A DNA stretch of 43,226 nt from a virus: the IMG/VR virus record IMGVR_UViG_3300022934_000048, positions 1 to 43,226 of that record. One strand, given 5' to 3'. Both the position numbers and the translations under genes were made by a program. The notes below the pieces were generated by a model. It was given only the letters and a program-made list of their open reading frames with translations, was not told where the DNA came from and searched no databases. Shown here one piece after another: positions 1 to 43,226 of this stretch (positions are counted from its first letter, which is position 1; every line of letters begins with the position of its first letter).

Positions 1-996
1 AATATTTCCTTCACTGTCCACAAAAAGAGCGGGTGTTAAGACTGAACTAGTATCTGCGTTATAAGCATAAAGTGCATTTGTTGAGTTGGCACCCGCAATA
101 TTGAAAAATGCGTAATCGTTTTGAGTATTTGATTGTATTCTAGTTGAGATTACTGACACTGGAATGTCATCATTGTCACTTCTGGTGAATCTATATGATG
201 TCATTCGTTCTAAACTGTCACCAACACCTGCACTTCCACTTGTTCCATAGAAAACAGCGACATAAGCGGAACCAGAATTGGTTGAAATGTGTGCACCAAG
301 TTTGGTCAACCCTAGTTTAAACGCAGCATCTCTTAAATTATCTGTTAGATTTGTTTCCCAATACCCAAGAGAAGTTAGAATACCTATTTGGTCTGGACTT
401 AAACTACCCGTTAATAGTGCGGCAAGGGTATCTGAGTCACCAGATGTCGTATCTGTTCTATATCTAGTAGGTGAGATGACCGTTTCAAAGTTTGAATCAA
501 GTACTGTATAGGTTAATCCCGCTAGTCCGGCTGCCGTTTGATAGTCATCATACAATACTTTTCCATTTACGGTCAATAACATAGAAGATGAAACAGAACC
601 TTGTGCATTTGTTACATTTCTACCCACACCTCTTGCATAAATGAACGCATTTCTTAAAATGGACCCTTTGTTGTGACCACCAAACAGGTTATTGATAGTC
701 GCAGTTTTCATTACAGGACGATATGTAGACCCACTAAACGACCCAGAACGTATTAATATTCTATCTTGGTCAAAGATATGACCATCGGCACCATAATCTA
801 CAATACCAGCAGAACCACTTTCTGACCCCAACCAATCTCTAAAGAAGTCACTTAAAAGAATGTTCTCCGCTTTTCCTACACCAGTACGTTGATGTAGTAC
901 ATATCCGTATGTAGTTCCGTTGTACTGGTCAGTATTAGTTAGAATATCATAAGAACCAGTAAACGAACCACTAAATGAACCTTCAAAATCTGCCAT
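1..996 (-). CDS. virion/tail fibre protein, 3'-truncated by window
   Basis: An open frame of 332 codons runs from an ATG at 996 to the window edge with no stop, so the C-terminus is missing. It begins MADFEGSFSGSFTGSYDI and is rich in SGS/TGS turns, like the neighbouring fibre proteins. The ATG overlaps the TAA stop of the 2892-residue fibre gene by one base (TAATG), which implies translational coupling. I recognise no catalytic motif or named family. Its position directly downstream of a giant fibre gene and its Ser/Gly/Thr-rich beta-type composition suggest a virion component, perhaps a fibre partner. That role is inferred from context and composition only. Confidence 0.7.
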   Translation of the reverse strand, partial: MADFEGSFSGSFTGSYDILTNTDQYNGTTYGYVLHQRTGVGKAENILLSDFFRDWLGSESGSAGIVDYGADGHIFDQDRILIRSGSFSGSTYRPVMKTATINNLFGGHNKGSILRNAFIYARGVGRNVTNAQGSVSSSMLLTVNGKVLYDDYQTAAGLAGLTYTVLDSNFETVISPTRYRTDTTSGDSDTLAALLTGSLSPDQIGILTSLGYWETNLTDNLRDAAFKLGLTKLGAHISTNSGSAYVAVFYGTSGSAGVGDSLERMTSYRFTRSDNDDIPVSVISTRIQSNTQNDYAFFNIAGANSTNALYAYNADTSSVLTPALFVDSEGNI

Positions 997-3900
997 TAGT
1001 CTCTATCTTCCAGTTGTTTTTCCAATTCTTCTATACGTGTGGTCAATTCTTTAACAGCATCTATCAAGACCGGAACCAATTTACCATAGGAAACTCCATA
1101 TTGTGTTTCTTCACTACCATAGACCGCTTCTGGAACATATTGTAAGACTTCTTGAGCGGACAATCCTATGTGTAATTTAGTATCTTCCTTGTCTTTCCAA
1201 GTATATTTAATTGGATTTAGGTTATTTACTATAATTAGTCCCCCCGATACATAACTTTCTACATTCTTGAGTCTTATGTCGGAGGTAGCAACAAAGTCAT
1301 CGGCACTACCGGAACCAATTAACAGTAAATTTCCACCTTTATTTAATGTCATTAAATCGGTACTTGAAGCGTCTTCCCATTGTAATTCTTCTGGTGTAGT
1401 ACGATATACTTGTTGTATTCCTACTGTATTGTCATTGTCATAGAAATATATTCCGTGGGGTCCCGCATAACTACCACCCGAACCTAAATTTATTGTAGCG
1501 GAGGCAGCTTGTATTGATAATGTATCTGTTCCATCGTATTGTAGGGTTGATTCACCCTGTAAGGTATTACTAGTACCTGTTCCCGTAATTAAATAATTAT
1601 TAGTATTACTGTTAATAGTGGTGCCTGTTCCACTACCCAATGCAACTGAATTATTACTCGCAATAACAGAACGAGGACCATCTCCACTATCAAAAAATAT
1701 TCCACTACTGTTTAAAACAATAACCGGGGTCGCTTGTGATGCACTTACACTGGCAGTAAACCATGAAGTTAGTGGAGGATTGGATTGGTTTTCCTCTCCC
1801 TCAACTCTAGTTTCTAAAGTAACTGTAATACCATCACCTTCGGTCAATGAACTATAACTTGCCGTAAAGAATCCACTAGTCGTAGAAGCATTAACAAATA
1901 TTGTTCCCAAATCTATGTTAGTATTGTTTGAACCTTGTGCTAGTTTTAAAGTAGGAGTCAATACACTAACATAATCACCCCCACTGGAAGGGTTTGTGGA
2001 ATCTCTTATATCAGTTATAGACACATTAAATTCAATACTATCACCAACCGCGTGTTCTCCGGCGCCAAATGAACCAATAATAGTATCAAATGTAAAATCT
2101 GTACCTTCTCCGGCACCGGGGTCGTATTGAGCAACCTCTTCAGTATATCCACTATTCGTCATATACGATTTAGCAGGAGTAGAAGTACTAGCATTTGGTC
2201 CAATAGTAATATTTGCACTATCACCAACCGTCACATCACCTGCGAAATTACCGTCTTGTGCATATAAACTTCCACTAAAGTATCCGGCGGAAGCACTAAC
2301 TACACCGTCAATATCTAATGTAGAACCATCCCAACGGAGGTGACCAACCGAACCACTTAATGCAAATTGTGGACCTCCTGCATGGAACGAACTAGAACCT
2401 AAGAAAATACCACCAGAATCAAACCCAATACCATCAAATTGACCAATAGATAGATATGGATTCTTTGTTCCACCCGCTAATGTCATATTTGATGGAGCAT
2501 TACCATCAGCACCACCACCCTTTGCATTAATTCCAATGTTTAAAGTATTCCAGATAAAGGATTCTCTAAATACACCCAGTTTAGCGGCAATAAACCGTTC
2601 TTCTAAACCAAGGAATTCCCAAGCCGCTTGTTCTGGGCCGGAACCAGATACGGCAGTTACACTTCCAGTAGAAATGTGGGGAGGACCATAATCATATACA
2701 CTACCAGATGATGGTGGAACAGATGTATGGGTTTTTAGTGCAGCATAATATGCGATAAAATGTTCATCATAATCGTCTGCATAATCTTCTAACGGATACC
2801 CATCAAATGTTGTGGGGTCGCCTGGGACTGAACCTGACGCGGCGGAATACGCAGGACTCCACCACAATACTAAGTCAGTTACTTTAGTATTTTCTCCCGC
2901 AGATTGGTAGAGATAATTTGCACTACCTGTCCATTCTCCACGAACAGACAGACCGGGACCAACATCACCAGAAATAACCGAAGTTATTGAGTGTGTTACA
3001 GGAATTGTTTCACTTGTACTTCCACAACTATCTTTATAAATGACCCCAACGTATACGTTAGATGGATTTAAATTAGAAGGAGTGCCCGGTGTTATTGTTC
3101 CATCACCATTATCTAGGGTGGGCCCACCAGTGTTTGTTTGTGTTAACGTATCATATTTAAATGTTTGGTTAGTAGAAAGACTTGCATCATATGTAAAATT
3201 TTGACCACTCTGAACAACCGTGATACTAAAATTATCTGGGGACTCTGCGGCACCACCACTCTGTGATACGGGTTGTGATGGCGGAACAGCACTAACAGTA
3301 GATGCAGGACACGGGTTTTCAACCACAACCTTTGTTAATGTGAAACTAACTGTTGCCGAACCAGTAGTACTGGCAACAGAACCAGTATATATAACATCTA
3401 CATTTCCAATAAATTTAGTACTACCAGTTATTGCAATCTCATCTTTATCAACATAAACCACACCATTGCTATCAAACGTCATAGCGGACGGTGAAGCGGA
3501 TTGTGATGGAATTCCATATACTCTGGTTATTACAAATTCACTAATGCCTGGGGTTGGGTCGTTGTAAGCTAATTGATTACTTCCTTCAAATCCTGTGATG
3601 GTGACCGGAGCAACTTCACCAGTTATGATATTGGCTGTATTAGAAGTAATTGAATCAGTAGATGGGTCTGCTATAAAATTGATTACTGGTACTTCATCAC
3701 CCTTCTTAGATTTACTAAATGATTGTTTTTTGGTGAAATAGTATTCACTACCTGACATACTTGCAGTAATAGCATAAGTAATACTTGCATTGTCTGCTGT
3801 CATATCACTTGGGTCACCAACTCTAATATAGGGTGATACTGCAGTAAATGTTCCTACGTCTATTGAAGAAGATGTGATTACAGAAGCACTGAATTCACCG

Positions 3901-6900
3901 TGGGTAAGACCATCACTAGTAACATCTGGAGATAAATTAGTTGCTCCATACAACAACTCAATGTCAGTACCACCACCTGTGTATGAAATAACATCTCCGT
4001 TATTTTCTGCGGAAAATACGTGTGATTCATTTGATAAAATTACACTAAACCCGTCTGTTCCCGGCGTAACTCCATAAAATTGATTAGTATCAAAAGCGAC
4101 ACCATCACCAGATTCAGTAACGTGTACTTCAATTAACTGTGCTGTGTAGTCATCTTGGGTTGGGGTAACAAACGAAGCTGTAGCTGTTGATTCTGACCAG
4201 CCGGGGCCTGTAGTAGATAATAACGAACCAGTTCTGTAAAAATTAAATTCATAACTTCCACCTTCAAGATTTTGCGTGGTCGCAGATGCAGTTATTGATG
4301 TCGGTGATGGGTCAAAAGCAAATTCGTCATATACGACCGAATAGTCGGATAATGTTAGTTTTACAACTTTTGCGTCACTTCCACTAGCACCTGCAACACC
4401 GTCAGAAGCAGTTATCGGACTACTAAAGTTTATTTGAACTGGGTTATCACCGGCATATGGTCCATTATTGACCAGACGACCAATACTTACGGAATGACTA
4501 ACACCTATGACAACATCAGTTGATGAAGCTTCTAGCGATTCATATGTGTAAACACCAAAATTATTGTCATCATAATAGATGGTAACATAACTACCAGTTT
4601 TAGCGTGACCAGTAATATATTCTTTGGTATTAGTTGGGCTTTCAAATATTGTAGTAGATGAAGAATTACTAGCCCCAAATCCAATATAATTAACATCTTG
4701 AAAATATGATGATGTGGTAGCCAACGATGCAAATTCAGTTTGAGTCGTATCCCACAATGCCCATTGATTGTCTGCAATGGTAGGTGATGTTATGGTACCG
4801 GGAGTTGTATCAAAAGAGTTCTGTGAATCTGAACGATATACAATCGGTGGGAGTGCGGGCGGTGTTGGAAATCCTTTACTAAATCTAAAGTATACATTGG
4901 TTCCGGCGTCGGTAGATATAGCATCAGTTCCGTCAGCTTCATCGCGAGAAACATATTCTACACCAACAACCACAGAACGATTATCATTTCGTGGAGCCGA
5001 TTCCAATGAAGTTATTTTATACTGATACCAACGAGCACTGGAACTCCAGAAGGTTACATGGTCCCCAATTTCAAGTGTATCTAATAAAGAGGAATTATCT
5101 CTCGTAGGACTATTTGCATCTTGGATATCCCAATGTATATAAGCAACATTGTTTATAAGAGCAGTATGAGAATTAACCCCAGAACCATCATCTAGATTAG
5201 ATGTTGAAAGAGAGTATTGCCCGGGTTGGAAAACTGTACCAGTAGTTTGTAAATCATCATAAAGTAATGAAGCGTTAGTAGAAAATAGAGTCTGTCCCTC
5301 TTTAGATTTACTAAACGATTGTTTTTTAGTGAAGTAATATTCACTACCCGACATACTTGCTGTAATTGCATAGGTAATACTGGCGTTATCCGCGGTCATA
5401 TTACTTGGGTCTGGATACCTGAAGTATACTAGCGATGATGTGGTGGCCGGAGTACCAACTGTTATATTAGTTTGGTCAATAACAGAAGCACTAAATTCTC
5501 CGTGAACTAAACCATCTGACCCCGTGTCTGGAATTAGGTTGGTCGAACCATATAATACTTCAATGTCAGTACCACCACCTGTATATATTTCATTTTCTCC
5601 ATTGAAATCGGTGGGAATGACATGAGAATCATTGGTTAATATTATAGTAAATCCATTTTCTCCAGGCACAACACCATATACATTGACACTATCTTCTACT
5701 TCATAATCGGTATCTAAACTTTCACTTACCTTAACTCTAATTAATTTAGGATTAAACACATCATTTGGCATACCAAAAGATTGTGTAAATTGACCAATAC
5801 CTTCGGCAACTACCGTTTGTAGTTCTACGTCAGTCGAACCAGTAAACCAAGCGAAATATGCAGATTGAGATACTATATTTTGTACACTAGCAGTTGCCTC
5901 AATAGAAGATGGAGATGGGTCTTTACCAAACTCATTGTAAACTATTGAATAATCACTAACGTTTAATCTAACCGTTCTTGCATTTGAACCGGAGGCGCCC
6001 GTTTCTCCATCTTTACCATCTAAAGTAAGAACAAAAGTCTCCTGAGCCAGTTGTTTATAATCATCAATAGAATCAAACAATGAACTCGTGGCAAAAAATG
6101 AGAATCCAAGATTAAATACGTCTCCCCCCGCGGAAACATATTCGTCCGTAAAAGAAGCAGAAACATTATTTGAAGAAGATACAATTACTGAACCAGTTAA
6201 ACCAAATTTACTTGGTGAAAACGATTCTCCAATTCTACCAAATCCATCAACTTTAGCATACAAATATTCAGCTTCACTTCCAGTTTTATACAACGAAGCG
6301 GTTATTTGAGATGGTGTGTCTGGGTCTATTCCACTGGAACCCGATAGCCAAGCAATTGGACCTTTAACTTCTAGTAGTGGTATTAGTGAATCAAGACCGT
6401 CCGTAACGTCTGTAATGTCAATTGTATCTAATACTGTTGACCCAGATTTAAATTGTAATACATCGTGACCAGTAATGTCAGCAGCACTAGCAGAATAGTT
6501 AGCAGAACCGCTTGCTCCCGGAACAGGTGCTCCTGAACTACTAAAAAATAACCCAAAGGTTGAACCCGAGTCGATGGGTGTGACGGTATCTGCTTCAGAC
6601 AATTTAGTTATAAAGATTAGTTCAGTAGGAACCGTAACTCCATTGCCATCGGTTTTAAATGACCTACCGTTTTGGGGTTCAATATAATATCTACTTCCCC
6701 CATCCAAACCATCTGTACCATCATTTGTTTTACTAAAAGATTGTTTTAAAATAAATTTTCTATAATCACTAGAATAGGATGATGTATAGGCAGTAACTTC
6801 ATAAGTTATAGAACCAGTTTTGGAACTTGGTTCCATAAAATCAATGTTACCAAAACTAACATAAGATGCAGTAGAGTTCAAAAATCCTATAGAACCAGTT

Positions 6901-9674
6901 TTTTGTGGTTGATTGACACTCTGTGATGTAATCACAGATGCAGAGAAGTATCCATCTGGTGGTGCAGAACCCGTCCACGGTAATAGATTAGTTCCACCAT
7001 ATAATACTTCAATGTCCGCACCACTACCACCCAATTCTATTGGTGTTCCGTCTGGTTGCGCGGGAATTGTGTGTGCTTCGTTAATTAATATAACAGTCCA
7101 ACCATCTTTTCCTGGCGTTACACCAAAGAAATCGTCAGTATCAAAAGCAATTCCAGCTGCAGATTCAGTAACTTCTACTCTGATTAATTGTGAATCGTAA
7201 TCATCAACTGGTGGTGCGACAAATGAATATGTGACCGGAGTTGTGGGGACGACGGCGAACGATGCCGATGTCGCAAAACTTCCAGTTCTAAAGAAACTAT
7301 ATGTTACTGGAGCTACTAGATTTTGTTGTTGAGCCGAAGCGGTGATGGAAGCCGGATTTGGGTTAGTTGCACCAGCACTATATACAATTGAATAGTCAGA
7401 AAGAGTTAACTTAACAGTTTTTGCGTCCGTTCCGGCCGAACCAGACGGTCCCTGTTCTCCCGGTGTTCCATCTACGGCATCTTTTACTCTATTAAATAAC
7501 AGTTTATCAAAAATAATATCCCCACCGGCACTAGCACTAACTTTCAATAATATAGAACTAGTTGGGTCTGGATTTAATGAAGCTGTTTGTTCACCAAATG
7601 CTGTATGGTACAACTCAATATTTAGATTACCATTACTAGCAGAATAAAATTGTGTTTGTACGGGAACGTTATCGTCATCAACTAATGTAAATTGTGGAGT
7701 ACTTGTTATATTAGTTAATACAACATCAACAGAGGCGGTTTGTTGAGCTGGAGTTGGGGTACCATCTGAACCAAATGAAAATACTTGTCGGTCAGAAATT
7801 AATCTTATTGATGACCCACCACCTTTTGGTGGAAGTTCTATCGGGTCACTAATAAATTCATCGGAAATATCACCGGCCCAACCAATAAATTCTATCTTAA
7901 AGATATATGTTGTTCCAGTTAATATTGTATCTTCTGCATACACCACGATTTCATCTGGGTTGTACCCATACTCAACCGCGGGTGTAATTACAAAGTTACT
8001 AAAGTTCCAGAAACCACTATCAACTATGAAACGAAGATAAGCAACACCATCTCGTCCAACTTCAAAATTAACTCTTCTCTCGTATAATCCCTTGTCATTG
8101 TTCTTTGTGTTAACTTCATCTACTAATAATCCGTATGTATTTTCTACGGGCCCCTGAGCGATAATCACGGATGAACTTGCTATTGAGGCAGCGTCACTAC
8201 CAATTCGTGTTAGGTATGCCTTGACCGAACCTGTGTCTGTTGTAGAATATGTTGTACTACTTGAGACATAGGTTGGGTTGTATACGGCATCATACTTTAA
8301 TGTATACTGAACACCTTGGTATAATTGATAGAACTCTTGTGTTCCAACGTAATATGGAACAGCACTTTCTGTGTGGTCAGCGTAAAATCCTTCTAGTATT
8401 TCAGTAGAAGAGGTGACCAGAGTTATTGGATTGGCAGATTGACTGTTTTCGTAATCGGTAATGTTGACCAGACCTGACTGCCAATGGTTTTGTAGTCGGT
8501 CATCGGTCAAGAATCTACCTACAGAAATATTTCCTGTGTTTGACCCAGTGACTAGAATATTTCTTTCGCCGGGATTAAACTCAGTTAATAGTTGGTATGC
8601 AGTAATCTCTGGATTTGCTTCTTTAGCACTAATCCTAACCTTAGCAATTTCACCAGTGTGTGTTTGTGTATAAGGAATTCTAAAGTTTAAAATAGAAGAA
8701 TTATTAGCAGAAACGGTTAATGTTTCTGTTGGATACTCAAATATAACACTGGATGTAATTTCTTCTTCCAGTTTTCTTACAAGATTACCACCCAAGTCAT
8801 CTGAGGTTACAACTCTGGAATATGAACCAGAACGGAGTATTGGATTTAAGTAATCATCACCATTACCAAACTTAATTGACTTTTCGGTGATTGCTAATGT
8901 TTCGTTTAAGGTTTTAAATAATGGTGTATATACACTAGCAGTTACATAATTTAAAACAATACTTTGTGAATCTGGAACTAATACTCCGGTATCGTATAAA
9001 TTACGAATTTCTCTTTTATATATTGACCCAGTAAAGTATCCATCTATACTTACATCATCAAAAAATGGTGTTGCATTACCACTACTATCCAACATTGTGA
9101 TAGCATAACCATCTGACCTGTGACCCTCAAAGTCATAGTCTAGTGATGCCGTGTATGTACTGCTGGTTACAAACGCATCGGTTCTGCTTGTTGTATTAAA
9201 GTCTGTTCTTGTGACCGAAAGACCATCTAAAATTTGAGCGGGGGTGTTTTGTAAAATTAATTTACTGGTGTTTCTTCTTGACGGGTCAATAGTAACATTA
9301 ATTATTCTACGAACGAAACGGGGTTGAATAGAGTTGCCATTTAAATCTTCGGTAGCAACACCTACTAGAACAATTTGACCAGCACCCTTTGTTGTTTTTT
9401 GTGTAATTTCTATAGATACAAGGCGAGCATCACCTTCGGAATAATTACCAATAACATTAGAAAATATAGATTTACCGTATCTATCTAATACTTCCACTTG
9501 GATTGTAGAACCTTGTTGTAAAAACGAACTTCCACGAAGTAAAAATCCATTTTTACCGGCGTGAAGATTTGTATTTAATCCAGATACGCCAAAATATTTC
9601 TGTTGTGTGTCTTCTATAACACCCGTATAACTTAATAAATTAAGTTTCTGGGGGGTTCTTGGAGTTCTAGCCAT
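996..9674 (-). CDS. giant modular tail fibre with C-terminal S74 chaperone domain
   Basis: This 2892-residue protein is almost certainly a trimeric tail fibre or tailspike. Its C-terminus carries a peptidase S74 intramolecular chaperone (endosialidase-type): SDIRLKN starts at about residue 2798, followed by NPIKYTWK, IGLSAQEV, the VSYGKLVPVLIDAVKEL helix and a terminal coiled coil. In this family the Ser of the SDxRxK motif is the self-cleavage site that releases the chaperone after trimerisation. The middle contains three related modules of about 235 residues (near 745-986, 1225-1460 and 1760-1992), each preceded by a short collagen-like G-x-x stretch such as GTPGEQGPSGSAG. The N-terminus (RTPQKLNLLSYTGVIED) probably docks on the baseplate. 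Composition is very rich in S, T, G and N. The start at 9674 has only a weak SD (TTAGGGT). Fibre identity is secure; the receptor is unknown. Confidence 0.9.
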   Translation of the reverse strand: MARTPRTPQKLNLLSYTGVIEDTQQKYFGVSGLNTNLHAGKNGFLLRGSSFLQQGSTIQVEVLDRYGKSIFSNVIGNYSEGDARLVSIEITQKTTKGAGQIVLVGVATEDLNGNSIQPRFVRRIINVTIDPSRRNTSKLILQNTPAQILDGLSVTRTDFNTTSRTDAFVTSSTYTASLDYDFEGHRSDGYAITMLDSSGNATPFFDDVSIDGYFTGSIYKREIRNLYDTGVLVPDSQSIVLNYVTASVYTPLFKTLNETLAITEKSIKFGNGDDYLNPILRSGSYSRVVTSDDLGGNLVRKLEEEITSSVIFEYPTETLTVSANNSSILNFRIPYTQTHTGEIAKVRISAKEANPEITAYQLLTEFNPGERNILVTGSNTGNISVGRFLTDDRLQNHWQSGLVNITDYENSQSANPITLVTSSTEILEGFYADHTESAVPYYVGTQEFYQLYQGVQYTLKYDAVYNPTYVSSSTTYSTTDTGSVKAYLTRIGSDAASIASSSVIIAQGPVENTYGLLVDEVNTKNNDKGLYERRVNFEVGRDGVAYLRFIVDSGFWNFSNFVITPAVEYGYNPDEIVVYAEDTILTGTTYIFKIEFIGWAGDISDEFISDPIELPPKGGGSSIRLISDRQVFSFGSDGTPTPAQQTASVDVVLTNITSTPQFTLVDDDNVPVQTQFYSASNGNLNIELYHTAFGEQTASLNPDPTSSILLKVSASAGGDIIFDKLLFNRVKDAVDGTPGEQGPSGSAGTDAKTVKLTLSDYSIVYSAGATNPNPASITASAQQQNLVAPVTYSFFRTGSFATSASFAVVPTTPVTYSFVAPPVDDYDSQLIRVEVTESAAGIAFDTDDFFGVTPGKDGWTVILINEAHTIPAQPDGTPIELGGSGADIEVLYGGTNLLPWTGSAPPDGYFSASVITSQSVNQPQKTGSIGFLNSTASYVSFGNIDFMEPSSKTGSITYEVTAYTSSYSSDYRKFILKQSFSKTNDGTDGLDGGSRYYIEPQNGRSFKTDGNGVTVPTELIFITKLSEADTVTPIDSGSTFGLFFSSSGAPVPGASGSANYSASAADITGHDVLQFKSGSTVLDTIDITDVTDGLDSLIPLLEVKGPIAWLSGSSGIDPDTPSQITASLYKTGSEAEYLYAKVDGFGRIGESFSPSKFGLTGSVIVSSSNNVSASFTDEYVSAGGDVFNLGFSFFATSSLFDSIDDYKQLAQETFVLTLDGKDGETGASGSNARTVRLNVSDYSIVYNEFGKDPSPSSIEATASVQNIVSQSAYFAWFTGSTDVELQTVVAEGIGQFTQSFGMPNDVFNPKLIRVKVSESLDTDYEVEDSVNVYGVVPGENGFTIILTNDSHVIPTDFNGENEIYTGGGTDIEVLYGSTNLIPDTGSDGLVHGEFSASVIDQTNITVGTPATTSSLVYFRYPDPSNMTADNASITYAITASMSGSEYYFTKKQSFSKSKEGQTLFSTNASLLYDDLQTTGTVFQPGQYSLSTSNLDDGSGVNSHTALINNVAYIHWDIQDANSPTRDNSSLLDTLEIGDHVTFWSSSARWYQYKITSLESAPRNDNRSVVVGVEYVSRDEADGTDAISTDAGTNVYFRFSKGFPTPPALPPIVYRSDSQNSFDTTPGTITSPTIADNQWALWDTTQTEFASLATTSSYFQDVNYIGFGASNSSSTTIFESPTNTKEYITGHAKTGSYVTIYYDDNNFGVYTYESLEASSTDVVIGVSHSVSIGRLVNNGPYAGDNPVQINFSSPITASDGVAGASGSDAKVVKLTLSDYSVVYDEFAFDPSPTSITASATTQNLEGGSYEFNFYRTGSLLSTTGPGWSESTATASFVTPTQDDYTAQLIEVHVTESGDGVAFDTNQFYGVTPGTDGFSVILSNESHVFSAENNGDVISYTGGGTDIELLYGATNLSPDVTSDGLTHGEFSASVITSSSIDVGTFTAVSPYIRVGDPSDMTADNASITYAITASMSGSEYYFTKKQSFSKSKKGDEVPVINFIADPSTDSITSNTANIITGEVAPVTITGFEGSNQLAYNDPTPGISEFVITRVYGIPSQSASPSAMTFDSNGVVYVDKDEIAITGSTKFIGNVDVIYTGSVASTTGSATVSFTLTKVVVENPCPASTVSAVPPSQPVSQSGGAAESPDNFSITVVQSGQNFTYDASLSTNQTFKYDTLTQTNTGGPTLDNGDGTITPGTPSNLNPSNVYVGVIYKDSCGSTSETIPVTHSITSVISGDVGPGLSVRGEWTGSANYLYQSAGENTKVTDLVLWWSPAYSAASGSVPGDPTTFDGYPLEDYADDYDEHFIAYYAALKTHTSVPPSSGSVYDYGPPHISTGSVTAVSGSGPEQAAWEFLGLEERFIAAKLGVFRESFIWNTLNIGINAKGGGADGNAPSNMTLAGGTKNPYLSIGQFDGIGFDSGGIFLGSSSFHAGGPQFALSGSVGHLRWDGSTLDIDGVVSASAGYFSGSLYAQDGNFAGDVTVGDSANITIGPNASTSTPAKSYMTNSGYTEEVAQYDPGAGEGTDFTFDTIIGSFGAGEHAVGDSIEFNVSITDIRDSTNPSSGGDYVSVLTPTLKLAQGSNNTNIDLGTIFVNASTTSGFFTASYSSLTEGDGITVTLETRVEGEENQSNPPLTSWFTASVSASQATPVIVLNSSGIFFDSGDGPRSVIASNNSVALGSGTGTTINSNTNNYLITGTGTSNTLQGESTLQYDGTDTLSIQAASATINLGSGGSYAGPHGIYFYDNDNTVGIQQVYRTTPEELQWEDASSTDLMTLNKGGNLLLIGSGSADDFVATSDIRLKNVESYVSGGLIIVNNLNPIKYTWKDKEDTKLHIGLSAQEVLQYVPEAVYGSEETQYGVSYGKLVPVLIDAVKELTTRIEELEKQLEDRD
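3697..4395 (-). repeat. fibre module C of three
   Basis: Third copy of the module: VKLTLSDYSVVY, VTPGTDGFSVILSNESH, TDIELLYGATNLSP, ASITYAITASMSGSEYYF and KQSFSKSKKGD. It is closest to module B. A GASGSDAK collagen-like lead-in precedes it. Confidence 0.85.
5293..6000 (-). repeat. fibre module B of three
   Basis: Second copy of the module: VRLNVSDYSIVY, VVPGENGFTIILTNDSH, TDIEVLYGSTNLIP, ASITYAITASMSGSEYYF and KQSFSKSKEG. The last third is nearly identical to module C at the protein level and close at the DNA level (5302-5409 against 3704-3812), which points to recent duplication or gene conversion. Confidence 0.85.
6715..7440 (-). repeat. fibre module A of three
   Basis: First copy (protein order) of a module of about 240 residues. 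It runs from the VKLTLSDYSIVY motif through VTPGKDGWTVILINEAH and ADIEVLYGGTNLLP to KQSFSKTNDG. It is the most divergent copy. Boundaries are approximate because I placed them by reading the translated motifs. Confidence 0.8.
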
Positions 9675-9704
9675 ACATACCCTAATTTGTCTGAATTCAG
9701 ATTA

Positions 9705-9718
9705 CTATTATAAGTATT
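9705..9718 (-). promoter_or_regulatory. recurrent intergenic motif, possible late promoter
   Basis: On the minus strand the 45-base gap before the fibre gene reads AATACTTATAATAG, ending about 30 bases before the ATG. The same AATACTTATA-W-TAG string occurs at 17330-17343, and close variants occur in the other long gaps. I infer a promoter element; it also contains a TATAAT string. Confidence 0.4.
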
Positions 9719-9719
9719 C

Positions 9720-12700
9720 TCAATTCGTCGTATTTATATGACTGTAACCGTTGACCTTTTTGATTTCAATGATGTTGTCAACCATGTCGCGGATGTTATC
9801 TAGGTGGCTGATGACCACGACATAATCAAACTGAGCTTTCAATAAGTCAAACATTAATTGCATACCGTGGAGGTATTCACTATCAAGACTACCCATACCC
9901 TCATCAATGATAAGGAAGTTTGACTTGGGTAGATTTGAAGCCTTCAAAAGTGCAACACGGATTGCTAGACTACTAATGAATCTTTCCATTCCAGAACTAT
10001 TCTCAAGAGGCCACGAACGTTCGTGGTCATACACGATACGACCACCAAAATTCTTACCATCAACATCAAGAGCGATAGAGAACGGAACAATCTGAGACAG
10101 AATGTTGTTAATCTCACCTTCAATTACTGGAATGGTTTTGGAGATAAGTTGATATGGGATGCCATCTTTACCAACTGCGTCCATATAATATCGGTATGCT
10201 TCAAACTCTTTCTCAATTTGTGCAATCTCGTTGAGTTGTTCCATAATGTTTGACCGACTTGACTCTTTTACTTTGACCGACGAGTGCAAATCCATCTTGT
10301 TATCATTCAAACTACTCAGTGTTGATTTTATTTTTTGTAATTCTTCTTTGTGGACCAGTATCTTTTCATCAACTTGTCTGTTTGTGACCAACGCAGAAGC
10401 ATACTTGTCCAACTCTTCAAACTGAACTTCAACATTACTCAAGTCTGTATTCAGAGTATCAAGTTGATTCTTGGACTTGTCTATGTTATTTCTGGAACCT
10501 TGGAGGTCTACGTGTAATTTTTGGTAAATGTCAACCAGATTTTTAGCAGAAATAAACTTATCGTGGTCAGGCTTGAGTGTATCCATCTCAAGTTTAATGA
10601 TTGTTATCTGTTCTGCTAGTTCACTTGACTTGTCAGTTAGTTCATTAATCTGATTGGTAATCTCTGCAATTCTCTCTAACTTAGACTTGTTGTTCTCAAC
10701 ACACACTTCACAATCTGGATTGTAGTTAAATGTTGATAGTTGTTCAATTGTTTGGTGTTTACTATCAATATTTGTTGAAGCAAGTGTGTAAGTTTGTTCA
10801 AGTTTTGATAAATTTCGTTCAAGTTCTTGATATTTTTTGTAATTTCGTTCTAATTCTGTCAAATTGACATCATTTAGTTTTTCTTTTACAGAAGTAAATT
10901 GAGCATCAATATCTTTTTCTTCTTGTTCAAGTATGACCAAGTTTGCTGTTAACACATCAATTTTCTTGACTAATGATGCTTGGTTGCTAACTAGGACTTC
11001 TTTACTGGGAACATTACTGGGAACAGGTAGTTTTTGTGTATTTAGTTGTTCAATTTCTACAGAATGTTGGTCGGCACTTAATCCAGCGGCATCAATGTTA
11101 CTTTGAACCTCTAGTAATTGTAGATTTAGTTCTTCAATGTCATTTTGTAGTTGAACCAGTTGGTCTGTGAAGTCTTCACGACTAAACTTTTTTAATACTC
11201 CTTGTAACTGCTTACTTTCTTCGTTTGCTACTCGTTCTAGCAACTCAAACACAATCAGTCCCATAAACTGATTGAGTAGGACTTTTCGTTCACTATTTGA
11301 CTTATCAATGAACAATGAGTTGCCTGTTTGACCAGATAGTGTGGTCAGAATAAAATCTTCGTAAGTTCCAACGATTCCACGGATATTTGCGTTGGTTGAG
11401 AACCTATCTTCACCATTTAGTATGGTTTGTGTTCCATCATCGTTCTCTTTCCAGAATTTTACATCAACTCTTACGGCACCTTTCTTGTTTTTCTTACCTT
11501 TTCGGTTAATTACATAGATTGTTCCGTTGACCTCAAACTTTAACTCACATTCAAAGGTTTTCTTGCGGATATTCATAATGTGGTCACCACGATACGCTCT
11601 TGGTGTCTTGTCAAAGAGTGCATAGATGAGTGCTTCCATAGATGAACTCTTACCACTAGCGTTTGGTGCAAATATTCCGTATGTTCCTTTCATATTAGTA
11701 AAGTCTACAAAGTTATCTTCACCATACGAAAATAAGTTAGAGAAACTGAATGTGAGTGGTTTCCAATGAATATTTCTGGATTGGTCTATGTTTGATATAA
11801 GACCATTCATCTTTCTGTTGATTGACCGACATTGCTCAATCAATTCTGGTGATGCGATTGGATGATTTGTCTCAATCCACTCACTAATGAACTGATTTTG
11901 GACATTTATGTCACTCAGGTCACCAATATCAATAGAAAGTGGTCCTCGTTGACCAGTTTGGCTATTATTTCTGCTTGGATTGACCGAAACATCAACAATT
12001 TTGTATTTTTTCTTGATGACCGAGATGATTTTCTTCAATTTTGTGTTCTCAACCGAAGAAAATATTCTAAGACGAAGGTTTTTCGGTAAATTATCGGGAA
12101 CTGAGAACTTATTTAGGTCTTGTTGGTCAATATCAAAGGTTACATAACCAGTATCGTTCTGTAATTGCACAAACTCAAACTTTCTCTTTGGAATATCCCA
12201 TATAACATACCCGTGACCATCTAATGTTTCGCCGTGGTTTTGTTGGATAAGAGAACTGGCATAAACCACAACAGGTTTGCCCGAAGTCTTGTTTCTTGTT
12301 TGCAATACTTGGTGTTTGTGAATGTCACCCAACATTACAATGTCTAGTCCGTCAAAACGACTTACCTCAACGTGCCTTGAGCTGATTGTGTAGTTTGTAT
12401 CGGTCTTTGCACCATAAACTGGTCCGTGATATAGACCAATGTTGGTTTTTCCTGTCATAGTTGACACATCCGGCCAATCTTCGGGGTCACCAATGACCGA
12501 AAAGAGTGCGAATTGTGTGTCAGCCATCTCGTAGATACCACTTTCTGTTAGATAGAACAAGTTTGAGTGGTCAATATTCTTTACGATAGGGTAAAGACTA
12601 TTCATTCGGTGAGGATTTGACAAATTTAAGTCGTGGTTACCATCAAAGATAATGGTTGGTGCGATTTGTGCTAACTTTTTTAGAAAATCTGAAGCTAGGT

Positions 12701-12911
12701 CAATCATTTCTGGTGACATATCCAACTTGGCGTGTAAGATATCACCAGCAACAACGATTGCACTATTGGTCAGGTCAAGTTTCTTTAGTTCTTTGTAAAG
12801 TTTATCAAAGGCGTCTCTATATTCTCCGTGTCGTTGGAACAAACGGATGTGAATGTCGGCCATATGAACTACTTTTTCTAGCTTATCAAATCCTACGAAT
12901 AGTTTTTTCAT
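9720..12911 (-). CDS. fused Mre11/SbcD nuclease - Rad50/SbcC ATPase (gp47-gp46 fusion)
   Basis: One uninterrupted 1063-residue frame contains both halves of the recombination nuclease that T4 encodes as separate gp47 and gp46. Residues 1-380 are a calcineurin-like phosphoesterase with ADIHIR (D19, H21), GDILH (D57), GNHD (91-94), H162 and GDIHKH (195-200), the usual metal ligands. Residues from about 385 on are Rad50-like: Walker A APNASGKS (415-422; the usual first Gly is Ala), a long coiled coil with a zinc hook CEVC (C734, C737), a second coiled coil, signature SSGMERF (about 972-978), Walker B FLIIDE (about 999-1004), and the switch His in ISHLD (about 1036). The complex processes DNA ends for recombination-dependent replication. 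The ATG follows the primase stop by 3 bases (TAATTTATG) with no Shine-Dalgarno, so coupling is likely. Confidence 0.93.
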   Translation of the reverse strand: MKKLFVGFDKLEKVVHMADIHIRLFQRHGEYRDAFDKLYKELKKLDLTNSAIVVAGDILHAKLDMSPEMIDLASDFLKKLAQIAPTIIFDGNHDLNLSNPHRMNSLYPIVKNIDHSNLFYLTESGIYEMADTQFALFSVIGDPEDWPDVSTMTGKTNIGLYHGPVYGAKTDTNYTISSRHVEVSRFDGLDIVMLGDIHKHQVLQTRNKTSGKPVVVYASSLIQQNHGETLDGHGYVIWDIPKRKFEFVQLQNDTGYVTFDIDQQDLNKFSVPDNLPKNLRLRIFSSVENTKLKKIISVIKKKYKIVDVSVNPSRNNSQTGQRGPLSIDIGDLSDINVQNQFISEWIETNHPIASPELIEQCRSINRKMNGLISNIDQSRNIHWKPLTFSFSNLFSYGEDNFVDFTNMKGTYGIFAPNASGKSSSMEALIYALFDKTPRAYRGDHIMNIRKKTFECELKFEVNGTIYVINRKGKKNKKGAVRVDVKFWKENDDGTQTILNGEDRFSTNANIRGIVGTYEDFILTTLSGQTGNSLFIDKSNSERKVLLNQFMGLIVFELLERVANEESKQLQGVLKKFSREDFTDQLVQLQNDIEELNLQLLEVQSNIDAAGLSADQHSVEIEQLNTQKLPVPSNVPSKEVLVSNQASLVKKIDVLTANLVILEQEEKDIDAQFTSVKEKLNDVNLTELERNYKKYQELERNLSKLEQTYTLASTNIDSKHQTIEQLSTFNYNPDCEVCVENNKSKLERIAEITNQINELTDKSSELAEQITIIKLEMDTLKPDHDKFISAKNLVDIYQKLHVDLQGSRNNIDKSKNQLDTLNTDLSNVEVQFEELDKYASALVTNRQVDEKILVHKEELQKIKSTLSSLNDNKMDLHSSVKVKESSRSNIMEQLNEIAQIEKEFEAYRYYMDAVGKDGIPYQLISKTIPVIEGEINNILSQIVPFSIALDVDGKNFGGRIVYDHERSWPLENSSGMERFISSLAIRVALLKASNLPKSNFLIIDEGMGSLDSEYLHGMQLMFDLLKAQFDYVVVISHLDNIRDMVDNIIEIKKVNGYSHINTTN
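9731..9738 (-). promoter_or_regulatory. T4-type late promoter TATAAATA
   Basis: An exact TATAAATA on the minus strand lies within the last codons of the SbcD-SbcC gene, 57 bases upstream of the giant fibre ATG. T4-family gp55 sigma recognises TATAAATA, and a gp55-like gene is present at 29955-30686. The site is coding as well, so a chance match is possible. Confidence 0.45.
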
Positions 12912-12914
12912 AAA

Positions 12915-13835
12915 TTATACCATTTTTAATTTCGTTCCGACCAAATCAGTGAAACTGCTGTTCACTGCGTTCTGAATGTTGACCCAAGACTCTTCAAATC
13001 CCATATCACTTGGGTCTTTTCCGGTTGGAACTACTAATTTAACATTTACATTAACAGATTTCAAGTATTTCTCAATCCATAACGCTTCTGACCGTGCATC
13101 GTGGTCTAACATTACATAAACCATTGGTGGTTTGTGTTCAACCAACCTCTGTCTCAACTTATCTGACATAACTTTTCCTAACAACGGAACACAATTTCTA
13201 CGAACTGCGATTGCATCAAACATTCCTTCTACCAGAACAACAGGCATTCTCCAATTGATTAGATTTTCAAAGATAATATTGTTTCTGGACGCTGGTGGGT
13301 TCTTGTATTTCATACCCTCGTCGTAATATGTTCTGGATACAAAATAATTAAGTTGCATATTCCTGTCAAACGATGGAATAATGATGCGATTCTTGTATTT
13401 TCCGTCGTCACAATACCCAATCTGGTATCGGTAGATATCGTCTGTGGTGACGCCTCTAGACTTGAGGAACCGGATGGCGTTCATATACTCGTATGTCTTT
13501 TCCGTGACCCTCCAGAGGGGTTTATACTCCCTTGGCAGGGTTATCTTGACCTTGTATTCCTCTGGGTTTTCTTTGGGGTTATAGGACGATTCTAGGTCGC
13601 CTAGGATAGACTTGATTTCTTTTTTGGAATACCCCAACTTGTAGAGCAATGAGGAGATTTTCTTTCCGCTCTCGTCACAAACCCAGCACTTCCAATACCC
13701 CGAACGTTTACCGAAGTTAATGGAAAGTTTTGGTTTGTGGTGATAGCAAAAAGGACAATGGAACAGACGTTCATCACTGGAGGTCTTTCTTGATGTTCCA
13801 AGTATGTCTTCTAAAGAAAAAAGTATATTATCCAT
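12915..13835 (-). CDS. DnaG-type DNA primase
   Basis: This 306-residue protein synthesises RNA primers at the replication fork. The N-terminal zinc ribbon has C27-x2-C30 and C50-x2-C53 (HCPFC and KCWVC). A catalytic Toprim region follows: VVLVEGMFDAIA (E203), VMLDHDA (D244, D246) and GKDPSDMG (about 272-279). It lacks a recognisable C-terminal helicase-binding domain and is slightly shorter than T4 gp61 (342 residues), to which it is functionally equivalent by context. The resolvase-like nuclease gene ends 15 bases upstream, and the SbcD-SbcC gene starts 3 bases after its stop. No Shine-Dalgarno precedes the ATG, but a sigma-70-like promoter whose start point would fall near the ATG lies immediately upstream. 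Alternative in-frame starts would cut into the zinc domain, so I keep 13835. Confidence 0.9.
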   Translation of the reverse strand: MDNILFSLEDILGTSRKTSSDERLFHCPFCYHHKPKLSINFGKRSGYWKCWVCDESGKKISSLLYKLGYSKKEIKSILGDLESSYNPKENPEEYKVKITLPREYKPLWRVTEKTYEYMNAIRFLKSRGVTTDDIYRYQIGYCDDGKYKNRIIIPSFDRNMQLNYFVSRTYYDEGMKYKNPPASRNNIIFENLINWRMPVVLVEGMFDAIAVRRNCVPLLGKVMSDKLRQRLVEHKPPMVYVMLDHDARSEALWIEKYLKSVNVNVKLVVPTGKDPSDMGFEESWVNIQNAVNSSFTDLVGTKLKMV

Positions 13836-13841
13836 ATATGG

Positions 13842-13870
13842 AATATAGTATCATTCACCACATTTGTCAA
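13842..13870 (-). promoter_or_regulatory. sigma-70-like promoter for primase
   Basis: The minus strand has TTGACA (13865-13870), a 17-base spacer and TATATT (13842-13847). That is a perfect -35 with a 5/6 -10 at optimal spacing. Transcription would start about at the primase ATG (13835), giving a leaderless or nearly leaderless mRNA. It overlaps the end of the upstream nuclease gene, so part of the match is constrained by coding. Confidence 0.5.
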
Positions 13871-14198
13871 GTAACTCAAACAAATGTTCTGCTTCAAATG
13901 CTACATATAATTTAGAACGATTTCGTTTGAAAAACAAGAGGGGATTGGAATCTTCCCTAGAATTTTCGGCAGCTTGGTCTAATGCTGACCAGATGTTGAG
14001 CTTTTCTACATTCTTAGCTTCCACCGAATATGGAAATAAATTACGGGCGGCCGGGGAAAGTTTAATGTCCTCTCCCGACTCGCCCATAATTGCAGTCTTT
14101 ACATCGTCTGGATGTAATTGTGGAAAATTTTCTAGTATTAATTCGCGTATTTGGTTTTGTAACCGGCGACCTTTGGCTTTTGCGCTACTTGGCCTCAT
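13851..14198 (-). CDS. PD-(D/E)XK nuclease, possible Holliday-junction resolvase
   Basis: This is a 115-residue basic protein. The pattern GESGEDIKLS (D44), SVEAKN (E60-A-K62) and a following Q75 matches the PD-(D/E)XK nuclease core. The size and the N-terminal RRLQNQIREL helix resemble small archaeal Hjc/RecU-type resolvases. It would cut branched or structured DNA during recombination or packaging, replacing the unrelated T4 endonuclease VII. A Shine-Dalgarno (GTGAGGT) sits 5 bases before the ATG. It is followed at once by primase and the fused SbcD-SbcC, a coherent DNA-metabolism set. The nuclease fold is fairly well supported; the specific resolvase role is inferred. Confidence 0.6.
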   Translation of the reverse strand: MRPSSAKAKGRRLQNQIRELILENFPQLHPDDVKTAIMGESGEDIKLSPAARNLFPYSVEAKNVEKLNIWSALDQAAENSREDSNPLLFFKRNRSKLYVAFEAEHLFELLDKCGE

Positions 14199-14212
14199 AT
14201 AACCTCACTTAT

Positions 14213-14530
14213 TTATTTTGACTTGTTGACTACGCCTGGCAAATTAGGATTTCTATCTACGTATTTATTTTCTCTGTTGTATTCTGTGTATCTAGAATCA
14301 ACTTTTTCTAATTCTACAACGTATTGACCTCTCATTACACCATCATTAAACTCCGTAGCAGCTTCACCACTCTCTTTTTTGTCTAAGAGATTTGGAATAA
14401 ATCCTCTTGAATATGTTTTATTAACATCAAAGTGATTAACCGCAACAGAAGCATCACCTTCGGCCTGTAGTCTTGCTTTATCAACTCCGTCGGCAGTTGA
14501 AGTTTCATACAAATTTAAAAGATCTGACAT
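14213..14530 (-). CDS. conserved-looking small protein, unknown
   Basis: A 105-residue hydrophilic protein starting MSDLLNLYETSTADGVD and ending in a Lys/Asn-rich tail. It has no membrane segment, cysteine pair or recognisable motif. A clear Shine-Dalgarno (GGAG, 7 bases before the ATG) supports the start, 12 bases after the stop of the 270-residue structural gene. It may be a small virion or assembly protein because it ends the structural run, but nothing in the sequence proves this. Confidence 0.65.
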   Translation of the reverse strand: MSDLLNLYETSTADGVDKARLQAEGDASVAVNHFDVNKTYSRGFIPNLLDKKESGEAATEFNDGVMRGQYVVELEKVDSRYTEYNRENKYVDRNPNLPGVVNKSK

Positions 14531-14542
14531 TTTATTTCTCCA

Positions 14543-15355
14543 CTATTCATCAAACTTAATTATAAAAGTTTGGTCAGTATATTTTGTTCTTGTTAAAGGA
14601 CCAGATAATTTGGCTGTTGCAAGTAACTCATTTTGGTCATTATATAATCCAATGGATGTAATATAAGGATTAGCTGACCCACTATATATGTAATCATTAT
14701 ATGTTTGAGTGGAACCAGAAATAATTTCATACGCGGTTGGATTGTATGTTGAATTATATTCACTTGGTTCTATTTTACAAACTACTGTATGTTCATAAAT
14801 AGTCAGGGTGGAGTTAAAAGTGGTTGTAACCACACCACCATTTTGTATTCCCATACCAGACCCAGAGATAAAATTGCCAACAGTACCACTATCTCGTTGA
14901 ACACAAGCTAGTCCATTTTCATAAAATATTCTACCAATTGTAGCACCAGAACCATTTAGTTTTAGATTACCTTGAGTATCATCTTGAATATAATCACTAT
15001 CACCATTTATATCAATTCTAAAACTACCTTCTTCTATCCTTTCACCAAAATACAATGAACCAACGTTCCAAACAAACATTGATTGAGAAGGATAGAAATC
15101 ATAAATGTCTACTTCAAAAAATAAATTCTTAACAGAATAAAACAGAGGATATGCATAAGAACCACTATTGGTTTGTGGTCCTAAATCATTAGTTGACGTT
15201 GGATAACTTGAATATACAGTAGTTGGATCAATAGCTAAATTGATATTAAACCCATCAATTAAACTAGAACCAGAAGTCCATTCAAATGTAAAAGGGGTAT
15301 TAACTGATATTTGTTCTTTAGTGTGGCCTCCGCCAATTTTCTTGAAGACCGTCAT
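14543..15355 (-). CDS. virion structural protein, paralogue of the upstream gene
   Basis: A 270-residue beta-rich protein rich in Ser, Tyr, Asn and Thr. Its C-terminal segment (YITSIGLYNDQNELLATAKL, then SGPL) closely matches the end of the next gene upstream (YITTVGLYNTQNELLAVSKL, then SRPL). The two therefore share a terminal domain of about 40 residues that probably docks on the same partner in the tail. The Shine-Dalgarno GAGGAG lies 7 bases before the ATG and overlaps the stop of the upstream gene. I do not recognise a named family. Confidence 0.75.
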   Translation of the reverse strand: MTVFKKIGGGHTKEQISVNTPFTFEWTSGSSLIDGFNINLAIDPTTVYSSYPTSTNDLGPQTNSGSYAYPLFYSVKNLFFEVDIYDFYPSQSMFVWNVGSLYFGERIEEGSFRIDINGDSDYIQDDTQGNLKLNGSGATIGRIFYENGLACVQRDSGTVGNFISGSGMGIQNGGVVTTTFNSTLTIYEHTVVCKIEPSEYNSTYNPTAYEIISGSTQTYNDYIYSGSANPYITSIGLYNDQNELLATAKLSGPLTRTKYTDQTFIIKFDE

Positions 15356-15366
15356 TTAAAACTCCT

Positions 15367-16533
15367 CTAATAATCCAACCTTACACGAATCAATGCTTCT
15401 TTTGTCAGTGATTTTTCTAATGGACGACTTAATTTAGATACGGCCAATAATTCATTTTGTGTATTGTATAAACCAACGGTAGTTATATAAGTTTTTGGAT
15501 CATATTCAAATTCTTCAATTTGAACTGTATCATTTTCACTAATCCACGTTGGATTATTAGAAATCGTTGCGTCAGTATTTCTTAACCTAATAAAGAAATG
15601 TTGTGAAGAAATTATTTCGGCTGACCTTGCTTGGAAGTCTGCACCGAGAACTATAGCACGATGTAATCCGTGCCAGTTAAATTGGTCTGAGTAAACACCA
15701 CTAGTACCCACTAATGAACCCGTAAATGGTTCTAATGGAGCAATTGTATCAGCAATGGTAGTAAATGCTGTAGCTGACCCTGTATTTTCTTGTCCAGCGG
15801 TTACATCTCCCGGCCCACCTGTTACTCTATCAGTAAAACCAACGGTATCACTAATAGCACTTGGGTTAAGAATCATAATTCCTTTGAGTGGATATAATGT
15901 TCCATATGACTCACCATTTGAAGCAGTAGTACTGTATATAGTTGATCCAGCAGAAGAAATTGAACCAGAAACAATGTTGAATGTATTACCACTTCTAGCG
16001 GATTCTAATGTATTTCCTAGTGTCGCGTTACTATCATCAATAAACGTAAATTTACCATTAGAACCAGATAGAGTTAAAACAAAATTACCGGGGTCAACCA
16101 TATTTCTATATCTAGCTCTAGCAATTGATATAGCATAAATGTCTTCAGAAGTGGTTGAACCACTGAATTGGAATAAAGCGGTTTCGGGATCATCTAATAA
16201 CAAACTTTTAAATTGATAATAAACAGCTTGTGTAGATCTAGTAGATGTATCACTTTGAGCTAATGTTGGTGAACCAGAACCGTAAGCGTGACCATATGCT
16301 ATTGAATATTGAACTTCTGCGGTTGAGTCAGATGCTGGATTTTTGTCATATACATCTAAAAAATAGTTCGCGGCAGCTTTTCCCAATTGTGTTGTTGATG
16401 TAAAAAAACTAGACAGTGACCCTGTATTTCCAGACCACATTCCCGTTGTTACTTCTACATCTCTGGTTATTATATCGTTGGTATCACCCGAAGCATCATT
16501 AAATGGGTGAAAAATTGAATCTCCATGTGGCAT
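15367..16533 (-). CDS. virion structural protein (baseplate/tail)
   Basis: A 388-residue protein starting MPHGDSIFHPFNDASGDTND. It is low in charge and rich in Ser, Thr and Gly, as expected for an extracellular virion protein. The C-terminus (YITTVGLYNTQNELLAVSKL followed by SRPLEKS) is shared with the 270-residue protein encoded just downstream. AAGAGG upstream of the ATG gives a good ribosome site. It sits in an unbroken run with the 254-codon-class and 1365-residue structural genes. The exact place in the tail is unknown. Confidence 0.75.
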   Translation of the reverse strand: MPHGDSIFHPFNDASGDTNDIITRDVEVTTGMWSGNTGSLSSFFTSTTQLGKAAANYFLDVYDKNPASDSTAEVQYSIAYGHAYGSGSPTLAQSDTSTRSTQAVYYQFKSLLLDDPETALFQFSGSTTSEDIYAISIARARYRNMVDPGNFVLTLSGSNGKFTFIDDSNATLGNTLESARSGNTFNIVSGSISSAGSTIYSTTASNGESYGTLYPLKGIMILNPSAISDTVGFTDRVTGGPGDVTAGQENTGSATAFTTIADTIAPLEPFTGSLVGTSGVYSDQFNWHGLHRAIVLGADFQARSAEIISSQHFFIRLRNTDATISNNPTWISENDTVQIEEFEYDPKTYITTVGLYNTQNELLAVSKLSRPLEKSLTKEALIRVRLDY

Positions 16534-16549
16534 ATTTATTTACCTCTTA

Positions 16550-17308
16550 TTAAGCTGGATTAATTGTTATGGTTAAGGTTTTTGTAACACCAGTTTCAAC
16601 TCCAGTTATTCTAACTTTTGTAGTTGTTTGGCTATTAACACCGAGTTTTGCTTCTATTGCAAAACCTGCACCAGCCGTTAGTGTTTTAACCTGAGTAGTT
16701 GAGTAGTTTCTTAGTGTGCTAACAGGAGTAGGGCCTGATGTGGTCGTAGTTACGTCCACTGAAGTATCTACAGACTCCAGTGTTGCAACGGACGTTGGAA
16801 AAGCTACGACCCCAAGTGGCTCCCCACCTAGACCAACCAAAGTCGCAATGTTTTCATTAAATAGTGTAATTACATAATCTTCTGAGCCGTCAAGGTTGGC
16901 TGTTGATGGACGAATTTCAGCGCTAACATAATCCGCCAACTCGGCTTCGGCTCGAGCGGCGGTTGTTGCAAACGATTTTAATGATGATATCGTATAGTTT
17001 CCGGTGTCAGGATCCTGACCCTGAATAGAAATTTTCGGTAAGGTAACGTCTTTGGTAGTACCAGACCTTAATTTATAACGAAGTGCTTGTGATTCATCTG
17101 GAATGGCTTCTAGAACTGGCATACTCTCAATAATATTTGAATAGTAGTCTGTTCCCAATGGGTGAGCAGTATTGTATAAACTATAATCAATTTCATCGTC
17201 AGAAACCGCCCATTTGGTAATTGTAAATTGGCCTTGACTTAAGCGTTCTCTTCCTAGTTTTGTAAGAACGGCGTCAACTGTAATTACGGTATTATCTAAA
17301 TATGCCAT
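16550..17308 (-). CDS. virion structural protein, unknown
   Basis: A 252-residue protein. A TTG two codons earlier (17314) is in frame, but the ATG at 17308 lies 8 bases after AGGAG and is preferred; the protein then begins MAYLDNTVITVDAVLTKLGR. The LTKLGRERLSQG motif near the N-terminus recurs, to my recollection, in uncharacterised structural proteins of marine T4-like phages. The C-terminal 80 residues look like a small beta-sandwich. The gene follows a gap that carries a promoter-like motif (17330-17343), so it may head its own transcript with the genes downstream. Confidence 0.72.
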   Translation of the reverse strand: MAYLDNTVITVDAVLTKLGRERLSQGQFTITKWAVSDDEIDYSLYNTAHPLGTDYYSNIIESMPVLEAIPDESQALRYKLRSGTTKDVTLPKISIQGQDPDTGNYTISSLKSFATTAARAEAELADYVSAEIRPSTANLDGSEDYVITLFNENIATLVGLGGEPLGVVAFPTSVATLESVDTSVDVTTTTSGPTPVSTLRNYSTTQVKTLTAGAGFAIEAKLGVNSQTTTKVRITGVETGVTKTLTITINPA

Positions 17309-17329
17309 ACTCAAATCTCCTAAGTTGTT

Positions 17330-17343
17330 CTAATATAAGTATT
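17330..17343 (-). promoter_or_regulatory. recurrent intergenic motif, possible late promoter
   Basis: Minus strand AATACTTATATTAG, one base different from the motif at 9705-9718, in the 48-base gap between two structural genes. It ends 21 bases before the ATG at 17308. Confidence 0.4.
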
Positions 17344-17356
17344 ATGTATTACTACT

Positions 17357-20300
17357 TTAATCACAGTCAGCACAAGGTTGTGGTGTTCCGACTGTTAGTG
17401 TATTTGTTTCACTCTCAAATATTTCATATGGAAAAGTATTAGATCCATATGGACCGGGAATAGCTGTACTAACAGTATTTGTTGTTCCTAAATATGTTCT
17501 TCTAAGACCACCAAAGGTTTTGTCCCTACATAATTCAAAATGTATATGACCGGGGAACTCATTTCTATATCCAATTGGGACAACTCCATAAGGAGTTGTT
17601 AAGTCTGTCAACACACTAACTTTATAATATTCGATAGAACTACCCGTGACAAATTCTGGGTCGGCTCCCCAATTGGTATCTCCCGGTTTTAATCCAAGAT
17701 ATTTTGTTTTGCCTGGTTCTTGATAAGAACCCGTTACTAAAATAGCCCTGACAGCTTTTTGATAAACTTGTCGTATTTGTGGAACGACTCTCCAAAGATT
17801 TTGTTCTTCGACCGGAGAATACAATGTTTCTGTTGCGGTTTGTTTGTAGAAGGCATATTCTGTTCCTTCATAAGTAACAATGTCTCCCCTAATATATGTT
17901 TCACCACTAGTCCAAGTTCCTCTATCTCTAGGACCACCACCCTGTTGAACAAATGTCATAGAACCTTGTGTATAGTTTGGAACAGTTCTATTAGTATTAA
18001 CATAATACAAACCTGCGCCATTTGTAAAATATGAATTAGCGGCAGTTAGTCCAGAAAATCTGCCATTTGGAATACTCCACAAATCACATTTTGGTCCGTA
18101 TCCAATTAAACTAGATTCAATTTCTGCAGATAGATTTTCAGTTGACCTATTAAATATTATTCCCTCTAGTGCACCGAATGAACTGGTATTTCCTAATGTT
18201 TCAGAAGAAATAAACGCGTTTTGACCAAAAACATTTATTTGACTTTCTAAAAAGTCATATTGAGCAGTTAGTGATGAATAATCAGTTGTAACAATGGTAG
18301 AGGACCAATCATTTAAAGTTATTGAAGAGTCGTTATTACCAAATGTTGTATATATTTCTGTAGACAATAATTCTTCTGCTGGTTTCCCTGAGAGTGCATT
18401 TAGATTTACATCAAATGAATATACTGCATCACGTTCAAAATCTAATGACCTTCTGGACGTTTCACCACTAAACTTAATGTTTTCTTTGTTGTTGACCTTT
18501 GTTCTATTCAAGATATTTGGTCTAATAACAATTCCTTTTCTCAACTTTGACCTAGCAGGCAAGAATTGTTCTATTGACTCATAGAAATTATTTAAGAACT
18601 TATCAAAGAATCTAACAAAACCATTGTGATTTATGGTTGGTGCTAATTCTCTAATAAATACAGTTTCTAATGCATCTAATCCAGAATAACTTTCTCTATT
18701 TGTATCTCTTGGGTCACCCAAATATTGACCAAGTTGTATATTACCAAACGAACGAATAATTTCTCTGTCAACTGCGTCCACAGGTGATATAGAAATATCC
18801 AATTCGTTTGTAGCTACACTACTAGTCAGGAATTTTTCATACACACCAACCGTTGTGTCTGTGCTACTTAATGACATTGTTGCTGGGGGATCGGGTGCAA
18901 TTCTAATCATATCTGTAGTATCTGATGCAAAATAAGAATTTTGTGTTACAGATCTGATTATTCTTGATGTATTATATAATGGTGAAGTTCCCACTGGGAA
19001 CTCTCCGGCTGTTATATTGGTCAAATCTAACGCAACTGATTTACTTACATAAGGACTTGTATTTGGAATGGAACCAGTTGTATTAACATCCGTTGGTAAG
19101 TTAAATGATAGTCTAACATATAAGTCTTCTAGAGAAGATGTATAAGTATTACCGGCATACATACCGGGGTTTTCTGCAAACTCAATAAACTTAGCTTCTG
19201 TTATTGTGTCTCCCCACATTCTAAACTCGTCAAGAGAAGCACTTGTGTATTCAGCACCACTAGCAGAAGCGGCGGGAATACCGATATACAGTTCTTCTAA
19301 CCCCGACCAATCAGCACTCATACTCATTTGAGTTTCTTGTAATGATTGTGTGAAGGTTGTGTCCTCGTTTTCTATTTTTCTAATGTCAAGTATAGCACCA
19401 GCACTATCATATTTTAATTGCAGTGAGACATAGTTTGCGTCAAACAAATCAAAATAACTACTGGTGACCAATGCAACCGATGCAGACATAAGGTCAATCC
19501 TACCTGTGTTGGCATAGTAGGTATTTGTAGAACCGTCTGGATGATATGTTGCTTGAATTGTGTAATCATTATCAAATCTAAATACAGGTTGTGTTCTGTC
19601 GTCTATTAAAGCAAAAGTAGATTGTATTGTTTGTGGTTCTCTCAAACTTGAGCTAAATGGAACAACTAGATATGAACCACTTGGAACATTTAAAACAAAA
19701 TCTTGTTCAGTTGTAGTTACTTTCTTTGGTTCTAAACTTGTGTATCTGCCTGATATATTTTCTTTTATTGTAATTAAATCTGGATTGATTCCAAATACGT
19801 TTAACAACGAATGAACGGATTGTTTTGTTCCCTTAGTTCTTAGTAGGAATGGTAGTGCGTGTAAATATCTCTTATAATATTCATTAGCGATATCTTTGTA
19901 TGGGTCATTTGTATTATTACCCGTTACATAATTTATCAGCTTTTCTACACTGGCAATACTTGGAGCGCTAATTCCAAATGACTCAAGAACCTTCTTAGCC
20001 ATATCACCAGAAATTTCTTCGTCAACCTTGGGGTATCTAGAAGATATATTTTCTAAGTTTGTAATATATGTTTTTACATTATCAAACTGGTGACCAATCA
20101 TTTCTGTAAAGGTTACAAAATCACCAGAGAACTCATCTTCTTGAATATACGTTGGAACATTTTTACTTAGTATATTTTGATTGTCATTATCATAATCAGT
20201 AGCAATCACACTCATTGATGTGTACCAAGCAGATGAGGAATCATGTGTAGTTGCTAATGGAATTCCTAATATTTTTGGATAGGTGTAGTCATCTGTTTGA

Positions 20301-21454
20301 TATTGTGTTGTATTATAGTATTCACCATTTGATGCAGTATATTCTAGTCCTGTTCTAAACCACAATTCTTTTTCATATCCATCAAAACTACGCATCAACT
20401 CTTGTATCTTAATAGATGTATTAATTGAACTGTTAATGGCCGTTTCATCTACAGTATTGCCATTGTAAAGAACATCATAAAGATTAGAAGAACCAGTTAA
20501 TTCTAAACTAGCACTACCAACCGAATCAATTGAAAGAGTTCCAAAAACTGTTTCATAGCTTCCAGTATCGGCAGCGGATGCAGAAATATTAAGATTTTCA
20601 ATGTATATTGGAGCGTCTAAAACATAATTCTCTATTTGTTCTAATTTAGCTTTAAATACATCCAAACGTTTTTGTGCCGACCCAAATGTAACAAAATTTT
20701 CAAAATTAGAATAGTCTACATTTATATCAAATCCTGAGTTATTATTATACAAACTTTCTAATATATTATTTGTCACATAATTTCTATATTCGCTTATTCC
20801 TTGCAAGGTTCCTTCACCACCAGCAATATTTGGAATGAGTTCTTCTAAGGTAGCGGTTACCCTAGACAAATTGCCAATAGAAACATTTTGAGCGGGTCTT
20901 AATTGTGGAACCAGTAATTCTTCAATAGTCAAAAAGTGTAATTTTTCATATACACTACTTAACATTTCTCTAGAAATAAATGCACTTGTATCTATAGGAT
21001 ACTCTGTTGTATCTAATGGTTCTAATAATTTTAATGCAATTTCTGGATATCCTGTAATTGTTCCATCTTCATCATATTCAACCTCACCTACAGATTTCCA
21101 ATTTAAAATTGGAACCTGTCTATCATTACGAAGATTGAGTAATGTTTTGGCAACACGCATATCATCGTAATAGTCATCGAATTCCGGTCTGAATTTGGTG
21201 AGAATTAATTCTTTTAAAATACTCTTAAGAGGAACAGTTACGTGTTCTTCTACTGTAATTTCAAAATCAAAAGATACAAGGGTTCCCGATTGACCATTTA
21301 TTGTTGTGCTTATAGGACCACCACCGCCGCTAGTATTTCCGCCGCTAGTATTTCCGCCGCTAGTATTTCCAGTGCCAGTATTTCCGGTACCAGTTCTTCT
21401 GCCGCTTTCTAAATCGCCGCCATTTTCATTTTGTTCGTCACGATGTTGTGGCAT
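17357..21454 (-). CDS. large baseplate/tail structural protein with LamG-like and carbohydrate-binding-like regions
   Basis: This 1365-residue protein is probably the functional counterpart of a T4 baseplate wedge protein such as gp7, judged from position after gp6 and from size. The N-terminus has a Gly/Asn/Thr repeat tract (GNTSG units). Around residues 530-560, YYKRYLHALPFLLRTKGTKQ followed by a VHSLLNVFGI helix is a motif I associate with large tail proteins of marine phages. Residues about 610-770 resemble a LamG/concanavalin sandwich (LDEFRMWGDTITEAKF). Around 1175-1215, WTSGETYIRGDIVTYEGTEY with a later NLWR matches the spacing of family 5/12 carbohydrate-binding modules. It ends PQPCADCD. 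The ATG is weakly served (CCAGAG). The gp7 equivalence is inference; the virion role is well supported by context. Confidence 0.8.
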   Translation of the reverse strand: MPQHRDEQNENGGDLESGRRTGTGNTGTGNTSGGNTSGGNTSGGGGPISTTINGQSGTLVSFDFEITVEEHVTVPLKSILKELILTKFRPEFDDYYDDMRVAKTLLNLRNDRQVPILNWKSVGEVEYDEDGTITGYPEIALKLLEPLDTTEYPIDTSAFISREMLSSVYEKLHFLTIEELLVPQLRPAQNVSIGNLSRVTATLEELIPNIAGGEGTLQGISEYRNYVTNNILESLYNNNSGFDINVDYSNFENFVTFGSAQKRLDVFKAKLEQIENYVLDAPIYIENLNISASAADTGSYETVFGTLSIDSVGSASLELTGSSNLYDVLYNGNTVDETAINSSINTSIKIQELMRSFDGYEKELWFRTGLEYTASNGEYYNTTQYQTDDYTYPKILGIPLATTHDSSSAWYTSMSVIATDYDNDNQNILSKNVPTYIQEDEFSGDFVTFTEMIGHQFDNVKTYITNLENISSRYPKVDEEISGDMAKKVLESFGISAPSIASVEKLINYVTGNNTNDPYKDIANEYYKRYLHALPFLLRTKGTKQSVHSLLNVFGINPDLITIKENISGRYTSLEPKKVTTTEQDFVLNVPSGSYLVVPFSSSLREPQTIQSTFALIDDRTQPVFRFDNDYTIQATYHPDGSTNTYYANTGRIDLMSASVALVTSSYFDLFDANYVSLQLKYDSAGAILDIRKIENEDTTFTQSLQETQMSMSADWSGLEELYIGIPAASASGAEYTSASLDEFRMWGDTITEAKFIEFAENPGMYAGNTYTSSLEDLYVRLSFNLPTDVNTTGSIPNTSPYVSKSVALDLTNITAGEFPVGTSPLYNTSRIIRSVTQNSYFASDTTDMIRIAPDPPATMSLSSTDTTVGVYEKFLTSSVATNELDISISPVDAVDREIIRSFGNIQLGQYLGDPRDTNRESYSGLDALETVFIRELAPTINHNGFVRFFDKFLNNFYESIEQFLPARSKLRKGIVIRPNILNRTKVNNKENIKFSGETSRRSLDFERDAVYSFDVNLNALSGKPAEELLSTEIYTTFGNNDSSITLNDWSSTIVTTDYSSLTAQYDFLESQINVFGQNAFISSETLGNTSSFGALEGIIFNRSTENLSAEIESSLIGYGPKCDLWSIPNGRFSGLTAANSYFTNGAGLYYVNTNRTVPNYTQGSMTFVQQGGGPRDRGTWTSGETYIRGDIVTYEGTEYAFYKQTATETLYSPVEEQNLWRVVPQIRQVYQKAVRAILVTGSYQEPGKTKYLGLKPGDTNWGADPEFVTGSSIEYYKVSVLTDLTTPYGVVPIGYRNEFPGHIHFELCRDKTFGGLRRTYLGTTNTVSTAIPGPYGSNTFPYEIFESETNTLTVGTPQPCADCD
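21326..21400 (-). repeat. 15-bp tandem repeat encoding GNTSG units
   Basis: Five 15-base units: three identical copies of gccgctagtatttcc on the plus strand, then two diverged ones. On the coding strand they give GNTSG three times, then GNTGT and a degenerate copy, near the N-terminus of the 1365-residue protein. This is a flexible Gly/Asn/Thr linker and a likely site of copy-number slippage. Confidence 0.9.
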
Positions 21455-21469
21455 TATGTAAACTCTGGG

Positions 21470-23311
21470 TTAAAAGGCTCGGTTAATATACGTTTCGTCG
21501 ATGTCACCGCTTGGAGACAAATCAATTAATGTAATTCTATCATCACCTAATGTTTTTATATCTGGGTTGGTTACTGATATTGACCTAAATTCATAAACAT
21601 CTTGTAAAGTTGTAGTGTATGGAGTTAGACCGATTCGAACCAAATTTGCACCTGTACTTACTCTTTCTGTGGTTAACAAAATAGGAGAACTGGGATTGTC
21701 TATTCCATCTTCATATATTGAAGTAACATCATTTGGTATCGTATACCAACTTGGTTGGTCGGAACCATTAACTTGTCTGTATTGTAAATATGTATCTTTT
21801 GAATCACCTTCAGTTGGGTTATCTACATCAAACTCAAGAACAAAACTAATACTGCCCGAAGCTGGACCATCAAACAATACCTCTCTAACTCTTAAGGCCA
21901 AAGGTATAGACTCTCCCGCTTCTAAAGGTTGACCATCATCATTAAGATAAAAAGGAATGGGTCTGGTAGCAATAATGTCAACCACACGAGGAGGTTGTGC
22001 TGTATTTAATGTAAATAGTTGACTTGGATTGAATGGTGGGTCAGTTGGTGGTGGGTCAGTTGGTGTTTGTTTTTGTAAGTTAAACACGGTCTGTTGTGTG
22101 TCTAATTGTGAAGATACTGGGTTTCCGTAATCATCAAACAATTGCTCTCCCAGTTCATCACTCAAATATGCATAATGAGTCAATGTTAATCTTCCGGTGT
22201 TACCAACACCCATCTCCCCGCGTATTTCTACTGGTATGTTTGGTGAGAACGGACCAAACGTTTTTGTTCCGGTTGTACTCTGTGGGTCAGGCTTTAGACC
22301 ACCTATTGTTAAACCATCTATATTAACATTAACTCCCGAAGCATTTATATAGAATGCATAAATTTCATCTTCTCGTAAACTGGCACCAAAGGTGTCGCCT
22401 GAGGAGGGGTCGAATTTATATACCAATACTCCAACCTCTGGTATATCTATCTGTCCATTTTCTAATACATTTATATCTTCTGAAAATGTTTGTTGACCAT
22501 TGACTGTCATTCTGGTCATATATTCTTGTCTTTCCTCAACAAACTGCCCACTAATTAATTTAAATGGCAACGAAGTATCAGTCTCTAATCCATTAAGACT
22601 ACTTTTAAAATATATTTCATATTCATCATCAACATCACTTCCAAACCCAGTTCTTTCAAATTCAATAAAAAAGGTATTTGGTCTGTTGTCATCAATAAAT
22701 CCTTTTACTAAAGGTTGGGTTCTAAATACACCAACATCAAGAGGGTTTTTTCGTACTCCAAATAAATTATTAGATTTTTCTGGAAAATCTACTACTTCAC
22801 CATCTTTTAAAAGATTCACCTCTAAAGTAACTCTAGATACAGACATATTTTCAAAAGACAATACACTATTTTTTAATCTAAATCCATATTGACCAGTTGA
22901 TAAACCGTTTAGTATAAAATTTCTTAAAAACTTATTTGATTGTACAGTTCCATCTAAAGATTGTAATACATTTTTGTTTATACGAATTCTGAAATTATAT
23001 CTGTCATTACTAAAATCACGGTAATCTATTTCTGTATTATTTATTTCTTCCCAATCGCCATCTTGATTTTGAGATTCAAAAAATATTTCGAATAGTGTGC
23101 CATCTCCGGTTTCGTTAGTTTTAGCAGGAAATTTTATTTTTATGTCAGGTTCATTGTCCAATTCAATACGATATCGTTGAATTACGTCTTCATCACCGTC
23201 TTCAGTTGGAAGATGACCGTTAGTATACGTTCTCGAAAACTTAGTAGGCTCAGTTAGTAAGGTAGTTATCTTGTCGTTATTATTAACTGTTGCATAAAAT
23301 TTTACTGGCAT
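21470..23311 (-). CDS. virion structural protein with Pro-rich linker
   Basis: A 613-residue beta-rich protein starting MPVKFYATVNNNDKITTLLT. A proline-rich hinge (TPTDPPPTDPPFNPSQL) near residue 420 separates two halves, suggesting two folded domains joined by a linker. Composition, length and its place between the 310- and 1365-residue structural genes argue for a baseplate or fibre-connector component. The ATG lies 4 bases after the upstream stop, within GAGTGAAAAAATG. No named family is recognised. Confidence 0.75.
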   Translation of the reverse strand: MPVKFYATVNNNDKITTLLTEPTKFSRTYTNGHLPTEDGDEDVIQRYRIELDNEPDIKIKFPAKTNETGDGTLFEIFFESQNQDGDWEEINNTEIDYRDFSNDRYNFRIRINKNVLQSLDGTVQSNKFLRNFILNGLSTGQYGFRLKNSVLSFENMSVSRVTLEVNLLKDGEVVDFPEKSNNLFGVRKNPLDVGVFRTQPLVKGFIDDNRPNTFFIEFERTGFGSDVDDEYEIYFKSSLNGLETDTSLPFKLISGQFVEERQEYMTRMTVNGQQTFSEDINVLENGQIDIPEVGVLVYKFDPSSGDTFGASLREDEIYAFYINASGVNVNIDGLTIGGLKPDPQSTTGTKTFGPFSPNIPVEIRGEMGVGNTGRLTLTHYAYLSDELGEQLFDDYGNPVSSQLDTQQTVFNLQKQTPTDPPPTDPPFNPSQLFTLNTAQPPRVVDIIATRPIPFYLNDDGQPLEAGESIPLALRVREVLFDGPASGSISFVLEFDVDNPTEGDSKDTYLQYRQVNGSDQPSWYTIPNDVTSIYEDGIDNPSSPILLTTERVSTGANLVRIGLTPYTTTLQDVYEFRSISVTNPDIKTLGDDRITLIDLSPSGDIDETYINRAF

Positions 23312-23315
23312 TTTT

Positions 23316-24248
23316 TCACTCGTTAATTATAAATGGAATTTGACCTGATGCGTTCAACCTTAGCTTTACTTCATGATCACCCACAACCGAATCTAATATT
23401 TCATCCAATTGTTTTTCAAATCTATCTTGTTGTATTCTGTATCTGGCGCCGCCGGAGAGATTTGAACTTTTTTCTGTAGCCATCCAATCACTTATATCAT
23501 ACGCTACAGTTTTTAATATATGTATGACATCATTTTCAAAATCATTATAACTATAACTGTTCTCTATAAAATCTGTTTGAGTCTGTGTTAGTTTGTCTTC
23601 TACATCGTGATACATCGAATCTAAAGTATCGTCATCTTGTGGATTTATATTTTCTAATAAAATTTCACGAAAATCATTAAAATATATAGAACTAGTAGTA
23701 AACTGTTCATAGTCTCTAGTAATTTTATCGTCAAAATTTACAACTCCTGACCCATCTGTTTCTGGAGCGGCGTGAAGCACAATTTCTGTTCTTGATGGAG
23801 ATACAGATTTTATTCTCCAATTAATATCTTCATATGTTCCAACTTCATCTGCAAAAAAGTTTATAACAACATCATAAAATCCAGACTGTAATTCACTAAG
23901 GTAGTTATCTTGTATATTAATTGGTAATTGTCCGTCTTGATTCCACAAAAATAATTCAAAATTTAACATCTTATCTGTTTCGTCTACATCTGTTAATTTT
24001 ATAAACGACCCACTTCCCTCTGATATACCTGAATTAAACGGTATTGCTGCAGAGTACACAAGAGTTTCTGTATTGGGCACATAAAAATGCATTTCAATAA
24101 ATTCTCTAGGTCTATCTACTCCAAAATAAAAATTAGATTCATCTCTAGAAATTATATACTGGGGGTCCGTGAGTACACGTTGGATTTTTTCTCCTATTTG
24201 TATTCTTGGGTCACCAATATTTTGTTTATAATTTGCAGAAGTAAGCAT
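23316..24248 (-). CDS. tail/baseplate protein, unknown
   Basis: A 310-residue acidic protein. The N-terminal half is predicted beta-rich (YNQ-poor, with FYVPNTETLVYSAAIPFNSG). The C-terminal part (from about residue 195) is helical with many Asp/Glu, including DTLDSMYHDVEDKLTQTQTD. The ATG overlaps the upstream stop by one base (TAATG), with GAGGA inside the end of the preceding gene, so the two are translationally coupled. Position between gp6 and the large tail proteins supports a baseplate role, which is otherwise unproven. Confidence 0.72.
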   Translation of the reverse strand: MLTSANYKQNIGDPRIQIGEKIQRVLTDPQYIISRDESNFYFGVDRPREFIEMHFYVPNTETLVYSAAIPFNSGISEGSGSFIKLTDVDETDKMLNFELFLWNQDGQLPINIQDNYLSELQSGFYDVVINFFADEVGTYEDINWRIKSVSPSRTEIVLHAAPETDGSGVVNFDDKITRDYEQFTTSSIYFNDFREILLENINPQDDDTLDSMYHDVEDKLTQTQTDFIENSYSYNDFENDVIHILKTVAYDISDWMATEKSSNLSGGARYRIQQDRFEKQLDEILDSVVGDHEVKLRLNASGQIPFIINE

Positions 24249-24487
24249 TAAAATTCCTCAAATTCTGTATTATAGATTTCATTAAAATTTCTTTGAATTA
24301 TTTCAAATGTATTAGTTCTTAATTTTATCAATTGTGGTTCAAGATAATTTTGTTTTACCCTTTTAACTACAATTCTTTTTACCTCACTTGGATATACAGC
24401 CAATTCTGGTAAGGTTGATTCTGTAGATATTGGTTCTAAATTACTAGTGACTCTAGCAACAAATGTTCTTCCATTTAAATTACTCAT
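24248..24487 (-). CDS. small baseplate-cluster protein, unknown
   Basis: A 79-residue protein with a Lys/Arg/Val-rich centre (EVKRIVVKRVKQNYLEPQL). Its ATG overlaps the stop of the upstream 339-residue gene by four bases (ATGA), and its own stop overlaps the next ATG, so it is sandwiched in a coupled set. This arrangement, with sense-strand continuity, supports a real gene. No motif is recognised. Confidence 0.65.
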   Translation of the reverse strand: MSNLNGRTFVARVTSNLEPISTESTLPELAVYPSEVKRIVVKRVKQNYLEPQLIKLRTNTFEIIQRNFNEIYNTEFEEF

Positions 24488-25503
24488 ACAACTTTAAACC
24501 TAAATGGTTTTGTTATCATTGTTTCACTACCTAAAGTAACCTTTAACTTTAAGTCGTAATGTCTGTTCTTGTATAATGGTGTTGTATCAACTAAGACATA
24601 TGACGCAACAGTATCACAATCAACGTGCGAGTATTGGTCAAATGGAACAACCGTTGTTCCTGACCCAGCGTCAACAATACTAAATTGTGAACCAGATGGT
24701 AGATAATATTTGTTACTGAATCTGGAAGTATTTGTGTATGTTTTAGCAGGATACTTGTCTCTTACTGTAAAGTATAGTTTTGATTTGTCACCTTTTGTGT
24801 ATTCTGACTTTAAGTTCTTTGGTGCTAACTCAATGTCAAAATTTGATAGTTGTGACAACGAACCAGTTGTAAATGTTTGGTTTAACCAAGCAAGTTCTAG
24901 TCGTGGTTCGTGTACTGTGTGTGTTTGTCTTGAGAAGAATCTAATGTTGCCTTCGTTGTTGTCATCTTCCTCCGAACTACCCGTAAAGAATAAAATTAGT
25001 CCATAGTTGTCGGTCAGTGATGACCCAGAAATCATTGGAGCAATCAAATCTGTTACATTTATTCTTAGTTCATCATTGGTTAAATCGGTTACGGATTGAC
25101 TGACCACGATGTCGGTTAGGTAGTCACTTCCACTAGCGTTCCAGTATGACCCACTTGTTTTTGTTCTCCAAGTCACACCATCATCAGAAACGAATGGTGT
25201 TTGCATTGTATATCCAGAACCCTCGTTCCAAGAACTTGATACTTGACAGATATACACTAACTCATCTTGACGAAGTTTTTCTGAGTGTGCAACGGTCAAG
25301 TTAAGAAAGACCACAGATGTTGTAGGCGCTCCCTGTAAGTCGGTCAAATCAAATTGTATTAACGAACGGACAGCGCCATTAGTGTATTGTCTGTCATTTC
25401 TTAACTTACCGACTTCTAGTATCTCATCGTATCCCGTATTTAAGGTATTGAATACTTCATAGATAGTAGCGTCCTTGGTTGGTTCTAAATATACTCTACT
25501 CAT
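24484..25503 (-). CDS. virion structural protein downstream of gp6
   Basis: A 339-residue protein beginning MSRVYLEPTKDATIYEVFNT. The first 210 residues look like a jelly-roll of the kind found in DNRLRE/carbohydrate-binding-like domains (LRNDRQYTNGAVRSLIQFDL, then LNLTVAHSEKL, later YGLILFFTGSSEED). The remainder resembles one or two immunoglobulin-like domains. The start overlaps the gp6 stop by four bases (ATGA). In T4 the gene in the comparable place encodes wedge proteins gp7/gp8, but I see no direct resemblance. The domain reading is tentative. Confidence 0.75.
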   Translation of the reverse strand: MSRVYLEPTKDATIYEVFNTLNTGYDEILEVGKLRNDRQYTNGAVRSLIQFDLTDLQGAPTTSVVFLNLTVAHSEKLRQDELVYICQVSSSWNEGSGYTMQTPFVSDDGVTWRTKTSGSYWNASGSDYLTDIVVSQSVTDLTNDELRINVTDLIAPMISGSSLTDNYGLILFFTGSSEEDDNNEGNIRFFSRQTHTVHEPRLELAWLNQTFTTGSLSQLSNFDIELAPKNLKSEYTKGDKSKLYFTVRDKYPAKTYTNTSRFSNKYYLPSGSQFSIVDAGSGTTVVPFDQYSHVDCDTVASYVLVDTTPLYKNRHYDLKLKVTLGSETMITKPFRFKVV

Positions 25504-27455
25504 TGTAGTGCCGTCCCTACGATATCGTTTTGTGGGTAACGTAACTCAAATATACACGGGTCTGCGGATGGGTATATGATGTTGTTACTTCTATTTCCAC
25601 CATTTACTAAAACATTGTATTGATATGGAGCATAATCGTTGCCATCACGTTGTTGGTATTTGTTTACAATATCAATATTTGCTATTGACTGAACACCTTC
25701 AACATCACAGGCTAAAATTGCTACCAAATCATCTATTATAATTGGTTGGTTAATATTCCAATTATCAATATTAAAATATTGAGCTATAGCATCAGAACAT
25801 CTTGCTAAAACTTCATATGAATTATACCCTTTATAAACCACAATAGTGTAATTTACTCCAATGGAAACTCTAAATGCATCTAGAATATTAATTCTATCGG
25901 TCATCATTCTATAACCTTGTAAAAATCTTTTTACATTTATTTTTACATCACTATTCAAACTAGTTAATCTTCTATCACTATCATAACCCAACATATATAA
26001 ATTTACATTATTATTTACAGGACTGTCATCTACATATATAACATCGTTATCTATACCACCATCTTCACCTTCATTATCTTGATACTTTTCTATATCACTG
26101 ATGCCGGCATCTTTTATAGCAAATACTTTAGCCACCGCTCCATACTTAGAAGGCATTGACAATATACGTTTTTCATAATCTTGACTTGTTACGACCCTTC
26201 CTTGTGCATTTACAAACCCAATAGCAGCTTGTCTTAATTGTTCTGTTGTTGGACTACCAAGGCCGCCAGTTGCAGGTTCTTGATTAATTACTGTAATACT
26301 AGAAACCATTGTATTAAACGTGGAGAGGTCTGCAGGACTGAGAGTTCTGGTTTCATTTAGAACATTAATATTATTAACTTTGGTAATTGTTCCAGATGGA
26401 ACGTTAGAACGAAGTCCATTAGAAATTCTATATCTAATGGTTAACGTTGTGTTTGCTGGAGCTAATCCAAATGAATTACTATTTGTAAAATTAAGAGTAT
26501 CAAGTGAAACATTGGTCATATTTTGTAGATACTGTTGGTCATATACAGATTTATAGTCTGGGTTTTCATATACATCGTCTAAATCACCCGTTCCTGACCC
26601 AAATATTAATTCTATTTTGTTATCTCTATTCAATCTGGTAATAAACCTACGATTTGTTTTAACTCTTTTTATAGTATAAAGGGGTGCTGTCCTAGAATTT
26701 AGCACACTAGTTATAGTGTCTTCAAATCTATAATCTTGCGACAAATTATCTACCTCATACCAAACATTACCCTCATCATCTATCACAGATACTATTTCAA
26801 CTACATTTGAATCTGATATTTCTATATTTAGAAATTTTGTAGGATTGGAGACAGTGTATTCCAAAGTTTTTTCGGTGGCAGAAACAACTGTACATTTCTT
26901 TGTAAGAATATATGTGGTAGTTAAATTTGTTGTATTATCTACCGAAAATGGTCTAGAATCTAAATTAGTACTATCAGCAAAGTCACATATATCTTGAGTC
27001 AAAAATGTTCCGGCATCAAATTGTGTTGTAGCTCCAAATGTAGACCCAGCGTCAATACGAGGTAAAAATTTAGTATCTAAATTTCCATCGGCATCGGCCG
27101 GAACAAGAACAGACAGTTCAACCTTACAAGTGGATGGTGATGTCAATCTTGGTTTAAATCCCAATCCCTGAGCAATTGCAATAATATTTTCTCGTTCTTG
27201 TGCATATGCTAATAAACTTTCTCTAAAGGAATAGTCTGTATAGTAAGAAAGGACATCTCCAATATAAGAAGTCATATCAATAAAGATAGACCCCGGAGAA
27301 GCATCACTAAAATCTTGATAGGTATCTGGAAAGTAAAACTTAGCAAAATCAACCAAATTTTTCTTAAACTCAGAATAATCCTTGTTTAAATATTTTACCT
27401 GTTTTTTATCTACTAAATTAGACGACTTAACAGTTGAAGTTCTATTGATTGCCAT
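25500..27455 (-). CDS. 6: baseplate wedge protein gp6-like (baseplate J family)
   Basis: A 651-residue protein, close to T4 gp6 (660 residues). The N-terminal NKDYSEFKKNLVDFAKFYFP and the segment DASPGSIFIDMTSYIGDVLS (about 51-70) are typical of gp6/baseplate J proteins; the LAYAQERENIIAIAQGLGFK region follows. A second conserved area lies near residue 410-440 (TEQLRQAAIGFVNAQGRVVT). gp6 dimers form the iris-like ring of the baseplate that opens during sheath contraction. GAGG at the end of gp25 precedes the ATG by about 8 bases. The gp25-gp6 order matches other contractile tails. Confidence 0.93.
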   Translation of the reverse strand: MAINRTSTVKSSNLVDKKQVKYLNKDYSEFKKNLVDFAKFYFPDTYQDFSDASPGSIFIDMTSYIGDVLSYYTDYSFRESLLAYAQERENIIAIAQGLGFKPRLTSPSTCKVELSVLVPADADGNLDTKFLPRIDAGSTFGATTQFDAGTFLTQDICDFADSTNLDSRPFSVDNTTNLTTTYILTKKCTVVSATEKTLEYTVSNPTKFLNIEISDSNVVEIVSVIDDEGNVWYEVDNLSQDYRFEDTITSVLNSRTAPLYTIKRVKTNRRFITRLNRDNKIELIFGSGTGDLDDVYENPDYKSVYDQQYLQNMTNVSLDTLNFTNSNSFGLAPANTTLTIRYRISNGLRSNVPSGTITKVNNINVLNETRTLSPADLSTFNTMVSSITVINQEPATGGLGSPTTEQLRQAAIGFVNAQGRVVTSQDYEKRILSMPSKYGAVAKVFAIKDAGISDIEKYQDNEGEDGGIDNDVIYVDDSPVNNNVNLYMLGYDSDRRLTSLNSDVKINVKRFLQGYRMMTDRINILDAFRVSIGVNYTIVVYKGYNSYEVLARCSDAIAQYFNIDNWNINQPIIIDDLVAILACDVEGVQSIANIDIVNKYQQRDGNDYAPYQYNVLVNGGNRSNNIIYPSADPCIFELRYPQNDIVGTALQ

Positions 27456-27464
27456 TTAATATCC

Positions 27465-27839
27465 TCAAAATTGTATCAATACTTCATCACTGAAGTTAGG
27501 ATTTTCAGATAACCTATATTTTACATACATACTAGCTCTATAATTATTTTTATCGTCATCTGTTGGTTGAAAAACAAATTCTTCTAATTCCAAATATGGC
27601 ATCCACCTTTCTACCGCCTCTCTGACAACACGTTTAGCTTCCATAGAAAAATCATCATTGTTAAAATCAAAAACCAATCTATGAATATCACAACCAAACT
27701 CTGGATTGTTGAATCTTTCGCCGGGGATTGTTAAAATTAAATTAATAAAATTACTCTTGACCTGTTCTAATACAGTTTCGGATGTTTGAAAGTATCCTCC
27801 TGTTCCTCGTTCAAGTGGTAATGTGAATCCCCTAGCCAT
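27465..27839 (-). CDS. 25: baseplate wedge protein gp25-like
   Basis: A 124-residue protein of the gp25/GPW family, which nucleates sheath polymerisation and joins the baseplate wedge to the sheath. The family signature is visible as ILTIPGERFNNPEFGCDIHR (about residues 35-54), with the basic/acidic ERF core and the helix VFDFNNDD after it. Length is typical (T4 gp25 has 132 residues). The start is set by MARGFTLPLERG; GGGA in the preceding coding end is the only SD. It is followed by gp6 with stop and SD overlapping, a common pairing in contractile systems. Confidence 0.93.
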   Translation of the reverse strand: MARGFTLPLERGTGGYFQTSETVLEQVKSNFINLILTIPGERFNNPEFGCDIHRLVFDFNNDDFSMEAKRVVREAVERWMPYLELEEFVFQPTDDDKNNYRASMYVKYRLSENPNFSDEVLIQF

Positions 27840-27842
27840 TTA

Positions 27843-28250
27843 TTAGATTCCCATTTTTTTCATCAACGCACCGTAATCTTTATTCATTACATCAAATACT
27901 TCTTGGTGTTTTTCTGTAATTGGACCACCATTAAATGATTGTGGTAGTGTTGGTGGTTGACCGACTTGGACATTTTGCGTATTAAAATTAAACGAGTCCA
28001 TGTCCATGCCTAACTTAGATGTAAACATTTCTCTAAGTGATTCTCTTGTCATGTCGGTTGCGGTTGGTGTTCCTGTTCCACCAGTACCTACTTGAACAGA
28101 TTCGGTTTGTAGTTGTGGTTGTGGTCTATTAGAAGCCATCATTAAATCAAACATTTCGGCTTTGACTTCTTTGATAATCTCTGCCTTTTGGTGTTCAATT
28201 TCTTTTCTAACAAACTCTCTGATTAATTTGGATAATTCTTTACTAGTCAT
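27843..28250 (-). CDS. small helical protein of baseplate cluster, unknown
   Basis: A 135-residue protein with a highly charged N-terminal helix (LIREFVRKEIEHQKAEIIKE), a Thr/Gly/Gln-rich middle and a C-terminus ending DYGALMKKMGI. Strong Shine-Dalgarno TAGGAG lies 6 bases before the ATG. It sits between the hub/spike and gp25 genes and 18 bases downstream of a promoter-like motif. It may be a virion or assembly factor; no family is recognised. Confidence 0.7.
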   Translation of the reverse strand: MTSKELSKLIREFVRKEIEHQKAEIIKEVKAEMFDLMMASNRPQPQLQTESVQVGTGGTGTPTATDMTRESLREMFTSKLGMDMDSFNFNTQNVQVGQPPTLPQSFNGGPITEKHQEVFDVMNKDYGALMKKMGI

Positions 28251-28267
28251 AATGTACTCCTATGTTC

Positions 28268-28280
28268 CTTTATAAATAGT
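28268..28280 (-). promoter_or_regulatory. recurrent intergenic motif, possible late promoter
   Basis: Minus strand ACTATTTATAAAG in the 30-base gap ahead of the 135-residue gene, ending 18 bases before its ATG. It is a variant of the A-Y-T-T-A-T-A motif seen in other long gaps. Confidence 0.3.
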
Positions 28281-29546
28281 TCAGTCTCTTATTTTAACTA
28301 GGTTGCTTTCTATGTCAAATATTTTTAATAACGTACTAGATACTTTGGCAGCAACTGGAGGTGATAGTGGCGCTCCCGGTGATGCGGGAGTAGTTGATAA
28401 TGTACGTATCATATTCAATATATCTTCTAAAACCACCTTTAACTCTTCATATTTTGCTACTGAGTTATCACCCGATATGGTCCCTAAAAATATTTTACCA
28501 ACAGCCGGATTTAAATAAATATTATTGCCGGCGTCAGCAATTACATTTCTATTGCTACCAAAAATACTATCTCGTTCTGATGAAAGTATTACATCATTGT
28601 CTTTTGAATTTAAAACAATTCTACCACTATTCAAAATTGCTTGATTTTCAGACAGTACAGTTTTATTATTTCCCGTTCCATCATCTATGGTTTGTTTATA
28701 ATCTGTTATTTCCAATTCTTCTAATGTAAAAAAATTAGAAGAAAAATAAAAATTTATATCTTGTTTTTCTGACATAACAAAACAAGAAGAATCTAAGTTT
28801 ATATCTTCTACTGTAAGTGCGTATGAGGTGTCAGTTGTTGTGTTTGAATTTTGTTTTTGACCAACTCTCATGACTAAAATAGCATCAGTTTTACCACTAT
28901 TTGTTGGTCCCAGTACACAAATTTCTTGTCCATTATCATTTGTAGTTATTTGACAGTTTTGATTAAATGAATCTTGCATTTGCGAAGAACCAAGACGTAT
29001 TGTAGCCCCAAAACGATTTTGTAAAATTACATCTCCATCAAAATATTTTAAACTGTTTACATTTTCTCTTGGGGTGTAACTTGAATTAAAAAGTGGTTCT
29101 TCTGGTATACTACCATCCGTTTGTTGTAATATATCATTTTTAGCTTGTTCACTCTGTATAGTTCTATTTTGTTGTGATTTAGCTCCCCTAAAACGTTCTA
29201 TTGAATTTGGCAAAGCATTATATTGCAATGTTTTATTTACATTTATCTTTTTTGTATAATAATGAACATTTTCTATTTTTTGAACCAACACAGTTTCACC
29301 GACCAATGGATACTCTTGCATACTAATATCCATTGGACGAGCACTGAATAGGCTTTCTCTAGTGGTGTGGTGTCCGCCCATTCCGGTGTATTTGAAAAAC
29401 ACAGTTCCAATATTAAAACCATCACCAGAATATTCTGGGTGTTCTTCATTTACAATTATATCTTGAACTACAACTGGTTGTGGGGTTGGGCCAAAGGGTG
29501 TAGAACGACCTCTTATTTCACTATCAAAAAATAGATTTTTAACCAT
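28281..29546 (-). CDS. baseplate hub/spike protein, gp5-like without lysozyme
   Basis: A 421-residue protein. The first 100 residues look like an OB-fold of the gp5/gpV type (TVFFKYTGMGG, YPLVGETVLVQKIE). Residues about 304-355 contain short repeating beta strands (GRIVLNSKDNDVILSS, SIFGSNRNVIADAGNNIYL), typical of the membrane-piercing beta-helical needle. A helical C-terminus with a Pro-rich insert follows. Unlike T4 gp5, I see no lysozyme domain between the OB-fold and needle; the exported lytic enzyme at 30950-31504 is separate. The ATG comes one base after the upstream stop. Confidence 0.75.
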   Translation of the reverse strand: MVKNLFFDSEIRGRSTPFGPTPQPVVVQDIIVNEEHPEYSGDGFNIGTVFFKYTGMGGHHTTRESLFSARPMDISMQEYPLVGETVLVQKIENVHYYTKKINVNKTLQYNALPNSIERFRGAKSQQNRTIQSEQAKNDILQQTDGSIPEEPLFNSSYTPRENVNSLKYFDGDVILQNRFGATIRLGSSQMQDSFNQNCQITTNDNGQEICVLGPTNSGKTDAILVMRVGQKQNSNTTTDTSYALTVEDINLDSSCFVMSEKQDINFYFSSNFFTLEELEITDYKQTIDDGTGNNKTVLSENQAILNSGRIVLNSKDNDVILSSERDSIFGSNRNVIADAGNNIYLNPAVGKIFLGTISGDNSVAKYEELKVVLEDILNMIRTLSTTPASPGAPLSPPVAAKVSSTLLKIFDIESNLVKIRD

Positions 29547-29547
29547 A

Positions 29548-29928
29548 CTAACTTCTCAGGTTTTGCAGTTCTTCCTCAACCTGTTTTGCCTCTTCTTGCA
29601 ACTCATCAATCTCAAAACTGATGTTACTGAGAAGTTGGTTCTTTTCTTCTTCCGTTAGTAGGTCAGAAGTGGATGACGCTTTGGCACCAATGGACATAGC
29701 TCTTTGAGCAATCTGTGCGACACGAACAATGTGTTCGTCGTTCTTAACATTGACCTCCATAAAATCTTTTATGATGGGTCCGAGAACAGTTGCGTCTTCT
29801 GGGGTTCTGATTAGCTGAACTAGCTTTGTTATGTATGTGTTTATTTGTTGTCTTTTACTTTCTGTATTTTCGTAAATGTCTTTGAAAACACCAGATAAAG
29901 TTTTGTCGTCAAATATTGGCTGTTCCAT
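29548..29928 (-). CDS. helical protein of tail cluster, unknown
   Basis: A 126-residue, almost fully helical protein. It ends in a clear coiled coil (EEEKNQLLSNISFEIDELQE, then EAKQVEEELQNL). TGGAG lies 7 bases before the ATG. It follows the late sigma factor gene and precedes the hub/spike gene, with two promoter-like sites upstream. Size and position would suit a late-transcription accessory or a tail assembly factor; I found no sequence evidence for either. Confidence 0.68.
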   Translation of the reverse strand: MEQPIFDDKTLSGVFKDIYENTESKRQQINTYITKLVQLIRTPEDATVLGPIIKDFMEVNVKNDEHIVRVAQIAQRAMSIGAKASSTSDLLTEEEKNQLLSNISFEIDELQEEAKQVEEELQNLRS

Positions 29929-29942
29929 AGTAAATCTCCATT

Positions 29943-29955
29943 TACTATAAATATT
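29943..29955 (-). promoter_or_regulatory. recurrent intergenic motif, possible late promoter
   Basis: Minus strand AATATTTATAGTA in the 26-base gap between the sigma factor stop and the 126-residue gene, ending 14 bases before the ATG. Variant of the motif at 9705 and 17330. Confidence 0.3.
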
Positions 29956-30686
29956 TACTTGTCAAAGTATTCGGATATTCTGCCGGTCTTTTGAAAGTAT
30001 TTATATTGTCTGTCAAGTATAACCTTTAGTTCTTTTACGATTTTTGTAATATCACTGGTTTTACAATCTGTAATGTCTCGTATCATTAAGTAGATTGCTT
30101 TTTTGTTGAAATTGTTGATGTGACCGGACTTACTTAAAAGTAGCAATATTGCATAACCAATCTCCAAATCTTTGTCTTTTGGAAAAATTTGGTGTAAGTT
30201 GCCGTCCCAATATTTTATGAATAATTTTATAAACTCAACTCGTTCTGGTTCGTGATATGAATCGTTGGGGTCTACGACCAGAGTATCTTGAACAGAATAA
30301 CTTTCATCGGTTTTGTCGGATAAATAAACCGTGCGTTTCTCTTCTTTGTATCGTTTGTTATTCTGGAGTATGAGGTAGTTTTTAGCTACAACCGAAAAGT
30401 AACTGAAGGACTTGCCTTTGTCTTCAGTGAAATTTGGGAGCTTTAAAATTAGGTAAGAAATAACTTCACTTTTGATATCCTCAAATGAACCATCCATATA
30501 AGGAAATTTAAAGCGGTTAATTATATTTTCGGCCATCTTGTCTAGTGGCTCGTATATGTGGTCCCTAAATATTTTTTCTCTAAATAATTCGTCTGGTTCT
30601 GTATTGTACCGAATGATAGCGTCTTGTGTTTCTTGTGTCCAATAAACTCTACCCTTCGCTTTCCTCCGTCTCTTCTTCGGTGACAT
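29955..30686 (-). CDS. 55: late sigma factor, gp55-like
   Basis: A 243-residue sigma-70-family protein of the T4 gp55 type, which directs host RNA polymerase to TATAAATA late promoters. A basic N-terminus (SPKKRRRKAKGR) precedes a region-2-like segment at about residues 40-112, with FEDIKSEVISYLILKLPNFT followed by GKSFSYFSVVAKNYLI. A charged linker and a small helical C-terminus follow. The ATG at 30686 has AAGGAAG about 8 bases upstream but lies inside the preceding gene, so the two overlap by 38 bases; no other start would keep the basic arm. It precedes the baseplate genes and presumably governs them. T4 gp55 is shorter (185 residues). Confidence 0.85.
   Translation of the reverse strand: MSPKKRRRKAKGRVYWTQETQDAIIRYNTEPDELFREKIFRDHIYEPLDKMAENIINRFKFPYMDGSFEDIKSEVISYLILKLPNFTEDKGKSFSYFSVVAKNYLILQNNKRYKEEKRTVYLSDKTDESYSVQDTLVVDPNDSYHEPERVEFIKLFIKYWDGNLHQIFPKDKDLEIGYAILLLLSKSGHINNFNKKAIYLMIRDITDCKTSDITKIVKELKVILDRQYKYFQKTGRISEYFDK
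29998..30005 (-). promoter_or_regulatory. T4-type late promoter TATAAATA
   Basis: Exact TATAAATA (followed by CTTTC) within the last codons of the sigma factor gene, 70 bases before the 126-residue gene that opens the hub/gp25/gp6 run. It is well placed to drive the baseplate operon. It overlaps a Tyr-Lys-Tyr coding triplet, so chance is possible. Confidence 0.45.
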
Positions 30687-30948
30687 AAATTAGCTTCCTT
30701 AGTTCGCCTGTGGCGTCAATTAGTTGTTCAAATAGTTGTCCTACTTCATCATCTTTTTCAAACATCTCCCTTTTGTCGAGTTTACGGGCGGTTGCTAAAA
30801 TATCACTTGCAGTTTCATAAAACCATAATATACGAGATTCATACTCTTCTGTAATATCTTCAAATTGTTCTAACTTTCTAAGAGTTATTAACGACGAATA
30901 TATCAATGCAATATTTGCAAGAATAGATATAACCAGCACCACTACCAT
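30649..30948 (-). CDS. small membrane-anchored protein
   Basis: A 99-residue protein with an N-terminal membrane segment (VVVLVISILANIALIYSSL) and a charged, probably coiled-coil remainder ending in a Glu-rich tail. The start lies one base after the stop of the exported lytic enzyme, with GAGG inside that gene's end, so the two are coupled. Its end overlaps the late sigma gene. A lysis role (holin-like or spanin-like accessory) is possible from the pairing with a lytic enzyme, but a single membrane segment followed by a long coil is not diagnostic. Confidence 0.7.
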   Translation of the reverse strand: MVVVLVISILANIALIYSSLITLRKLEQFEDITEEYESRILWFYETASDILATARKLDKREMFEKDDEVGQLFEQLIDATGELRKLIYVTEEETEESEG

Positions 30949-30949
30949 A

Positions 30950-31504
30950 TTATAGATCCTCTAGATTTAATTCGTAATCTGTAAATTTTTCCATATATCT
31001 TGTAATTGTCATACCATTGGAATCTGTTGTTCCAACATTGTTTTCTAAAAACCTTTTCATTCCTCTAGCACCAGCAAAGTGAGCACCAGCGAGGATTGAC
31101 GATGGTGTAATGTATACCCCGTTATGTACCGTGTACCCATACACCATGATATGATGTTGTAAACTTGAGTAATTGCTTCTTAGATAAGAAACCATTACAC
31201 TATCCTGTAACTCTGGGTTATTAAGGAATTGTTCTCTTGTAACATCATATCCAAGGTATGCTACTGTTCTTGGACTGAATTGATACTTACCCATAAACCC
31301 ATGACGATTTACCACATCATAACGATTGTTGCTTTCTAACTGACCGATTGCTTCAATCAGTTCGTCTAGCTGATGAACCTTTGGCGGTTCACTTACTACT
31401 ATTTCTTCTATCTCTACGACAGGAATATTTTCTTCAATTTTTTCTGGTACAAAACTACTTAAACTACCTACTGCTAAAAAGCTTAACATAAGCCTAATCT
31501 TCAT
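30950..31504 (-). CDS. exported lysozyme/lytic transglycosylase-like protein (endolysin candidate)
   Basis: A 184-residue protein starting with a signal-like segment (KIRLMLSFLAVGSLSSFV), an acidic Val/Glu linker to about residue 45, then a catalytic domain. AIGQLESNNRYDVVN supplies the probable catalytic Glu (E57), with GKYQFSPRTVAYLGY downstream, as in lysozyme-like/transglycosylase folds that cleave peptidoglycan. AAGGAGTTCTA gives a strong SD 6 bases before the ATG. The 77-base leader contains a TATAAT-like box and a hairpin. With the coupled small membrane protein downstream this looks like a lysis cassette. The N-terminal segment could be a cleaved signal peptide or a signal-anchor. Confidence 0.75.
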   Translation of the reverse strand: MKIRLMLSFLAVGSLSSFVPEKIEENIPVVEIEEIVVSEPPKVHQLDELIEAIGQLESNNRYDVVNRHGFMGKYQFSPRTVAYLGYDVTREQFLNNPELQDSVMVSYLRSNYSSLQHHIMVYGYTVHNGVYITPSSILAGAHFAGARGMKRFLENNVGTTDSNGMTITRYMEKFTDYELNLEDL

Positions 31505-31531
31505 TAGAACTCCTTGTTAAGTGAAACAATT

Positions 31532-31553
31532 AAAACAGGAGTGGTGCTGTTTT
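31532..31553 (-). promoter_or_regulatory. stem-loop in leader of lytic-enzyme gene
   Basis: Perfect 7-base inverted repeat (AAAACAG / CTGTTTT) with an 8-base loop, 28 bases before the lytic-enzyme ATG. Only a short T run follows, so a 5' mRNA stem-loop or a weak terminator for the glycosyltransferase gene are both possible. Confidence 0.35.
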
Positions 31554-31565
31554 ATTATAACCTAT
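31552..31565 (-). promoter_or_regulatory. TATAAT-type promoter element before lytic-enzyme gene
   Basis: Minus strand ATAGGTTATAATAA contains a perfect TATAAT box. I see no good -35 at the expected spacing; transcription would start just before the stem-loop. It also fits the recurrent TTATAWTA intergenic motif. Confidence 0.35.
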
Positions 31566-31581
31566 TAATATACATATGTAC

Positions 31582-32199
31582 TTAAATCGTCTCGTACAAT
31601 GCATTTTGTGCTCTCTGTCTGTCAATATCTTTGATATGATAGAGAGCCCACTCTTTTTCTTCTGGTAACGTAGTGAATGATTTGTGACCAGTAATCACCT
31701 CATGCACCTTGTTTTTCCATCTAATATCTGGTTTATTTTGGAAGATTCTGGTTTGGAAGTCAGGCCACATTACCCAGCCCATTTCATTGACTCTCCAACG
31801 CCATTTTTGTACATCTTCCTGAGTCAATCCATTTACGATATTGACCCTTGGTACTGCTAAAAGTTCTATTTCTTCGTTGTATTCTAGTAGTGTGTGAATG
31901 TTTTGTAACAAGAAGTCTGACACGGTTTCATCTGCGTCAATCTGAAAAATCCATTCTTTACTACATTGTTCTTTACCAAAATTTTTGTGACTAGCAAAGT
32001 CTTTATTTAGGTCATGCTTAAACACATAAACATTGTGTTTCATCTCAAATTCTTCTATGATAGCCAATGTTTCTCTGTCATCAGAGTTATCATCTACAAT
32101 AACAATTTCATCATCATCAGACATAAAAGATGTAATCTGATTTAACAATGTATAGATACATTGACCTTCATTATGTGTTGTTATTAAGTAACTTATCAT
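31582..32199 (-). CDS. family 2 glycosyltransferase
   Basis: A GT2-like enzyme of 205 residues when begun at ATG 32199. An in-frame GTG at 32205 exists, but AAGGAG is only two bases from it and 8 bases from the ATG. The protein opens MISYLITTHNEGQCIYTLLN, then has the nucleotide-sugar motif EIVIVDDNSDD and the metal-binding DAD in IFQIDADETVSD. RWRVNEMGWVMWP follows and the C-terminus binds acceptor. It likely transfers a sugar to phage DNA, to host surface glycan or to a virion protein; the acceptor cannot be read from sequence. It starts 15 bases after the UvdE stop and so is in the same operon. Confidence 0.85.
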   Translation of the reverse strand: MISYLITTHNEGQCIYTLLNQITSFMSDDDEIVIVDDNSDDRETLAIIEEFEMKHNVYVFKHDLNKDFASHKNFGKEQCSKEWIFQIDADETVSDFLLQNIHTLLEYNEEIELLAVPRVNIVNGLTQEDVQKWRWRVNEMGWVMWPDFQTRIFQNKPDIRWKNKVHEVITGHKSFTTLPEEKEWALYHIKDIDRQRAQNALYETI

Positions 32200-32214
32200 G
32201 ACCACCTCTCCTTG

Positions 32215-33111
32215 TCAAGTGCTGAAGTCATTCCAGTATTTGAATAGTGCAAGCTCCTTGGACTTTGCTTCCAAGTCAATATCAACAGGCATATCATATG
32301 TGTTGATAGGATTGTAAAGATAGTCAGCGTGAGCGGTATTTTTGGACTTGCTATCCTCGTACCGCTGTCTACTATCTGAATAATGGAATAGGGGTGTATG
32401 GTCACCCCAAGTCTCATACGCCATGAAAAATGCATCTTCCTCAGATACATCATCAGTATGAAAAGTATGGTGGAAATAGTCAAATGTAACGGGTGTATCG
32501 TCTAGGATATCACATAGTTGTTTGACCGAATATAGAGAGGCTTTGTCGTCGTTCTCAACTACGAGGCGTGACCGAGCAGAGTCGGAGAGTCGGTCAATGC
32601 TGTTGAGGAAACGTTTGATAGTTTGTTCCTTACTGGACCCCTTGGACCCGATATGGATGTTAATGGGGTACTCATGAGTCTTGGGTAGTTCCATGAGGTC
32701 AAAGATTTTGGCATGGTGGTCAACATTCTCAATACCGTTTTGAATGACCGACTCACGCTCGGAACCCAACTTGACAAAATGACTAGGGTGAAAGGATACA
32801 CGAATACCAGATAGTTTAATCAACTGCCCTATCTCTCGTAATTTATTAATTATCTTGTCGTTGTCTGGCAGGTCTTCTATCTGGTATTCGCTTTCCCACG
32901 GGAATAGGTCAGAAGTAATACGATATAGTCGTACTCCATTCTGGATATTCCATGCAATAATTTTATGTAAATCGCGCACATTTTCAAGAGCCAATTCAGA
33001 GGCATACTTGATGCCTTTAGCTTTGAATGTACGTTGAATCATACTACGAGAGGTGCGAATACCTTCGTCAGCAAGAGTCAAATTGATACAACAGTAACCT
33101 AGATTAGTCAT
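32215..33111 (-). CDS. uvdE: UV-damage endonuclease UvdE
   Basis: A 298-residue TIM-barrel AP-type endonuclease that nicks DNA 5' to UV photoproducts. Family landmarks are all present: LGYCCIN at the N-terminus, YRITSDLFPW (about 63-72), SFHPSH (H108), NIHIGSKG (H153), LVVENDD (E187), TFDYFHH (D211, H214), H243, HADY (H261) and DIDLEAKSKE (E281). These give the expected His/Glu/Asp metal cluster. Length is as in free-standing bacterial homologues. The ATG is one base after the stop of the membrane protein gene (TAATATG) with no good SD. It would give phage DNA a light-independent repair route, consistent with a sunlit-water habitat, which is inference. Confidence 0.92.
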   Translation of the reverse strand: MTNLGYCCINLTLADEGIRTSRSMIQRTFKAKGIKYASELALENVRDLHKIIAWNIQNGVRLYRITSDLFPWESEYQIEDLPDNDKIINKLREIGQLIKLSGIRVSFHPSHFVKLGSERESVIQNGIENVDHHAKIFDLMELPKTHEYPINIHIGSKGSSKEQTIKRFLNSIDRLSDSARSRLVVENDDKASLYSVKQLCDILDDTPVTFDYFHHTFHTDDVSEEDAFFMAYETWGDHTPLFHYSDSRQRYEDSKSKNTAHADYLYNPINTYDMPVDIDLEAKSKELALFKYWNDFST

Positions 33112-33112
33112 A

Positions 33113-34168
33113 TTATGGATTTCTACGCATTCCCCATCTGTTTTTTACAGGAGGTTGAAAGTCTACTTCTGGCTTACTCTCTAAATCTAACACCTCTGCA
33201 CCCTCTTTGTCAAGGTCATCGGTAGGTATTGTTACATTTACGGTAAGTTCTTCCTCTTCTGTTACAGTTTCTTCTGGAATATAATCTTCTGCATCATCTA
33301 CAAGAATTTCTATAGTTTCTTCTTTAGTAGATTCTTTTTCTTCTACTTCCTTATAGATTTCGTATTTCTTTTCATCTTTGACCACCTTTGGTAACATAGC
33401 AAGTCGGTTGTATCCAATGACCAATGATACTGCTAATGGGTCAAAAACAAAGACAATTAAGAGTGCAAATATGTTGACCACCTTGTCCATTGACCAACCT
33501 GTAAGATTGGACATATAACGGAGTGGACCGATTTCAGCAGCCACTTCGTTGTTTGCTTCTAGGTCAATTCGTTGTATGTCTAGTGATGTAATACTATCGG
33601 TTGCCTCCTCAATTCTGTCCGATATTTCGTCTCTTTCTGTGGTAGCAATATTGAGTTGTTCTTGGATAGCATTTCGTGTTGCACTTGATGTGCTGGTGAC
33701 CAGTTGTCCTGTTTCTTGGTCAACATACTGAATTTGGTTGTTGGTCAAACCCTCTGTTAATTGTAGGATTGTTTGACTAATTCTTTCTCTTTCACCACTA
33801 TATAAATCAAGTTGTTCTTGGTATCGTTCTTTTCTCAACTCTAACACATTTGCTTGTTGAGTCACGATACTAAGTTGGTCTGCGGTTGTTTGGTAGGCCG
33901 CAGTAAGAAACCCGTAGATACCCGCTGATGTGATTAAAATTAACACACCTGTAGCTACTATATAGTAAAACCTTAACAGAACCGTTAAGTCTTTCCAATG
34001 TCTGGTTAGAAACGAAGCGGTAACTAATTTACCTGCTTCTAGACTTGAAGCCATAACCACGACGGGAATGAACGCTCCCGCAAATAGACTTCCTAATCCA
34101 GAAATGGAAAAGAAAGCAGCAACAGTAGCAATAACCATTGATGCTAGTAATACTAAATATTTAAACAC
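33113..34168 (-). CDS. membrane protein with central coiled coil
   Basis: A 351-residue protein starting at GTG 34168, served by GGAGTAAAAC. Two hydrophobic stretches (residues about 4-50) and a third (about 68-92) lead into a long coiled coil (about 95-205). A further membrane segment follows (VVNIFALLIVFVFDPLAVSL, about 231-250), then a highly acidic cytoplasmic tail (Glu/Asp-rich, 270-340). The topology predicts a coiled-coil domain on one side of the membrane and an acidic tail on the other. Possible roles are envelope remodelling or superinfection exclusion; neither is shown. UvdE starts one base after it. Confidence 0.75.
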   Translation of the reverse strand: MFKYLVLLASMVIATVAAFFSISGLGSLFAGAFIPVVVMASSLEAGKLVTASFLTRHWKDLTVLLRFYYIVATGVLILITSAGIYGFLTAAYQTTADQLSIVTQQANVLELRKERYQEQLDLYSGERERISQTILQLTEGLTNNQIQYVDQETGQLVTSTSSATRNAIQEQLNIATTERDEISDRIEEATDSITSLDIQRIDLEANNEVAAEIGPLRYMSNLTGWSMDKVVNIFALLIVFVFDPLAVSLVIGYNRLAMLPKVVKDEKKYEIYKEVEEKESTKEETIEILVDDAEDYIPEETVTEEEELTVNVTIPTDDLDKEGAEVLDLESKPEVDFQPPVKNRWGMRRNP

Positions 34169-34171
34169 GTT

Positions 34172-34507
34172 TTACTCCATAAAAAGTGGGGAAACGATTA
34201 TTCGCGGCTTTCCTGTTAATTGTTTGTTGTATTCTTGTATTTTTTCGTTTACATCAAAATTGATAGGTCCACTAGGCATTGACTTAAATTGATTAACTAA
34301 AGTTTTCATATCTTCGTGAATGTCTCTGCCGGGTCGTTCCCAAGACAACATAACATATTTTAAATCTCTACGTTGACCTGTTTTTAGTTCTTCTATTATT
34401 GATGGAGAAATAAAAATTTCGTTGTAATCACCAAAATAATGAGTTGCAAATTGTAATCCTTCCATCTCCTCTATTGGAGTAATTTTCACTCTAGTATTGT
34501 TCCACAT
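34172..34507 (-). CDS. unknown small protein
   Basis: A 111-residue protein from ATG 34507; a GTG one codon earlier (34510) would give 112. The stop of the upstream 77-residue gene shares a base with the ATG (TGATG), so translation is coupled and the start is ambiguous. It contains FATHYFGDYNEIFISPSIIE and a C-terminal GKPRIIVSPLFME. No membrane segment or known motif. It leads directly into the coiled-coil membrane protein gene. Confidence 0.65.
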   Translation of the reverse strand: MWNNTRVKITPIEEMEGLQFATHYFGDYNEIFISPSIIEELKTGQRRDLKYVMLSWERPGRDIHEDMKTLVNQFKSMPSGPINFDVNEKIQEYNKQLTGKPRIIVSPLFME

Positions 34508-34740
34508 CACCTTGGTCCGATTTTAAGGAACTGGTCATGAATGAAAAGATGTTCTGGTTCTCCGAGTAATTCAATTTGTTCATAGTCGTCGCCGGGAAAA
34601 ACAAATTCAACCATATACGCTTTTCCTTTCTTTAAAATGCCTTGAGCAAATGACCCATGTTGTGTGTGTATTTTTGACGGGCCAGTGAAGATTACTTCAT
34701 CACCTTTCTTGATTCCATTTCTGGTTTGTATGTCTGTCAT
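34507..34740 (-). CDS. small beta-barrel-like protein, unknown
   Basis: A 77-residue protein reading like a small SH3/KOW-type barrel (GIKKGDEVIFTGPSKI, ILKKGKAYMVEFVFPGDDYE, then LFIHDQFLKIGPR). Its ATG overlaps the upstream stop by four bases (ATGA). Such proteins are common accessory genes in T4-like phages; the function is unknown. Confidence 0.65.
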   Translation of the reverse strand: MTDIQTRNGIKKGDEVIFTGPSKIHTQHGSFAQGILKKGKAYMVEFVFPGDDYEQIELLGEPEHLFIHDQFLKIGPR

Positions 34741-35096
34741 TTTTCCTCCGGTAAGATAATATTGATTTTTATCTCATTAAGTTGTTTACTAAGTTCTAAT
34801 TTAACGTCTTTGACATTTACTGTCAAGTCATCTACAATTACCGATTCTTCGTATTCTTTACCATCTATAAATACTCTAGCAGTAATTTTCTTTTTCTTTT
34901 TCTTTTGTGTTGACCACGGATTCCAAGGTTCAAGTGGGTCAACTGCACCAGAACCAATACCTTCTTCTACCTCGACTATTTCTTCTTCAATAATTGCAGT
35001 GACGAATCCATCAGTAATTAAATTGAGTGGGTCGCCACTGATTAACCCCATCGTCAAGATGTTAAGTGGGTCTACTACATAAGTAATGGTAGCCAT
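34737..35096 (-). CDS. unknown acidic protein with Lys run
   Basis: A 119-residue protein with a hydrophobic N-terminus (YVVDPLNILTMGLISGDPLN), an acidic stretch (EEEIVEVEEG), a six-lysine run and a C-terminal beta region (ARVFIDGKEYEESVIVDDL). GAGG lies 9 bases before the ATG, within the end of the upstream structural gene. It may be a virion-associated or chaperone-like protein accompanying the upstream fibre genes; this is unproven. Confidence 0.6.
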   Translation of the reverse strand: MATITYVVDPLNILTMGLISGDPLNLITDGFVTAIIEEEIVEVEEGIGSGAVDPLEPWNPWSTQKKKKKKITARVFIDGKEYEESVIVDDLTVNVKDVKLELSKQLNEIKINIILPEEK

Positions 35097-35099
35097 CTA

Positions 35100-35795
35100 C
35101 TAGAGCCTCTGTGCTGTATACTCCGAACCAGCGACAGCGATGGATTGAGAAATTTCTGAACCAGCGGTTCTGGATGTTGGTGAGACAACCAATGGTCTTG
35201 TTGGGTCCAGACCAAGGAGACGATAGACCTCTAGTAACATAGTTTCTTGTGCGGTCGTTAGGGACGCAGTTACTACGGTATTTGGGTCTAGTGAAGCAGT
35301 AACAACTGTTCCCGGTGCAAGTGATGCAGTAACAATTGTTCCCTCTGGATACGAAATAGAGGCGGTAACTTCGGTAATAGTTCTTGTAGCACGACTAGAA
35401 ACAGTAGAACGAATAAGTCTTACGTCTGGGTCAGGAGAAGCAAAGATATTACCGCCTGCTTCATCATAAAGGTTGCCCGTAATATTAATATCGGTGGTAA
35501 GATTATCTTTGGGGGGAACCAGTTTCCAACCATTGATTAAAAAGAAATATCCGTCTAGAAATGTTCCACCACCAAGGGGGTCGCCGCCTGTTCCGCGGAT
35601 GGCTGGTTGGAATTTTGAATTAATATGACCATCAACCAATACCCATTCTTTCCAAGCACTATAAATGTCACGTTTTACATCAATTTCTGTAATTTCATCA
35701 ACAATGTAAATTAATTTATTTGGTCCGTCAAATGTGACCTTGTTGAATAGTCCCCAGTATCCCCACTGGTTATAAAACATTGGGAGCATCGACAT
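35100..35795 (-). CDS. virion protein with tandem VTASL repeats
   Basis: A 231-residue protein. Residues 1-115 (FNKVTFDGPNKLIYIVDEIT, then YSAWKEWVL, TFLDGYFFLINGWKL, DNLTTDINITGNLYDEAGG) form a domain I associate with marine-phage virion proteins. Residues about 148-180 are three 10-residue units ending VVTASL. The C-terminus contains a helix (ETMLLEVYRLLGLDPTRPLV) that may trimerise. The ATG is one base after the upstream stop. It resembles the start of the 561-residue protein (DNLTTD). A fibre-adaptor role is inferred. Confidence 0.72.
   Translation of the reverse strand: MSMLPMFYNQWGYWGLFNKVTFDGPNKLIYIVDEITEIDVKRDIYSAWKEWVLVDGHINSKFQPAIRGTGGDPLGGGTFLDGYFFLINGWKLVPPKDNLTTDINITGNLYDEAGGNIFASPDPDVRLIRSTVSSRATRTITEVTASISYPEGTIVTASLAPGTVVTASLDPNTVVTASLTTAQETMLLEVYRLLGLDPTRPLVVSPTSRTAGSEISQSIAVAGSEYTAQRL
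35261..35350 (-). repeat. three 30-bp tandem units (VTASL repeats)
   Basis: Three imperfect 30-base units inside the 231-residue gene encode IVTASLAPGT, VVTASLDPNT and VVTASL-type decapeptides. They probably form a short triple-beta or coil stalk. Confidence 0.85.
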
Positions 35796-35796
35796 A

Positions 35797-38244
35797 TCAC
35801 TGTATACGCTCTTTCCAAGTCATATTCCAACGAGTGGCTACATCGTATGATTTGGCAGTTAAGTTTCTAGCCATAAATGTCCAAGCTGCTCTTGGTGGAG
35901 GAGGACCATATAATGCGTTTTGGTCTGCAAGTCCAACACCACTAGATAAGGTAAATCCTGCGTCAGCTTGTGATAGAGCCAATAGTGAAGTTTTGTAATC
36001 TAGTGGATAACTTGTTGCTGAACCAGTTGTAATAGAATCAACAGTTCCCGTAGCACCAGTAGAACTAGTAAAGGCAGCTGAAACAATACCAATATCAAGT
36101 GATGCAGTAGACCTACCTTCAACTCTAAGTACACTTGAACCACTCTGTAAAATAGAAGCGGTCATTTCTGGAACAACATAGATTTCATCTCCCTCTGTTA
36201 TGGTTCCGGTTACACCACTAACCGTTAATTGTCTAGGAGTTCTATCGTTGTCAATGTCAGTTGTACTTGTGTATAACCACGCTTCGTCTCTGTCAATAAA
36301 GGACAAGTAGTACCAATCACCTTCTGTTCTTTTTAGAGAACCTGTACTACTGAAGCCTGCAAGAATTGTTGGGTCACTGGCGTTTGTTGGGTCACGTAAA
36401 GTAACTTGATTTTTGTCATTAAAGAAATGAATATCAGAACCATAGAGTGGATGGTCTTTTACTTTGACCACAACACGTTCTACTCCTGTGCCTTCGGGGT
36501 CAGCTGATTGTGAAAATGAAGATAGTGGTTGACTATTTCTAGCAAATGATTGGTCGGCGTTATTTGAAATAGAACCATTTTGATTGGTTGTAAAAATGTT
36601 ATCAAAATTGAATTCACCTTGACCATCTATTATAAATCTTGCTAACTCTGGTCCGTGTGCTAAGTGGCCTATGTCTCCCGCATCAGTATCAACTTGTACT
36701 GTAGTAAAACTAACATCGTTCCAGTTTTCTCCACGGAGAACACACTTTGAAAATACTCTAACTTCAATTTTTGCATCTATTGTATCATCACCATCTTTAT
36801 ACGCAGATACTTGTAAAAGTTCCGGTTTATACATTGAATGGTTTTCTCTTTGACCACTAGATAATGTAAATCCGTTAGCTATAGCGGCTTCCGCTTCTGG
36901 TAAATATTGAGTGGGACTCAATGTAAAAGCATATGTCGTACTTGTTCCCGCTCGGTAATAGTCAGTACTAGTACTTCCAGACAGAAGAAGTGTGCTGGTA
37001 TTACTATACCTTTTTGGACTAGCTTCTTCTAGTGGGTCAGCATCACTTTCAAGGTAAACGGCACCACCATATGCAAATAAGTCAGAGTTGGTTCCATCTG
37101 GAGTTCCTGCTCCTGCTCTATTTGCAATTGCCCAACAAAGTGGTCTATTTGGGTTTCCTAACGGATTGTGAGTGGATAGTGCCAACCCATCTGTTGCATT
37201 TGCGTGGTTCATTTCGTGACAAATTACTCGTTCACCTTTATAGAACACACCCCAACGAGTACGACCACCACCAACAAATTGATAATCTACCCAATAGTTA
37301 TTAATTTTTGTTAAATCTAATAACATACCAGATGGATTAGTACCACCACCTGTTCCAAGAAGTGTATCTCTATTCCAATCTGCCTGTTCTATTACGTGGT
37401 TGACTGTAGCATTTCCCTCTAAGGTATATCTATGCACAATTCGTAATTTTGTATTTCCACTACCATCTTCACCAAATGTCTGAAAAAAGAATCCATCTGT
37501 TGCGTCAAATGGACCAAAGTTTCTAACCACACCAACATCAACTCCGGCTTTTCTTGCGGCAAACGAATAAAAAATACCAGAATTTGGTATAGCCGGATGA
37601 AACAAATTACTCGTATTTGTAACACGGTCATTTGTATCGGGGTCACCGGATACTCTTAATCTAATAGCACCAACGTCAGCTTCCCAAGATTTTGAACCCT
37701 TTCCTTCTTGTGAATTTACAAATTGGTCATTTCGTTCACTTTTAGAAAAGTCGTATTGTGCTAGTAGTTTTGGTTCAGTTGTTCTTAGTTTACCAAAAGC
37801 ACTAATTTCTGGTGGACCTTCGGCAAATCTTACGTTTGCGGAACCAAATCGGTCAATATCCAAACCATATTCTGGATTGTCATATCCCATAATGTGATTT
37901 GTATTAACATAGATGTCTTCAGGAGTTCCATTAACAAGTGCTCTTTGTGTTCCATCACTATCTCTAATAGGCTTATCGTTGGCAGGTTGTCTTTCGGTTA
38001 AATTCTTTGTATTTTTGTCGTAATGGACTTCTAAATAACCACTAGTTGTAGTTTCTTCCCACACACCATGAATGTGTATTGTTATGGTATTTGAGTTACT
38101 ATCTTCTGTTGTATAAAATTCACCAATTTGCCAGTTATAATTTGCATCTTTACCGTCATACGGAATTCTAGCCGTATGAACCATGTATATGCGGTCACCT
38201 GTGCTCTCTGGAGGTATTCTGGTATATCTGCGTTCACCTGCCAT
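35797..38244 (-). CDS. large virion protein, possible receptor-binding or lectin-like
   Basis: An 815-residue protein starting MAGERRYTRIPPESTGDRIY. The N-terminal part (residues 1-130) is beta-rich with TITIHIHGVWEE. A central region (about 150-400) has FGKLRTTEPKLLAQYDFSKS, WEADVGAIRLRVSG and RWGVFYKGERVICHEMNHAN, suggestive of a lectin-like sandwich. The C-terminal third is Ser/Thr-rich. AGGAT lies 8 bases before the ATG and a promoter-like motif is in the 38-base gap ahead of it. It is probably part of the fibre or baseplate periphery. I do not recognise a named family. Confidence 0.72.
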   Translation of the reverse strand: MAGERRYTRIPPESTGDRIYMVHTARIPYDGKDANYNWQIGEFYTTEDSNSNTITIHIHGVWEETTTSGYLEVHYDKNTKNLTERQPANDKPIRDSDGTQRALVNGTPEDIYVNTNHIMGYDNPEYGLDIDRFGSANVRFAEGPPEISAFGKLRTTEPKLLAQYDFSKSERNDQFVNSQEGKGSKSWEADVGAIRLRVSGDPDTNDRVTNTSNLFHPAIPNSGIFYSFAARKAGVDVGVVRNFGPFDATDGFFFQTFGEDGSGNTKLRIVHRYTLEGNATVNHVIEQADWNRDTLLGTGGGTNPSGMLLDLTKINNYWVDYQFVGGGRTRWGVFYKGERVICHEMNHANATDGLALSTHNPLGNPNRPLCWAIANRAGAGTPDGTNSDLFAYGGAVYLESDADPLEEASPKRYSNTSTLLLSGSTSTDYYRAGTSTTYAFTLSPTQYLPEAEAAIANGFTLSSGQRENHSMYKPELLQVSAYKDGDDTIDAKIEVRVFSKCVLRGENWNDVSFTTVQVDTDAGDIGHLAHGPELARFIIDGQGEFNFDNIFTTNQNGSISNNADQSFARNSQPLSSFSQSADPEGTGVERVVVKVKDHPLYGSDIHFFNDKNQVTLRDPTNASDPTILAGFSSTGSLKRTEGDWYYLSFIDRDEAWLYTSTTDIDNDRTPRQLTVSGVTGTITEGDEIYVVPEMTASILQSGSSVLRVEGRSTASLDIGIVSAAFTSSTGATGTVDSITTGSATSYPLDYKTSLLALSQADAGFTLSSGVGLADQNALYGPPPPRAAWTFMARNLTAKSYDVATRWNMTWKERIQ

Positions 38245-38260
38245 ATTTAAATCCTATTTG

Positions 38261-38273
38261 TCATATAAGTTGT
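38261..38273 (-). promoter_or_regulatory. recurrent intergenic motif, possible late promoter
   Basis: Minus strand ACAACTTATATGA in the 38-base gap before the 815-residue gene, ending 16 bases before its ATG. Confidence 0.3.
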
Positions 38274-38282
38274 AACCAATTA

Positions 38283-39968
38283 TTAAGCTGGGTTCTCGTA
38301 GTTACGTTCAAGTGCGGCAACCAGTGAGATGTTGTTTGTTTTTGTTTCTAGAATCGTAGCGGTTGTTGTTACATATTGTGCAGTGCCAAACCCAATAGCA
38401 ACCACAGTTACGTCAGCATCTGTTTGTGAAGTTCTACCACCTTGCACATTGTTGGTGTAATCAAATGTGTAAGATCTTTGAGTAGAACCACTAGTGGAAC
38501 CTGTAATTGGAACTGGTGGATCTGAAGCGTCATTGACCAACAGAGCCGCTGGTAAGCCAAATGAACCTGTTGCATCCCCGCCTTCGTTTCCTAAGTTAGT
38601 AAAGAACATGAAGTATGAACCACTGACATCCGAACTTAAGTTATCGTTCCAACTGATAATACCCGTTGAGACGAATGGATATCTTGCTAATGAACCACTG
38701 ACATCATAGAAATCAATTCTGTTTGTATCGGCATCTTTTTGAGCATACACAAATACACCATCTGATGTAATCAAAGTATCACCAACGAATGATAACAGAG
38801 TTCTTGTCTTTTTACCGATAAAATCTTCTGAAAAATGGTTGCCTTTGTCAATGTCAGTTGACAGTCTCAATTGATACTGAACTGATGTGTATACATCTTC
38901 TAAAGAACCAGTTTTTTCAAATGAACTAGTTCCATTTGTGATAATAACATTGAATGGTGAATAAATAGAACCCGTAATTTGTTGAGAACCACTAATTTGA
39001 AATCCTTGTGGGGTAGTTAAGACATAAGGAACCCAACCATTTCCCGGAGGAGTCCCAGTTTGTGCTCCAGTATTATCAATATACCAATTTCCATCAGAAC
39101 CACTTACAACCAAACCAGCGTATGTTGGACTTCCATCGGAACCAGAAGCAATATACCCAGAACCACTCAGGAAGAAAATATCAACGTGATTCCAAGGACC
39201 GTTTGTTCCTGCATCGGCTTCAGATGTTGTATTAACTTTAATGTCGGTAGTTGTTGTAAGAGGAACCGAATAAAGTGTGTATTCCTGTGTAGTAACACCA
39301 AGGTCTGTTTGAATGTTAGCGTCATCGTAAATCTTTTTATACTCACGAAGATACAATGTAGTATTTCCACGGAAATTACGGTCAATTGTATTTCCGTCAT
39401 TAGAAGCAGAATAATGGAGAATTGCTTGGTTGACCGAACCACTCATCTTAAAGTTTTGAACTATGTTATTTACAGCTTCACCAGAGCCGCCGGCATTAGC
39501 AGAACCACTCTGAACAAAATATACTTGGTCAGAAAGTGATGGGTCAGGTGGGGTTGTTGTTGAATCTAATGTAATAGTACCAAGTGTTCTGATTCCTACC
39601 CATTCCTGAATCGTAATGGAACCAGATTGAACTGACCAACCAGCATCTCTAATTAAATAACGAGAATCATCGTCGGTAAAATCCCAAAAGTTAACCAAGT
39701 CAAACTGGTTTTTCGTGATAGCAACAAATGGAAATGGAATTTTAATGAGATTATCGGCCTGTGGACCATTTTTCCACTCTTCCTTAGCAAAGGAATAAAG
39801 ACATTGTAACGTTACACCAGAATCCGAACCAGATTCTAGTGGTGCAACCAAACTGGATGCATTATCAGCACTAGTTTGAACGGTTATTGTTCTTGTTGCC
39901 GCTGAACCCGTTCCCCATACAACGGAAACATCGGTGGTTAGATTATCTGGGTCTACGATTTTTGGCAT
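38283..39968 (-). CDS. virion/fibre protein, C-terminal RNYENP tail
   Basis: A 561-residue protein starting MPKIVDPDNLTTDVSVVWGT. Residues about 45-105 (YSFAKEEWKNG, then FPFVAITKNQFDLVNFWDFT and YLIRDAGWSVQ) form a motif set I have seen only in uncharacterised marine-phage virion proteins. The rest is Ser/Gly/Thr-rich beta structure. The C-terminus (SLVAALERNYENPA) matches the end of the 562-residue neighbour (ISQVFDRNYDNPE). GAGGGA lies 7 bases before the ATG, and an exact TATAAATA lies 21 bases upstream. A fibre or head-decoration role is inferred. Confidence 0.75.
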   Translation of the reverse strand: MPKIVDPDNLTTDVSVVWGTGSAATRTITVQTSADNASSLVAPLESGSDSGVTLQCLYSFAKEEWKNGPQADNLIKIPFPFVAITKNQFDLVNFWDFTDDDSRYLIRDAGWSVQSGSITIQEWVGIRTLGTITLDSTTTPPDPSLSDQVYFVQSGSANAGGSGEAVNNIVQNFKMSGSVNQAILHYSASNDGNTIDRNFRGNTTLYLREYKKIYDDANIQTDLGVTTQEYTLYSVPLTTTTDIKVNTTSEADAGTNGPWNHVDIFFLSGSGYIASGSDGSPTYAGLVVSGSDGNWYIDNTGAQTGTPPGNGWVPYVLTTPQGFQISGSQQITGSIYSPFNVIITNGTSSFEKTGSLEDVYTSVQYQLRLSTDIDKGNHFSEDFIGKKTRTLLSFVGDTLITSDGVFVYAQKDADTNRIDFYDVSGSLARYPFVSTGIISWNDNLSSDVSGSYFMFFTNLGNEGGDATGSFGLPAALLVNDASDPPVPITGSTSGSTQRSYTFDYTNNVQGGRTSQTDADVTVVAIGFGTAQYVTTTATILETKTNNISLVAALERNYENPA

Positions 39969-39971
39969 TGC

Positions 39972-40532
39972 TTATCCCTCTGCTATTGTATTTATAATAT
40001 CTGAAATTATAACGTTGTTGTCAAGGTCTTGTAACGATTTATTGAATGTTACTTCCATTAATGAATATAAATATTTCTTATTTTGTGTAGAAAGTATGTT
40101 TCTGGAAGTAATACTTCTGTTTCTCAAATCTTCTGCGATTTGGTCAATCTTCTTTTGGTAAGGAGATTTGTTTTCTTTAACGGTGACCGATATTGCTGGT
40201 TTAGATGGTTGTTTTTGTTGTGCGATTTCATTGACCGTGACTTTCTTAGAAGCGGTCACTCTATATGTTCCAGACCAAGGACTAAAGTAGGCATCCTCCA
40301 CGATGACTTCTAAATCCATTGTTCCAACTGAACTATCCTCTACAAGACCTTTTAGTTTTGGAATTTCAATTTTAGCAGAACCATCTTTATCTACCTTACC
40401 TTCAACAATGTAGTTGGCTTTCTCGCCAGACAAAATTAGTCTAGCTTTTGCTTCACTTAGTGATGCTCCTTCTACTTCAACTTTAAAATCAAAGTCGGTT
40501 GGTTTATCGGTATATACAAAAAAATCTTTCAT
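39972..40532 (-). CDS. conserved-looking protein, unknown (assembly or structural)
   Basis: A 186-residue protein with a beta-rich N-terminal domain (KDFFVYTDKPTDFDFKVEVE; residues 1-95), a Lys/Pro linker near 100-125 and a helical C-terminal domain (YQKKIDQIAEDLRNRSI, then NKKYLYSLMEVTFNKSL). The ATG has only a GGTGA-type SD. It lies between two large fibre-type genes, and its last codons hold a late-promoter match. It may be a virion protein or a fibre chaperone; nothing decisive is visible. Confidence 0.68.
   Translation of the reverse strand: MKDFFVYTDKPTDFDFKVEVEGASLSEAKARLILSGEKANYIVEGKVDKDGSAKIEIPKLKGLVEDSSVGTMDLEVIVEDAYFSPWSGTYRVTASKKVTVNEIAQQKQPSKPAISVTVKENKSPYQKKIDQIAEDLRNRSITSRNILSTQNKKYLYSLMEVTFNKSLQDLDNNVIISDIINTIAEG
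39989..39996 (-). promoter_or_regulatory. T4-type late promoter TATAAATA
   Basis: Exact TATAAATA followed by CAATAG, 20 bases before the ATG of the 561-residue virion gene and within the last codons of the upstream gene. Spacing suits a late promoter with a very short leader containing the GAGGGA ribosome site. Confidence 0.5.
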
Positions 40533-40556
40533 AATTGGTCACCAAATAAAGTTACT

Positions 40557-40572
40557 CCATAATAAATAGTAT
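40557..40572 (-). promoter_or_regulatory. recurrent intergenic motif, possible late promoter
   Basis: Minus strand ATACTATTTATTATGG in the 55-base gap before the 186-residue gene. It is the weakest match to the recurrent motif. The gap also holds a short TAATC direct repeat. Confidence 0.25.
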
Positions 40573-40587
40573 GTTAGATTAGATTAA

Positions 40588-42276
40588 TTACTCAGGATTA
40601 TCGTAGTTTCTGTCAAATACTTGAGATATAGGCAATTCGCTATCAGAACTTGGAATCACATAATCAGAAATTAAAATGTATTCATAATCTAATGCGTGAA
40701 CAACAATATAGACAGTATCGGACGCATCGTATACAAACTGAAATTGTCCGGTGTCTCCAACATTTTCTGTGCCTGCTATAGCAATACCAGAATCTTGGTC
40801 ATAAACTCTAACTTCACTAGCAGAAACCATACCTGTTAATGTAATTGTAGTTTGTGCAATAATTTGTGTAGTTGATGACCCACTATTAAATACAGTAGGA
40901 ACATTTCCACCACCCGCAATACTAGCAGTAACTCTACCACCAGAACTATTTAAAATATCAAAAGTATTTGAACTAAATTGTAAACCACTAAAAATATTTG
41001 TATACGTTGGGTCGGTAGAGTTGGCATCAAATTCTATTCCAAATGTATTGTTTGTAAAATTACTATTTTTAATATCTATACTAGAAGAATTCCAAAGTAA
41101 TGCCGCACCAGATACAAAATTATAATCAGAAAATGTGGTATTTCTAGTTTCTGAATATCCTATATCTGTTTGTTGGGATGAGATTACATTATTACCAATA
41201 AATTCGTGGTCGGCACCAAACGGCGTTTCAACAGACATTGTTAATCCGCCGTTATATCCACGAACAGTAGAACCATACATTTTAAATGTATCTGTAGAAC
41301 CACTCACTACGAATGAAGCGGAAGGGTCTACTAAAGTTCCTTGTTGGTCAACTTCCGTTGCAAGAAATGTAACTCCACGACGACCAGTAGCAGTATCCCC
41401 AGTTCCTACTTTTTCTCCCAAATTAATGGAAGAAGAAAATGTAGCCCCATTGGTTCCATTAAATTGTAATGTATACCTATCTGTTCCAATATCTCTATCT
41501 TCAAATACAACAGTTGAGTTAATTTCTTCAAAATATGTATTAACGGACGACGAACCAAATGTAACCGAACCCTGTAATCCATAAAGCCCAGAACCGAGTT
41601 TTCTACAAACACCGGCCGCAAATGTATTAGAAGAATCTAACAAAGACATTGATTCAAACGTTCCGGGGTCTGAAGGAATGCCATCATAAACTACAATACC
41701 GTCATTTCCCCTTCTAATTACATCAAAAAATGTATTTTCGTTTCCACCTTTAGCCTTAGCCAAACAAGTAGCTCCCGCTCCAATTCCCGTTATGGCTCCC
41801 AAGTTTAAAGACGCTAAAGTACCAGCATATGGAATTGTGTTAGAAGTAGTATATCTACTTGAAATTATGGAAGTATCCAATACCATACATTGCCAACCAA
41901 TTGATTCATTGTCGTGTCTAAAAGATGATTTGTTACTTCCACCTATGTGAAATCCAATATCATTTGTTCCATCACTTAAAATTATATGAATACCACCATT
42001 TTCAAAAGTATCAATAACACCCAAGGGTAATATCCAAGCATATATAATTTCTGGGTTGGTTGAGAAATTTAATGTACACGAAGCAACATATCCACCCGCA
42101 CTTTCAATATTTACAGGAATTCCTACACAATTAGTACTAAAAACCGGAGCTGGGTCAGAAGGAAAATCTGCAAAGGTAGGAGTACCACCACCTCCGGTTT
42201 TTACTGCTGTCCAATCGCCAGCATTTGCAGCGGTATTAACGGTTGTACGTGTATCACGTATATTCATTACAGGCAT
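40588..42276 (-). CDS. beta-helical tail fibre/receptor-binding protein
   Basis: A 562-residue protein. Its long run of short Gly/Ser/Asn-rich strands (LWNSSSIDIKNSNFTNNTFG, then FSGLQFSSNTFDIL) looks like a right-handed parallel beta-helix, the usual fold of tailspikes and fibres. The N-terminus (MPVMNIRDTRTTVNTAANAG) may be the docking part; the last residues (FDRNYDNPE) match the 561-residue protein. The ATG is 3 bases after the SPOUT-like gene's stop, with AAGGGA about 7 bases upstream. Surface binding or depolymerase activity is possible; no catalytic residues can be assigned. Confidence 0.75.
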   Translation of the reverse strand: MPVMNIRDTRTTVNTAANAGDWTAVKTGGGGTPTFADFPSDPAPVFSTNCVGIPVNIESAGGYVASCTLNFSTNPEIIYAWILPLGVIDTFENGGIHIILSDGTNDIGFHIGGSNKSSFRHDNESIGWQCMVLDTSIISSRYTTSNTIPYAGTLASLNLGAITGIGAGATCLAKAKGGNENTFFDVIRRGNDGIVVYDGIPSDPGTFESMSLLDSSNTFAAGVCRKLGSGLYGLQGSVTFGSSSVNTYFEEINSTVVFEDRDIGTDRYTLQFNGTNGATFSSSINLGEKVGTGDTATGRRGVTFLATEVDQQGTLVDPSASFVVSGSTDTFKMYGSTVRGYNGGLTMSVETPFGADHEFIGNNVISSQQTDIGYSETRNTTFSDYNFVSGAALLWNSSSIDIKNSNFTNNTFGIEFDANSTDPTYTNIFSGLQFSSNTFDILNSSGGRVTASIAGGGNVPTVFNSGSSTTQIIAQTTITLTGMVSASEVRVYDQDSGIAIAGTENVGDTGQFQFVYDASDTVYIVVHALDYEYILISDYVIPSSDSELPISQVFDRNYDNPE

Positions 42277-42279
42277 ATA

Positions 42280-42693
42280 TTATCCCTTTACTAACCTATC
42301 GTACAAAACTATTGAACAGGCTTGGTGTGGCCACAAATAAGCTAAATTAGCACTTGTTGAAATTTTTACAGATTCGTGTTCCGGTTCTTTATGTAATGTC
42401 CATAAGTCATAATTTGCCTTACCGAATACGTACAAAGCGTTATTTGGATGTGTATAATCTTTTAAATCAGTAGTACCACGTTCGTCTACCCAAACAATTG
42501 TTTTGTCAGAATTCTCTAAAAATATTTCCGGTAACGTAGCTTTTTCTTTCACAAAATTTCTGTTTATACCTGTAATTGGATGCATCCAATAATCATCAAC
42601 ACCAAAATCAGTTAACATAAATTCCCACAAATATTCTTCTTCTAATGGGGCGAAGTAGCCAAGTTCCCACATTCCAACAACAGATACGCTCAT
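42280..42693 (-). CDS. SPOUT/SpoU-like small protein (possible RNA methyltransferase fold)
   Basis: A 137-residue protein begun at ATG 42693, with TTGGAG 7 bases upstream; an in-frame TTG at 42708 would overlap that SD and is less likely. IVWVDERG, then HPNNALYVFGKANYDLW (about 80-100), and ISTSANLAYLWPHQACSIVL near the C-terminus recall the knot region of SpoU/TrmH RNA methyltransferases, where a Ser-Leu-Asn/Val segment precedes a final helix. It is shorter than typical family members, so it could be a degenerate or specialised version. Its start overlaps the stop of a possible 28-codon ORF by four bases (ATGA), and the fibre gene follows after 3 bases. Confidence 0.7.
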   Translation of the reverse strand: MSVSVVGMWELGYFAPLEEEYLWEFMLTDFGVDDYWMHPITGINRNFVKEKATLPEIFLENSDKTIVWVDERGTTDLKDYTHPNNALYVFGKANYDLWTLHKEPEHESVKISTSANLAYLWPHQACSIVLYDRLVKG

Positions 42694-42776
42694 AATAATC
42701 TCCAACAATGTACTAATATAAATATCAAATTATAAAATAAAAAAAGTGGGGCACCCGAAGGTACCCCACTAAACAT
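42690..42776 (-). CDS. possible 28-residue ORF spanning the terminator
   Basis: ATG at 42776 opens 28 codons (MFSGVPSGAPLFLFYNLIFI, then LVHCWRLL) ending in TGA that overlaps the next ATG as ATGA. A 12-base perfect Shine-Dalgarno match lies upstream, though GGAGG is 14 bases from the ATG, longer than ideal. The codons run straight through the terminator hairpin and its T run, which by itself yields the hydrophobic stretch. It may be a leader peptide, a tiny membrane protein or a coincidence. Confidence 0.25.
   Translation of the reverse strand: MFSGVPSGAPLFLFYNLIFILVHCWRLL
42713..42726 (-). promoter_or_regulatory. recurrent intergenic motif, possible late promoter
   Basis: Minus strand GATATTTATATTAG, just after the hsp20 terminator and 20 bases before the ATG at 42693. 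Its place between a terminator and the next operon is where a promoter is expected. Confidence 0.4.
42736..42770 (-). terminator. intrinsic terminator after hsp20
   Basis: On the minus strand an 11-base-pair stem (42760-42770 with 42745-42755, one G-T wobble) is capped by a TTCG tetraloop closed by C-G. It is followed by a run of seven T and further T/A bases. It is a textbook rho-independent terminator for the hsp20 transcript. Confidence 0.92.
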
Positions 42777-42785
42777 GACCGTTAA

Positions 42786-42798
42786 GATCACCTCCTTT
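42786..42798 (-). promoter_or_regulatory. full-length consensus Shine-Dalgarno in hsp20 3' region
   Basis: Minus strand AAAGGAGGTGATC. Twelve bases (AAGGAGGTGATC) are exactly complementary to the 3' end of bacterial 16S rRNA, far more than any other ribosome site here (4-6 bases). It lies 20 bases downstream of the hsp20 stop and 15 bases before the terminator stem. Confidence 0.75.
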
Positions 42799-42818
42799 CG
42801 GCTTTCGTTTTCTTTAAG

Positions 42819-43226
42819 TTATTTTATCGTAACCTTTTTTGCGACTTTGACCTCTTCCTTTACCTTTGGTAGAGTAATTGTAAGAAGGCCATTGTCAAAT
42901 TTGGCGTTCACCTTGTCCATCTCATACTGGTCTACGACCTTAAATGAACGCCTGAAGGAACTTCTCTTGAGTTCCCTTAAGTAGTAAGTAACCTCTTCCT
43001 TATCTTGTTGAGGCGACTTACCAGAGATTGTGAGGACATCCTCGTCAATCTCTAATTCAATGTCGTCTTTAGTGAACCCTGCGAGTTCTGCGACAATCTC
43101 AACCTTGTCATCACGATTTACAATGTTGACCTTGGGGTAAGCTCCTTGCCGAGCGGAAACGCCCATATCACCGAAATGGGACTTAAACATATCGTCAAAG
43201 ATAGTATCAAAGGAACGGATAAAGTG
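42819..43226 (-). CDS. hsp20: small heat-shock protein Hsp20, 5'-truncated by window
   Basis: An alpha-crystallin-family ATP-independent chaperone. The crystallin domain is clear: NRDDKVEIVAELAGFTKDDI, then LEIDEDVLTISGK, a middle YYLRELKRSSFRRSF and the C-terminal GLLTITLPK motif. An ATG at 43190 would give 123 residues. The frame stays open to the window edge, and the extra codons read FIRSFDTIFDDMFKSHF, a typical Hsp20 N-terminal helix, so the true start is probably outside the window. Hsp20 genes are frequent in aquatic T4-like phages and may protect assembly proteins. It ends its transcript at the terminator downstream. Confidence 0.93.
   Translation of the reverse strand, partial: HFIRSFDTIFDDMFKSHFGDMGVSARQGAYPKVNIVNRDDKVEIVAELAGFTKDDIELEIDEDVLTISGKSPQQDKEEVTYYLRELKRSSFRRSFKVVDQYEMDKVNAKFDNGLLTITLPKVKEEVKVAKKVTIK

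Follow-up and report, generated by a model that had tools for sequence, protein, structure and literature searches.

The fused gene and its replication neighborhood

The window analyzed here is the whole 43,226-nucleotide stretch of the IMG/VR virus record IMGVR_UViG_3300022934_000048, itself a genome fragment. On its minus strand, at 9720..12911, lies a single 1063-aa open reading frame with an ATG start and no internal stops, in which a Mre11/SbcD nuclease half precedes a Rad50/SbcC ATPase half. That nuclease and ATPase occupy one frame had been proposed in a sequence-only reading, and is borne out by Pfam and PHROGs matches and by independent homologs. The calcineurin-type Mre11 phosphoesterase and capping domain (residues 1-312; 11976..12911, minus strand) is delimited by AlphaFold2 secondary structure and by matches to Pfam Metallophos (residues 13-199, E 1.8e-9), and to the SbcD-like PHROGs family phrog_100 (residues 13-312, 5.9e-25). 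It is followed by a helix-loop-helix (HLH) Rad50-binding domain (residues 335-369) and a 12-residue linker (370-381; together 11769..11909, minus strand), recognized from predicted helices, alignment to gp47 C-termini and linker length. The remainder (residues 382-1063; 9723..11768, minus strand) comprises Rad50/SbcC ATPase lobes and short coiled-coil arms with a CEVC zinc hook, as indicated by the SbcC-like phrog_77 (residues 285-1061, 2.1e-54), SbcC and Rad50 matches in the PDB and a motif table; Pfam SMC_N and AAA_23 match this part weakly, under the curated cut-off. Sequence matches of the fusion in the PDB include E. coli SbcC, archaeal Rad50, and Thermotoga Mre11. The arms of E. coli SbcC are much longer.

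A DnaG-type primase gene (12915..13835, minus strand; phrog_47, E 4.9e-45) begins 3 nt upstream of the fusion, preceded by a gene for a RusA-like Holliday junction resolvase (13851..14198, minus strand; phrog_244, E 1.8e-18). Nearly all relatives have the primase next to the fusion. Of 12 long related records with the fusion, eight encode RecA. In nine long relatives there is one clear SbcC-like gene and no second, and the Microcystis phage Mel-JY01 has two further weak SbcC-like matches (E 7e-6 and 2e-4); most related long records thus have no clear SbcC-like gene other than the fused one. T4 gp46/47 act in recombination-dependent replication, a role that fits this setting of primase, resolvase and RecA and the lone SbcC-like gene.

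Three other minus-strand genes in the window were also noted. A 2892-aa Ser/Thr-rich protein (996-9674), likely a tail fiber or adhesin, contains short collagen-like segments (Gly-x-x-Gly) and carries a Peptidase_S74 chaperone domain at its C-terminus. A 1365-aa protein (17357-21454) has a weak match, below the curated cut-off, to the carbohydrate-binding module CBM_5_12, and an Hsp20-like small heat shock protein (phrog_432) is encoded near the contig end (42819-43190).

Single-frame fusions across related phages

Single-ORF fusions made up 89 of 94 scanned sequences, the remainder being contig-end truncations or one split gene; the count takes in the window, a duplicate of it (L013) and a 100%-identical record (L004), and motif and linker counts below therefore refer to 87 nonduplicate fusions. 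The single frame is shared by at least 85 further records assembled independently, Mel-JY01 among them, and IMG/VR has full-length copies (L004-L009) with 63-100% identity. In a scan with the fusion alignment, the best 80 of at least 584 relatives comprised 79 complete fusions in one frame and one copy (L025) cut off by the end of its contig; as these are the best-scoring matches, they establish that fusions are common throughout the closest group but should not be read as an unbiased estimate of frequency. Beyond IMG/VR, single-frame fusions are encoded by Mel-JY01, a 735-kb uncultured huge phage, and Tenacibaculum phage pT24; the pT24 protein, of 1310 aa, has the motifs of both Mre11 and Rad50. 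Among plasmids there was no full-length match, and the matches listed cover the Rad50 part only.

The window is a metagenomic contig, and an assembly or sequencing error that deleted a stop between two separate genes would produce just such a frame, as the sequence-only reading had recognized. The uninterrupted frame recurs, however, at 25-100% identity in independent contigs, Mel-JY01 and pT24, and the linker is fixed in length with conserved residues; we regard the chance of such an error as negligible and have discarded an assembly artifact on the strength of the independent homologs. Between the window and a full-length copy (L005), residues 1-312 have dN 0.064 and dS 0.64 and the Rad50 lobes dN 0.035-0.043. 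With dN well below dS in both, the two halves of the gene are under purifying selection.

In a tree of Rad50 parts, a branch separates the fused ATPases from the separate phage gp46 proteins; the Mre11 tree shows no such division, and with their long branches the two trees favor neither a single nor a multiple origin of the fusion. A Bacteroidales MAG contig (L098) encodes a separate 284-aa SbcD with GHIH at the last nuclease motif, and no SbcC was found beside it within the fetched flanks.

Two of the records have unusual gene structures. In a 484-kb uncultured phage (L002, LR756508.1; 5980-10202), an ORF of ∼290 aa interrupts the fusion gene directly after GDIHKRQ. This ORF has zinc-finger-like cysteines and weakly matches a TnsA-like endonuclease, and the 3' part of the fusion gene has an ATG of its own, an arrangement recalling genes split by homing endonucleases. 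A group I or other intron at this site was considered and rejected, Rfam giving zero hits above gathering and only chance-level snoRNA matches (E up to 1). At 670999-672753 and 278537-282130, the 735-kb phage (L003, LR756501.1) has both a strong separate SbcC-like match and its fused protein; one TAG and three TAA codons interrupt the separate frame, so this gene may be broken up or read with a different genetic code.

Junction and catalytic motifs

The fusion is an ordinary gp47 joined end to end with gp46. Its domains are those of T4 gp47/gp46, and in an alignment that took in the separate proteins of T4, Staphylococcus phage GH15, Synechococcus phage ACG-2014f, and Acidovorax phage ACP17, the C-terminal HLH region of gp47 and the N-terminus of gp46 meet at the junction. 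In an AlphaFold2 monomer model (mean pLDDT 82.7), residues 335-349 and 355-369 form the HLH helices and 370-381 the linker, and the first strand of Rad50 is at 382. Confidence is low only at 315-326, between capping domain and HLH, and at 528-531; the model's pTM of 0.45 means that the relative placement of the domains is not established. Both the model and the gp47 alignment indicate that the capping domain and the HLH Rad50-binding region are retained. The linker is 12 residues long in 85 of 87 homologs and ends in a conserved R-N-I-x-W.

It had been argued from the sequence that covalent fusion fixes a 1:1 stoichiometry and must alter how the nuclease docks on the ATPase heads. The former holds, the fusion being real; the latter is not supported. 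Calculations for Thermotoga gave 9-12 linker residues as enough for the canonical geometry (PMC3175470), and the 12-residue linker falls within this range for HLH-to-Rad50 spacing. With the HLH retained, a linker of this length, and Rad50 starting where it usually does, docking in cis would be expected to be canonical, and these features together with the monomer model suggest that the fusion is compatible with it.

All nuclease metal motifs and the ATPase Walker A, zinc hook, signature and Walker B had been reported as present in the frame, which is true of the ATPase and true of the nuclease save for its last motif. The Rad50/SbcC set is complete, with Walker A (APNASGKS, 415-422), Q-loop (Q528), CxxC hook (CEVC, 734-737), signature (SSGME, 972-976), Walker B and D-loop (LIIDEGMGSLD, 1000-1010), and H-loop (H1036). 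The Mre11/SbcD metal motifs are ADIH (18-21), GDILH (56-60), GNHD (91-94), LYHG (160-163), and GDIH (195-198), the last having Asp for the first His of the canonical GHxH in all 87 fusions. The Walker A had been called atypical for its initial Ala. The Ala is indeed there, but the standard P-loop pattern, [AG]xxxxGK[ST], allows it; as the residue is also kept in 85 of 87 fusions, we dropped it as a meaningful oddity.

Two features are odd and fixed in the fusion lineage: GDIH and the signature SGME, a variant of SGGE, both invariant among the 87 fusions. Separate phage proteins have GHxH in gp47 and SEGE, SAGE, or SGGE in gp46, although with four gp47 and five gp46 proteins compared, a sample rather than a survey, this contrast is only suggestive. 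Replacement of a metal-binding His and of a signature Gly means that activity may differ from that of the T4 and E. coli enzymes, and the protein could have taken on an altered job, mainly as a structural DNA tether or as a nuclease of different specificity. We consider this unlikely, since Asp is able to bind Mn, the T4 gp46 signature (SEGE) likewise departs from SGGE, and the rest of the metal site is conserved (D19, D57, N92, H93, H162, and H198 in 87/87 fusions; H21 in 80/87), as is seldom the case in dead nucleases. A tentative and rather doubtful extension is that GDxH, SGME and the length-locked 12-aa linker mark a large aquatic-phage lineage with strictly cis coupling between ATPase and nuclease and catalysis unlike that of the two-subunit enzymes.

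Function and relation to known systems

We propose, with a probability of roughly 0.88, that the gene encodes a single-chain Mre11-Rad50 nuclease, the equivalent of T4 gp47-gp46, in a large aquatic myovirus. Foldseek matches include the SbcCD hairpin complex (7yzp), Rad50 (5dny), and Mre11 (3qg5_C), and also SMC proteins of Lamassu and JetABC, which could point to a Lamassu- or Jet-like defense SMC-nuclease instead of a recombination enzyme. Homology at the gene level is nevertheless to the SbcC and SbcD PHROGs, and the fusion sits beside a primase and is kept across related phages, making a defense role very improbable. As a recombination nuclease, two chains would dimerize via the ATPase heads and zinc hook, with the HLH of each gripping a coiled-coil root, its own or its partner's. 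ATP binding and hydrolysis would gate the nuclease so that DNA ends are resected or opened, and this end processing may serve recombination-dependent replication and concatemer processing together with a RecA/UvsX protein, the primase, and the resolvase. We infer this dimer architecture, biochemistry, and role for the fusion from the comparisons made here.

Yoshida, Claverie and Ogata (2011) described 13 Mre11/Rad50 fusions from Mimivirus, bacteria, plasmids, eukaryotes, and one Bacillus phage (PMC3175470); searches of the literature for more recent work on proteins of this kind yielded only this paper. Named carriers include Mimivirus (R555), plasmids of Deferribacter and Clostridium kluyveri, Bacillus phage 0305phi8-36, and aquatic metagenome homologs, and aquatic phages were inferred to be rich in fusions, some of them on scaffolds with primases (PMC3175470), as in the window. 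Published fusions share the layout seen here, an N-terminal Mre11 with capping and HLH regions, a short linker and a C-terminal Rad50. R555, known here by its description, also has Asp at the metal site, replacing His206 of P. furiosus (PMC3175470), and is larger (1351 vs. 1063 aa). Unlike the window's protein, the 0305phi8-36 fusion is without the capping/HLH part (PMC3175470). A close counterpart is encoded by Mel-JY01 (PP395634.1), where a single 1067-aa fusion (WWT39521.1), annotated only as an AAA domain protein, is 35% identical end to end. Gene order there is tail genes, GIY-YIG, primase and fusion, with the primase and GIY-YIG genes just upstream, although a small ORF separates primase from fusion. 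In T4, by contrast, there are two proteins, GHxH is present, and two small ORFs lie between the genes; E. coli SbcCD and the Thermotoga and archaeal Mre11-Rad50 complexes, matched by sequence and fold, likewise have separate subunits.

The fusion is real, yet its kind has been known since 2011 and is common in this phage group. The rarity implied by the sequence-only reading fails because most of the closest phages have the fusion as a rule and such proteins were already published; the search for single-chain homologs found them widespread in that group, an outcome which the reading itself had named as refuting it. The GDIH and SGME substitutions are testable, and structural work might find a convenient model in a single-chain enzyme of 1063 aa; the overall importance is modest. 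Full-length contigs confirm what had been inferred from short reads (PMC3175470), namely that in a large group of aquatic phages the fused form of Mre11-Rad50 is standard, and in most of the long relatives it is the sole clear one.
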